64,000 nucleotides of DNA from Pegea sp. RAD2-039 (Eukaryota; Chordata; Thaliacea; Salpida; Salpidae), in NCBI GenBank assembly GCA_034620365.1, contig JAQGEQ010000071.1, forward strand, positions 5,580,001 to 5,644,000, in the 5' to 3' direction. Both the position numbers and the translations under genes were made by a program. The notes below the pieces were generated by a model, which was given only the letters and a program-made list of their open reading frames with translations, was not told where the DNA came from and made no database searches. Shown here piece by piece: positions 1-64,000 of this stretch (its first letter is position 1; each line of letters starts with the position of its first letter).

Positions 1-976
1 TGACAGTTGCCAAAAATGTATAACAGAGAAAATTCTAATGTGATTGCTAATGAGGATGCCTAAAAAAAGTAATTAAAAAAAAATAATTATACACAAAGTA
101 GGCAATTCCGACTAAGTATGTCAGTAATCACTAGAAGTTGTTGCGCGACTAATGAGGTAATCGAAATTGAGGGGTACATAAACGTGGCTATTTACTGCTA
201 CTGAAACGAATTTTTATCCAGTTAAGAGTTACAGAAAACACCCCATAAAAATGGTGTTTTACAATAAAGACTTCGTTTGGAAGCTTTTACATGATTTAAA
301 AAAATTCAAAAAATTGCAATGAAGAATACTAGCTCAGAAATATCCCTGAAAATAAAATTAAAAGCTTAAAAGACATATTACATGAAAGACAATTAAAAAC
401 AGTTTCTCTCAAAATAGTAACATATGTTCTGTACAAGAAATTGTTTTCTTTTTATTTTCTGTCATTGCACAAATCTGTCGTAATATGTATATATGTCAAA
501 CATCAATTAAGTAAAGCTCATGCGACGTATTTATATTATTTATTTCGTTTATGAATTTATACAATTACTACATAAATCTGATGATTCGAATATTGCTTAA
601 AATTAATTAATTTTTCTTATTGGTCTAACATGACAATTTATGCAAATTGGGCGAAATCTCATAAAAGCTTACAGCTGGAAAAGTTAGTTTGCTTTGTAGC
701 GGTCACACGTGCAAGTTCCAAGGTGACTCGATATAACCGACATCGTTTTATCTTTCTCTTTCTTACTTTTAGATTGTATTGATTAAGATCTTGTACAGCT
801 CTTCGAAACAGCTTCAGTTATTTCATAAATTTTGAGTCATAAGAATTGCTGGTATATAGCTAAGCACAATTTAGTAGTCATCAAATTTGTTTGATTCAAA
901 GCTATACATTTTTATTCTTCAGATTTTGCTTTTATTTATTTACAAAATCTCTGAGTAACTTATTATCTGTAAAAAT
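1..976. other. AT-rich sequence upstream of CLUH
   Basis: I see no coding exon here. The sequence is AT-rich with many short stops in all frames. It must contain the promoter and 5' UTR of the CLUH gene that starts at 977, but I see no clear TATA or initiator that I would mark. Confidence 0.6.
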
Positions 977-3900
977 ATGACAATAAACGTCAATGTTTCA
1001 CCCGACCAATTACAGCAGAATAGTAAGTTTTAATTAGTTTCTTATTAAACATATTTTAAATTTATATTTTTTGAAATAAGTTTGAATATTTTATCAATAT
1101 ATTTCGGAATAATTTTATGGCTTAAACTGAAAATTTTTATTCTTTACATTTTAAAATTTGTTAACTTTATGTTTAAGTTTGATTTTACAAATTTAAACTT
1201 GAAAAAGATTTTTTTTGTTTCCGTTTTGAATAATTAATAAAATTTAGTTTGATGATATTAAAATTAAAATGAAACTAACTTCACAAGTTGGTTCCTCAAT
1301 TTTTTTTAATCAATAATTTTGAAATTATTTTTCATGGATTTTATTTCAGATAAATATTTTAAACATTTTATGTCAAGTTTAACTTGGTAAAGTTCAAATA
1401 TTTTTTTATAAAAATTAGTTTTTATTAGATATTATTAATTTACAAATTTTTTAATCCACCTGATTTTTTATAAAACAAAATCTTATATATCTTTACAATA
1501 GTTTTTATTGAGTAAATACTTAAAATAATATTATATAAGTATTACAAAGCTTAGAAATCTTTATATCTATAATAGACATAGAAAACTGCTCAATGTTTTG
1601 TTATATTGAATAATTGAAAATCTAAAAAGTTACTTAAATATAATTAATTTTTTATTATTTTATTATTAATAAAGTAAAAAATTTTTTTGTGTTTTTAAAA
1701 TGATATGAAGTATTTTTTTTCTTCATGCTTTAAAGTTTAAATGTTCTTTTATAAAATGTTTATGAAATAACCTACATAACCAATGTTAATGACAGCTGCT
1801 ACATTATCCTGGGTTTAATTATCTTATTATGTATTTTATATTGAATTAGCTTGTAGTTTTAAAAAGGTTATTTTGAAATTAGCAAAATAATTTTGTTTGT
1901 TTCTCTTCATATTCATGTGATTGTTTTTTAATTTAAAGCTTTTTATTTTATTTCTATTTTGATCTAAATTTATTCTTTACTTCAGGCTCTGAATGTGATG
2001 ATTGTGACATTGGAAAAGAAAATGGGAACCAACTTGATGTCAGTGAAGATGAAAATGAAAAAGTTTCAGACACAAAAAAAGCTGCTTCAAAAGAAATTTT
2101 GGAAAAAGGTGGTGGAACCAAAAAAGAAAAAAGCGTTTCAGACTCTGCAAGTGATCATCAACTAATTCTTGTTCAAGAGAATTTGTATGTTGTGAAAATC
2201 TTGGTTCAAGGAATGGATCCTATTGAAGTTCAGGTAATTCATCTTTAAAGTTAACTTAAATCTAGCGGTTTGATACTTTATCTTTATTTGAAGGTCTCTC
2301 CTCAAGAACTGGTTCAGGAACTTCATCAATTATTAAAAGATCGTGAAAGCACATGCCACCGAACCTGTTTTAAGTTACAGTTTAATGGAGTAACGATGGA
2401 TAATTTTTGTGAATTAAAAAATATTGAAGGTTTAAAAGAAGGTTCAGAAATTCACTTGGTTGAAGGTAATTCAAATTTGAAAATTTTTATCAAAAATTCA
2501 ATTTTTTCATTTGAATTTTCAGAACCTTATAGCGTAAGAGAAGCTCGTATACATGTGCGTCATGTCCGCGATCTTCTACACTCCCTTGACAACGTAGATG
2601 CCCACAATGGTTCTGATTGTTCGAGTCTTTGCTACGTCAACTGGGTGACTGACAACGAAATTAGTTCAGGTGAAACCATCACTTGTAAATCTTCATCTTC
2701 ATCATCTGATGATGTTTCAGATGGTAGTTTAGGGACTTCATTAAGTCCAACACCATCAGTTACCATCAACAATTCACCGAAACAAGAAAATGATCGGAGC
2801 TCACCTGAAACTTTTGAAGGATCTTCTAAAGTATCTGCATCCAACGGTGACAGTCAAAAGAAGAGACGAAATCAACGAAGCGAACAAAACAATGACATCA
2901 TCGATTGTACACCTCCAGACTACATCATGCCTGGCAACAAAGATCGTCTTCTTACTCCTATTCATCCCACAAATTCATCTGTTGTCAAGGTGATCATCTA
3001 CCGCGCGATTCATCGAGATGTAACTTGATTGATATTTTCAAGATGTTTTCTTGCATCAAAGTTCTTTCGATGAGTATGTGGAATCCTCCTCCTGGTAATC
3101 GGAAACTTCACGGCGATCTTTTGTATCTTTACGTGGCAACAATCGAACAAAAGCGTTTTCACATCACGTGCAACCCACGTGGTTTCTTCGTCAACCAATC
3201 AGACATCGAGACGTTTAACGCGAAGCCAGCAGCTGGAGCTCAAATCCATCACTCTCTGATTGATCTTCTCAACACTCTTTCACCTCAATTTAAGAAAAAC
3301 TTCGCGATCCTCAACCGCAAGCGCTTTAATCGTCATCCTTTCGAGCGAATCGCGACTCCCTTTCAAGTTTGTCACCCTTCGCGTCTTAACTGGCCACTGA
3401 CCTCGTGTTTTAGGTCAATTGTTGGACAGCACCGATTCGTCCTCATCAAATCGATCACGTGAGAGCCGAAGACACATTCAGCTCGCGTTTGATCGTCGAA
3501 GAACATCTTCCCGGCCAGGTGACATCATCCAGCCAATCACGTGCCAGCTTCACGCTTCACTGATTTCGTTTTGTTCAGCAGAATACGCGTGATTGGAACG
3601 AAGAGCTTAGTGGAACTCGCGAGCTTTCGCGCCTAACCCTTCCCGATCGTCTCGTCAGGGAACGCGCCATGTTTAAGGTGAAACGCGATGCCTGAAACGC
3701 GCGCGTGTCTTGACGTCATCAACTTCAGGTTCACAGCGATTTTGTGTCTGCTGCCACTAGAGGCGCTGTTCTGTGTGTGGACGGAAACGTGATGGCGATT
3801 AATCCCGGAGACGCGAGAAACATGCGGATGTATATCTGGAACAACATCTTCTTCAGGTGATCCTCTGATCCTCATCTCATCTTCTGATCTTCATCTTCTT

Positions 3901-6900
3901 CTTTAGTTTGGGATTTGATGTCAGGGATCACTACAAAGATTACGGCGGTCATCATGCCGCTTTCTTCGCGCCTTCCGCTGATTTAAATGGCGTCAAAGCT
4001 TACGGTTCATTGGACGTTGAAGGTCTGAATGTATTGGGCACAGCTGTGGTCGATTACAAGGGCTACCGGGTCACTGCTCAGACTATAATCCCAGGTTTCC
4101 ATCTCTTCATCTTCATCCGAATCTTCATCAGTTGATCTTTAAGGAATCTTGGAGAGAGAACAAGAACAGAGTGTTGTGTATGGATCTATTGACTTCGGGA
4201 AGACAATTAGGACCACAGATGAGTTCCTCCAGTTACTCAGTAAGACCACAAAGGCCATGCACATTGTCCCACATTCAATCAGAGATGTTAAAGATCAATC
4301 TGTACCTCTAGAATCATCTATTGAATGCAAAGGGATTCATGGTTAGATAATCTTATCTTCATCTTCATCATTTGATCTTTCAATCACCTAGGTAACGACA
4401 AACGTCATTACATCTTGGATCTACAAAAGAGCTTCCCGCCTGATGTCAACTTCCTACCTCCAGTGGAACCAAAAGATACCAAAGACTCGAAAGATGAAGA
4501 CACACCAGAGAATCTGGAACGGAAGAAGAAGTTCTCTAGTTGGGAATCGAAATTATCCGATGAATGCGTGAAGATGGGTTTCCCGCGTTCTCATCGTCAT
4601 CGGTTGCTGACTCATCGACCTGAACTTGTTGATGCGTTTGTCGAGAATAGGTTAGTTGCATCCCGTGCAAGTCACGTGATCTTTAATCGAGTCACTTCAG
4701 GTACCGGATGTTTGTTTGTCACTGTTCCACAACTATTATGGCGCTTCGCGATGCTTACAAGCTATCAAGTGGTGAAAAAGATGAAACATCCACGCCATCT
4801 ATCGACTCCTCAGTTCTAGGTGCTTCATCTTCTTTTCGAAGCTGGTTGCTTAGCAACTACAATTTCAGCTAAACTACAAGCAGATGCTGTGAGATCTGCA
4901 GCTAAGCATGTGGGATCTTACTCGGAGTCTGAGTTTGACATCCGATTTAATCCTGACATCTTCTCACCTGATCTCAACTTTGATCAAAGTGATGAGCAAG
5001 TCGAGAAGGAGAGAGTGATGATTCGCGATCTTGCACATTTCCTCGTCACTAAACAGATCCCGCTATTTGTGAGTCCCTTCTACATCCCTGCATCTTCATC
5101 CACTGATCCGTGATTGACAGATCAAAGATTGTATGGATCACGTGACCAGTCTTACAGATGGGACTTCTCTCACAAAAGCTCTTCATGATAAAGGAATCGG
5201 GATGAGATATCTCGGAAAGATAGTTCCAATGATGAAAGGCAAACCTTCTCTAGTTCATATTCACGTTAGTTGCTCACAAACCTCATACGCCACCTAGTGC
5301 TCAAAGTTATTGTTGTTGATAGAAAATCGCGCTTCTAGAAGTCTTATTGAGATCCACAAAACACGTGATGAGATCTTATTTACAAGAACTCGATCAGACT
5401 TCGATAGCGGCCGCGATCGCGCATTTCTTCAACTGTTTACTCACTACTTGTTCATCACTTCAACCCACTCGTACAGATGATCATTTATTCGGGTAATCCC
5501 CCTTTCCCCGTCCTCATCTGTCTTTACATCTCTTCATCTCCATCTAGTGGTAAAAAGAAGAAGAAACTTCGCGGCAAGAAAGCTGCTGTTTCCCTGGCAA
5601 CAAACAATTCCTCCTCAGCAACTAATCCTTGGTACCGACTGACACCTGAGTTACTATGGCAACAGATCCTCACTGAGAGCAACGACTACTACGACTTCAA
5701 CATCGAAGGATGCAGTGGAATTGATGACGTCATCGAGATGTATGGAATTCAGAAGATCTCCTTCTTACGACGACTTTGTCACGTTATTGGCATCCAGGTT
5801 ACCATCGACCTGTGGTTACCACAAACTCATGATTACGTCATAGGTGCAAACGCGCGACTACATGTTCGATAGTCGAAGCAAACCTGCCTTCAACGAAGAA
5901 GATGTCCTTCGGCTCTTCCCTGTCGTCAAGCACGCGCCGCCCATCGCAACCGATGCTGGTCAATTCTTCGCTAGCGGTCAAGCCAAGTTCCAACAAGGTC
6001 CTCTATCCCTAATCCTTGTCCCCATCTCATCTTTTGTGTCTAGGTTCCATCAAGGAAGCTTTTGATCTTTTCACAGAAGCTCTTAATCTTTACACAAACG
6101 TGTACGGAGCTGTCCACATAAACATCGCGACTTGTTATCGACAACTCGCTCGTCTTCATTATATGATGAGTGAACACTCCGAAGCGATTAGTAGCCAGTT
6201 GAAGGCCGCCATCTTGTCCGAACGATGTCTAGGTCAGTCTATCATGTGTCCACAACTGGTACTGATGTTTGTGTCTAGGAGTGGACAGTCCAACTGTGGT
6301 TGCTGACCTGATGAGTCTTGCTTTGTATTGTTTCGCGAGTCAGAAGTTATCGGCATCTTTACGTTTGCTCTACAGAGCTCGGTATTTGATCCTCATCAGT
6401 TATGGAAGCGATCATCCTGATATTGCTCTTGTTGATGTATGATCATTTGAGATTTGATGATCTGTTTACTGATTGGTTGATCTTCAACAGAGCAACATTG
6501 GATTGGTTCTTCACGGGGTCCAAGAGTACGATCTTTCACTCAAATTTCTCGATGAAGCTTTAAAGATTAATGAAAAGTATCACGGAGAATTGAGTCATAA
6601 ATCTGCGCTGAGTCACCACTTAATGGCGCGCGCACACTCGTGTAAAGGAGAGTTCCGACTCGCTCTCAATCACGAAAAAGAAACCTTCAAATTGTACAAA
6701 GCACTTTACGGAGTAAAACATGAAAAAACTAAAGAAAGTGCTGAGTGTTTAAGACATCTCACCGAGCAGGCTGTTACCTTACAACGAACTGTAAGTGCCC
6801 CTACCGCCCCAATCATCATTTGCTAATCTTTAAATTCAGATGAATGAGATTTATAAGAATGGATCAGCCGCAGCTTTTCCTCCTCTCCAGGTTCATCTTT

Positions 6901-7344
6901 TTCCGCATCTTTCAAATATTTCTGAACTTTTTATTCGACAGATAACCGCTCCAAGTATGCAGAGTGTCCTAGATTTGATGAATATCATAAACGGAATTAT
7001 ATTTATACCTCTCAGGTAAAATTCAGTTGGTCTATTGTATTGAGTCAATATTTAATCACTTTTAATAAACTCACAAAGTTTTTTAACTGAAAAATGATGA
7101 ATGATTAACTTCAACGAAATCATTTATTTCATAAAGTCAAAAAGACCTGGATAATTTACGAAAAGAGGTGATGAAGCAGCAAGGATTAAAGCAAAAATCT
7201 TCTGCCTCAGCAACTGAAACACAGAATTCATTGAAAGAAGCCTCATCTACTTCTGCTGCTCTTGAAAACGAAGCAGCTTCCTCTAAAGACAGTGTGTCCC
7301 TTCCTGTCAATGATAGTGTTGAAATTGAAGCAACTTTGGATTAA
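977..7344 (+). CDS. CLUH: Clustered mitochondria protein homolog (CLUH), complete multi-exon gene
   Basis: CLUH is a cytosolic RNA-binding protein that binds mRNAs for nuclear-encoded mitochondrial proteins and keeps mitochondria dispersed. The first exons are 977-1022, 1986-2233, 2294-2465, 2523-2989 and 3043-3366, followed by many short exons; the stop is at 7342-7344. The order matches animal CLUH throughout: the N-terminal domain, the block [20 protein letters not shown] with [12 protein letters not shown], the CLU domain ([46 protein letters not shown]), [12 protein letters not shown], then TPR repeats (about 6050-6790, including NIGLVLHGV). The C-terminal tail (about 7140-7340) is low-complexity and acidic. 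The start [12 protein letters not shown] is the first ATG in an exon that splices in frame. Exons between about 2.9 and 6.8 kb are clearly GC- and CpG-richer than the first exons and the last one, and their introns are only about 45-60 bp. The family call is certain; some splice sites may be off by a few bases. Confidence 0.97.
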
Positions 7345-10300
7345 TCTTAACATTTTTCAGTTTGTTTATTTGTGCTAATTACTGATTCGTGAGTCCCGCA
7401 AAATGTGAACATTTTGTTGTAGCTCCATTCACACAAGCTAGGAACACAAGTTTAGTTTTCAAAATAAGTCAAAACAAGTCACAAACTTTCTTTTCACAAA
7501 ATATAATTTTCTGAATAATTAAAAGTTTGTTTTTAGCTCAATAATAGAGCTGTTGAATTTGTCAGACTGTCAGTCGGGTTTTGTAGTACTTGCATCTTAC
7601 AAAGGCACCATGTTTGTTTTTGTTGCTAATAAATTAAAGAAACAATTTCAAACTTTTGACCGATGTATTTTAGATTATAAAAAAATTTTTGGTTTTCATT
7701 TGATGAATGTAACTGCTTTATATACCTTGAGATATTTAGAAACAAAGTCAGGTTTTAGTCTTTGTGCTGTTTTAATCATCAAACTCAGTAGACTCCATTA
7801 ATTTTCTTCATCTACACTCTTTAAAGTAGTTTTAAAATACTAAGGGTTTTGGAAAGTATCTCTCTTGACTTTATCATCAAATTGATAAAACTGCTAAACA
7901 ATAAACAGGATGTAATTGGCTGTGGGTGCTAATGATACTCAAGTTAGATCAATTTTCGTTGTAGATAAAATGACTTGATTTGTTTACTTTTATGTATAAG
8001 GTAGACAAATTTATAAGAAGATTCATTGACTGCAACACTTAAATGTTTCCATTTTTTTAATCATGTTTTTCTAATATTGTCAAACAAATATTATCAATTC
8101 TTTAATTTATAATTCTATAACGAATTTTTATTAAACTTACAATAAGAACAAATTTGTTGAGATTTAAAGACACAAGTTTCAAGTAAAGGTTCACATAAAA
8201 AATTATAATTTGAAGAAAAGTTTTCACAAGTAGATATTTTTTAGATTTAATTTTAGATTTAAGAATTCATATCAACTAGCTAAGATTGAATGCTTCTCAA
8301 ATTTTCAGCTTTTTAAGACCAAGTTTTGTTTTTAGTAATTTCCCTCAAACACTCTTGAACAAAACTTATTTTTTTAGGTTAGATTTTCTTGTCTACATGC
8401 GGCTAAGACTTTAAAAGACTCTTCAAAAAGACCTCATAGTTCAAATATGGCGATAAAATAGAAAATTTCACTTTTATATCAAACAGAAATTTTGTTTTGT
8501 TAGAATGATGTTAAATAGATTTATTGAAAAACATTTTTTAAGTACACATAAGATTTAATCTAAAGCTAACTCAAGTAAAAGTTTTAATCAAACTTTAAGA
8601 ATTTAGCACAATAAGTGTGAAGTTTTTGTTCATCTAAACACATTGATTGTGACATAGAACTCGAGATGAAGCTTGTGTGAAAGTTAAAGTCACCTGAGCT
8701 ATCTTCATGCTTAAAAAAGTTTCTTTGATTTTTACTATCAATTTGATTAAAATTTATTAATTTATCTCATTAGTAGCATCTGCCGAGTCTTTGATTTGAT
8801 CATTTCACAAAAACTTTTGACTTTTCTTGTAAACAACAATTCGCTCTCTGATAATCAATTTGGGTTCCTCTTCAGAGGTCCTCTAGTGATCAGCTGTTGT
8901 TCCGTCTCCACCAGTGAACCAATTATCATATTAAATTCGAAAAACTAACTTTTAATACTGAAAATATATACTTGATCTCATTGAAAATCCAGTTATCGAT
9001 CCATTTCCCTGACTCTAATCCATTTCTAATAAGTTACAAATGGTTTGAAGAGCAATTAGATGTGGGTTAAAGTTCAGGAAACTAAAACTAAACTACAAGA
9101 AGGTGTCACTAGAGGTATTATTCGGTCTTTACATCGACAAACGAAACTCCTCACTCTAGATTCTTTAGTTTCAGTCAAAGATCACTTCACGGACACACCG
9201 GATTGGCTTTGCAAGTCAAGATAACTACTTTTACAAAGCTTTGTACTCAGAAACAAGGGTGATGATAGAATGAAGATTTGGAATACTTGAGGTTAATCTA
9301 ATGTACGCGTGCGTTTGTTATCCGAAAGAAACATTTGGTTGAGAGATCTGACTCAAATCCTGATGAACAGAATTGTGAAGTTCTTTCAATACAGAGAAAG
9401 AATACTCCCCAACTTTCTTCACCAGTTGAAGTGACTGTTGGTCCCGAGACGTTATGTGGTCGATCTGGGGAACAAGATGTAGCTTCAGCAAATCATCAAA
9501 CATGTGCCACTACAGATTAATTTTGCTCCGTTTGTTGGGATTGTAATGTAATTGGAAGCAGTGGCCTTAGAGAAATTTATTAAACCGAATTAAGTGAATA
9601 TCATTTAAAGAAGTATTATTATGGGTCCTAAACTGGTTTATAAACCAGTGTTGTTCAGTGTCATGTACCGTTTGTCTTCAGCGCAATTTATCATATAACA
9701 AAGTTCTACAAAATAGTTATTTTCATAACAATATATAAGAGGGTAAAAGAACCCAGGTGGCTAACAAATATCTCTGAATATCTGGTCTCTACTCATCTTT
9801 CTTATAAATCAAACCATCGTAAAGTGAATTAGAAAGTTTTAAATTCTTCACTGATATTAATTTCAAAAAGTTTAATAAATCAATGAATAGCTGGAGTCTG
9901 TTGAAGGACACAAACATCGGGTCGTCTGTCATGGTTTATTGGTCCTAATTTCTAACAAGCTTGGAAAAATTGGGTACTAGTTCAATACAAAGCCTCATAT
10001 CTTAGTTGGTTAAAATCTTATGAAGCTAGATATTGAGGCCTACTAGGTGTAAGATTAGATAGTATTAGCGGAATACACCTCGTATGACACCCTAGAAATG
10101 ACCATTTAAACGATTAAAAGATGTGGAAAGTGTAAAATAAGAGCATTGGGCCTTCATAGTGGACTGAAAAGGTGCTTGAGAGAAGCTCTGGCAAAAATGG
10201 GCATAAAAGCTATCTTCCTTGAATTTCTTAACTTCAAGGTCGCTAAACTATAAAAATGGATTCTTAACCACATCCGTAGACATAAAGATGTCTAATGAAA

Positions 10301-11820
10301 CCTTACAATAATCCGTTTCAGACTGGGTAACCTTCCAGAATATTCTGGCATTTATGGTTGATATAATTTTTTTTCAAGTAATTTCAACATACACTTTTTC
10401 TTTATATATTTCCTGCAGCAACATTTAATTTTTTTATACAAATTTTTTTACAACGTCGATTTAATCGTCTTCATTTCTATAAATATTTTGTACAAAAATA
10501 TAATCCTATGTGAGCTTATAATAGTCATGTATTGAAGTTAATTTCTTTCAGTATTACTTCAGTATAATCTAATGTTTACTTAAAAAAATCTTTTTCTAGT
10601 TTATAGATCCTCTGTTTTCCTTTTATAAGATTAAAAAACTTTTGTTTGAGGCAAAGCAAAAAAGAAATAAGTAAAGTTTTCGATTTTAGATAGAATCTGG
10701 AGATAGATTTTTGTTGTACAAATATATTTTTACTTATTGTTGTTAGATAAAGTTTTTAACAAATTTAATTAAATTTCTATTCATCAGGTAATAAAAGCTA
10801 GTGACAAGTATAAGATAATAGTGATAAGTTTATGATAAGGCGTAAGCTTATCGATATAAAAGATTTAATCAAAAGATAAGTTTTTTTTGCAAAAGAAAAC
10901 GATTTGTTTAGAATGTTGAAGGTAAACCGCAAAATAGAATTTCGTTAAATGTGTTTCCAAATATTGATTCTACATTTTATAAGCATATAACAATTGTTAT
11001 TACTAGAAAAAATGTAAAATTTTATCTTAATACTATATTTAAATTGATACAGACAGTTGCTTGAAATTAGTTTAAAAAGTGACTTCGTTATTAAATTTCA
11101 TTTAAACTTTTCAAAATTATTTTAAAAATATTCAAAGTGAAAAGGATTTTTATGGGTAATTTTGAATTTAGAGATTTTATTATAAAATTTCCAGTATAAC
11201 AGACTATATATAGAAGGTATTAAGCAAGCAGTAGTGACTAAAGCAATCGAAAGTTTATCAAGAAATGCTTAAAGCTGTTTATTGCAATAATAACTCTAAA
11301 TAGAACTTGTTATATTCTGGAACATTATAAAAATGCTTGGATGATATCTTATAAGAAAACTTATATTACATCAACTATTTATTCTTTATTATTAACTATA
11401 TTCAAATACTACCTGATTGATTTTGTTATTTTAAAACAATTTTCTAAACTTCTAAAATAACAATTTTTAGGAAACTATCTTTTTAAATCGTTTGAAATGA
11501 ATGAATTTGTTGCAATCTTGTAAACCAGAAGTGATTTTATTGAAGAAAAAACTCTATTTTAATACAGATTGCTTTAAACTTTCTAAAAACTAGTTAATTG
11601 CCTTACGATTGCTCTTAACTCAGATTTATAGTTGAGAATTGAAAAATATCGGTGGTTCGCTAGTTTTTAAGCTAAATATTAAAAGCTTTTTATTATTGAC
11701 AAACTAAACCATCAAAAACCTGAATATTTTCAAAACATTTACAATAAAAACTGAAGTTATTAAAAGTAGAGAAACCATCTAAAGTTTGAATATCAAAGTG
11801 AAATACTGAAAGTATATCAA
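7345..11820. other. 4.5 kb intergenic region between CLUH and TAF1 3' ends
   Basis: CLUH and TAF1 converge here, so the region includes both 3' UTRs. An open frame at 7553-7801 is AT-rich and lies in the likely CLUH 3' UTR; I do not regard it as coding. Between about 8.9 and 10.3 kb the sequence is less AT-rich and could hold decayed mobile DNA, but I recognise no family. A perfect 18-bp palindrome lies at 9632-9649. From 10.4 to 11.8 kb I see only AT-rich sequence. Confidence 0.6.
9632..9649. repeat. Perfect 18-bp palindrome
   Basis: The sequence ACTGGTTTATAAACCAGT equals its own reverse complement. Each arm contains AACTGGTT or its near match, which resembles a Grainyhead-type site (AACYGGTT). 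It lies far from any gene start I can identify, so function is unknown. Confidence 0.7.
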
Positions 11821-14800
11821 TTAATCATCATCTTCTCCTGAGCTACTCAATCCACGATTTTGTAGTAGCAAAGGTGGGCTTGTAGATGTAAACTGCCGGT
11901 TGTAGAATACATCACTAGAATCTATAGATGAAGATCTAGTTAAAGATCACATTTGTAACCAATTGGAAGATACCTTCATCTATATTCAGGCGAAGGTTAT
12001 TTGAGGTTTGAGGATTGGATGGGGTCGGGTCTGCTTCATCACTAACTTCACTATCAGATGCTGAAAGAAGTTTGAAAGATCAGATGATGAGGAGTTGGAA
12101 TGCTACTAACCAGCAAATGGATTGTCTCCTTCACTTTCATCTGACGGAGACATTTCTCCATCAGATAAGAACAAATCTTCAAGTAATCCATCGTGTTGTT
12201 GATCATTTCTAGTTGCATCTGCATCATTTCCTGCTTCTTCAAACGCCTGCATCATCAAGATCTAATTACAAGCGGATCAGAAGATAGTTTTAAAGACCTT
12301 TAACAGGCGAGCATCTATAGAGGGATCAACAGCATCTTCTGCATCTGAGTTCTATCAACAAATATTAATTTTAAAAATCTTGCGACAAAAACTTTGAAGT
12401 TTTAATAACCACCTTAAAATCTTCGATATTTGTTTGAGGAGTTGACATGTTACTATCTTCGTCTATATTTTCAACATTCATCTACAACATCAAACTATAA
12501 GTTGGTGAACAAGTAGAGTAAACACATACCGGTGAGCTAGCTTCAATTTCAACTACTTCATCGTCTGCAGCTTTCTTAGCTGCAGCGATATTATTTTCAA
12601 ATTGAGTGATAACTGCATCTTTTTCATCTAAAGTACTTCGGCAAAGTTGAACAATTTTACGAGCTGTTGCCGTCAACTTAGAATCAGATCCATTAAAACT
12701 GATGCTGTTTAATAGAAGTAGCTCTATATGTTCCATCAATTGTACCCTGAAAAACATCTTTAAAGATCTTGTGATCTGAAGATCAGATCTACCTGTTATG
12801 ATATAAATGTTTAATGATATTTTTTCTGATAGTTCCTAAATCCATCGGCGTTTTGATGTCCTTGTAATACTGAGGAAATCTTTTCTTGCTAACAGGAGCA
12901 TGAAAAGGCCAAGACTGAAATCGAATTGAAAAGTATCACCCACAAACATCTTAAGATCAGATCTTACATCTTTAACCAGCATCAATTTGTTCATCACGAT
13001 ATTATCTAGAATGAAACTAAATGCGACTTGATCATCATCGTCTAATAGAGGATTAATCTCTTTCTCAAGTCTCATCAATTTATCTTCCATTTCCTAAACA
13101 TCTGATAAAGATGAGATCAAAAGAAGATGAGAGGATTAACCGTGAATCGATCTGAGGTGTAATCTTTCATCCGGAAAGCTGTCTTCGTGAAGACACTGTC
13201 GATTCCATTATACGCTTGTGAGTTATTCGCCATCAACTCTATATGTTCCATAAAATCAGATCGTGATAAGTACATATGTTTCCGGATGTTCTCTCTCATC
13301 GTCTACATCATCAACTGACATCATCTCATCAATTTCACTGATCAACTTACTTGTAAATCCATCGGTTTGTCGATGAACTGGTAATAGTCTTTAACTTGGC
13401 GCGGATTTACCGGGCATCTGAAAACTTCCGTCTGTAACATTCACATCAGTAATCATCAACCTGATCTTTCTAACATCTTACATCTGGAAGCTCTTTTAAT
13501 CCTGATACAATCTCTTCTAGGATGCATGAAAGAGCAACAACAGGATCAGCTCTTCTTCGCTCCTTCTTCTTCGGGATCCTCGTCAAATAATCACAATGAA
13601 GCGCTTGACTCTGTAATCACGTGACTACATGTCAACAGCCAATCACAGCATCGCACGTCATCGTACCCTTCTCCTTTTCTTTCCAGTTTGATTTTTCATA
13701 GGAGGACTAACTTGTTGTGACGTCAGCTGCTCATTCGACTGGAACTTCAATCTGATTGGTTTAATCTTTTCCGGTTCACTCCTGAAATGGATTTTATGAG
13801 AGGATGAAGATCAGATGAAGATCAACTTACTGATTGACGAGGTTTTTGGAGACATACAACTTCACACCATCCACTTTTACTAGATTGGCCTGATTCATCA
13901 AATTCTTCTTCTCTAGTTCTTCTTCCTCTTCCTCCGTAAGTCCCACATTTGAATCAGTGACTACTGAGACATTTTTGTACAAAGGACAGAATCGGTTGGT
14001 CCGCATGTGTCCGTTCTGACCACAAGCCCCACATCTCAATTGCTGTTGAAAAGAAGATCATAAAAAAGGAAGATCAGGAAGATGAAGATCAAACCGAGAG
14101 ATTGGAGTTGAATTTGACTTCTTTGGGTCTCTTTTCTTTCTCTTTTTTCCGATCTTTCTCACTTAATAATCTCTCTTTCTCCTGATTTCTCTTGATTCTT
14201 CTCAACTGCTCTTGCAACCTCCTCTTCTCTCTCCTCATCTCTTCACGGTTTTGATCATCGGACATGATGAAGCGTTTGATCAGATTGTCATCCTGCATCG
14301 GACACATTTATGCAAATGAGATGAAGATGATGAAGAAGACCTTTTGTGTCCGGATCTTTAAATAAGCATCAATCACTTCTGATCTTCTTACAGTTTCAAC
14401 GCGCGTGTATTCACTCCCGTCTTCATTACGGAAAGTCCGCGCGATGTTAAGACATCTTCCCGTCTACACATAACTCATCATCATCTGATCTTTCAATTAA
14501 AAGATCTTACTTGAGGTAATGATGAAGTTGCTCCTAATTGATCCTCATCTTTTTTCATCTTCCCTCCTGATCCTTCATTTATCATCTTCAACAACTCTTT
14601 CCGTTCCTCTTCTTCTTTATCCAACAACAGCTGATTACTCGTCTTCTTATTACTCAACAGGTTTTCGATGTTTTTTCCCATCTCTTCGAAGTCAGAGTCT
14701 TCTCCTGATGATGTGTCCTCATCAGTGCTGAAGACTTCACGAGAGGAGAGGACTCTAGAAGATTCAGAGATTTAGTGAATGAGGAAACTTGAACAAAACA

Positions 14801-17800
14801 GGCTAGAAAGGGTCAAAGGTTAATCAACAAACAGATACACAAAAGAAAACTGAATTGAGAGAAATAAGAAAAAAGGTTTTGAGGTATTTGGTGAAAGAGG
14901 TAAATTTATTGCGAAGTAAACAAAAGTTGAATGAGAATAAATAAGAAACAGAATAAGAAAAAAATTCGAATTCAGAAATGAATCAGTTTTATTTGATCAG
15001 TTTTTATAGAAAATTTGTGAAGTTAAAAATTTAAGAGTAACTTGTGATGAAAAATTAATTAAATATTAACCGAAGTATTTTCAGTATACCACTAGTAAAT
15101 GTTTGAAAGTTACTTTCTTGAATAAAAAAAAAGAGTTTTATGAGACTTAAATCGAATTTCTATTTACTTTGAATTAAATCATTATCACTTGATTCAAATA
15201 TTAACGAATTAAGTTTGAAAATGTGTAATTGCTAAAAGTAAGATGAATAAAGTTGCTATTCAGTGAAAGTTAGTTTCAAAGCCAGTCAAATCGGATGTAG
15301 ATGGTAACAATAAAATGACTTCCTCATGTAAAGTATAAAACGAATTGTTTGAATTTTAATGCAGTGCTGAGAATAAAAGATCAATTTCAGTAAAAACCTG
15401 ACAGCTAAGTCTGCTACTAAAATGAGATTCTTTTATAATTGTTTCATTTTTTATCCAACAGAAAAAATTAGTGATTTAAATTAATTATTAAACTCTTGAT
15501 TGAGAATGGAAGAAAGAAGATTAGTGGATGAAGATTTTGACGAAGAGTCTTTGAGTGATCATGACAATACAATGTCTATAGATGAAGATCACTCAAGCAA
15601 TGGTGGTACCATTTCAATGATCAAATCAAGAACTAAAACTATGGGTTAGATAAATGATAATTTGACGTTTTTTAAAAACTGTTCTTTAAAAACAGGTGAA
15701 TGTAGTCAAGGAATTGTCTTCTTGATGATCTGGGCTATTCTTATTGGAGTTGGAATGCTAGTGATTCATATTGTAGCAAGACACGACGTGAATAGACAAA
15801 CTGTTCAAATAGTTGCACTAAGTGCTGGTTGGATTGCCCTCTCTAACTTATTTGCTTTTACTTTTTTTGTTGTGGATCGTTTTAAAACAATTGCAAATAG
15901 CAAGCAAATGTCGAATACAGTTGCTCTTATATTAATTTCCTTAGGAGGGTTTGTAGGTGGTTGGTTAGGTGTTTGTTTTACTGCCTATAAACCATCTGGA
16001 GGCTTAAAGTTTGCAGGGTTCTTTGGCAAAGCCTTAATAGCCACTGCTATTGGAATAGCAATTGATGTGTTTTTTATTTTAAGAATTGTTATTCCTTATA
16101 AAGATACGATTGGTGGAAAATGGTAGGTGGTAAAGAACGTGGGCAAGATCTTAGAAAATCATGAATATTTGTGTTGTAGTTTGCAATATGTCATATTTAT
16201 CAATGTACAAGTTATTACAATGTAAAATAAAAGAAAAAAAAACATGAGTCTTTACTTGTTTTGTAAGTCGAACAAACGCTGGCATTCCTCTTTATATCGT
16301 TCTTGATGTTCTGCGATAGAGAAGCGAGTACCTCTGGCATATTTACTAACGCCAGTGTCACCGCATCTCGCTTGTGCAGTCGATAACGTTCTAACCACAT
16401 CAATTACTTCCCATCTTGAAAGCTTTTTAACCTTTAAAATCGATAAAATTGACACCTTTTCAGTTAATTATTTCAAATGACCTCTTCGTCCGGGACTTGA
16501 AATTTCTTCAACAGTTGCTTAGCAGCGCTTAAAGATAATCTTCTCAGATCAGCATCCGTACCAGTGACTTGTTTTTTCGGAGGAGCCGGAGCTGATTCAG
16601 TCTAATTGACAATCATTAGAAGCAAATAATTTAAATCTTTAAATCTCACTTTCACTTGTTGGGGTTTCATGGGAACTTTTACATAGGAGAAACCCTCACC
16701 ACAACCAGTAGGATCAGCTGGTCCTTGTACCTGTCACAATCACAACTTAATCATCTTTCTACCTCCCTGATCTTCTACCTGTAGAAGACATTTCCCTTTA
16801 ACAGCTGATATAAAAGCTCGTGTTGTATTCCAGGGTGCATTTAAGACTTCTTCATCAACCTGAAACAACATCTGATGAAGATCAACATCAATCAAATCCT
16901 CATCATCACTTTCAACTGATGTTCTTCTTCATTATCATCTTCCGGTTGGATCAAAAGAGTCTTTTCTCCGTATCCTGCATCTTTCAATCTCTGCTCAGCT
17001 GCTATCATACTATAAAAGGCGCACGCTTGCTCAGGGGACACCATTGCCCTTGTTTCCTCTTCAGTAGGTAGCCGAAAGTCCTTCTTTATCACCCACCAGT
17101 TGCTGTCCTGACCTATAGCAGTGGTTGTGGCCCACTTTTGACCTAGGTGTCTCGGATACCTGTCCGGTGAAACTCAGCGCAGAGTTTGAGACGTTTTCGG
17201 ATACTTGTTTCGGAGTGATGAGGAAACGCTTTCCGTATCTCCTCCATCCTAATCTTCTTCGGAGTCTCGTTACTATTCGCAAACATCCGGTAGATGAAGA
17301 CCTTAAAACAGTTGAAAAGCGCTTTATGCAAATGAAGTGATGTGACGTCACTCACTTGTAGAAAATCGCGAACATGATTAGTGGCTTTCTTCGAGTTAGG
17401 ACCAGGTACTTGAATCAGTGGACACTGCTGGCCCACTGTATACATGAAAGGGACCACTCGCACAAAATAGCTGAAAATATGACGTCAGAGCGCCATCTAG
17501 CGGATGCGTACTGACCTGTGACGTGTGCGGATGATGAGGAAGTCGGTATCGCGCGTTCGATGTTCGTAAATAGGCGCGCGAAACATATTACACTCGAAGG
17601 CTTGAAGGGATTCCCCGGGAGAAAGAGAACCGAGAAAGGGAGAAGATGAGTGGATGAAGACGGACTCACCATAACGGTATCTTGGGAAGTCGCTATCTTT
17701 ATCAGGTTTCTATTAAAGAAGAAGATGAAGATGAGAATAAAGATGAGGAGGTCACGGACTCTTTTATGGAAGTTTTTGATCTTTACTCCCATGCCAACTT

Positions 17801-20800
17801 GTGAGATTAAAGGTGGGTACTCTTCACTGTATTCAGCTAAGATGATATGACCATCCAAAGCGGACAGGTCATGAGGTTTCCTCATAAAGAACACTTCTCC
17901 GCCACCAGAGGACGCTCTTTCCTGCTCGCGCTGTTTCGCTCTTTAAACAGATGAGGTCAGTAGGAGGAAGCGAGGTTGAAGAGGGACTGACTTTTTTCGT
18001 AAATGTTTAGTGACACAGACCACTTTGTGAAACCCAGACTTGGACAAGGGACCATGTTGGTATCGACGAAGTGTGGGTCGGTGAAAGTTTTGGAGTTTCT
18101 CGATCTTCATACAAGTTGTGAAGAACATTGGATGAAGTTCCATCGCAGGAGTAGAATGCTGCAACATCCAGATGAAGATCATGAGATCAAGATGAAGATC
18201 ATGAGATCAAGATGAAGATTTGTACCTGTAGCACGCTGTTCATTGAGAGAGATAGACACTGAGAAGTTGATTTTTTTGATTCATAAAACGAATCATTTGA
18301 TAAATTCCAAGGATCTTTCTTCACAAGAGTTTGCTCTTCATCATTATCAGCATCTTTATTGGCTGAAGAAGAGATTAGAAGATGAAGACTTTATCATTTG
18401 CTTTCACCTGAGTTTTTCCCGGAAGACTTTTGTTTTTTTGAAGTATCTTTCTTAGAAATATCCTTATGTTGTTGACGCGCCCTAAAAAACCGACCAACAA
18501 TTAAATGAAAAAAATTGAAAGTGAAGATTTACATCGGTTTCGGCTCCTCAGGTAGCTCTAAGATGATGTTTTCGTCATTCGGATCATATTTAAAGACGGG
18601 GGGTTGCGGAATGAAGTCCATATTCTGATCATCCCAAATAATATCCTTCTCCCAATTTCCATATATCAAATTGTAATTGTCAATTGGAAATATCGACTCT
18701 ACCGGCTTATCGTCATCTAAACGAGAAAAATTGGTACAGAATCCAACAGACATCAGACTCACCTTCTTTTGAGTCTTCAAGAGGCAAGGAGAGAGATTTA
18801 GAATTCTGTGAAGAAGTTAGCAAAGCGCGTTGAGTGCTAGAAGGAATCCAACCAGCCAGGGCGGTTCTATCGACCTATAAGGGTCGAAAGAAGATGATTA
18901 GAAGAAGAAGAGTTAGGAGTGATCTTTAGGACATACGATTGATACAAAACATGCCACGAACTTACCCGAAGTTTATAATTTTCGTCACAGTCGTGAAGTG
19001 GTTGAAGTTTCTGTGACAACTTGTAATTACAAATACAAAACATAAACATCAAGCAACATCCGGACAACATGCTAGTATCTTCTTTCAACTAACCTTCTCA
19101 GTCTTACTCTTAAGATCTTCCGAGTCCCAGATGATATCATCTTCCCAGTGGACTTGGGACACCATATAAAAGTTGTCTGCACTTGGGAAATCCTCCTTGT
19201 TACTTACTTGTGGTCCATAAACTTTTTCGTTGCCCTGAAATAAAAGATTTTTTAAGATTTGATGAAATTACTAGAAGCACTTACATCATAGGTGTCAGGC
19301 TTCAGTTTGAAACCATAATCGAAGCTTTCATCTTCATCTGTAACTCCTAACATCCGGTACCAGAGAGCAGCTGGACTGTCCTTCCACGGGAATGATTTGT
19401 TATTTGATACTGATGACGTATTATCATTCAATTGCTTTATCGCGCTTCGTCTGGTGGCGAGTGGTTTAAGTAAGGTTTGCTGTTGAAAAAAAAATGATTA
19501 GTTGCTTAAGAGGTTCAGGAGTTGAAACCTCTTCATCTGTAAGACATTCTTCAGGTTTTGGAAGAGGAGGAGTTGAAGCTCGCCATATTTGGAGCAATCC
19601 GTCTCTGAGTATTGGGAGACCTTGACTATTTACAAATTTCTTTAATTTTTTTTTTCGTTTTCTTCGACAATTTTTCCAAATATTTGGATTAGCAGTTCTA
19701 CTTTTGTTGTGAAATAATCTCAAGAAACGTAAAGTCTACAAATTACAGTTTAATTTGCAGCTGCTTCTTTTAGTTTCATTTTGAAACCTTATTTTGACGA
19801 AATTCTGGGAACAAATCACTGATATCTTCTTTGTTGATCTGCTCTTCCAAATCTTTTAATTTATCAGCAAAAATTTTATCTTCTTCCATTTTAATCTGTT
19901 GTTGTCTTAGCTTCAATTTTTTTCTTCTTTTTTTTTCATTTTTTGAGCCTATTAAAAGCAGCAATTAATTTTAACAGCAACATTTTTACCTCATCAACAG
20001 ACCTATCTTCTTTTTTAATCCCTTTTCTAAATACTTTTCCTTTTTTGTATCAAATACGAACCCAGTTTGTGACTCTGATTGAGTGTTTGAATTTGAAGAC
20101 ACAATTGATGGCAAGATTATATCATCTCCTTCTGATTGCTGATGAGATTGTTGTTTGTTTCTAAATTCATTTAAATATTATTTATATAAATCTAAAACCA
20201 AAAAGTCAAGACCTCAATTCACTTCTTGTGTTCGACTGTGAAGTTAGAATATCTGAGTTGGAAGCTGTCAAAATAAAAATAAAAATTTGGCAAGGATGTT
20301 TATAAACTTCAAACCTTCATCATTGAGAGAGGAGTCAGTAATTTGAGCTAATTCATCAATACATGAATAATCAACTGCATCTGGAAATTCTATAAAAAAA
20401 ATTAAAGAAATTGAATATAATTAAAGATAAGAAATTATTATAAACAAATAATAAATTTTGAATATTTATTTATTATTTTTATTAAATCATCAAAATAAAA
20501 ATACTATAAACAGATTTGTTAATAATAATAATTCAAATTATATAATTTTAAAGCTTTATTTTTGTTGTTGATTTAATTTTAAGAGATTTTTTACATAAAC
20601 AACAAATAATCACTTTCAGTTGGAGTAATATTTTCCAGATTAATATTCTTCTTTTCTTCGATTGTGAGATCATTTACAAAACTTCCAAGATTACAGAAGC
20701 TATTTAGTTGAGCTAAATGAGTCTTTGTTACCTAAAAATTCGAATTTAGAACAAGAATAAAATTTTTTATGCATATGTACAAAAAAAAACTTAAATAATT

Positions 20801-21001
20801 AAATCAAAATTTTAAATATTTTTCATTTATAATACAAACTTTAATAAAATTTAGATTCAATGTTTACTACAAATATAAAAGTAGTCTTACATCATCAAAA
20901 AAATTGGCTTCTAAGTTCCCATCTTTATCAATATTACCAAACATTAAACCTCCAAAATAACTCTGAGATTGATCATTATCAGATCCAAACTCTTCTGACA
21001 T
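11821..21001 (-). CDS. TAF1: Transcription initiation factor TFIID subunit 1 (TAF1), complete multi-exon gene
   Basis: TAF1 is the largest TFIID subunit; it contacts TBP, TAF7 and promoter DNA, and reads acetylated histones. Exon 1 (20891-21001) begins [14 protein letters not shown] and carries the TBP-binding region ([16 protein letters not shown]). Later exons hold [14 protein letters not shown] with the basic [10 protein letters not shown] stretch, [10 protein letters not shown] and [15 protein letters not shown] (DUF3591 core, about 19.4-17.1 kb), then the winged-helix part [20 protein letters not shown] and [16 protein letters not shown]. They are followed by [19 protein letters not shown], the zinc knuckle [16 protein letters not shown] (about 13.98-14.04 kb), bromodomain 1 (about 13.6-13.1 kb), the linker [15 protein letters not shown], bromodomain 2 (about 13.0-12.5 kb) and an acidic tail ending SSSGEDDD. 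Middle exons are GC-richer with short introns; N-terminal exons are AT-rich. The intron between the FDLQNK exon and the VLSSREVF exon (about 16253 to 14758) holds another gene on the opposite strand. Confidence 0.97.
15506..16126 (+). CDS. Multi-pass membrane protein, DUF1294-like, nested in a TAF1 intron
   Basis: There are two exons, 15506-15644 and 15696-16126, with a 51-bp GT-AG intron, giving 189 residues. The first 48 residues are acidic and cytosolic-looking. About four hydrophobic helices follow: [49 protein letters not shown], and [17 protein letters not shown]. The pattern NLFAF...VDRFK...[13 protein letters not shown]...F resembles DUF1294 membrane proteins, where the family has aFllygvDK then LallGG..Ga; the match is by eye and only moderate. 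It lies entirely within one TAF1 intron on the opposite strand. A poly(A) signal AATAAA at 16226-16231 is only about 20 bp from the neighbouring TAF1 exon. Function is unknown; I first thought of TMEM50, but its conserved residues are absent. Confidence 0.7.
16226..16231 (+). promoter_or_regulatory. Poly(A) signal of the nested membrane-protein gene
   Basis: AATAAA lies 100 bp after the stop codon at 16126 and just before the TAF1 exon boundary at about 16254 on the other strand, so the nested transcript can end without overlapping TAF1 coding sequence. Confidence 0.6.
18171..18219. repeat. Short tandem repeat, 20-bp unit, inside a TAF1 intron
   Basis: The unit GATGAAGATCATGAGATCAA is present about 2.45 times in perfect tandem. 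It lies in a short TAF1 intron and contains the GATGAAGATC motif (sense strand GATCTTCATC) that recurs in other introns of this gene and of CLUH. Confidence 0.85.
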
Positions 21002-22925
21002 CTTTGCTTTCAATCTATAAAATTTTTAAAACTAAATCATATCTATTAGTTTTAATTAGCTTTTTATTAAAGTTATTAAGTTAATTAAAAACATAGAAGA
21101 TGAATAATTTATAGTAATTTACTTCAATAAAAGCTTGGAAACATTTTTTTTTGTATCTGAAACATATTTTATATATACTAACTAAGACAAAACAGTCACT
21201 AAAGTAAAAATATAAAATAAAATAGTAAAAGATAAAACAAAATATATTTTGTAAAACATAATTAAAAACCAGAAACTTTTGTAAATTTTAGATTTAATTA
21301 TATACTCACTTATATGCTAATACACAAAATGAAAGTTATTTTGATCATGTGTGGTACATATTTATCAAATAGACATAAATTATAATTTGTTAAGTTTCAT
21401 ACAAAATTACCTTTTTTTAAAACTGGCCCAAAAAATTATTACTATTTATTTGTAATGAAATACTGTTAACATTTATTAGAAACATATTAAAAATTACTAG
21501 TAAAGTCTAAATCAATTTATGCTTTCTAGCCGTATATAGACTTCAAATTTAAACTTAATTGTAAAATATGATTTTTGTAGATTCAGTTTAGGTATTGAAT
21601 CAGATTTACAATTTCTAGTTTTAGGTTGATCATGTTAATTAAAAGGTTTTTAGTTATTGTAGGCTAAATAAAACAGGTTCAAAATTTTCTAAATATAATA
21701 GTTTTTATTTAAAATTGTCTAACATATAAAAGATGTGAGGAACGACTTGAAAAACTTTTTTCGAAAATAACTTTTATTTCCAGGTAAGTCCTGTAACTAG
21801 TTCCAATAGTTTCGTGCTAAAACAGTTTTAAGATAGAAATAGAGAGAAAAAAGCTATGATAAAAAAGATTCTTCAATAAAATACTAAAAATTTAATTTAA
21901 GATATACATCTTAATACTGTCTATTAAAATAATTATTTTTGAATCAGTTTAACTTCTATTATTATCAAAACTTCCACAGGCCCTATAAACATTTTAATCA
22001 GTGAAGTTTATTCCAAGTCTTAGTATCATATTTTTAAATTAAAAAAAAAGCAGTTCGTAGTTGAAATATTACTAGTTTTTTTATTCTGTAATTTAATCAA
22101 ATTATCAATATTTTCTAATTTCTTAATAGTATGCATTTAAAAACAAACACAATAAAAAAATTATATTAATTCCATTCTATTCGTACATTTATTATTTTCC
22201 CAGAGATTATAGAATATTATTTCAGTAAGTAATAAATGATAATAGTAAAATATAAATATACTGTTAGGTATATTAAAATACAAATATGGTCAGAAATTGA
22301 AGTGTCTTTTAGTCACTCTAACTTGTGTTTATTATAATCAGTTTTTTTAATTCAGTATGCAGATTTACAACTATCTAAAGTTTGAATTAACTATATTTAT
22401 TAGGAAAGATTAAGTTGTTTGACTTTCCTGTTAGTTATTCTCATTGTTATACGTGAGAAATTTTTTATAAATAAAAATTTTTAATAATTTTAATATTCTT
22501 CTATATTAAATTTTTGTTTTGAATTACTTTTAAATTACATTTTTAAGTTACATTAAGTTATAAGATTTCTATTTTTTAATATTATAATTCGTTTGCTAAA
22601 TTAATAATCGCAGAATTTTTAATCTCATAAATCCAGTTGAATTTCTAACTTACTTTTAGTGTCATATTTGAAGAGATTTTTGTTAATTAGTTGAATTATT
22701 TTTGGTAATACATCTATATAAAATCATTATTATTATATATAACTCATTTAAATAAATAGTTTATTTAAAGCTATTTAAGTTAAGTATTCGGTTGATGTTT
22801 TTATAACAGTAATTACTTTTATGTTTAAAGAACAATTTTTTTCTATTTAAGAAATTTTTTCAAAGGTTTTTTCAGATATACCATAGAGCTACTCACAGTT
22901 AGGGTAATATTTTTTTTGTAATATA
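21002..22925. other. Intergenic, divergent promoter region of TAF1 and MED11
   Basis: TAF1 (-) and MED11 (+) start head to head on either side. The sequence is very AT-rich with no coding potential I can see and no repeat shared with other parts of the window. At 1.9 kb it is longer than a typical shared bidirectional promoter, so two separate promoters are likely. Confidence 0.6.
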
Positions 22926-23504
22926 ATGGCAACACCTAGTAAACCAACAGAAGTTAATGATTTTAGTTTAAAAAAGCTAGAAGAAATTGAATCTAAAGTT
23001 GTATCAGTTTTAACAAATGCTGGTAAGTTGCAAATAAATACAGATATAATTAAAAAGATTAACTTTTCAAAGTTATAAATTTATGCAAAACAAGTAATGT
23101 AAATGCTTATCTTTAATATACAAAAATGATATATTTTAAATGTATTTCAAATCTCATAGAAAATTTATTTTGCATTTAGGTCAAACCTTTTTGGAATTAT
23201 CAAAAGATAAAGTAAATGAGAGACAATTAGACCGATTTACAACAGGATTCACATCTTCATTAGAAGAAGTCAATTGTCAACTGTCTAAACAGATCAATTA
23301 TCTCATTAAAGTCAGTCTAATCATGTTGTTAAGGAATTGATTTAAATGATTTTTATGAAGGTAGCTACAAGCCAGCAACATGAAGGTTCAACATATGCGG
23401 CAAGATTTGCTGGTCATATTGATGATCAAGCTTTATCACAACTTTCAAATCGACTTGAAAATATCATAAAAATTGCTGAAACACCCGTCTTTCCTACAAA
23501 ATAA
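22926..23504 (+). CDS. MED11: Mediator complex subunit 11 (MED11)
   Basis: MED11 is a small head-module subunit of Mediator that pairs with MED22 and helps recruit TFIIH and RNA polymerase II. Three exons give about 120 residues. The start MATPSKPTEVNDFSLKKLEE leads into a long amphipathic helix. The conserved block is LTNAGQTFLELSKDKVNERQ, followed by LSKQINYLIKVATSQQHEGS, matching animal MED11 ([39 protein letters not shown]). Length matches the usual 115-120 residues. It converges with COPS8, whose stop is 243 bp away. Confidence 0.94.
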
Positions 23505-23746
23505 ATCATATTTCGCTTGTACATCTCATTGAAGTATTTTTTGCGCTATTAGATTCTATTAGAATAATTTGCTTGATTATATTTTCAATTCCTAAAAATT
23601 TACAAGAATATGAGATAACATCAAATTTTGTATTTTATTAACAAATAATCAATAAAAAAGAATTTTCTAAAAGGCTTTTTTTAGAAATATAAGTTACAAC
23701 AAAGGTGCCAAGCAAACAAGTTTCTTCTTGAACCAAGTTTTATTAT

Positions 23747-25035
23747 TTATGTTTCTAGAAATAATATATAGCGAGTCAATTTTTCCAAATGATCTTCAGT
23801 ATTTATCAGATTTCTTGCTCCATTGACAGAAACTTTTGGCTTTACAAATTTATTCTCTTCACAAAGTTCCCATTTTTCACTTTTTATTAGATCCAAAGTA
23901 TCTTCGTTTGTTAATCCTATAAAGAAATTTGAGTAAAACAGAATAGAACTTTTCATATAAAAAGATCTGTATGGATTACTAAAAACAGTCAAGAAGATCA
24001 AACACAAGCTAATTACCTAACAATTCTGAAAGTTTAGTCACTTCAACAACAGTGTAGGCACGAGATACCAATTTAAGATAGTTTTGGCGAGTTAAATCTT
24101 TGTACTTAGTAATTATACTTTTTATAGGCTCAGTCCATTGAAAGTTATCCATCAATCTATAGATATCTGAAAATATGATTTGATGTTAAATAACAAATAA
24201 AGAGCTTATTTAATTCATTTAATTAAGAATTAACTTTAGCATATTTAACTTTAGGTATATTTAGTTCAAATAAAATATTTTTAACACCTGAAAATTAATA
24301 ATATTATTTATATGAATAAATTTATCTTATTAACCTTAGAATTTTTGGGAAATTTTATATCTGAATTAAAGGCTTAAAGACAAAAATATTTTAAATCAAA
24401 CTGAGTTAAAAAAAATCTCTTAAGTAAAATACAACAAAATTAATCATATTATTTATATAAATATATTTATCATGGTAATTTATAAAAGGTAATTAAATTT
24501 GAAATAAAAGTGAAATTTTATTTCTGAATTAAAAGCAGAAGGATTATAAATAAAAATATTTGAAATTAAGTTAAAACTGTTATAACTTCTTTTAATATTA
24601 GACATAATATAATTGATGTGTAAATTAATAAAGAAAATTACATCAACTAAACAGATTATTTTCTAAATTACATGCAGTTTATATAGTAAACTTGAATAAT
24701 CACAAGCAGGTTATAAAATTATCATTTTTCAAAATCTTTTTTTAAAACATTTTAATAAATATATAAAACAAATCATACATAAAAAGAATGAAGTTACTTT
24801 CATAATCAGATCTCCAAGCAGCTTTTCCTATTTCCCAAATTGCCTTGTATTCTGGTGATAAAATTTTAATATCTTCTGGAGTTCTATTCCATAAAGCTTT
24901 TGCATTAGCTAAATCATTATGTAAAAGATAGAGAGCTAACAGTTCACAATAATCATTGAAAGATAATTGTCCCTTTGAAGACTGTAATTCTCTATCTTCC
25001 AAAACTAGAATCTTTCCCAAGTAAACTTCCTCCAT
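23747..25035 (-). CDS. COPS8: COP9 signalosome subunit 8 (COPS8/CSN8)
   Basis: CSN8 is the smallest PCI-domain subunit of the COP9 signalosome, which removes NEDD8 from cullins. Three exons are visible, from about 25035 to 24800, 24170 to 24015, and 23915 to 23747. The protein starts MEEVYLGKILVLEDRELQ and contains YLLHNDLANAKALWNR, then IYRLMDNFQWTEPIKSII, and the winged-helix part of the PCI domain (LSELLGLTNEDTLDLIKSE KWE). These match the CSN8 pattern of an N-terminal helical repeat followed by a PCI winged helix. The total of about 190 residues is close to human CSN8 (209). Introns are very AT-rich, the first about 630 bp. Confidence 0.93.
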
Positions 25036-26310
25036 TTAAACTAACCAAGAAATCTTGATAATAAATAGAAACGATAACAAAATAACGAAGATTATTATTG
25101 TAGAGAATATCTAGAGAATTCAAAACATCTAAAATGGACTTTTTAAGTTTTGGTAGCAGCAAAAATTATTAAAAAAATGTTAAAAATGTTAAAAATGTTA
25201 AATAAAGATCTAGATATTTTTAAGTCTATTTTTTAACTTTTTAAGTGTTTTATTTAAAATGTATACAATTATTTTAATCTCAAAACTGAAACATTTTGAT
25301 TGATATTTAAGCTTTCTGCATCAAAACCAGATTAAGAAAAAGTTTTACTCTCTACTTAGTAAAAACCCCTTTTGTTAAGAAATAATGATGACCTAAACAT
25401 TTTTTATGACAGTAGTCTCAGAGATAGTCAACGGCAGTCGATTTTTACAATCGTACAATGAATCTACTGATAGACAAACATTCATGCAAATATGAGTCAT
25501 TTTACTGACAAATGAACTAAGGCTAGATGCAATTCTACAGGATGTTAATAACAAAAGCTGTTTAAGGTGTTCGTCGGTCAATCAGCTGCGATACAATTTT
25601 ATCTTAATCGTTCTATTCAAAAGGTATTTATATCTATGCGAGCAATTTCCGAGTATTTGCAATAAGTTTGGAATATTTTTCTTCTAGAACTCGACTACAA
25701 AAGCAGATATTAGTCTTAAAATTCTTGTTTAACCCCAAAACCTATCTAGCAATTTCAACTGAATACGACCATAAAATCCATCCTGTCATAGGAGTAACAA
25801 ACAATTCTAATACATGGCTAAATGTATTCTATATTTTTGGCTAAATAGATGTTATTTGTGAGAATGTGTGTTAGCGAGAGGTGCTCTCTTCAGGCACTCT
25901 CCTTCGCATTTATTGAAATAAATAAATAAGAATAAATGCGATGATACATTCGCTTTCTACAAGTTTATTCTTGAAATTAATATCGCTGATACATTTGGAA
26001 TTCCTTAAGTGTACAAACAACTTGGAGTTCATGACGCAGGTAGTGTTTAATAGACTTCAACTTTCAATTGTAACTCAATTTTATCTTTTGAAAATCTTAA
26101 TTAGAAAAAACCTTTGGCGCAAACCCTCTGATTTCGAAAGTGATAAAAGATAGCTGGTGGAAGTTATAGAATAGATTTTATTTAAGCCAACTACAACTTA
26201 AAGCGAAGCAAAGACTTAAAGAAGTTTTTGTAAATTTTATTAAGTTTTGCATAAATAAAATATTGAAAAAAATATCATGAAAAGATTTATAATCATCAAA
26301 ATCAACTTCT
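25036..26310. other. Intergenic region with one copy of a dispersed repeat
   Basis: It lies between the COPS8 start and the SNRNP48 stop. Apart from the repeat copy at 25838-25930 I see AT-rich sequence without a convincing reading frame. The open frame at 25393-25581 on the minus strand has no recognisable features. Confidence 0.6.
25838..25930 (-). repeat. Dispersed ~65-100 bp repeat, copy 1
   Basis: On the minus strand it reads AATAAATGCGAAGGAGAG, then TGCCTGAAGAGAGCACCTCT, then CGCTAACACACATTCTCAC. The same sequence appears at 29951-30020 and 33192-33295 on the plus strand. An AT-rich ATTTATTT run precedes each copy. GAGAGTGC and GCACCTCTC can form a short bulged hairpin in this copy. 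Confidence 0.85.
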
Positions 26311-27968
26311 TTATTTCAAGTATCTCTTAGAAGATAAATCAAAATCTTTTTTCCGCTTAGATTTTTTAGAATCTTTTTTAGATTTTTTCCTTTTATGAGC
26401 TTTATGATCAGTACTTTGATATCTATCTTCAGATCTTTCATATTCGTGTCTTTTATCATCTTGATGATGATGAGACCTTCTTGAAGATTTTGGAGTCTTA
26501 TGGGAGCTTGCTTTTCTGCTAAAATCACTATCGTCATCAGCGGTTCGCCTTTTTGAAGATAAATCTTTCTCTTTATCTCTTTCATACTTCCTGAAACAAA
26601 TTGATCTCAGCCACTTCTAGAAGATCACAAAAAACTATTTGTAAGAAGTCAAAAAAACCTGTCTCGCTGAAAACGAATATATTCTGCAGCATCCAAACTC
26701 TTTTGTAGGTTCTCCATATGAGTTTTTAGAACATCACGTAGCACCTGCATAAAAGATTACAAATTAAATTACTTTTGTAAAATAAAATTACAAATTAAAT
26801 AGATAATTTGATGAATTAAGGAACAATTACTTCAGTGTAACTTCTTTTTGTAATAGCAACATTTTTCGCTCTGTAAGTTCTTCTTCGTCGTTTAAAATCT
26901 CTTAATTCTTTTATTACATTGATATTGCTGGGTGATGCTTCTAATTAACAAAGAAAAGAAATCTTTTATTTACATGAAAATTATATAAACAGCTGATAAA
27001 ACATAACTTCCAACTTTTATAGACTTACATAAAAGAAGTTATTGAAATTTATCTTAAACTTTCAAAAACTTTTTATTTGCGGAGAAATAAAAAGAACTTA
27101 CTTCTAGAAGACAGCTTTTTTAAAGCTTCTTTATCTAAATTTTCATATAGAAAGGGATCATTATCTTTAATTACATTTTTGCAAAGTGAAACACTTTCTT
27201 CGTATAACTCTAAACGTTGCTGAGGACTTAAAAAGGATGTGTATTTTTCATAAGTCAGTAGTTCCATTGGATTGAGATCAGGAAAAAGTTTTCGAATTAT
27301 ACCTTCTGCTCAAAAATATATAAATTAGAAAATACTAACCCCATAAAACTAAACATACTTATATCAAGGTTTTTGCTATTTGACATATTTTCAGATTCCT
27401 GTATTTGATTGGCCTCATCACTTGTATATCCTAACACTTTCCATTTACAGTTTGAAACATGTTGCTGAAGACTAAAAGATTAAAGATATCAATATAAGCT
27501 ACTTGAAATTAATCTGTGTATTATTAGAGTCAAATATTACTCTGTTCTGGATATAGGCTCTAAAGTTTTCTAAGATTTAAACATAAAGTTCATATATTTG
27601 TTATGAAAGATTAGTCTACTTTTTTAAAATAATTTTTTATAATTCTTTTAACTTCTTTAAAATTAAATTGAGAAAGTATCATTGAGTATTGACAAGTGAT
27701 TTTATTCAATTTCTTTATTTATTCTCTATGATCTATATATTTTAATAAATGCAAAATCTTGAACACAAAAAAGTTATAGTTTTATAAATTGGTAACAAAT
27801 TTATTGAATTAAAACAAACTTTTTAGATGAAACCCAGTGAGTTGAATCATGTGGACATTGTACTAACTTCAAATTGACTTCTTTATTCCATTTAAGCTTA
27901 GCCTTAAAACTATCAATTGCAATTTGAGCATTTTCAATCACCTCAGAAATTTCTTTATATTCACTCAT
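26311..27968 (-). CDS. SNRNP48: U11/U12 snRNP 48 kDa protein (SNRNP48), minor spliceosome
   Basis: SNRNP48 binds the U12-type 5' splice site in the U11/U12 di-snRNP. There are about six exons. The protein starts MSEYKEISEVIENAQIAI. A CHHC zinc finger is formed across exons 1 and 2: CPHDSTHWVSSKNLQQHVSNC spacing is C-x5-H-x9-H-x3-C, the same as in human U11-48K. It is followed by LSPQQRLELYEESVSLCKNV and the family signature ELRDFKRRRRTYRAKNVAIT with KRSYTEVLRDVLKTHMENLQ. The last exon is a Lys/Ser/His-rich RS-like tail. The start ATG at 27968 is chosen because it opens the exon carrying the zinc finger and has an acceptor-like TTTTAG 10 bp upstream. A candidate poly(A) signal AATAAA overlaps the stop. 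It follows RSRC1 on the same strand at a 93 bp distance. Confidence 0.94.
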
Positions 27969-28061
27969 TACCAAACAACTAAAATTTGTATCATTTAAAG
28001 TTGATATTTGTAGTTTTACTAAAAAAACATATATCTAATATTGAAAATAATTAAAAATAGT
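27969..28061 (-). promoter_or_regulatory. 93-bp intercistronic spacer between RSRC1 and SNRNP48
   Basis: On the minus strand the spacer is AT-rich, has no AATAAA or ATTAAA, and ends ACAAATTTTAG followed by 10 nt and the SNRNP48 ATG. The AG at 27979-27980 is a good 3' splice acceptor with no visible donor in the spacer. This is what a trans-splicing acceptor in an operon looks like; a normal 5' UTR intron reaching back into RSRC1 is the alternative. Confidence 0.5.
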
Positions 28062-28931
28062 TCAAGTCATAATCAAAGAGACACCATTAATTTCATCAAT
28101 CAAATCACTTCTAATCTTTCTTATCTTCAACAGCCATTCCTCTTGCTTTTTCTTTTCAGATACTTTAAACTTCTCTGACATCAAACTAAAAGGATCTCTT
28201 AGCATGAAATCAACCTGATTTTTCAAAGCTTCACTTTCAACTTTCCTTTTCTTTTCAATGGCTTCATCTTTACTTAACATTGAAATTGTTTCAGTTGAGC
28301 CAATTATACTTTGAGAAAATATCGCGTTTTCATGATGAATTTCTCTTTCATTATAGTTGTTAGTTAGTTGTTGTTTCTTGCTAGCTTTTGAGTTCGCTTT
28401 TGATTTAAAATGAGAAGGAATAAACTCCTCGTCATCATCATCACTATCATCAGCTGACTTAGCAATCCTACTAATTTGATTAGCTCGTTTAATTTGGCTT
28501 TTTATATCTATATTCTCTGGTTGTTTTTCAATTCTTTGCCATAACTCTTGTTCAGTATAATCTGTTGTCGATTCCTCTGCTAGCTTTAATGCTCTACGGA
28601 CTCTAATCTTGCTCTGTTCCGCTGGAGTCATCTTTGAAAAACCTGGTACTACATCTAGAACATCTTTTAATGTACCCGTTTTTAAACCAAAAACAGAATC
28701 ACTGCTTTTGCTGCTTGTTTTAAACTTTTTTGATGATTTACTTGAAGAAGTTCTTTTTTTATGATGAGATGATTTATATTCACTTGAGGAGCTTCTAGAT
28801 CGGTTGGATTGATTTCTTCTTCTAGAGTGATCTGAATCACTAGAATCAGAATAATTTCTTCTTCTTTTTTTCTTCTTTGAAAGTTTTTTTGATGCTCTTA
28901 AACGTCTATCTTCACCTGATGAATAAGCCAT
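28062..28931 (-). CDS. RSRC1: Serine/arginine-related protein RSRC1 (SRrp53) homolog
   Basis: RSRC1 is a nuclear SR-related protein that helps 3' splice-site choice and the second step of splicing, and interacts with U2AF. This is a single exon of 289 residues. The first 80 residues are rich in Ser, Arg and Lys (for example KKLSKKKKRRRNYSDSSDSD). It continues with MTPAEQSKIRVRRALKLAEE, matching LPPAEQAKARLQLVLEAA of human RSRC1, then IKSQIKRANQISRIAKSADD followed by EEFIPSHFKSK, matching [20 protein letters not shown]. The end EEWLLKIRKIRSDLIDE matches EEKWFKRLIALRQERLM. Human RSRC1 has 334 residues; the shorter RS region explains the difference. The match is by eye and spread out, so I am less sure than for its neighbours. 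A lysine-rich splicing protein of another name is the alternative. Confidence 0.75.
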   Translation of the reverse strand: MAYSSGEDRRLRASKKLSKKKKRRRNYSDSSDSDHSRRRNQSNRSRSSSSEYKSSHHKKRTSSSKSSKKFKTSSKSSDSVFGLKTGTLKDVLDVVPGFSKMTPAEQSKIRVRRALKLAEESTTDYTEQELWQRIEKQPENIDIKSQIKRANQISRIAKSADDSDDDDEEFIPSHFKSKANSKASKKQQLTNNYNEREIHHENAIFSQSIIGSTETISMLSKDEAIEKKRKVESEALKNQVDFMLRDPFSLMSEKFKVSEKKKQEEWLLKIRKIRSDLIDEINGVSLIMT

Positions 28932-29950
28932 TATAAAATAATACTGAGATAACTAGAAAATAAAGAATAATAAAGTTATTCAAATACATAATTTGTATTT
29001 AAAACATTTTCATCTAATAAGTAATGTAATAATCTTTAATGTTCAAAATAATTGAAAAATTTACAAATAATTACAAGGATATTAATTTAACTTAAATATT
29101 TGATCTTTAAATATAAAATCAAATATTCTGATAGTAAATTGAAAATTCATTTTTATAAAGCTAGATGCAAATAATTAATTATTATTAACATTAACATTGA
29201 AAATAAAACTTAATTCATTTAAGACCAATAATAATATAAATAATCAACCTTATTTAGTTATCATATTAACTATTTTTTAGGTTCAAATAAATAAAAAAGT
29301 TAATCTAGATATAAAAAATATTGAAAACAAAATTATGAAAGTTTTAAGCAAAACAGTAAATATAAATTTAGTATTTAGAATATTTCTAATATTTTGTTGT
29401 ATCAATGTTGATATTGGCAAATAATCTTAAAACAGAAATATAAATTGTAAAATATAAAAAAAAATTCTTTAATATTCGACATTCAAAAGATCTTCATTTT
29501 CAAAAAATTCTAATTTCAAATTTGTTTTATGAAAAACAGCCATTACTATCTAAATTTAAAAGAATACTTTAATTTACACTTCATTTTAAGAAAATTTAAA
29601 ATTAAAGTAATTTAGGGTAAATTCTTTCAAGTATGAATTAAAACTTAAATAATTATATATTAATTACTTGATTCAAAATTGTGAGGCAATATCTTTCATT
29701 GCCTTTCAGTATACAAAAAATATGATTTTTTAAATTGCTTTATACAGCTGAAACCAGCGATTACTGACTTATCAAATATCTAGACGGCATTATTGCAATT
29801 CGTTATGTTCTGTTGACCTCCTACTTTATTTATGACTCTCACAGTACAATCAATTTTTTATACACTAAATTTACAACCTTATTTGCTTTGCATAGAATTA
29901 AAAAATTTGTACTGAGCTTGTCAAAGTACTTCTTCAAAGAGATCATTAAT

Positions 29951-30020
29951 ATTTATTCATTTATTTCAATAAATGTGAAGGAGGATACCTGAAAAGAGCA
30001 CCTCTCGCTAACACACATAT
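29951..30020 (+). repeat. Dispersed ~65-100 bp repeat, copy 2
   Basis: It reads AATAAATGTGAAGGAGGA, then TACCTGAAAAGAGCACCTCT, then CGCTAACACACAT, with the ATTTATTT run before it. It is the shortest and most diverged of the three copies; the hairpin arm seen in copy 1 is weakened. Confidence 0.85.
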
Positions 30021-30559
30021 ATTAGACTTTTTTTATAGGACATATAAAAAAGAATCTATAAGAGAACAAACAGCTTTTTTTCAACCAAAAGCCGGACTTC
30101 ATTCATCTTGTGAAGCTATTTGTCTGCTACACAGTCGTGACTATAGCGCCTAATGACATTTCTTTTATTACCTTAAAACTTTAGTGTAAACTGAAATACT
30201 TTCTTCGTGTGTTTGTTTTCGAGATTAGAATATTGCAAAAAGCATTAAAACATCTACAGGAAGATTATTTTAAGGAATAAAACATTAAATTTCACTTTTT
30301 TTATGAAAACCTATTTATTTGATTTAACAAATTTGTTATTTTTATCAACAACTTACGACGATTATAATATCAAGTTTCTTTAAACATTTTATGGGCTTAG
30401 TGATATTAAATAAAATATATTAACCAAATAAAATTTATTCGAGAAAAAAGTTGAATTTTGACTTGCAAATAAACTGATTAAAGAGACTAAGATGGAATTT
30501 AAAAGAAAATAATCTTTAAGCTTTTTGCTGGCATATCAAATTACATAGAATCAAGTTAG

Positions 30560-30760
30560 TCACCAAGGAGATTTGCCGCTTTAAATGGGCTCAAAAATGA
30601 CGCTGAAGATACAATCGTAAGCATCATGGAATCAGTGGCCTTCATGAACGCCATTGAAGGCAACTCCAAAATATTGAAGCGTTTTGCTCCAGAGTTGGAG
30701 GAAAAGCAGAAACTTGTCGCACATATCAGTCTCTGTTGTGTTGAAACAATTTCTAAATAA
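30560..30760 (+). pseudogene. Orphan coding-like segment of 66 codons, possible last exon or gene fragment
   Basis: A TTAG acceptor-like site precedes an open frame that starts SPRRFAALNGLKNDAEDTIV, continues with SIMESVAFMNAIEGNSKIL and KRFAPELEEKQKLVAHIS, and ends in a stop at 30758-30760. Codon composition is much more gene-like than the surrounding AT-rich DNA, and the minus strand frames look like shadows. I do not recognise the family. It has no visible upstream exon, so it may be a fragment of a decayed gene or transposon, or the end of a gene with small exons I missed. Confidence 0.35.
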
Positions 30761-31220
30761 TGAAGAAAAACCTTTCTAATCCTTTTAATAGGGGAAAAAT
30801 GTTGTAATTTTACAAGGGGGGATTTATTTAGATACTTTGCTACATTACTCATATGGAGCCTACTGAGCCTTCTATTTGTTTTTTTTTTGGTGTCTCAGAA
30901 AATAAGTTTATGTTTCAACTTGACTTATATTTCAATAAAATATTTTGATATCTTATTTAACCCTGTTGGTTGGCTGCTATCATAAATAAACTCTTCAATT
31001 TCATAATCTCATCTTATCATATAGACATGAAACTCAATAATGCTCTCATGAAAATCTCAAGATTTATTTACTAGATATACAAAAAAGGACAGGCTTTTGA
31101 AAAATATCTGGTCTATTTGTACATCTCTACAAAATGTTCTACAAGTAATAGAATTTATAGATGGCATTCAAAAAGATTCCAATAAAAAATCTAAAAGTAA
31201 AGAATTCCAGAAAAGGAAGA

Positions 31221-31580
31221 TTACTTTTTCATACTAGGATTCTTCAGTACAAGAATCACAGAATCGCCTCTCAAAAACATCTTTTGAATAAAACGGTCTC
31301 GATTCTTTGGTGGCTTCTTGGTTTCACCCTTCTTCTTACGCTGGGATTCCACCCACAGCATGGTCACATCCTCCAAAACCATGTTGCAATGTCGGTCAAA
31401 AGCTTTGACACGAGCCAAGATCTTGCGGTTATTTCTACAATTAATCAAAACTTGGTTGTTGTTCTTCACTGAATCGGTGAGAACAGAGAGCGGGCCTGTT
31501 TGGAACTCAGCTTTTTCCAGAGCCTCAAGCTCTTCATAAGTCATATCAGATTTGGAACGTCCTTGAACAGTTGTTGCCAT
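31221..31580 (-). CDS. SNRPD2: Small nuclear ribonucleoprotein Sm D2 (SNRPD2)
   Basis: SmD2 is one of the seven Sm-ring proteins of the U1, U2, U4, U5, U11 and U12 snRNPs. It is a single exon of 119 residues, against 118 in human. Sm motif 1 is [20 protein letters not shown] followed by [14 protein letters not shown]. Sm motif 2 is [12 protein letters not shown]. The N-terminus has the SmD2 extension [20 protein letters not shown] and VLTDSVKNN. The Lys-rich loop between the motifs ([18 protein letters not shown]) is typical of SmD2. All Sm positions are intact. It is on the same strand as RSRC1 and SNRNP48 but 2.3 kb upstream. Confidence 0.98.
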
Positions 31581-33191
31581 TTTAAAGTCTACTTAAAAAT
31601 ATCTATAAAAATAAATTTTAAATTGTTAAAAATATAAATTGAAAGTAGTTTAAAGAAAATCATAAATAAAAAGTTTTTTAATAATTCATGAAATAAAAAA
31701 ATTACAAAAACTTATTAAATGCTAAGACCATAAAAAATTATAAAAATTTCATAAAATATTTATCAAAATATAATATTTTTATGTAAAAAGAAATATTTTT
31801 ATTTTATAATTTGTTGAATTATTTTATTCAACAGATGACAATTTTATACAGCTTTTATAGTAAAAACATGACTACAGAAAGATAAGTCTAAAGTTTGGCT
31901 AATTCTTTAGTTCAATTAATATATAAAAAATAGGAGACACTGCAGAGGCATAAGTAAATATCATAAAACAAAAATACAAAAAATCTAGTTACAATAATTA
32001 GTTGAGATAAAATTAAATCATACTAAAAAATTCCTTATAACTTTACATAAGACTTAGAAAACATCTAAATATATATAATCTAACTAATTAAACTTATTCA
32101 ACAAAATAAAAGCCACAATTTAAATACCTAGGTATATATAAACACAAAATGTTCACAAGTTCATAAAAAAAAGTTTATAAATTATTTTTAAGGGTTTAAT
32201 TATTTAGAGGTTTTATTATCTTAAAGGTTTACAAATCTATAAAATTTAAAAGAGGCAATTTAAAGCAATTTTTGAAGGTAAAAAACAGAAAATTATATCA
32301 ATCATTCTAAAACATGACAAATTCATATAATACAAAGTAAAGCAAATTTAATTGGATAAATTATTTATTATTATTATTAAAAAAATGTAAAACTTGACAA
32401 CTTTTTATATAAATGACAAAAGAAAAAATGAAATCAGTTTTTTATATACAAAAGTTTGCAAAAAAAAGTCATCAAGTTAATAATACAGCATTTGAAAAAC
32501 TTCAGATAAAAATAAAGTTGAAATAACAAAATAGGAAAACAAAATTAAAAAATAAATGTATCAACGAAATACAAATGATAGTTTTGGAAATATACACAAA
32601 AAATATTTTTATTACGTTTAAAATTAGTAGTTATATCTTAACATTTACGAAATGCTATAAATGACGGTATCGATTGAAATCATTTATTCACAATGTCTAA
32701 ATAAGAAACAATAAACGCGAAACAAGATCCATTAACTAAAGAAAGAAATAAGAGAAGGAACCAAGCGCTAAAAAAATCTAAATTGAAAGTGGAGAAAAAA
32801 ACTTATTGTGTAGTTGCAAAATAAAATTCAGCCAAAATGTTCACTAAAATTGAAAAACATTTGTAATTTAAAAAAAGCTTAAAATTCAATACTTTTATAA
32901 TAATTTTATAAGATTTCTGAAACTTAACTGAAGCACTTAAGACTTCAGAATTTTAGAGAGTAATTATAAAATTAGCAAAGTTCGAAAATAGACTTAAGTA
33001 TTTTTTAATGGACTAAAACTTTGACTTAAAATTTTTTTTTTTGGTAATTCTATCAATGAGTAAAATATGAAAATACTGCCAACCCTAAGAACGTCTGGAA
33101 TTTTTTTCAAATGTGGTAACATCACTATAATTTTTCAAAGTTATGGACAAAATTAAAAGATTTTAATACCTTGAAGAATTCTTTAGGTATT

Positions 33192-33295
33192 TCATTTATT
33201 TATTTATTTATTTATTACAATAAATGTGAAGGAGGGTGCCTAAAGAGAGCACCTCTCGCTAACACACATTCTCACAAATTAGATCTATTTGACGT
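33192..33295 (+). repeat. Dispersed ~65-100 bp repeat, copy 3
   Basis: This is the longest copy. After a (TTTA)n run it reads AATAAATGTGAAGGAGGG, then TGCCTAAAGAGAGCACCTCT, then CGCTAACACACATTCTCACA and AATTAGATCTATTTGACG. Identity with copy 1 continues to about 33282, which sets a minimum length near 90 bp. Confidence 0.85.
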
Positions 33296-33844
33296 ATTTA
33301 TGGTAGTAGATTATCTATCAGGTATGAATAAAAAAAAAGCGGTGAGATAGACATAAAAATTAAATAGTAACTACATTATTAATAAATATTATTGATTTTT
33401 AATAATTGTTGTGATCATTGAAACTGGTAAGTTAATAATTAATTAAACAAAGTAAGTAGAGTATAAATAATAAATAAATTATTTTGTTATCATTATTTCA
33501 TACTTTAAAAATATGTTATCGATAGTTTTAAAAAAAGTTAATGAAAAAATTATTGGACTTTTGCGAAATTAGGGATAATTATTCTAAAGTGATTTCACGT
33601 ATATTGCTTCTAACAGAGATACAAGAAACAGGTTAATTTTTCAAGTGAAACATGCTAAATTAAAAATAGTACATTGGTAAACGGCTGTGCATACAAAAAT
33701 AATATAAAAAATAAAGGAAATAAAGTTTTTAAATTAATTTTGTGCTACCAGGTGATGTAGAATACCAGCGAAGATTGGCTATACAGAAAATTCGTGACCA
33801 CCTTTAAGCAAACTCGTGACTTCAAGATGTCATCTTCCGCCACC

Positions 33845-34194
33845 ATAATTAGAAGACTGTTAGAGGTTGGCATCCATACTTCTCAACCTACGCATTGACT
33901 TTAAATATAGTGGAGAGTAGCGTGCATTGAGCTACCCCCCAATTTTTAAATCTACTATACGGTGACACGACCCAATGAGCTGGGACAGTGACATCGAAGA
34001 CAACAGACTGTAGATTATCTATACCTAGGGTTAAAAGCCTTTAAAGAAGGGTGTGGCAATCGTGGAAGAAACATTTCCTACCATTTTTACCGTGGGTAAG
34101 TGGCGTAATACCTTCTCTATGGTGACGAGGTGAGGTTTAAACCCAAACAGGGTACAATGGATTATAAGTCTTAACTACTAGACCATCTCGTCGC
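33845..34194 (-). mobile_element. tRNA-derived SINE, full-length-looking copy
   Basis: On the minus strand the element begins at 34194 with a tRNA-like head of about 73 nt (34194-34122). It starts GCGACGAGATGGTCTAGTAG, has a B-box-like GGGTTTAAACCTC, and ends CTCGTCAC, so six of seven acceptor-stem pairs form. The head leads into a body of about 270 nt. Its body is shared with two sequences at 41.06-41.69 kb: for example GGAGAGTAGCGTGC here against GGACAGCAGCGTGC there, and GGGACAGTGACAT against AGGACAGTGACAT. The left end is approximate. Confidence 0.7.
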
Positions 34195-34477
34195 TTATAT
34201 TGATTTTATAATCGTATATACAATATACTATTAAGGTGAATTAATATTTAATGGCCTGAATAGACAGTTTTTGTACAAATTTAAAGTTTTAGTGTAAAAA
34301 TAAACATAAACAAATATAAGTTTGTAGTTTATTTTGAGAACAAAATAGTTTTACGAAACATATTTCATGCAGATAAGATAATGTTATAAAGTTATTTAGA
34401 AAAGAGCTTTATTTGATTAGTAAGAAGTAACTAAAGCTTAAACTGACTGAAAATCAAAATTTACACCAAAAAATATT

Positions 34478-37400
34478 TTAAAGGTCTACAGAATGTTTCG
34501 AGAAAACGCGATTTTGTTGCAGATTGATACTTGCTACATCTACAGAGGGTCTTGGTGAATCATAATAAGCTGTAGGGAGTGAAATATTACTTGTGGATGA
34601 AATGAAACGATTATCCGAAGCAACTCGGTTCATATTTGGATTTAATCTTGTATCAGATGCAAACGTTTGAATATCAGGATCAGAAGGCCGCGGAGACATA
34701 TAGTAAGATGTTGGTTGTTGTAAGAGATCAAGTGAAGCTTTTCGCATTCTTGTTGGCTTGGAAGGTTTTGGGTTATTCATAAGAAGATTTGGTTGAGATG
34801 ACATATTGGGTTTCTTTTTGTTCTGCTTGTTAATAATAGCATATTCAACATTTGCTTTTCCACTTGCTTCATCACAAACTGCATCATATGAAGCTGATAA
34901 ACTGTTTGGTGGTTTTAAGCAAGAATGATCTTTTGGTTTTCGAGGAAGGAGTGAGACATCATCAACAGTTGAATAACCAATAGGAGTATTTTTTTGGTTA
35001 TCATCTTTTTCGTCTGGGACTTGACTGTAATTAATATTTTCAGCTCTTGGAATTGGACAAGGTGCTCTATCAGATTGACCAATTAAAGCTCCTCTACTAA
35101 AAGGGACTTCGTGAAACTGAAACTTTGATCTCGTAGACTCCAATCCAACATAATCATCGCGATCATATTGATGAGTTGTCTGAAAAAAACAAAAATGTTT
35201 TTATAAATTAAAATTACTTAAATAATAGAATAATAATTTAGATTTCAAAAGTAACTTGGAGCTTTACAGATTGACTTTGGTTTCTAGATCAATGATTCTA
35301 AACCAATGAAGCTAGCTTTCTGTAAAAATATTCTCTATAATCTTCTACCTCACTCTAACTTCTAAATTATTACAGTTTCTTTGTAATATTCAATTGCTAA
35401 AAAGGACAACACAAGAATTAGTTGTGAAATGATTGTTTTAAGAAGTTTATATATTTATATATATATATTTATATATATATATTTATATATATTTTAGGGG
35501 AATTACTTCGCATATAAATTAACTTCAGTTTTGTGAACTAACCTCAATAGAGGTAAGATCATTCTGATCGCATATAACATCTACTCTTTTTGAAGTACTA
35601 TTCACTTTCAGTGTTGGTTGCCTCGTATTAACTGATTCAATGCTAACGTAAGTCATATTGTTGATTGAATGTAATCCATCACCGATTTGAAGAACTCTTG
35701 AGTTTAGAACCAACTGCTAATATTGGGGATTTTGATATACAGATCTTATAGCCGCAATTTAATTACTAAGCAGCAGCCTTACTACAAAATTAGGCTTTCA
35801 ATCAAAATTTACTGAAATCACAAGAAGTATTCTTACGTTTGTTGGTGCTTGACTTTCTTGTTTGCTCTTAGAACGGCGACGCCGAACAACAAATATTCCA
35901 ACGACAATAACACAGAGCAAAACTCCCCCCAGAATAAAGGGCACGTATATAGGAAAACCAGATGAGTCATCTTTTAATTCTGTTCGATCTAAAATACATT
36001 TAAAGTATCAATTTTAATTGTTTATGTTTACATGTTAATAATTATTTACATATCTAGGGAATATATTTTATCTAATTTCAAAACTTAATTTTTATCTTTA
36101 ACTTAATAAAAGCATTACAAATCCATAATCTAACCATCATCCACATCGGGGATGATAATCTTTTCATCATTCACATCAGGAACCATCTTTCCGTCTTTTT
36201 TATCATGCTGAGTTTGGTAGACAAGTTGAAAGCCCACGTTTTGAAATGTGATATTTACTGAATCAATACTACTTGCAAATGCAAACTGCTGTAATGGTAA
36301 GACTTTTGATGTTTCACAAATAGTTTGAATAGTTTCTTCCTGAGCATCTGTAAAAATATCAAAAGTTATTTTGTTTTAATTCGCTTATAGCCTGATAACT
36401 ACTACCTTGTGATATCTTTTGTATTGTAATGAATGAACTAGAACAAATTGAATTTCTAAAAGTAATTTGTTGAAGCTTTAATTTCAACGAGTGCTCAGCG
36501 TAAGAATTCTTTCTAACTCTTATCCATTGAATAAACTTTTTTGGCTTTATTACTTTTTGGGTTGAAGTTCCTTTGGCAAAAACGTTGCCAGCAATTTCTG
36601 TATATTGTTTTTGAAGATTAGACAAAAAAAGCTAAAATCAATGAATCAAAATATTGCTGAAATACTTAATGTTGAGCTCAGTTACTAAAGTATCATTTTT
36701 ATAATTCTATATTTTTTAAATCAAATATTTTTATAAGTTTAGTTTTTCATTAAACGCTTATTGTTACTTTGAAAATTATCATTTTTTTAATCTTAATTAA
36801 GAATCTTGTTTTCTTGTAACTTACTTGGAGTTATTAAAACAAATATTTCAGGATTAATATCTAAATCACACAATGTCACTGTTATAGCATTGCTTGAAGC
36901 AAGTGGATAGTAGACAAATCTTCCCTGACAGAATGGTATAATCTCTCCAGATATTTCCACAAATATTCTTGGTGGATTTCTGGTGAATCAACTTCTAGAT
37001 CATATACTAATTGCTACCATATTTCTTTATATATTCAGCTTTTATTAAAAATTTGAACAAACGTAGTCATTATAAAAGATGTAAGTTAGAAGCGGAAAAA
37101 CTTTTTAAAGTTATTAAAAGTTGACAGTTTCCAAATATAGCTACAAAAAAATACTTATTTAGTTTTAAACTGTTTCAAAAATTTATTCAAAAATTGCTTA
37201 TGACATTTCAAAAACCACTAGTCACTTTAAATTTCATTTATAAATATTTCAAGCAAGACAAAATTCGTAACAAACATATCAATAATTAATACTAGAAGTT
37301 TGTGTAAGTTTTTAATGGCTATTAAATTTACTTTAATTGAGTTTTGCAAAGTTTTTAGTTTGTATTTATTGTTATTAGCAAGCAAAAATTCTTTAGTGAA

Positions 37401-37855
37401 TAAGTTGTATGAATAATTAGGAGGCTAGCTCTAACAATAACAAGTATTTGTAAATTTTTCAATTACTCATTTCGTAAAGTTTTTATTCTGTTTTATCATA
37501 ACATATATTGAAAAGTATAAAATGAATTAGTAGTTAATTTTTCGGAAATATTTTGAAAAAATGCGTTATATAAGTTATAGAATATCTTAGTATTGAGCAA
37601 AATACAAAAATTGACTAACTTTTTTTCATTAGTACAGTCTTCATTAGATATTTTAACCGGGGAATAAAATTGAAAAGTTAAGTTCCCTCCAAATGGTTCT
37701 CTGAAAGACCATATCGACTTTTGTCGTGCTTTTAAATTATATTTTGTTGGAACTTTTGTATCTTCTTCAAATCTTTGGATATTGCCTGAGCATGGAGTCA
37801 AGGACGAATGGGTCGGTAGAGCAAGTAAGAATAACAAATAAAACTGACTTAACAT
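34478..37855 (-). CDS. Receptor A: signal peptide, two CUB-like domains, TM helix, tyrosine-rich tail
   Basis: Seven exons give about 620 residues. Exon 1 (37855-37620): signal peptide MLSQFYLLFLLALPTHSS, then the first half of CUB-like domain 1. Exon 2 (about 36985-36833): PRIFVEISGEIIPFCQGRF, its second half; four Cys in all. Exons 3 and 4: CUB-like domain 2 with Cys in SICSSSF and TICETSK, and the CUB ending SVNITFQNVGFQLVYQ. Exon 5: TM segment VPFILGGVLLCVIVVGIFVV then RRRRSKSK. Exon 6 (about 35716-35540): GDGLHSINNMTYVSIESVNT. Exon 7 (about 35180-34478): a 230-residue tail with DDYVGL, INYSQV, IGYSTV, VEYAII, SYYMSPRPSDPD and AYYDSPRPSVD. Gene B repeats most of it, and gene C is a more distant copy. 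The receptor type is clear; ligand and function are unknown. Vertebrate CDCP1 and DCBLD2 are analogues (CUB outside, phosphotyrosine docking inside), not orthologues. Confidence 0.85.
35446..35495. repeat. TA-rich simple repeat in an intron of receptor A
   Basis: A run of (TA)n broken by TTTATA units, located between the last and the preceding coding exon of receptor A. It looks like ordinary microsatellite DNA. Confidence 0.85.
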
Positions 37856-38655
37856 TTTGAGAATACTTTTCTAAAAAAATAGAAAACAATTGGTTATTTC
37901 AAAAAAAATCATTATAAAACTTAAAGATAGTTTTTATTTATCATTTGTTTTAGAATAGACAATTTAGATTTAACTCTGAATCACCGGTAAAGCAAAGCAC
38001 ATAAAATAGCTTCATAAAAACAAAAATGACCTTATCATTTAGAAATATCATAGAAAGCTCAGCTTAGCTTACAATCTAAATTATAATTAAGATAAAAATT
38101 TGATTAAAATTTACTTTTATAAATTATTTTAATTTCCTTACAGCAAAAACAGCAAAGTTTTTGAAAACAAAAACATAATTTAATTTATTGAAAAAATTTT
38201 GAAATGTTTATTAAACAAGTTTCATCTTTCTAGAACAACTTCAACAATCTAATAAAAAAAAAATTTTAAGGTTTGACAAAAAATGTATAAGCTAACATGA
38301 GACCTAAGATAAAAGTAAACTTATAATACAATTCTTTCTTGAAAAAGGTAAATAGAATTAGTCTTAAATGTCAAAGAATTTATACATTTAAAAAACTAAT
38401 CACCCGGAAGTAGACACAAACAACGTCAACATGATTACAAGTTTTTGATATTTATAAAAACAGTTGTAAAATTGTTTTTCTTATAATCTCAAATCATAAT
38501 TTTTGACGAAGTTAATGAGAAAAGTAAGTTAAACGTCAACAGCTACAATGACAATTAATTTATCTAGATTCTGGCGTTCTACATGTCTATTTAAACACAT
38601 ACAAATTTCGGTAAAATTAAATATTGTTTGATAATCAAAATATTTATCAGAATTG
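37856..38655. other. Spacer between receptors A and B, with a possible remnant of the B tail
   Basis: AT-rich, about 800 bp. Because receptor B ends early compared with A, the left-hand sequence may include decayed remains of the missing tail, but I cannot align it by eye. It should also contain the promoter of receptor A. Confidence 0.5.
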
Positions 38656-41600
38656 TTATTCCATATCAGGATCGAAAGGCCGTGGAGACATATAGTAAGA
38701 TGTTGGCTGTTGTAAGAGATCAAGTGAAGCTTTTTGCATCGTTGTTGACGTGGAAGGTTTTGGGTCATTCATAAGAAGGTTTGGTTGAGATGATATATTG
38801 GGTTTCTTATTGTTCTGTATTTTAATACTAGCATATTCAACATTTGCTTGTCCACTTGCTTCATCACAAACTGGATCATATGAAGCTGATAAACTGTTTG
38901 GTGGTTTTAAGCAAGAATGATCTTTTGGTTTTCGAGGAAGGAGTAAGACATCATCAACAGTTGAATAACCAACAGGAGTATTTTTTTGGTTATCATCTTT
39001 TTCGTCTGGGACTTGACTGTAGTTAATATTTTCAGGTCTTGGAATTGGGCAAGGAGCTCTATCAGATTGACCAATTAAAGCTCCTCTACTAAAAGGAACT
39101 TCGTGAAACTGAAACTTTGATCTCTTAGCTTCCAATCCAACATAATCATCCCGATCATATTGATGAGTTATCTGAAAAATAATTTTTTGAATTAAGAAGT
39201 TTCAAGCGTAGAGATAATTGAATAAATTGAATTTAAATAAGAATCAAATTGTTTTTTTTTTAAATTCTTACGTTTGTTGTTTCATTTTGTTTATTGTGTC
39301 TAGAACACCGACGTCGAAGAACAAGTATGATGATGACAACAACACCAAGAAAAACTCCTCCTAATATATAGGCTAGATATGGAGGTATCTGATTCGGTTG
39401 GTCATGATTTCGAGAAAGCGTTTTGTCAAGATCTAAATTCATTTCAAAGAACCTTTTTGTAATTTTTAAACTACATTTATATGATTATGCTTATATGTTG
39501 ACATCGTTTTATTTAATTTTATTTTATTTGAAAGTTCAAACAAGCTTCTTAATTACAATCAAAGCATAAAAAGTCTATTTAAATTTGCATGTTCAAGATT
39601 TTTGCTGAGTTTTGTTCACGTTACATAGAAAATATATTATAACTATGTTTATGTTTAAATATTTCTACTGTGATTTGAACCGAATAAATAAAATAAACTT
39701 CAAGGTATACTCATAACTTTATCTCCTTATAAGATCAAATATTTTCAAAAGATTTTAAACTTAGATATCAGATACCAAAAAATCACAAACCTTTCTGCTA
39801 GAACCTAACTATCAATTACCCTGATAAGTTTTCGTCAAAAAATATTATTTAAATTTCTTAAATATAAAATATTTGTAATAAACATATTTTCTTTAAAATT
39901 TCATTCATTACTTCTATCAAATAATCTTATATTTAAATGAGCTAAACGTTTTCAATACTTATAAGCAAGAAGAACTATACTCAGAAAATTTAGTATCTAT
40001 ATATCTTTAAACTTTGTTTTTAAATCACCAGAATTTCTTCCATCTAATGATGTGTTCTTCTTTTGGTAGACAAGTTGAAAGCCTACGTTTTGAAATGTGA
40101 TATTTACTGAATCAATACTACTTGCAAATGTAAACTGCTGTAATGGTAAGACTTTTGATGTTTCACAAATAGTTTGAATAGTTTCTTCCTGAGCATCTGT
40201 AAAAATATCAAAAGTTATTTTGTTTTAATTCGCTTGTAGCCTGATAACAATTACCTTGTGATATCTTTTGTATTGTAATGAATGAATTAGAACAAATTGA
40301 ATTATTGAAAGTAATTTCTTGAAGCTTTACTTTCAAAGATTGCTCATCAGAAGAAGCCTTTCTAACTGTTATCCATTGAATAAACTTTTTTGGCTTTATT
40401 ACTTTTTGGTTTAGGGTTTCTTCAGCAAAAAGACTGCCAGCTATTTCTGTATATTGTTTTTGAAGATTAACAAATAAAAATTCCAAAATATGATCAACTC
40501 AAAGATGATGATTAAGAATTTTTTCGTTTAAAGTCGGATGTAATCTAAGATTTTTCAATTTTTTAGGTAACAAATAATCGGTATAACTATAAGTCAATTG
40601 ACATTAAAATAATATTGTCATGCTCACTAGAAAAAATTTGATATAAATTTTTGTAAATGAATATAAAAGATGAAAATCAGTAAATAAAATAATAAATTTA
40701 AATTAATATTTTTTTACTTGAAGATATTTTCACTGAAAACTTGGTTTTCCGGTCAATATTACAATATTTAATTTTAATCACGTCATTCGAAACTAAGGGT
40801 AACCTCATTAGATTTTCTTTGCAATATGAAATGTATGATCCATAAATCCAAATATAAATTCTTGGGTCTTCTCTATGAATAAGAGTGTTTCAATTGTAAA
40901 GAAAAATTATAAACGATTAAACTTTCATTATAATACTTCCCAAACACTTTATTTCGGCTTTTTAAAGTTATCCAAATTATAATTTTATGGTAACTTATAT
41001 TTTTGGTATTAAATTAAAGAAAAGACTTTTTTTTATTTGAAACCCAATTTTTGTTGTCTGAGCTTCATAAGCCGAAGCAGTAGATGCGAAGAAGTTGGCA
41101 GCCATACTTTCTTACTGCGCATGCGCTTTGATTATTATGGAGAGCAGCGTGCGCTGAAATGTCCCCTGTCTTTAAACCTTTTATTAAGTGACGAGGCCCA
41201 GTGACATCCTTTAATTAACCGAGTGATAGTGATTAGATTAAGTCTGATCACGATTCTTTCAGCTGAGTTTCATATACTGAAGAAGTAGATGAAAAAAGTT
41301 AATTAACATATCTACTTCCTGTCTGCGCATGCGCTTTGATAATAGTGGACAGCAGCGTGCGCTGAACTACCCCTACTTTTAAGTCCAATGTTGGGTGATT
41401 CAGCTTAGTGACCTAGGACAGTGACATTGAGGTCAATAAGTTGTAGATTTTTGTCTGGGTTCACTCTCATACCCTTGCTTCTTTTGAAGTGTCACAAATT
41501 AGTGGCTGATACGTAAATGTCAATAAATAATCACAAGTAAAGTAATTCTATATCTTCTACTTCTCCCAAAGTAACCACAAACTAGTGACCCATATTTGGG

Positions 41601-41943
41601 AAGATACTTTCAGCGCGTATTTTTAAGGATTTGTAGGATTCGAACACAAGCTTACAATAGATTAGCAGCTTTGATAAACTAGTAAAAGGAAGTAAACTAA
41701 CCGTTTTATATCGGAGCACATTTTTTTCGTAATATTTGGAAAAGATTGGAATTGAAACGTTAAATTACCATCTTTTGGTGCGATGAATGCCATAATAACA
41801 TTGCCTCCAGCTCCTAGTTGAGAAGTTACAAAATTTTGAGGTTTAATTTCATAACTATCTAATCTTTGAGCCCCTGGACATCGGGTTGAGACCGGATAGA
41901 CTGGTTGAGTAAAAAGAAATAGCAACAAAATTGTCTTCAGCAT
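38656..41943 (-). CDS. Receptor B: paralogue of A with a shortened tail
   Basis: Exon 1 begins at 41943 with signal peptide MLKTILLLFLFTQPVYPVS; an ATG 60 bp upstream is in frame but would bury the signal peptide, so I chose the second. CUB-like domain 1: GNLTFQFQSFPNITKKMC then EDPRIYIWIYGSYISYCK. Exons 3 and 4 form CUB-like domain 2, ending SVNITFQNVGFQLVYQ, almost identical to A. TM segment: YLAYILGGVFLGVVVIIILV then LRRRCSRHNK, clearly different from A. The last exon (about 39172-38656) is about 90 per cent identical to A in protein: DDYVGL, INYSQV, VGYSTV, VEYASI, SYYMSPRPFDPDM. It then stops, so the second motif (YYDSPRPS) and about 60 residues are missing. The exon equivalent to A exon 6 (MTYVSI) is not found: TM and tail exons are only about 97 bp apart. 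Intron 1 carries SINE copies. It may be a functional short form or a gene beginning to decay. Confidence 0.8.
41058..41212 (-). mobile_element. SINE, partial copy (body only)
   Basis: It has the same body as the copy at 41268-41690: GCGCATGCGCTTTGAT, then GGAGAGCAGCGTGCGCTGAA. No tRNA-like head is visible. It sits in the same orientation directly left of the fuller copy, inside intron 1 of receptor B. Confidence 0.65.
41268..41690 (-). mobile_element. tRNA-derived SINE in intron 1 of receptor B
   Basis: On the minus strand the head near 41690-41628 carries a canonical B box, GTTCGAATCC, in a tRNA-like context. The body matches the element at 33845-34194 (GACAGTGACAT, then GCAGCGTGC). The head abuts the donor side of exon 1 of receptor B. 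Ends are approximate. Confidence 0.65.
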
Positions 41944-43286
41944 ATTATAACTTCGAATAGTTAACCCCCAAGTTTTCAATTTAAGAAATAACTGGAAATA
42001 CAAACTTTTTATTTCTAAAATGAATGTTATAAAACTTAAACGATTATAAAAACATAAAAAATAACAAACAATACTGTCTAATACTTTTCTATTTAACCTA
42101 AAACATTCTTGAATGATTTATATATTTGCAAATTTTAAAGCGGAAGTTAAAATCTTTCGTCATGACTACTACGTTTCAACACTTCATCATTTTAATACAT
42201 GATTAATCAAACCAATGAATATATGTCATTTTATTACAACAAACTAATTGTTTAAATAACAAAGCTCTTATTACTACAAAAATGATTTTGGCTTAGAGAT
42301 AATTTATCATTTCTCATAAAGAATATTATTTACCATTTCAATTTAATTTTTAAGATTAAAAGTCTGTTGTTAAAGATATAACCCTTAAAATAATCGATTA
42401 ATCATTAAAATATTTTCAGGAGTTTTAATGAACTAATTTGATTGTTTAGGTTGTTAAACTGTAATATATATAAACATCTATTTATTAAAAATTATAGAAA
42501 ATAACTTCAACAACTTAAGCTTTATAGAAAGTTGAAACAAATTTATTATCAACGATTTATTCAGGCTTTATCAAAGTAACAATTTTATTCTTTTAGTATA
42601 GGATGTTTTCTGAAAGTACCAATTCAGAAATTGATGAATTTACTTAAACATTTGGTGGATTCTTTTATGTTTAATCTTAAATCATTAAATGAAGCATCTT
42701 AATAAAGTTTCCAGTAATAAATGATTGAATTAGTTTCTAAATGATTGGTTACATATCATACAATAAACTAGTTGTCATCAGTTTGAATATATTTTATAAA
42801 ATTTTTATTTTTTGATTAATTTTAATATTTCACATAATATCTCATATTATTATCTAATTGTACAAACTTTTTAGAAAACTTTAAACAAGTTTTTACAGCC
42901 TGCTAAAGTATTGAAAAGAATCACAGAGAGGCTATCAATTTATTTTTATTTTGTTTTTTATTGAAAATATTTACAAAAAGGTAGCATAGATAAAAGTATT
43001 TTATACTTTAACCCTTTTCTAAGGAAAACCTAGAAGCATATATTTCTTGAAGAAACAGATAACAACAAAATTTAAATGGTTCAAATTTTCAAAACGTCAT
43101 CACGACCTACTTTAATACAAAATACTTTTTAAAAATGATTAAGAACAAAGAATTATTCATCAATATGATGATAGTGATGAAAGAGCCACTGATATAAAAT
43201 GTTATCGACTATAAAGTAATCCTGGCAAATCATAATATCAATTGATACATTGAATACTAAAAATAGATTAATAATTAAAAATGAAT
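41944..43286. other. Spacer between receptors B and C
   Basis: AT-rich DNA, 1.3 kb, containing the presumed promoter of receptor B and the 3' UTR of receptor C. No repeat or coding segment recognised. Confidence 0.55.
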
Positions 43287-46200
43287 TTAAATATTATTCG
43301 AATTTTGCCTAAAAAACGGTTTTTGCTGGTTTAAAGTCGAGACGGTTCCATCTAACGATGGCCTTGGTGAATCATAATAACCAGTCGAATTTGATTGAAG
43401 AGAAGTGCTTAAAGAAGGTATGTGATGTTCTATAGCAAGTCGACTAAGGCTTGGATTTATAACTGGCTGGATATCAGGATCAGAAGGTCGATGAGACACG
43501 TAGTAAGATGGTTGACAAATATTCAAAGACTGTTTTCGATGAGTAGGTAATTCACTACAGCTACCTTGATCTTCCAAAAGATCTGGAAGGGAGGAACTAG
43601 GGGCCCTTAAGCTCATTTTTAGCTTATTGGTACTTGTATACCCGTCAAGCTTAATTTGATGGTTCCCTGAAACTGTAGATCTTGAAAGATTAGCTGCAGT
43701 GTCCCTAGATGGGAAGTATTTTCCGCTGCTCCCTCTTTCGCTATCCTTATAAGAACTTAATCGAAAAGAAGTGAGATCTTCGATAGTAGAATAGGGATTA
43801 CAATCATCGTATGCATCTTCTTGAAATGGAACAACATCATAATTTGATCGTTGATCCAAATGTGAAGTTTTAGGTGTTGGGTAAGGTGGGCGATCAGATA
43901 GTTTTTGAGTGGAACATTGTGAAAGTTGTTTGAAACAAACACGGTTTAGGACATCGCGATCTTCTTGTCCCTGCCTCTGCAAAGCAATATCAATTTTAAA
44001 TTATTTAAATAGTTTGACTTCATTACAAATTGCAAACTTAAATTTCTACTAATCATCTTGGTAAAAACCCGTATTATGCTTGATTCTACAAATTTGTATC
44101 AAACTTTTTTAAACTCTACATAAAAATATGAACCTTGACCAACAAAGTAGGAACTCAGAAAAGGGGACAGTTAGATATAAATTCGTTTAAACAGTTAACA
44201 AATGGTGAAAGGGAAAATCTGATAAAAACTTTTATTTTAATTCTATTCAGTTCCTGAATTTATGAACACAGTTTAAAAAAACTGATATTTTATATCATTA
44301 AAGTAAACACTTTTTTAGCAAGAGATAATTTAGTTCAATCTAAATGGTTTTTCGTTAGCAATTATAGATTTTTAGCTTATTGCATGCTTTGAGATTAACT
44401 AAACAACGATAAAAACGGCAAAGATAATAATTGTGCATAATAGTTCAAAAGTAAGTATCAAACTTTTATGAACAACCTTGAGTTAGTTAAAGTAAAAACT
44501 AAGCTCAGCAAATAACAATTAATTAACAGCTTTAAAACTTATTCTGTTGTCTAGGCTGAGGAGTTACAAAGACTAACTCTATAGAGGTATGTTCAATTGA
44601 AAAGGTTTGTACCTCTGTTGGAGGTGGACAATGAAAATTCACTTTTTCAAGTCTTGGTTGTCTTGTATTAACTGATTGAATGCTAACGTAAGTCATGTTG
44701 TTGATAGAATGTAATCCATCACCGATTTGAAGGATTCTTGTGTTTGGAACCAACTGCTAATATCAGTTTTTCAAACCATTTTATATAAGCTTGAATGGAA
44801 TATCGAACTTGGAATTTTTACCGATTATTTAATGCTATTTTACAACAGCAAATTTTTAGATAACTTTATTTACTTTTGTAGAGTCTCCTTGACTTGCTCT
44901 GTTCTTTCTTCGGTTACGACGTCGATGAACAACAAATGCAATGATGGCAATAAGAATACAAGCTAGAACTCCTCCTGCTCCATATGGAATATATTCTTTC
45001 CAATCTACTTGCTTTTTATCATTCGACATTTTTGGATTTATTTCCAAGAGAGTTTCTGTAACTTTAGGAATGAGTGTTAGTTTGATTTAATAAGAAGTTC
45101 TATTGCCATTTTTAACTAATGAACCTTCTTTAAGATTATTATCGTCTGTTTTAGTCTTGTTGATAAGTACTGTCTTTGTGATATTTGGTTTTGTTCTGTA
45201 TGTAAACTGAAATCCAACATTTTTAAAAGATACATTGATTGATTCACAGTTATTTTTAAACTGATAAGTTTGGAAAAAGTAATTTTCCATACCACATAGG
45301 CTTGAAACAAACTCGTATTCATAATTTCCTGCAAATAATAAAAATAGATTCTGAAACAAGTTTCATGGTTTTTCAGAGTCATTCTGTTTGATGATTGCTT
45401 AATTGCTAGTAAATAAAAATTCCCGTTCGTGAAACGTTGTTAAGTTAGGAAAAGTCTACTTTAAGAATAATAAACAAATAAAGTTCGTGATTTGAAGGAA
45501 TATATATGCTAAAGAATCTTTTTGAAATTTATTTTATATGTGATATTAATTTTATTTCAGCCCTATACCAATATATAGAAACATTTGCTTCATATTAGTG
45601 CAATTTGAAAAGGAAATCAGTTTGATAAATTATTAACAACTCATTATGAAAATAATTTCTGATAAATAAGATCTATAAATACCTACATTTACATAAGTTT
45701 CAAACGAAATGGAATTTTCTCATTTAATTTATTTTGGTTTTAAAATACGTTTCATTAAACTATAGATAACCTTTGAATTCAAATTTTAGCTTCTACAAAT
45801 TTAGAAGCAAATTCTAATAGTAATAATTATTATTAGTCTTTTATTATAAATGTGTTGTAAGAGTATGACGTTATTAAGAGGACATGACGGTTCTTGTAAC
45901 TACCTCATAAATCCAAATTTCATTATAATCTTTCAGAATAACAATTTAAAGTTGCAAAATAATTGAAAAAATTATCTTTAAATTTTGATTAAAAATAAGA
46001 TGAAATTACACAAGCGTTTTACTTTTAATTTTGGATTCACAAGTAAATTAGTCATTAAATAAAACTTTAATTTAAATTAGTAATATATATATTACAAATA
46101 TAAGTTAAACTAATTTATAATTTCAGATGGTATTTAAGAAGCTTATAGACATGAGTATATTTCTAAGTCTTTTTATAAAATTAAGTAAAGCTTAATTTGC

Positions 46201-47334
46201 GTAAATACATGATTATAATACGGAAAATTACTCGGCCGCATAAGTAAAAGCTGAACTGGGAACGCGTCTTGATTGTGATAAAACAATTGAATTAATCAAA
46301 CTCAAAAGTAAATAATAAATTTCATTTTTAAGTAGACTTTCGAAAGCTAAGTGTAAATTTAACTTTTTTACAAGTAAACTTTCTTCTAAGTGTTTTATAT
46401 TTACATCATTCACCTTGTATAAATTTTTCAATCTTGATAAATGATTTTTTACAATCGGTTGAAGTTAGATTAATTTTGGTAAGGTTTAATTCCAAAATAT
46501 CAAAAGGGTTTTGATGTTGATTGTCAATATTAATCCATTCATAGGTAGGTTTTGGTTCGACAACAATTTGAGTTTTGTTTCTTTGTGCAAATACGTGGCC
46601 AGCCATTTCTAGATAAAATTCTTTCATTATTTTGTGAAGAATTCTATGCAGCTAACAAAATCATTACTTAAAGTTAATCTGGAAACTTTGTTTTCATGAA
46701 TATGTACAAAATTGTAAGGCTTAGAACAGAAAAAATTCAGACTTAAAAAGAGTTAAAAGCTGAAATTAAATATCTTGAAATTGTTGAATCAATAAAACCA
46801 AACTTTTTGTATAAATCAGCCTTTGAGGTAAACTTACTGGCAACAATTTTGATTTTAAAGCTAAGGTTAATACTGCAGTATTTCAAGGTAATGTTTGCAG
46901 CCGAAACTAGTGGATAATCGATTAATTTTCCTTGACAAAATGGGAAATATTCTCCTTGAACACGTAAAAATATTCTTGGTGTTTCTCTATAAACAGAAGC
47001 TACATTTGCATCAACATAATTAAAAAATTTACTTGCACTAATAACTTAATTTGTTTTTCAAAATTAATATTTAAAAGTGTCTATACCTTCTTATTTTCTT
47101 GCATCTTTTCATAGAAATGCGAGTTTTTTCATAAAATTGAAAAGTTAAATAACCACCAGGAGTTGTTTTAAACGTCTGGATTCCGCTTCGATGGTTGCCT
47201 AGCAGCAATTCATCTTCTTGGTCACTTTTTAGAAAGTAATCTTTGTGTTTATATGATCCAGGACAATTAAAAGGACCAGACTCAGCAAGTAAAAAAAATA
47301 AAAATAAAAAGATGAACCTTTTTATTTCAAACAT
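43287..47334 (-). CDS. Receptor C: distant paralogue of A and B
   Basis: Seven exons give about 610 residues. Signal peptide: MFEIKRFIFLFLFFLLAESG. CUB-like domain 1: GYLTFQFYEKTRISMKRC then ETPRIFLRVQGEYFPFCQG. CUB-like domain 2: exon 3 EMAGHVFAQRNKTQIVVEPK with DCKKSFIKIEKF; after a 1.1 kb intron, exon 4 has SSLCGMENYFFQTYQF and ESINVSFKNVGFQFTYRT. TM: IPYGAGGVLACILIAIIAFV then VHRRRNRRKNR. Exon 6 (about 44759-44580) GDGLHSINNMTYVSIQSVNT is almost identical to A exon 6. The tail exon (about 43979-43287) has SNYDVV, NPYSTI, SYYVSHRPSDPDIQ and GYYDSPRPSLDG at the same relative places as in A, while sequence between the motifs is unrelated in detail. Conservation of only the tyrosine motifs between C and A suggests they are the functional parts. 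C is the oldest branch of the trio. Confidence 0.85.
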
Positions 47335-49390
47335 TATTTTATTTGCTTTAAAAACTTAACTTTCTGAAAAACTTTAAATATTAATACTTTTATGAAAATT
47401 TAAAATTGAGTTCTTTATTGTTTAAGTATTTAGTGCTCTGTTTTTACTCAAGAACCTGATTCATAAACATCAATTTTATAAGTTTTTATGGCTTTAAAGC
47501 AGTAGAAAGTTGAAAATGAACAAATAAGACAAGTTAAACTGATTTAAGCCTTTAATTTGAGGCAAAACAATCGCAACCTACTCCGACAAACAATACGTCA
47601 ATCGTATTTAATAGTAATAGAGAAGTTAATCAATTAGTACTAATCGATTCATGGTATTATTAAAAATCATTTTGAATTTACATAAAAAGAAGTTAAAACC
47701 CTAACTCTGAATAAAAAATTGCTGCTATTTCATTTTCAAATAAATAAATAGATAACCTAACTATTATTAAAAACTTTCACTTATTTATTATTTTGTGCTT
47801 GTTGCAAAAATAAAAAAAAAATGTTCTAGAAACATAAGACTTGTAACAAAATTACTGCTTTTAATAAGTTTAATGTTTTAGTGTAAAGCGGAAGTACGTA
47901 TTTGTTATTATTAAATCACGTAAAATATGATATATCTACAATACTAGGGTTAATTAGAATTTACGACTATTTTGGTTTCTTTATTTTCAAAAAGATTGTG
48001 ATAAAAGTTTTATAAAAAATTATCAATTCTTTTACTTTGTTAACAAATTTGTCTGTAATTGTTGCCATTTATTTATTGAACAATATGAAAATACTAATAT
48101 GATCAATACAAAAAAGATATTTTTACTTACATCGCACAATTTTTTGAATAAGAAAGATTAGGAGCAGAAAATTAGAAGAAATAAAAAAAGTAATAAAAAT
48201 ACAAGACAAAAGCAAAGAAATTGTATAAAAATTACTAGAAATCAGAATGATGTAAGAATAACTTTATAAACATAAGCTTAGATATAACATCTAGGTTTTT
48301 ATTTTATTCTAATTATATTCTATTATATTCTTTTAAAAAACTAAAGTTTTATTCATTATAAATTAGATTAGAAGATTTGAGCTATTGAAAAATGTTAAGC
48401 TTAAATTTTTGCGGTAAGCCTTTCTATCGTTTACTTTTTCACCAAAATTGTTATTTTTTTTTAAGATTATCTCAATTTTAATTGTTTTCACGGTTTTTTC
48501 ATACAGTATTTAGATTCAGTTCTCAGCCCACTTTCGTCTAGAATTTTCGTTAGCTACCTTTTTATAGAATTTTTTTTCACTTATCTAACATAGCTCTGCG
48601 ATACAGGTAGTGCTTGGATAAATTGTACTCTAAAAAATGGTTTAGTTTCTTAATGTTATTATTATTTTTAATTACTTTAATAATTTTGTGTGAAACTATT
48701 ATATTTTTCCATTAATTTGTATTATTATATATGTTTATCGTCTTTTTTGCTATTTTATTTCAAACAGATTATTTTTATGTAAATAAATAAAAAATGCATT
48801 TTAGCCGTTTAACTAACTCACATCTCAAGTAGAAGTTGTTTTTATTAAAATGCTTGTTTTAAAAATCTTAATTTTGTTTGACCTTAACTACTAGTATTGA
48901 TATAAAGTTTAATTTTACTAATTAAACAATTAAATATTTTTAAATAAAAAAAATTTTAGCATATAGTTTTGTTTTATTTTGAGTTTAATTTTTATTTTAC
49001 TAATTTATGTACTGATTATTGGAATTGTGTTTTTTTTTAAGTTAAACTCTTTTATTTTTTTAGTTTTTTTAAATTTAATCGGATGAAGATTAGATTATTC
49101 ATGAATAATTTGACTTAAATTCAGGTTTTAGTTTTGATTTTTATCTTAAGTATTTAAGATTTTTAAAATAATTTACTTTTACTTTCCAGAATTTTTTTTA
49201 GATAGACTTTTTGTTTTCAACTAAAATTATTTGTTGCTTTATTTATTTTAATTGTATTTTTTGTTCCAACTCTTTGATTCTATTCACTTTTCATTAATTT
49301 AATAATTGTTTCTAATTAGATTATAATTTTTATTTCAATTTAAAAAAGCTTACTAAATACTGATAAAAGCTGCTCACAACAAACAAGTTA
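47335..49390. other. Intergenic region, divergent promoters of receptor C and the PAR-bZIP gene
   Basis: Strongly AT-rich, 2.1 kb, with long T-rich runs on the right side. No coding segment or repeat family recognised. Confidence 0.6.
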
Positions 49391-52300
49391 ATGGAACAAA
49401 GATCACAACAAACAGATAACAATAATGTTGATCTGAATCATCAAAACAACATTGATGCAAATGAAGAAGAAGTCTTATCCATTCAGTATTTGTTGGATAA
49501 CCCATCTCTTCTACAAACCCCACAACCTACAATGGGTACACATCACTTTACAAATTCTTTTTTAGACCTCTAACATGATTTATTTTATAGATAAATCTAA
49601 AGAGGATAAACTAGTTGAACCAAACATCAATGATCTTCCATCTGCTTACTTGGGTCCTCAAATTTGGAATGATATGTTGCTTTCTGATGACTTAAAACTT
49701 GAACCAGTTGATCTTGATGATTTATTTGATAATAATGTTGTCAGTGAAGAGGTATTTTGCTTCTTTTCAAATAGATTCTTAAAAAATCTTTAATTTTTAA
49801 AACTATTTTTTTAAATCTTGTACATATTAGTTAAATCTCTAAATCAAAATAAGCTTCAACAAAAAGAATTTTTTAATTCTATCATTCAATTTTAAGTTGA
49901 ACATTTCTCATTAATATTAAAAAGGTGTTTTATATTCTTCAAGTTTAAAATTAATTTTGTTACTGATGCCTAAGCAGTTGTTTAAATTCCTGAGTAAACA
50001 CAAAAGGTTCTTCAAACTACAAGTTTATATATGTTGTAAGTACATGAATAACCAACAGAACAAATATGATGAAATATGTAAACATTAATAATTAGGTTAA
50101 TGAGTTAGTACTTTGTACTTATCAGTTTTTTTTTCTATAGGATAGTGATTTGAGCATTTTTATGGGTTCCGATGGTTCGCCTAATAATCTCACAAACTCA
50201 TCACCTCACAGCAAATCTTCCCAGCAATTGAGTATGCTAGAATTATTTTATGTAGATTTGATAAAATAAGGTTTTTATTTGGCTGCATACATCTCTTTCA
50301 AACCACACCAAAATAGGTCTAAAGCTTCGATTAATCTTTTCTATTTTTTCTTTTCTAATTTTGTAACTTTTCACAGCAATTTTCTTTTATGCCTACTTTT
50401 TCAAATCATGCAATTAATTTTTTCTACAAACTTTTTTTTGTACTTAAATTTATTAATACTGTTAAAACGCTGTTGTTTTTTTAATGTCATATTTAAAAAC
50501 TTAATGAGAAAATTGTCTTTTTACTCTTTATTAAATTTCTTTAATTTATTAAAAAAATCTTTGTTCTTTGGATGTACAGATCTTTATGTAAAATTCAACT
50601 CAGCCAATTAAAATGTGTTTTTCAAAAGCTAATTTTTTTCAACTTAAAAAAAGATTTCTCGTAATATCTGCTTATTTTTAAGTCATGTTATTTCTTATGA
50701 CATCAAATTTGAAAACAAGACTTCAAAAACTCATCTATTTAGTGGAAAGCCAATTAAAAATCAATTTCAATTTTTGTCAATTACTTTAAGTTAAAAACTT
50801 ATTTTTTAACTAAGTTTAAAAAATAGAATGTTTAGATAACATTTTATCAAATCTCCAACTTGTGTCATTTATAATTTTCTAACAAATTTATTTTGAGCAT
50901 TTAAATCGATAAAACAAATTTCTATTTCCAATATTTCATATGTTAAGACATCACTAATTCTATAACTACACATTTAATTAACCACAGTGGTTGGAAATTA
51001 CCATCAACTTTTACTACATTTAGATGTATCACTTTTAAGCAAAATCGAATTATTTTTTCAGATGAAGAAGCAAATCCAACTAATCGATCTAACTCTCATC
51101 AACAACAAGCTCATCAATATAAACTAAGGCCTTCCCCTCCTCAGCAGCTGTACGGACAAAGCCCTGTCAGCTGTCAGGCCCATAGCCCATCAGAATATTT
51201 AGCTTCAAACACTCCTGAGTTAATCAATCGACGAGTACATCAACAAAATGAATATGGAATCCAACAAAGTTCACCAACAACTCAGCCACAAACAAAGCTT
51301 CCATCTCAGCATCGTCTCATACAAAACCAAATAAACGAAGCAAAAGTCCAACAACGTCGTCTGAGTACTTCAAATCAACAACAACGTCCAAACCAGCCCC
51401 AACATTACCCTATCTTCCGTCCCCCTTATTCTCAGCATCAACCTATTCAACAAAGATCTCCCAGTAGCTCCAACTATATGTTCGATTATAGTATGTTATC
51501 ACCAAATTCTGATTATCGGCAGAAGAGTTCTCCATCATCACCAGCTGGTAGTGGAGGATATGCATCACCCTTACAAGCTGCTCGTAAAAGATCACATGAA
51601 TCAAGTTGCTCTGACTCACCTTCAGCTAAAGTTAAAGCAATTTCTCCTTCTTATCAAAATACATCTGATCAAATTGCAAGTATAAGGATCCCATCTCCAG
51701 TAAAAGTTAACTTTGTAGTTAACGATGCAGATGTTATGATTTCTACTCCTAGAAAAGTGAGGATATTTTCTAATATCTTTTACATCATATCTGCTTGCTT
51801 CTTTGACACTTCTATGACTAAAACGTGGTTTTTAAAGCTATAAATAAACTTTTACAATTTCTGCTTTTGTTTGTTTGACAAGTGTGGGTTTTATTTTACA
51901 TTTGAACAATATGTGTAAAACTTAATAGCTTAGAAAATAATTTGGAGATATTTCAAAGGATCTTTGTTTGATATAAAGATATTTGTTTTATAAAAGTTTG
52001 GTTTATAATAAAAATAATACAATTTCTTTCTTTATAGTTTAATTGTTCTTTTTGTCGAGATTTTTGTTTCTGTAAAAACTGTTAATTCATTAATTATGAT
52101 TTTATATTCTCACTTTTTTAATTTTGAAATCTTTTTCATAAAACTTAAAGTAGGTGTAATTTTACGTAGGTACAATTTGAAATGTAATTGGCTTCTAAAT
52201 GTTGTAGCGTTAAATTATCTTTCGAAAATAACTGAAATATTTTCTACTTTGTTTCATTCATTTATCTGCAAACGTTTGCAGAAAACTGGAACTATATCAT

Positions 52301-55300
52301 TCTACTACAACAAATATTGCTTTATAAAATTATTCCAAATATTAGTTGAAATAGTTTTTGAACAAAATTTATCATTTATTTCTTCATTTATCAATATTCT
52401 ACAAAAATAATTTCCGTTTTTTAAAAGCAAATTTTATCTGAATTTAATTTAATTTGAATCTAATTTAATTTGAATCTAATTGTAATTGATATAATTTGTA
52501 GAAAAAAATACCCTTTGTTAAATCCACATGTAAGTAAATGTTGTTTTTAAATTCTACTTTAAAATGGAATAAAACTTCTGATGAGTATTAAACTACAAAA
52601 CCGATTTAGAAAAATTCTTTTAACTTATCTAACTTCTATTTTTAATTGTTTATTATTTTCTAATCAAACTTTATCTTCAAAAACTTAATTTTCATGCCCT
52701 GCGGCTATAGATTATTTATCTTTCTTCACCTTTCACTTATCTTCTATTTCCAGCTTTTTTTCTAATTAAAATTTTATGTCGACATCTTTTGAACATCAGC
52801 TGGCTTAATAATTTAAAAGCTGCCTAATTATAACATGTCATCTGTCTTTTGATAAAATTGCAAGCGACTATCAGGTTGTAACATCTCTAATTCAGAATTG
52901 TTATTTCTAGCCTAGCAAGATTGATTGTGTCTTCTCTATAAACTTTAATGCAGTATTCTTAGCTCCCTTGACAATTTGTACAAATACGTCACATCTATTT
53001 TGACATAATTTTATTTTAATTCTTCTAGAACAATTTCCTATTTCGGTACAAGTCTTTTACAGCTTTTAATTCTACAAATTTTTTATGAAAATCGTTTACT
53101 TTGAAACTCTATTTAGTTCTGATCTAGGTAAAGTAAACTTTCCTATCAATACAGAGACGGAATTACCCTTCGGCCAGCAGCTTTTTTACATCTGATGTAA
53201 ATTTGCAGGAGGAGGGAGATGAAGATGAGTATTTCGACCCCAGCACAAGAGCTTTTTCACAGGAAGAGCTAAAACCTCAACCGATTATACGCAAGTCTAG
53301 AAAAACGTTTGTGCCACCTGATAATAAGGTTTGTATCAGCTTTTACAACTGATTCAGTCAAATTTTGTGGAAGTTTTTAAAGATTTTGATAGAAAATTAC
53401 TTTTCCTTTCATACTAACAAAATAGTTTTAACGTTTCTACAATAAAGTCATTTTTTTGATTTTTTTTATACTAGTATCATTCAGTGTGTTTTGTTTTTAT
53501 TTCAAAATTCAATTTCAAAGCCCTGAGCTATGAGAAAATTCAAGAAAACTAGCTGATGCCATTTTCAAATAAAACCAGTTTTTTCCCACCAACCAAATTT
53601 TTCTCTTTTTTTTTTCTTTAAAAAAATATTTTTTCTTAAAAATTACTTCAGGTTGGTTTGAAAAAAGAAGAATTTTCCTTAAGATAAAACATCTTGTTTT
53701 TAAATTGTTATTTTTTGAATGGTGATGAATCTACTTTTTTTCACTTCAAAAATAAAATGTTTCAAATTCTGTTCGTGTTAGACATTAGCAAGTATAAATT
53801 CCGAAACTAAATGATATTAAGCAAACAGCTTTTATGTTAATTATTAATTCACCATCTTTTATTTGAAACAAGCTTTGATTGGCTGACACATAAGTAGCTA
53901 CAATGTTTTATTTGTCAAATTTCTAGAAAACTTTGTAAAATTTACTACAACTAAAAACAAATGTTGATTTAAAAGTTTAATTAAATCAAACTAACTACCT
54001 AACTTTCCGTTTTTACCTAAAACTTCTTTTTAAAGGATGTAAAATACTGGAATAGGCGAAAAAAGAATAATGTTGCAGCAAAGCGTTCTCGTGAAGCCCG
54101 TCGGATCAAAGAGAACCAGATAGCCTTGCGTGCAAGTTATTTGGAACAGGAAAACCTTTCACTGAAAGCCGAAATAACTGATTTAAGGTTTGAAACGAAC
54201 TGTTTTGGATTAGATAGATATTATTTCAAAAACAAAATAATGTTTTTAATCTTAATCTGTTTTTGTTGTATCTATTTAACATCTGTCAATAAAAAGTATT
54301 GTAAAAAATAGCTTCTGAAATTCAGTAAGAAGGAATTCCTATTTCAATTAATTCATTATTTACAAGAAATTTTCTGTTGAATAACACATTCATTGTTCAA
54401 TTTCTTTCTATTCATTCTTAATGTTATTTCCTGAAAATTTTCAATTAAATTTTGATCGTGTTCACTTGTCGAAGACTTCCTAGAAACAATCATTCATTTT
54501 TATATGAACTTTGCCCTTAATTTTCAAGGGAATTTTTTGACCCCACATTCCAAGCTAAGTTTTAACTAGCCAAGTTTGCTTCTAGTGATGATCAAGTTAC
54601 TGATAAGTTTTGGTTTTCATCTCATCTGTTTGTATCGATTTTACAAACTTCTTATCCAACTTCTATCTTTTCAACTTTTTCTTCTGTAGGATAATTTTTT
54701 TAAAATTCATCAAAGTTATTTACTTTTTGGCTTACAAAACTCTAGGTACATACTAATTAATGATAAACTTATTTTTCAACTAATTTCAAATCTATTTTTT
54801 GCAAATAATTGAAGCCTACAACACGAAAAGGGGTTTTTAGTCTCCTTTTCTCTTTTCAATTATTACTGACAATCACAAATACTTCATTTTTTGTCAAATT
54901 CATTTTCTACAAATCACTTCAAGTTTATTGAACTCGAATTTCCGTTCAGCTTTTATTCAAACCCGGATTTTTTATTTATTTCAGTCTAATATTTAAGATT
55001 TTACATCAATGTGGTCTGTTAGATGATAAATAATTTAGCTTTTCATCAACCTAACCGTTTATTGCCGTCTTATTTTTCTCATATATCTTACAATACTCAT
55101 CTCTTATTCATTAAATCAATTTAGTCTTGCTGCACGTCCAAATGTTTTATTTTTGTCAAATTAATTATACCAAAAGTTCAAAGCAACTCTAAGAGTCCAT
55201 CACAAGTTTTCACTACTTTTATATTGACAGCGATGTTTACAAAAACCAAATTAATGTCAAGCTTCAGTTTGTTGGTATATTTGTGAAACCATGTCATTTA

Positions 55301-55509
55301 CAACATGATCAATTTCTAAATAACAATTTTTCAACAGGAGGGAGCTTGGTCGTGCTGTAGACTTGCTCAGAACATATGAGAGCGCTTTTCCAAATTTCAG
55401 TACCACAAACTTCGTGGTATCTCAAGGAAGCTCGCCAAACAAGTCCATGGCCCTATATGGAAGCGAAAATGGGGGTAGCCCACCCCAGCAGCAGCAAGTT
55501 CATGACTAA
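49391..55509 (+). CDS. PAR-domain bZIP transcription factor (HLF/TEF/DBP, Pdp1 type)
   Basis: PAR-bZIP factors bind TTAYGTAA sites as dimers and act in clock output, metabolism and cell growth. Exon 1 starts at 49391 ([19 protein letters not shown]). Exons 2 and 3 (about 49591-50219) are acidic, with [20 protein letters not shown]. The exon at about 51061-51760 is Gln- and Pro-rich, typical of an activation region. Exon 53156-53328 is the PAR domain: [20 protein letters not shown] then [15 protein letters not shown]. Exon 54036-54187 is the basic region, [20 protein letters not shown] followed by [20 protein letters not shown] and the start of the leucine zipper. The last exon 55338-55509 completes the zipper ([17 protein letters not shown]). 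Basic-region contacts N, A, A, R are all present. Introns reach about 1.4 kb and are much longer than in CLUH or TAF1. HLF, TEF and DBP split within vertebrates, so I give no symbol. Confidence 0.95.
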
Positions 55510-58500
55510 TAAGCATGGGTCGTCTGCACAAATTGTAAACAACCTTATATCCAACACTTTGTAATTAGCTAATGTAATTTGTAGTAATATACTTCCTTGA
55601 TTCAATAGCAACTAACTATTTAGTTGAGAAAATCATGTTTGTTCCTGCTTTATGTAAATACTTCCTTATTGGCTTTCTTTGTTTTAATCTTTTATTAAAT
55701 TCTCAGCAACTTTAGAGTTATCTGATAACTTTTTTCATGATTCTACTAAAAAATCCCAACAAAAAGTTACTTTTGAAAAACAGTTTCAACTACATGAAAA
55801 AGTTGATTGCTACGTTTTACCAGAGACATTTACAGTGACTGTGTACCACCTATAGTGTTTCTAGTTTCATGTACATGACTTGTTTATAGTAATGATGTCG
55901 ATGTCTTTCGGAATTTAATTCTTTTTGCTGAAATACGTTTTGTGTAGCAAACTCAAGTCCCAAATTGAATTTAAAGCTCTCAAGTTTGTTACTGAAGTAA
56001 TTAAGATCAGAGTTTGATTTGTGAGTCATTTATTGATGAAGAGGTATTTAATTTAGTAATAAGTTGAAAATAATTGTGAAAAAAAGTTTAATTTGAGTTG
56101 ATTTCTGTAAATTTGTTCTTTTTTTGTATAAATTCAATCTTTTTTTTTATCTTTTGTGTAACTTTGTAGCAACTACAACACAAATAGACTGCCCATAGAT
56201 ATTTCTTTCAATATCAACAATCTTTATCATTGTTCATCATCTTTAACGAATCAATTATCAATAATTTGTAAATATATTTCCTCAAAATCACACAAAGTTC
56301 TCAGATCTTATCATAACATTGATTTTATTCAAACCAATTTTTTTTCTAAGATCAAATAAATCTCATTTCACTGAAATCAATTTCCTATAAGACGTTTTAT
56401 AGCAGGTTTCAGCTTGTAGATAAAACTTCTGTTGTTTTATTGTATACTTTGAGGGATATCTAAAAAATTGACAAAAAAAATTACTCGCTTGCTGTTTGCT
56501 TCATACGTATAACCCTGTATAAAGGTGGAACTGATTACCTAGAAATGATTTCTGCCCGTTTTGCGCTTAAATTGTTCTTATGTTGTTTGTAATCGATTAC
56601 TTGGCCGTGACTTAACCTCTAGTCATTGAGATATGTTCCAATTTGCTCCTTATCGCTCTCTAACTTGATTTGATGAAAGTTCCTTATCCACAAGTCCAAC
56701 TTCTTTAAGTTGTCCCGGTACTTTTAATGGTCTTTTATTTGATATGTACAAATTTTCTTGTAAAGATTTTTGTGGGTTCAATTTAGATGTTATATTTGAA
56801 CAAAGTTTCATCTGTTGTGAAAATTCATTATTTTTAAACTTGTATATTTATATAAAAATCGAAGTAGCCACTATCATCTTGCATTTAATTCTGATCTGTT
56901 ATTTCTAACCAATTTGAAAATGTTATTAAGATAGCTAAGAATTCTCAGTTATTTTCATTTTGTATAAATTGTTTATTTCAACTTAAAATTTTCAATAATT
57001 TAGATGTCACTCATGGTTAACTGATAAATAAATTCTTCAAATGTGTTTTGGTTTTCTACATCAGGTAGATAGCTTGCTTAGAAGATATATTTAAGGAATA
57101 ATTCAATTACTGCTTCTCTACAGAAATCATAAACATAAATAGTATATAGTATAGTTTATAGTATAAATAGTAATATAATATAGATATTAACACCTAATAA
57201 TCACAGAAAGTATTTTATTATTTCCATTTACTTGATAAATATTTCAATTATTGTGAATTAACTTTGGTAAGTCAAATACATTAATAAAAGTAGATTTTTT
57301 TAAACTACACACCTTAATGAAAATATCAACATTAATAAGAACTCAGAGACTTTTTCATAAACTCCCACATAATAAACTCACTCTTATTAATATCGAAATT
57401 GAATTATCTTTCTTCTTAAATATCATTTTTAAACGTAGGCAGCTTTTTATCTCATTATTATCCAAAAAAATCTTTTATTTTCATTAAACTGTTTATATTT
57501 TGATATAAAATAACAAATCGATACTAAAAATAAGAATTTATAGTAACAGAGTGTTGCTCATGTTATAAGTTTGATATAAAGGTATTTATCAAGCCATTTT
57601 TCTTCTTTCTATTATTGGTTATACATAAAATCGATTAAAAGAATACTTTGAAGTAGCAGGAAATAAATAAATGCACCAAAATAAAACGACAGAAGAAAGA
57701 TGAGACCAAGATATTTTGTTCTTGGACAAGCTAAAAAAACTGTAATAGCAGAAAATAGAAAAATTAAAATAGAAATAAGTGATTATATACAAGAAGTAAT
57801 TAAAGTGTTTTTCTGCACAATTGACATATACCTAAAGCTTAATCGTTTCTTATTCACAAAGAAAAAAGAAATTAATTTTTAGTTTTGACCAATAAATAAG
57901 ACCTTTAGAAATTTTGAGGATAAAATAATGCAATTTGTGATCAGAAAGAGTTGAGTTTGGGCCAATTACACTTATAGTTAAAAGTGGAAGTTCCAAAAAT
58001 TCACACACTAAAGAAATTTGTTTAAAAAATTTTGGGATTTATTTCGAAATATTTTGTTTTTTTTATCCTGCATGCTGATTATTTAAATATAAATTACATA
58101 ACGATTAAAGTGTTCACATTTTTGATGTTTAGGTTTAAGAAGTATCTAGGAAAAACTCACAAACTTGTTTTTTATGTTACCCCATTTTACCTATAAACGT
58201 AATATTATGAACTTAGAAAAATTCAAATGTAAATCAAAATAAATAAAATTGTGAACATGTTTCTTTGGACATATAATTTCAATTTAAAAATATTTATTTT
58301 TCTTGGTATTATCAATCAAGATATTTTGCTTTTTTAATCAATTGATCTAAGTTAGATTTTATCTTTGTATATCTCAACACATATATCTCTTAGAATTTTG
58401 TTTTGTTTATTTCATATCAATTGGTAATAAATATTTATAAGTATGATTGACGTTTTATGATATATATATATAATTTATTTTATAAGTATAATTATTATGT

Positions 58501-61500
58501 ATTCATAAAAATGAATCATAAAAATAAGAATCAAATTTGAAATTTTTAAATATCTTATTTCTAAAGGATATCACAAAAGTTTTTTTTACCCTTTCCAAAG
58601 CCTACTTTATTATGTTCTTTTATTGTTTGAAGATAGGGTGGAATATTTTAAGACATGATTAATATAAAGGTTTATAATTTAGAAATACAAAGTTTTTTAA
58701 CGATAATAAAAGTTTACTAAAAGCTGTTTAGTAAATAATTTCATTAATCTAACTGGTATTGAAAACAAGAAAACTTTAATTCAAATTCTTACAAACAATT
58801 TATGTAACATTTCGAATAAATTAATTATTATTATTAGATAATTTTGTTTAAAATCTTGATTTTCATCTCTTTCTATTATTGTACAAGAAAAATCTGAAAT
58901 AACTAAAACATTAAATCATTTGGTTTAACATTTTTCTCACAAATAATTAATTATTAAATATCATAGTTAATTATAATTTTTTTATAATCAGATAAGCTTG
59001 ACAAACTTTGTTAAAAAAGAGCTTTATTTAGAAATGTTTTTAAGATATCTTATATACTTCAAGCAATTTCTCTTAAACAAGCTGTTTGCAAATTAGATTT
59101 TTTATTATATAATTGTCAAGAATACATTATATAAGTTAAAATGAACTGACAATAAAGCTTTACAACAATTTAGTATTTTCAGGATATTAAATTAATTGTG
59201 AGCAAAATTATTTAAGTTATATAAAAGGAAATTGTTTTTTATCAAAATTGAGTTTGTCAGTTTATTTAAAATTATCAGTTTACATTATCAGATAAATTTT
59301 GATAGTCTCTTGTACTGGAAAATTAGGAGCTAGATTTAACCCATGTTTTGAACCAGCAACATGATTTACATCGAGGTTATCCAAATTTTTTTAGTTTTTA
59401 TGTTTCAAAACACAAACTTGTTTAAAACAAACACATTTTTAAGAATTTGTAAGCCAGGAAATAATTTTTTTTTGTTAAATGTTTTTTTCAAAAGCACAAC
59501 GTTGACATTTATGAATAAATTAGAAAAATATGTTTCATTGCATTGTAAATGTTTTTAGGTATTTTAGAAAAGCATTTGTTTAAAATTGATGTCATCTCTT
59601 TTATACAATTGACTAACTCAAAACTTTCTCTGGATTTCATTTAATCTCTAATTCAATTATATAATATGGTGAAAATATATGACTCAATAATAAAAGTCTG
59701 TTATATAAACGTTTTAAAAGCTATTTTCATTTTAAAAAAGTTATAGTCTTTTAGAAAATACAGTTTTAATTCATGTTTCTTATCTTGTTAATAATTATAA
59801 AGCTGTAAAATTTATAAGAAACATGTTTTTAAATCAAATGATATAAAATTAATTTGAACAATTTTTTCAAAACTTACACTTACTAATTAAATACAATACA
59901 TATATCAAACTGAAAATATCTATATCAAGTTTTTAAAATAAGCAGTGTTAACCTGATTAACTAAATTGTTATTAATTCCATCATTTTTATAAAATATTTT
60001 GATTCAATTGAAATAATTTTTAATAATAATTTTTTGCAAATATTTATTCTAGTGAAACAGTTAAAACAAATTCTCAAAAAATGTTATGATGAAAATAGTG
60101 TTTCACGCTAAAAGTAAACTATTTTTAATACCTGAAATATATAATCACAAACTTTATAAAACCAACTTTTGGGTGCTACAATTTCATGTTGTATAAATCC
60201 TCGAATAATCAGACACCTGATATATAAGCTGAGAACCCACAGGTTTAAATTCAATTTTGTGTGGTAAAGAAATAAATTAAAAGAATAATCTTTAACCACG
60301 TGTTACTCTCAATATATTTTATATTGATATTTGAATAGATTAAAAGCCAAATAGTAACTCTTATAATTTATAGCATCGAAATAATCCAACAATATAAAAG
60401 CTTATTTTGAAATTATATAATAGATAGGTAAAAAAGATTTCAAAGTCTTCTAGTAAGTGTGTCTTAAGAGCCAGCTTGGTTACTTACAGGGTATTTTTCA
60501 GTATAGTTTAAAACATTATTAACTTTTTAAAATGTTTTTTTTAATAATCTAGAATTCTTACATCTAATTTTTATGTTAAATCTAATTTGATCTTCCAAAC
60601 AGATGTCTTTATCATTTTAACTTTTACGAGGAATTAAACATTAAAACTTCCACTGTTTTAAATTTGTAATAGCAAAAGAAATAAGTTCTCCCAGGAAAAC
60701 ATATTTCGACCAAGATAATTTCTCCTTTTTATCACACTGTTACAAAACTTTTTACTATTTTGTTCAAAGTTTTACCGAAATAATAATGTCAGCGAAATGT
60801 ATTAAGTATTTTACTGTAACGAAGTTTAGCTCAAAATGATAACTGTTTAGTTTTGATTAAATAATATACTTATTTAAAAACAAATTTCCTCAAAATAAGT
60901 TTTTTTTATACCAACCTGTTGAATTTTAGATTTTAATATATTACTGATCTTAAGGTAGTTAGAATGGTCCATTAACTTAGCAACTTTTACTTTTTCATAC
61001 AAAGACAAAATTGTTAACATTTCAAACAACAAATGATCTAATTAAAAATACGAACAAAATAATACTGATTAATTAATTATAATATTACTAATTATGGGCC
61101 TGTTTTAGCTGAGAACTGTCATGTGTGTTTTGGAAGTATTGTCAAAAACAAAGCAAACGAGAGATACAAATTTCTGACGTCACGAAAGGTATAAATGTCC
61201 TTATGCACACTAGTGGGTCAACTACCTAGTTTAAGGGTCTCTTGCGTACAAGCTTTTATTGTTTCATACGCTAAATGGTTGAGGCTGGGGTGAGCACTTA
61301 GCTAGTGTATATGGAGATCCAGTTGTTGCCCATGTAGCAGGATTCCATCCTCTACGCCATCAAGGTATGCAACAAAAGAACTGATACTACTGTGCCTGGA
61401 TGGGATCGCAGGACCTGCCAGAACGGCAATAAGTACAATGACGAACTGCCTACAAGACTCAAAATCCGACTTAGAACTCAATTTAAGTTTTTGGAAAAAA

Positions 61501-63262
61501 AAATTTAAAGTTATACTAATTAGTTGTTATGTAGGACTCACATATATATAAAAGCTAATAATCAATGATATTGACTAAGCTTAAAACTGTATGAAAAAAA
61601 AGAATTGATTTTTAGATAGTTTTTTTTATTCTTATAGCAAAACTTTGTAAGTTAAATTTCTGATACCATTGTTAAGAATATAAGAAATATATAGAAAATG
61701 AATTATTGATTATGATGTTATTTAATAGACAAACAATTTAATCGTAAATTAGAAAAAGAATATTTACATTTTTTTATGAAAATGAATAATCTTTTACAAT
61801 CATACATGCTATAACAAGAAGGATGTTTTCCAAGACTGCGCGCGGCCATAGGACCCTTCACTATCAAAAAACAAGAAATTGCTTGCTTCGGTGAAAAACA
61901 AACTGATTTAAAGAAAACTCAACTACCAAGTGAAATTAAAAAAATCTCTAACAAAGCTTATGCTAGCTTAAAAGTTATAAATATTCCGGTGCCAAGTTCA
62001 CTAGTCTGACTTATAATTAATTTTCAATTAATCTCTTACTAAGTGATCAAAGTGATGTGTAAGTTTGATTGAGTTTAATATAGATAGAGTTTAATTACTT
62101 TCAGAGGCTTAAACAATCGCTTGTTAGAAAGAGTGTTTCTTATGTTTGCTTTTGTTTAGCATCTATTTTATGTTTCTATTATTGTATTCTAACAACATTT
62201 GAAATTCAAAAGTTCTTCTAATCTCTTATTTTTATATTTATATCTTTACTTTTTTCTTATTCCTCTCCTTATTTCATCTTTGTTCTTATTTTTCTATCTT
62301 TTATTTAGCATTTGTGCTCATGACATAGTTTAAAATGACCATTTTGTTTCAATCTAAACTAGTGACTTTCTCTAAAATAATGTTATTGTATACTTTTGTT
62401 GAATTTTTATCCTTATTTAGCTTGTTTAAAATAATTACTACTAGTTTATTTATTTGTTTCATTTATTATACATTTTCCTTCCAATTTTTAGCTGCTTATA
62501 TCTTTAAACGTTTAATAAATTTACTTTAAATATTTAGCATTTAGTTAAATAAATAATTATTAAATAGGTTAAAATAGTTACAAATTTTGTATGCAGATTT
62601 TTGTTTTCATTAATTTGTTTTCAAACTTAAAAAACTGTTATTATCAATAATTTAATTTTCTAAATAATTCATGAATAATGATTTTTATTCTTATTTAGTT
62701 AATTTAGGATATATTTATTAGATTAAAAATTATCTTTTATAAATATATTTGTTTTAACAGTCATCATGTAATCTATAAACATTTCTTATTCACTAACTAG
62801 TTTTGAGACATATAAGTTTATTATTATACAATTTTTCTACTAAAGTTATTCTAATGTTCAAAAAACATTTTTTTAAAAAGTATTTATAATTGATTTATTA
62901 TTTTAGATATACTTTCATTACTTCTTTAAACTGATTGGTTACAACAAAGTAAATTAAATTGATAAAAGTTGTTATATAATTTGAAAATTTAGATTTTCTA
63001 GCCTAGGAATAAACTTGAAGTTATATATTTTTATAATTAATCTATTTCTGCTTTGATTTCAATTTTTAAATATTAACAAGTACTTTCTCTATTAAGAACG
63101 TTTCTTAACAAGATATTTTTTCATTTTTAACAAATTTTTATTCCATTTCTGTTATCATTTTTTATGTAACCAACTAAAGTTTTATTTTTGAACATTTTTC
63201 TTTATTTTCAAATCCAATTTTCTTTCATTTAAATTTTAAAATGTTTTTAATTTAGTAGCAAA
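55510..63262. other. 7.7 kb intergenic region
   Basis: It starts with the likely long 3' UTR of the PAR-bZIP gene. Nearly all of it is AT-rich, with short open frames (57700-57882, 59361-59558, 62335-62529) rich in Phe, Ile, Lys and Leu that look like chance. The only distinct part is a GC-richer island at about 61090-61460. No tRNA, mobile element or conserved exon was recognised. Confidence 0.6.
61175..61196 (+). promoter_or_regulatory. CRE plus TATA box, possible promoter of an unknown transcript
   Basis: A perfect palindromic CRE (TGACGTCA, 61175-61182) is followed 8 bp later by TATAAAT (61190-61196). This is a classic core promoter arrangement, with a start expected near 61220-61230. 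Downstream to about 61460 the sequence is much richer in G and C than its surroundings. It carries donor-like GGGTGAGC (about 61289) and AAGGTATGC (about 61362), but no long coding frame with an ATG. Confidence 0.4.
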
Positions 63263-64000
63263 ATGTCTAGTCATCATTTGGACTTCACTGTAGGATCTTA
63301 TAACAAGACATTTAGTTTTGCTGAAGAAGAAGAAATTGAAAATGGTGTCCTCACAACTGCTGATATAAAACCAAGGATTCTTTTAATGGGGCTTCAAAGA
63401 AGTGGAAAATCTTCAATCCAAAAAGTTATTTTCTAAAATTAATCTTTAAAATAAACTAAACTTTTGGTAATAGGTAGTCTTCCATAAGATGCCCCCAAAT
63501 GAAACCCTTTTTTTACAAAGCACTTGTAAAATATTTAAAGATGATATCTCAAATAATTCTTTCATAAATTTTCAAATTTGGGATATACCAGGTCAGATCA
63601 ACTTTCTTGACCCTCAGTTTGACTTTGACGCTATATTTGCTGGCACTGGGGCACTCATATTTGTTATTGATGCACAAGTATGTCTTATTTACATAAAAAA
63701 GTTGACTTTTAACTTTCTATATCCATTTTTAGGATGATTATATGAATGCCTTATCCTGTCTTCATCAGGTTGTCACGAAAGCATATGCGGTGAGAAATGT
63801 TTGTTGTGAACAACTTTTAATGAGATTTTACTTCAGGTTAATCCACATATAAAGTTTGAAGCTTTTATCCATAAAGTTGATGGTTTGAATGATGATAACA
63901 AAATAGAAACTCAGCGGGATATTTCAAGAAGAGCTAATGAAGATCTGGCAGTTGCTAATCTTTCTGAACTAACACTTTGGTTAGTTTTTAAACCACTTTT
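63263..64000 (+). CDS. RRAGC: Ras-related GTP-binding protein RagC/D, 5' part (runs off the window)
   Basis: RagC/D pairs with RagA/B on lysosomes and recruits mTORC1 when amino acids are present. Four or more exons are visible. [17 protein letters not shown] leads to the P-loop [18 protein letters not shown] and switch I region [17 protein letters not shown]. Switch II is [14 protein letters not shown], followed by [20 protein letters not shown] and the guanine-specificity motif FIHKVDG (HKxD in the RagC/D class). Between this and window end are [19 protein letters not shown] and TLW, matching human RagC. The C-terminal roadblock-like domain lies beyond the window. RagC and RagD are not separated in most invertebrates, so the symbol stands for the pair. 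Confidence 0.95.

Follow-up and report, generated by a model that had tools for sequence, protein, structure and literature searches.

What kind of receptor do three neighboring genes of the salp Pegea sp. RAD2-039 encode, and how did these genes come to resemble one another in some exons and to differ in others? The genes, A (47334-43287), B (41943-38656) and C (37855-34478), form one cluster on the minus strand of the window (the whole stretch of 64,000 nucleotides that was analysed, from contig JAQGEQ010000071.1) and are predicted to encode type I membrane proteins. The cluster was bounded by exactly positions 34478 and 47334, as in the initial annotation, which had described a tandem set of receptors with CUB-like domains and tyrosine-motif tails. 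A search of the whole window against Rfam gave no match. COX1 was absent from what a search of the assembly found, and an arthropod cuticle family gave no match there, with a control that was silent too.

The exon models of A, B and C were fitted by hand with GT-AG introns, and the junctions were picked among the GT and AG sites (Table 1). The junction phases 2, 1, 1, 1, 0, 0 were common to the three genes (gene B without exon 6), and the phase-2 junction lay directly upstream of PRIF or PRIY in all three. Because the junctions were hand-picked, phase agreement served in part as a criterion of the fit; open frames and homology across junctions do not depend on this choice. Further, in tblastn (E ≤ 1) every gene's ectodomain exons had matches in the other two genes (weakest E, 0.009). 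A longer exon 3, extending upstream of AAATxGCTGGC, had an open frame but was rejected because its phases failed; the shared AG acceptor gave phase 1 in 3/3 genes.

Each predicted protein consists of a hydrophobic start, two ectodomain modules, a transmembrane (TM) helix, a basic stop-transfer sequence and a tyrosine tail. The hand models, open frames and tblastn homology thus bear out the proposal of three genes on one strand with a shared architecture. Exactly one TM segment per protein exceeded the 19-residue hydropathy cut-off, and basic residues followed it, in agreement with the predicted single helix and long tail. The proposed signal peptides stood only in part: the N-termini were hydrophobic by eye but fell below the same cut-off. 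Similarly, the common exon plan with phase-matched junctions held for A and C, but B deviates from it, lacking exon 6 and having a tail that ends approximately 62 residues earlier.

Table 1. Exons and high-identity tracts of genes A, B and C, in positions of the window.
Feature	Position	Strand	Basis or partner
A exon 1, hydrophobic N-terminus and module 1 first half	47087..47334	-	ATG, GT donor, hand model; tblastn homologue in B, C
A exon 2, module 1 second half, starts just upstream of PRIF	46838..46986	-	AG acceptor, phase 2
A exon 3, module 2 (CUB-like) first half	46414..46608	-	phase 1; profile comparison
A exon 4, module 2 second half and linker	45125..45328	-	phase 1
A exon 5, stalk, TM helix, basic stop-transfer	44874..45061	-	hydropathy; hand model
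A exon 6, tail segment with MTYVSI	44613..44753	-	hand model; 127-bp tract common to C
A exon 7, long tail: YDVV, YSTI, YYVSHRPS, YYDSPRPS; stop	43287..43976	-	hand model; motif list
B exon 1	41702..41943	-	hand model
B exon 2	40718..40872	-	hand model
B exon 3	40255..40446	-	hand model
B exon 4	40029..40196	-	hand model
B exon 5, TM	39272..39432	-	hand model; hydropathy
B last exon, shortened tail without final YYDSPRPS; 100 nt from exon 5	38656..39171	-	hand model
C exon 1	37620..37855	-	hand model
C exon 2	36825..36979	-	hand model
C exon 3	36406..36597	-	hand model
C exon 4	36135..36347	-	hand model
C exon 5, TM	35837..35988	-	hand model; hydropathy
C exon 6, MTYVSI	35543..35713	-	hand model
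C exon 7, long tail: INYSQV, IGYSTV, VEYAII, YYMSPRPS, YYDSPRPS	34478..35179	-	hand model; motif list
Tract 1, gene B: exon 3, 58-nt intron, exon 4 to module 2 end	40062..40479	-	C 36213-36630
Tract 1, gene C	36213..36630	-	B 40062-40479
Tract 2, gene B: tail exon, 3' splice site to 4 nt upstream of B stop codon	38663..39179	-	C 34671-35187
Tract 2, gene C	34671..35187	-	B 38663-39179
Tract 3, gene A: most of exon 6	44637..44763	-	C 35600-35723
Tract 3, gene C	35600..35723	-	A 44637-44763

The ectodomain had been annotated as two CUB-like domains. None of the three proteins matched CUB (PF00431) in Pfam-A at E ≤ 10, in a search whose filters drop most weak matches, and a CUB chain was absent from the listed matches of all three PDB profile searches. 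In the genome-wide PF00431 search, of whose 174 candidates 150 were scored, at least 114 stretches passed E ≤ 0.001; none lay in the window. The nematode-type CUB_2 (PF02408) gave no match, and its control was silent everywhere too. Plain HMMER with a home-made CUB profile yielded 1.2 to 4.6 bits.

Profile-profile (HMM-HMM) comparison gave different outcomes for the two modules. The membrane-proximal module 2 scored 22.5 against CUB, a value reached by 0/300 column shuffles and 0/400 block shuffles, with an HH probability of only 14%. It scored 21.4 against an extended CUB profile (0/200 shuffles) and 14.5 against a profile built solely from solved CUB chains (PDB), the latter score being reached by 22/200 shuffles. 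In single-sequence tests module 2 scored 14.1-17.0, and the maximum of 39 decoy ORFs, also single sequences, was 16.2. As yardsticks from the same genome, genuine degenerate CUBs scored 64 and 67 and a half-domain 26. For module 1, the score was reached by 28/300, 34/100, 80/400 (block), 12/200 and 21/200 shuffles. CUB domains carry a two-disulfide cysteine pattern; the two invariant cysteines of module 2 aligned with the second CUB pair, and the four conserved cysteines of module 1 had a spacing unlike CUB. Structure prediction of the exon 3 segment, half of one domain only, was uninformative (pLDDT 52.7, no secondary structure). Thus, module 2, which outscored shuffles under two of the three CUB profiles, is suggestive of CUB and is probably a very divergent CUB-like sandwich, as judged from its sequence; module 1, whose scores shuffles reached, was not convincing.

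Searches of Pfam-A and PDB sequences found no known family for A, B or C, and as far as they reach, the earlier statement that no named family has this plan holds. Pfam detected no Ig family at E ≤ 10 and no sushi, discoidin or LCCL domain in the three proteins. A single-copy housekeeping receptor was rejected, given no match in Pfam-A or PDB. Further copies were not found in the 105.7 Mb genome, nor was a description of such receptors in the titles and abstract beginnings of the best-ranked papers of the open-licence PMC literature. The genes most likely constitute a lineage-restricted receptor family that docks SH2 proteins; its ligand, cell type and any immune role are matters of inference.

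Divergence was distributed unevenly along the genes. Genes B and C shared 92.4% DNA identity over 419 columns in tract 1, in which the 58-nt intron aligned gap-free, and 94.0% identity over 517 in tract 2; A and C shared 89.8% DNA identity over 127 bp in tract 3. The B-C Ks was 2.21 (saturated) in module 1, 0.195 in module 2 (exons 3 and 4, tract 1), 0.73 in the TM exon and 0.113 in the tail (tract 2), a heterogeneity with a Fisher P of about 5e-18 on rounded counts. Ka was below Ks in 18/19 exon comparisons, several of them saturated; the exception was the A-B TM exon, in which Ka exceeded Ks. The A-C tails (214 aligned codons, frames open) gave a Ka of 0.70 and a Ks of 1.42, and the B-C tail a Ka of 0.055 vs its Ks of 0.113. 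The Ka/Ks of 0.67 in B-C module 2 indicates weak constraint at most.

Because the B-C Ks is patchy and a separate A-C tract of 127 bp exists, we conclude that A, B and C are mosaics of an old tandem duplication followed by exon-sized gene conversion; non-allelic crossing-over or chimeric duplication would look alike. The tandem duplication initially proposed is therefore supported, with later exon-scale conversion added to the picture. A uniform old duplication without conversion, in which strong purifying selection had kept module 2 and the tail alike, would fit the near coincidence of the conserved blocks with exons. However, synonymous sites in these blocks are only 11-20% diverged (Ks) whereas module 1 is saturated, and even the intron within tract 1 aligns without gaps; the Ks values contradict a uniformly slow rate in these two parts, and we regard this explanation as very improbable. 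Between B and C, conversion would instead have acted on module 2 and the tail, and between A and C on the greater part of exon 6, leaving module 1, the presumed ligand-binding end, with the divergence expected of three old genes. As a small, clean example of mosaic evolution exon by exon, the locus has three tracts in two gene pairs within 13 kb.

The tails contain one (A), three (B) and three (C) ITIM-like sites of the form [IVLS]xYxx[ILV]. Tail C has six YxxI/L/V sites vs 1.96 in shuffles (P 0.004) and three ITIM-like sites vs 0.61 (P 0.019), among nine such tests in all. Tail A was not enriched over shuffles (ITIM-like, 1 vs 0.62; YxxI/L/V, 3 vs 1.98; YxxP, 2 vs 1.00). YxxP sites (two in A, one in B, two in C) were above chance in 0/3 tails. 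Thus, the annotated inhibitory or adaptor-type motifs were present in all tails, and their counts exceeded shuffles in C and B but not in A; because tail B shares the sequence of C and is not independent of it, these statistics rest on one tail. Between tails A and C, no residue was better conserved than tyrosine (14/22 vs 41% overall).

The reading that we consider reasonably probable is that of a divergent receptor family with phosphotyrosine docking tails, shaped by old duplication and later conversion. This small family of single-pass type I receptors, known only from one locus in one genome, would contact ligand through module 1. Ligand binding or clustering would lead a Src-type kinase to phosphorylate tail tyrosines, and the YxxI/L/V sites, including the ITIM-like ones, may then dock tandem-SH2 proteins, for example an SHP-type phosphatase; CRK-type adaptors could bind at YxxP sites. 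CDCP1, of comparable layout, is reported to undergo both Src-kinase phosphorylation and SHP2 binding (PMC4395315). The genome contains an SHP-type gene (C34) whose exons for two SH2 domains and a phosphatase follow one another in that order on a single strand.

Almost an even chance attaches to a lineage-specific receptor of the CDCP1 or DCBLD kind with an ordinary role in development or adhesion, expanded by chance, with conversion as a neutral by-product of the tandem layout. CDCP1, a transmembrane receptor named for its CUB domains, is reported to bind SHP2 through a tail pair of YxxI/L sites after phosphorylation by Src-family kinases (PMC4395315), and DCBLD1 and DCBLD2, transmembrane receptors with a CUB domain, are reported to dock CRK/CRKL, in dependence on Src-family kinases, through YxxP sites, of which their tyrosine tails have 7-8 (PMC6029619). 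The small family size and the prevalence of Ka below Ks are consistent with this possibility. However, the Pfam and PDB searches found no sequence homology to either kind, and the PDB searches returned no CDCP1 chain; the salp proteins have two modules, long tails and three tandem genes with conversion, lack discoidin and LCCL domains by Pfam, and carry 1-2 YxxP sites rather than 7-8. Further, module 1 escaped homogenisation though its exons adjoin converted ones. B might also be decaying or chimeric, an older front joined to a module 2 and a tail of the C type, leaving only A and C functional. Exon 6 and the tail end are missing in B, and its first polyadenylation-type signal lies 444 nt past the stop, vs 65 in C and 171 in A; yet the B frame is open over 477 residues, its splice sites are intact, and its tail Ka remains below Ks with C. 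We consider a decaying or chimeric B unlikely.

An allorecognition or immune locus, as the initial annotation suggested, appears somewhat more doubtful still. In this reading the receptors would be polymorphic, paired and co-expressed, with a variable outer module for recognition of self or microbes and with tails that inhibit or activate. The variable distal module beside a homogenised proximal module and tail, and the ITIM-like sites, have parallels in Botryllus, in which uncle fester, a duplication of fester exons 6-11, joins an unrelated N-terminal half to a shared back in an equivalent architecture, and FcoR tails carry ITIM or YxxI/L/V (PMC12065747). Those clustered receptors have ectodomains of the Ig and sushi types, occupy dozens of loci and are known to be polymorphic, whereas only three genes are found in this assembly, Pfam matched neither Ig nor sushi in them, and decay could equally account for the losses in B. 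The clustered Hydractinia Alr family of 41, with a recognition role (PMC11999971), likewise has Ig-like folds. In ruminants, CEACAM1 paralogues are reported to be homogenised by gene conversion that the ligand-binding domain of CEACAM32 escapes (PMC7042247); these paralogues belong to the Ig superfamily.

It is conceivable, if improbable, that A, B and C are lineage-restricted non-Ig phosphotyrosine receptors in which conversion keeps the tail and proximal module common and the outer module different, and in which recognition of self/non-self or pathogens evolved independently of Ig systems. If they are recognition receptors, they would exemplify a non-Ig ectodomain coupled to ITIM-like signalling, together with gene conversion that respects modules, and would bear on how frequently paired recognition receptors have been reinvented in animals.

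Reading of the minus strand, with the junctions checked by script, gave seven exons and 604 residues for gene A, six exons and 477 residues for gene B, and seven exons and 606 residues for gene C. Because the junctions were chosen manually from the available GT and AG positions, GT-AG borders and matching phases served as fitting criteria; the openness and homology of the resulting frames in all three genes did not. The junction phases are 2,1,1,1,0,0 in A and C and identical in B, which has no exon 6. Hydropathy indicated one transmembrane (TM) segment per protein, and a candidate signal peptide was judged by eye in each. When each protein was searched against the window using tblastn (E ≤ 1), the homologous exons of the other two genes were recovered and there was no match outside the cluster. 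As far as sequence can show, the three genes with a common architecture and exon plan described in the initial annotation are real. Intron 1 of gene B also contains a 54-bp direct repeat, whose copies are 87% identical.

Features of the receptor cluster, its surroundings and other regions of the assembly (G000, the assembly under study; C, contigs; L, genome regions; other positions refer to the window)
Feature	Position	Strand	Content
Gene A	47334-43287	-	receptor gene
Gene B	41943-38656	-	receptor gene
Gene C	37855-34478	-	receptor gene
Exon 1			hydrophobic start, half of module 1 (outer ectodomain)
Exon 2			remainder of module 1, with PRIF/PRIY immediately after its start
Exons 3 and 4			module 2 (membrane-proximal)
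Exon 5			TM, basic stop-transfer
Exon 6			short segment of the tail, contains MTYVSI
Exon 7			long tail
Tract 1	B 40062-40479 / C 36213-36630		B-C similarity
Tract 2	B 38663-39179 / C 34671-35187		B-C similarity
Tract 3	A 44637-44763 / C 35600-35723		A-C similarity
Direct repeat	41313-41366 and 41105-41158	-	54 bp
Two-copy repeat	29950-30153 and 33120-33350	+	frame approximately IYLFIYxNKCEGGxLKRAPLANTH
LSM match	31221-31592		Sm-type protein
L073	G000 C34:231500-235500		SH2, SH2, tyrosine-phosphatase exons
L052-L054	G000 C21:2525000-2552000		CUB half-exon array
Second CUB cluster (partly L055, L056)	G000 C42:502065-538653	both	dense CUB stretches

Genes B and C share tract 1 (92.4% identity, 419 columns), which takes in exon 3, the 58-nt intron after it and the part of exon 4 that completes module 2, and tract 2 (94.0%, 517 columns), which comprises the tail exon; the sole further BLASTN match at E ≤ 0.001 was in the TM exon (102 columns, 75%). 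The B-C Ks was 2.21 in module 1, 0.195 in module 2, 0.73 in the TM exon and 0.113 in the tail, and the module 1 values of the other pairs were 1.40 (A-B) and 1.39 (A-C). B and C differed, in rounded numbers, at 48 of 68 synonymous sites in module 1, compared with 24 of 183 in module 2 and the tail together (Fisher P ~5e-18). Silent divergence this unequal within one gene pair points to a mosaic history by gene conversion, or by chimeric duplication, rather than to selection. In all but one of the 19 exon comparisons Ka was lower than Ks (Ks was beyond the formula in two); the exception was the A-B TM exon (0.75 vs 0.67). Between A and C, tract 3 (127 columns, 89.8%) covers most of exon 6, and there are additional short matches of 44, 32 and 18 bases; otherwise, synonymous sites in the last tail exons of this pair have reached saturation (Ks 1.42).

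The tract ends fall close to exon edges, probably because the introns of the old duplicates had already diverged before copying, such that only exons could pair. The stop codon of B lies 4 nt past tract 2, and its tail therefore lacks the last ~62 residues. Of the new findings, this mosaic history is the best established.

The assembly that holds the window comprises 105.7 Mb in 387 contigs; judging from the introns and the abundance of CUB and SH2 domains, it is probably the nuclear genome of an animal. Whole-genome searches (E ≤ 10) used two queries from C (module 2 and the last tail exon) and two from A (the ectodomain and the TM-tail) and returned 6, 3, 11 and 6 matches, respectively, all inside the cluster; no copy was found beyond it by these six-frame single-sequence searches, which distant relatives could escape. 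GC content ranges from 20 to 44% across 2-kb blocks of the window. One neighbouring exon matches LSM and others match bZIP_2, Gtr1/RagA and CLU_N. A two-copy repeat nearby is perhaps a transposable-element fragment.

The ectodomains had been called CUB-like. Pfam-A searches of the three proteins (E ≤ 10) gave nothing above cut-offs for the ectodomains, neither CUB nor Ig nor another family; their output consisted of TM segments and, below the cut-offs, weak noise. Three PDB profile searches (whole ectodomain, module 1 and module 2; E ≤ 10) found no CUB chain. Ordinary CUB stretches are plentiful in the same genome (at least 114 at E ≤ 0.001). We built a home-made CUB profile of 10 domains from solved chains and six from this genome. 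The alignment of module 2 to it spans 80 columns and matches up the tryptophan, two cysteines and the terminal GFxxY, and its score of 22.5 was reached by none of 300 column shuffles (maximum 17.0) or 400 block shuffles (maximum 21.7). With the profile extended by six degenerate CUBs of the genome, the score was 21.4 (0 of 200 shuffles); a profile restricted to the 10 solved domains gave 14.5 (22 of 200). The HH probability was at most 14.3%. Single module 2 sequences scored 14.1-17.0 (maximum of 39 decoy ORFs, 16.2), and genuine degenerate CUBs of this genome scored 64 and 67 and a half-domain 26. HMMER with the home-made profile gave 4.6 (B), 2.4 (C) and 1.2 (A) bits, all in module 2. The predicted fold of exon 3 alone, a half-domain of the intron-split module, was uninformative either way (mean pLDDT 52.7, no secondary structure). 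Taken together, these results make module 2 a probable, though not proven, CUB-like domain of very high divergence. Module 1 may or may not be CUB-like: its score did not clearly exceed those of shuffles under any of the profiles (reached by 28/300, 34/100, 80/400, 12/200 and 21/200), and it showed no similarity to module 2.

Elsewhere in the genome, numerous degenerate CUB half-exons that carry a CCD motif form an array in L052-L054, in which near-identical units repeat at ~8-kb spacing within L053, and CUB stretches are densely clustered again on contig C42.

Motif counts were compared with 5000 shuffles of each tail. The tail of C contains 11 tyrosines and six YxxI/L/V motifs (shuffle mean 1.96, P 0.004), three of which are ITIM-like (0.61 on average in shuffles, P 0.019); its two YxxP motifs were not above chance (mean 0.92, P 0.24). 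The tail of B, whose sequence is common to C, has five YxxI/L/V (P 0.002), three ITIM-like (P 0.001) and one YxxP (P 0.60). No enrichment was detected in A (three YxxI/L/V, P 0.32; one ITIM-like, P 0.48; two YxxP, P 0.26). Between the A and C tails, no residue is conserved better than tyrosine (14 of 22 letters vs 41% overall, a plain count of a small number, with one kept tyrosine in tract 3), and serine is a close second (44 of 75). By eye, YST[VI][DE]D, SYYxSxRPSDPDIQ and YYDSPRPS are retained in both.

The genome contains 33 SH2 stretches (E ≤ 0.001). In the one region examined, L073, two SH2 exons are followed by tyrosine-phosphatase exons on one strand, and this gene has the SHP layout by domain order; presumably it resembles SHP2 in other respects as well. 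In CDCP1, YxxI/L tyrosines are described as binding SHP2 directly once phosphorylated, and Src-family kinases as phosphorylating the receptor (PMC4395315); in DCBLD receptors, YxxP sites are described as binding CRKL (PMC6029619). By analogy with these receptors, A, B and C would most likely function by docking SH2 proteins on their tails in response to ligand, with an outcome that could be immune, as suggested in the initial annotation, adhesive or developmental.

Two systems resemble the cluster in behaviour and not in family: uncle fester of Botryllus is described as combining a front part of its own with a shared rear part, as here (PMC12065747), and in CEACAM32 the ligand domain is described as escaping conversion, similar to the idea proposed here (PMC7042247). 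A, B and C form an orphan family of receptors whose history is unusual and whose function is putative.
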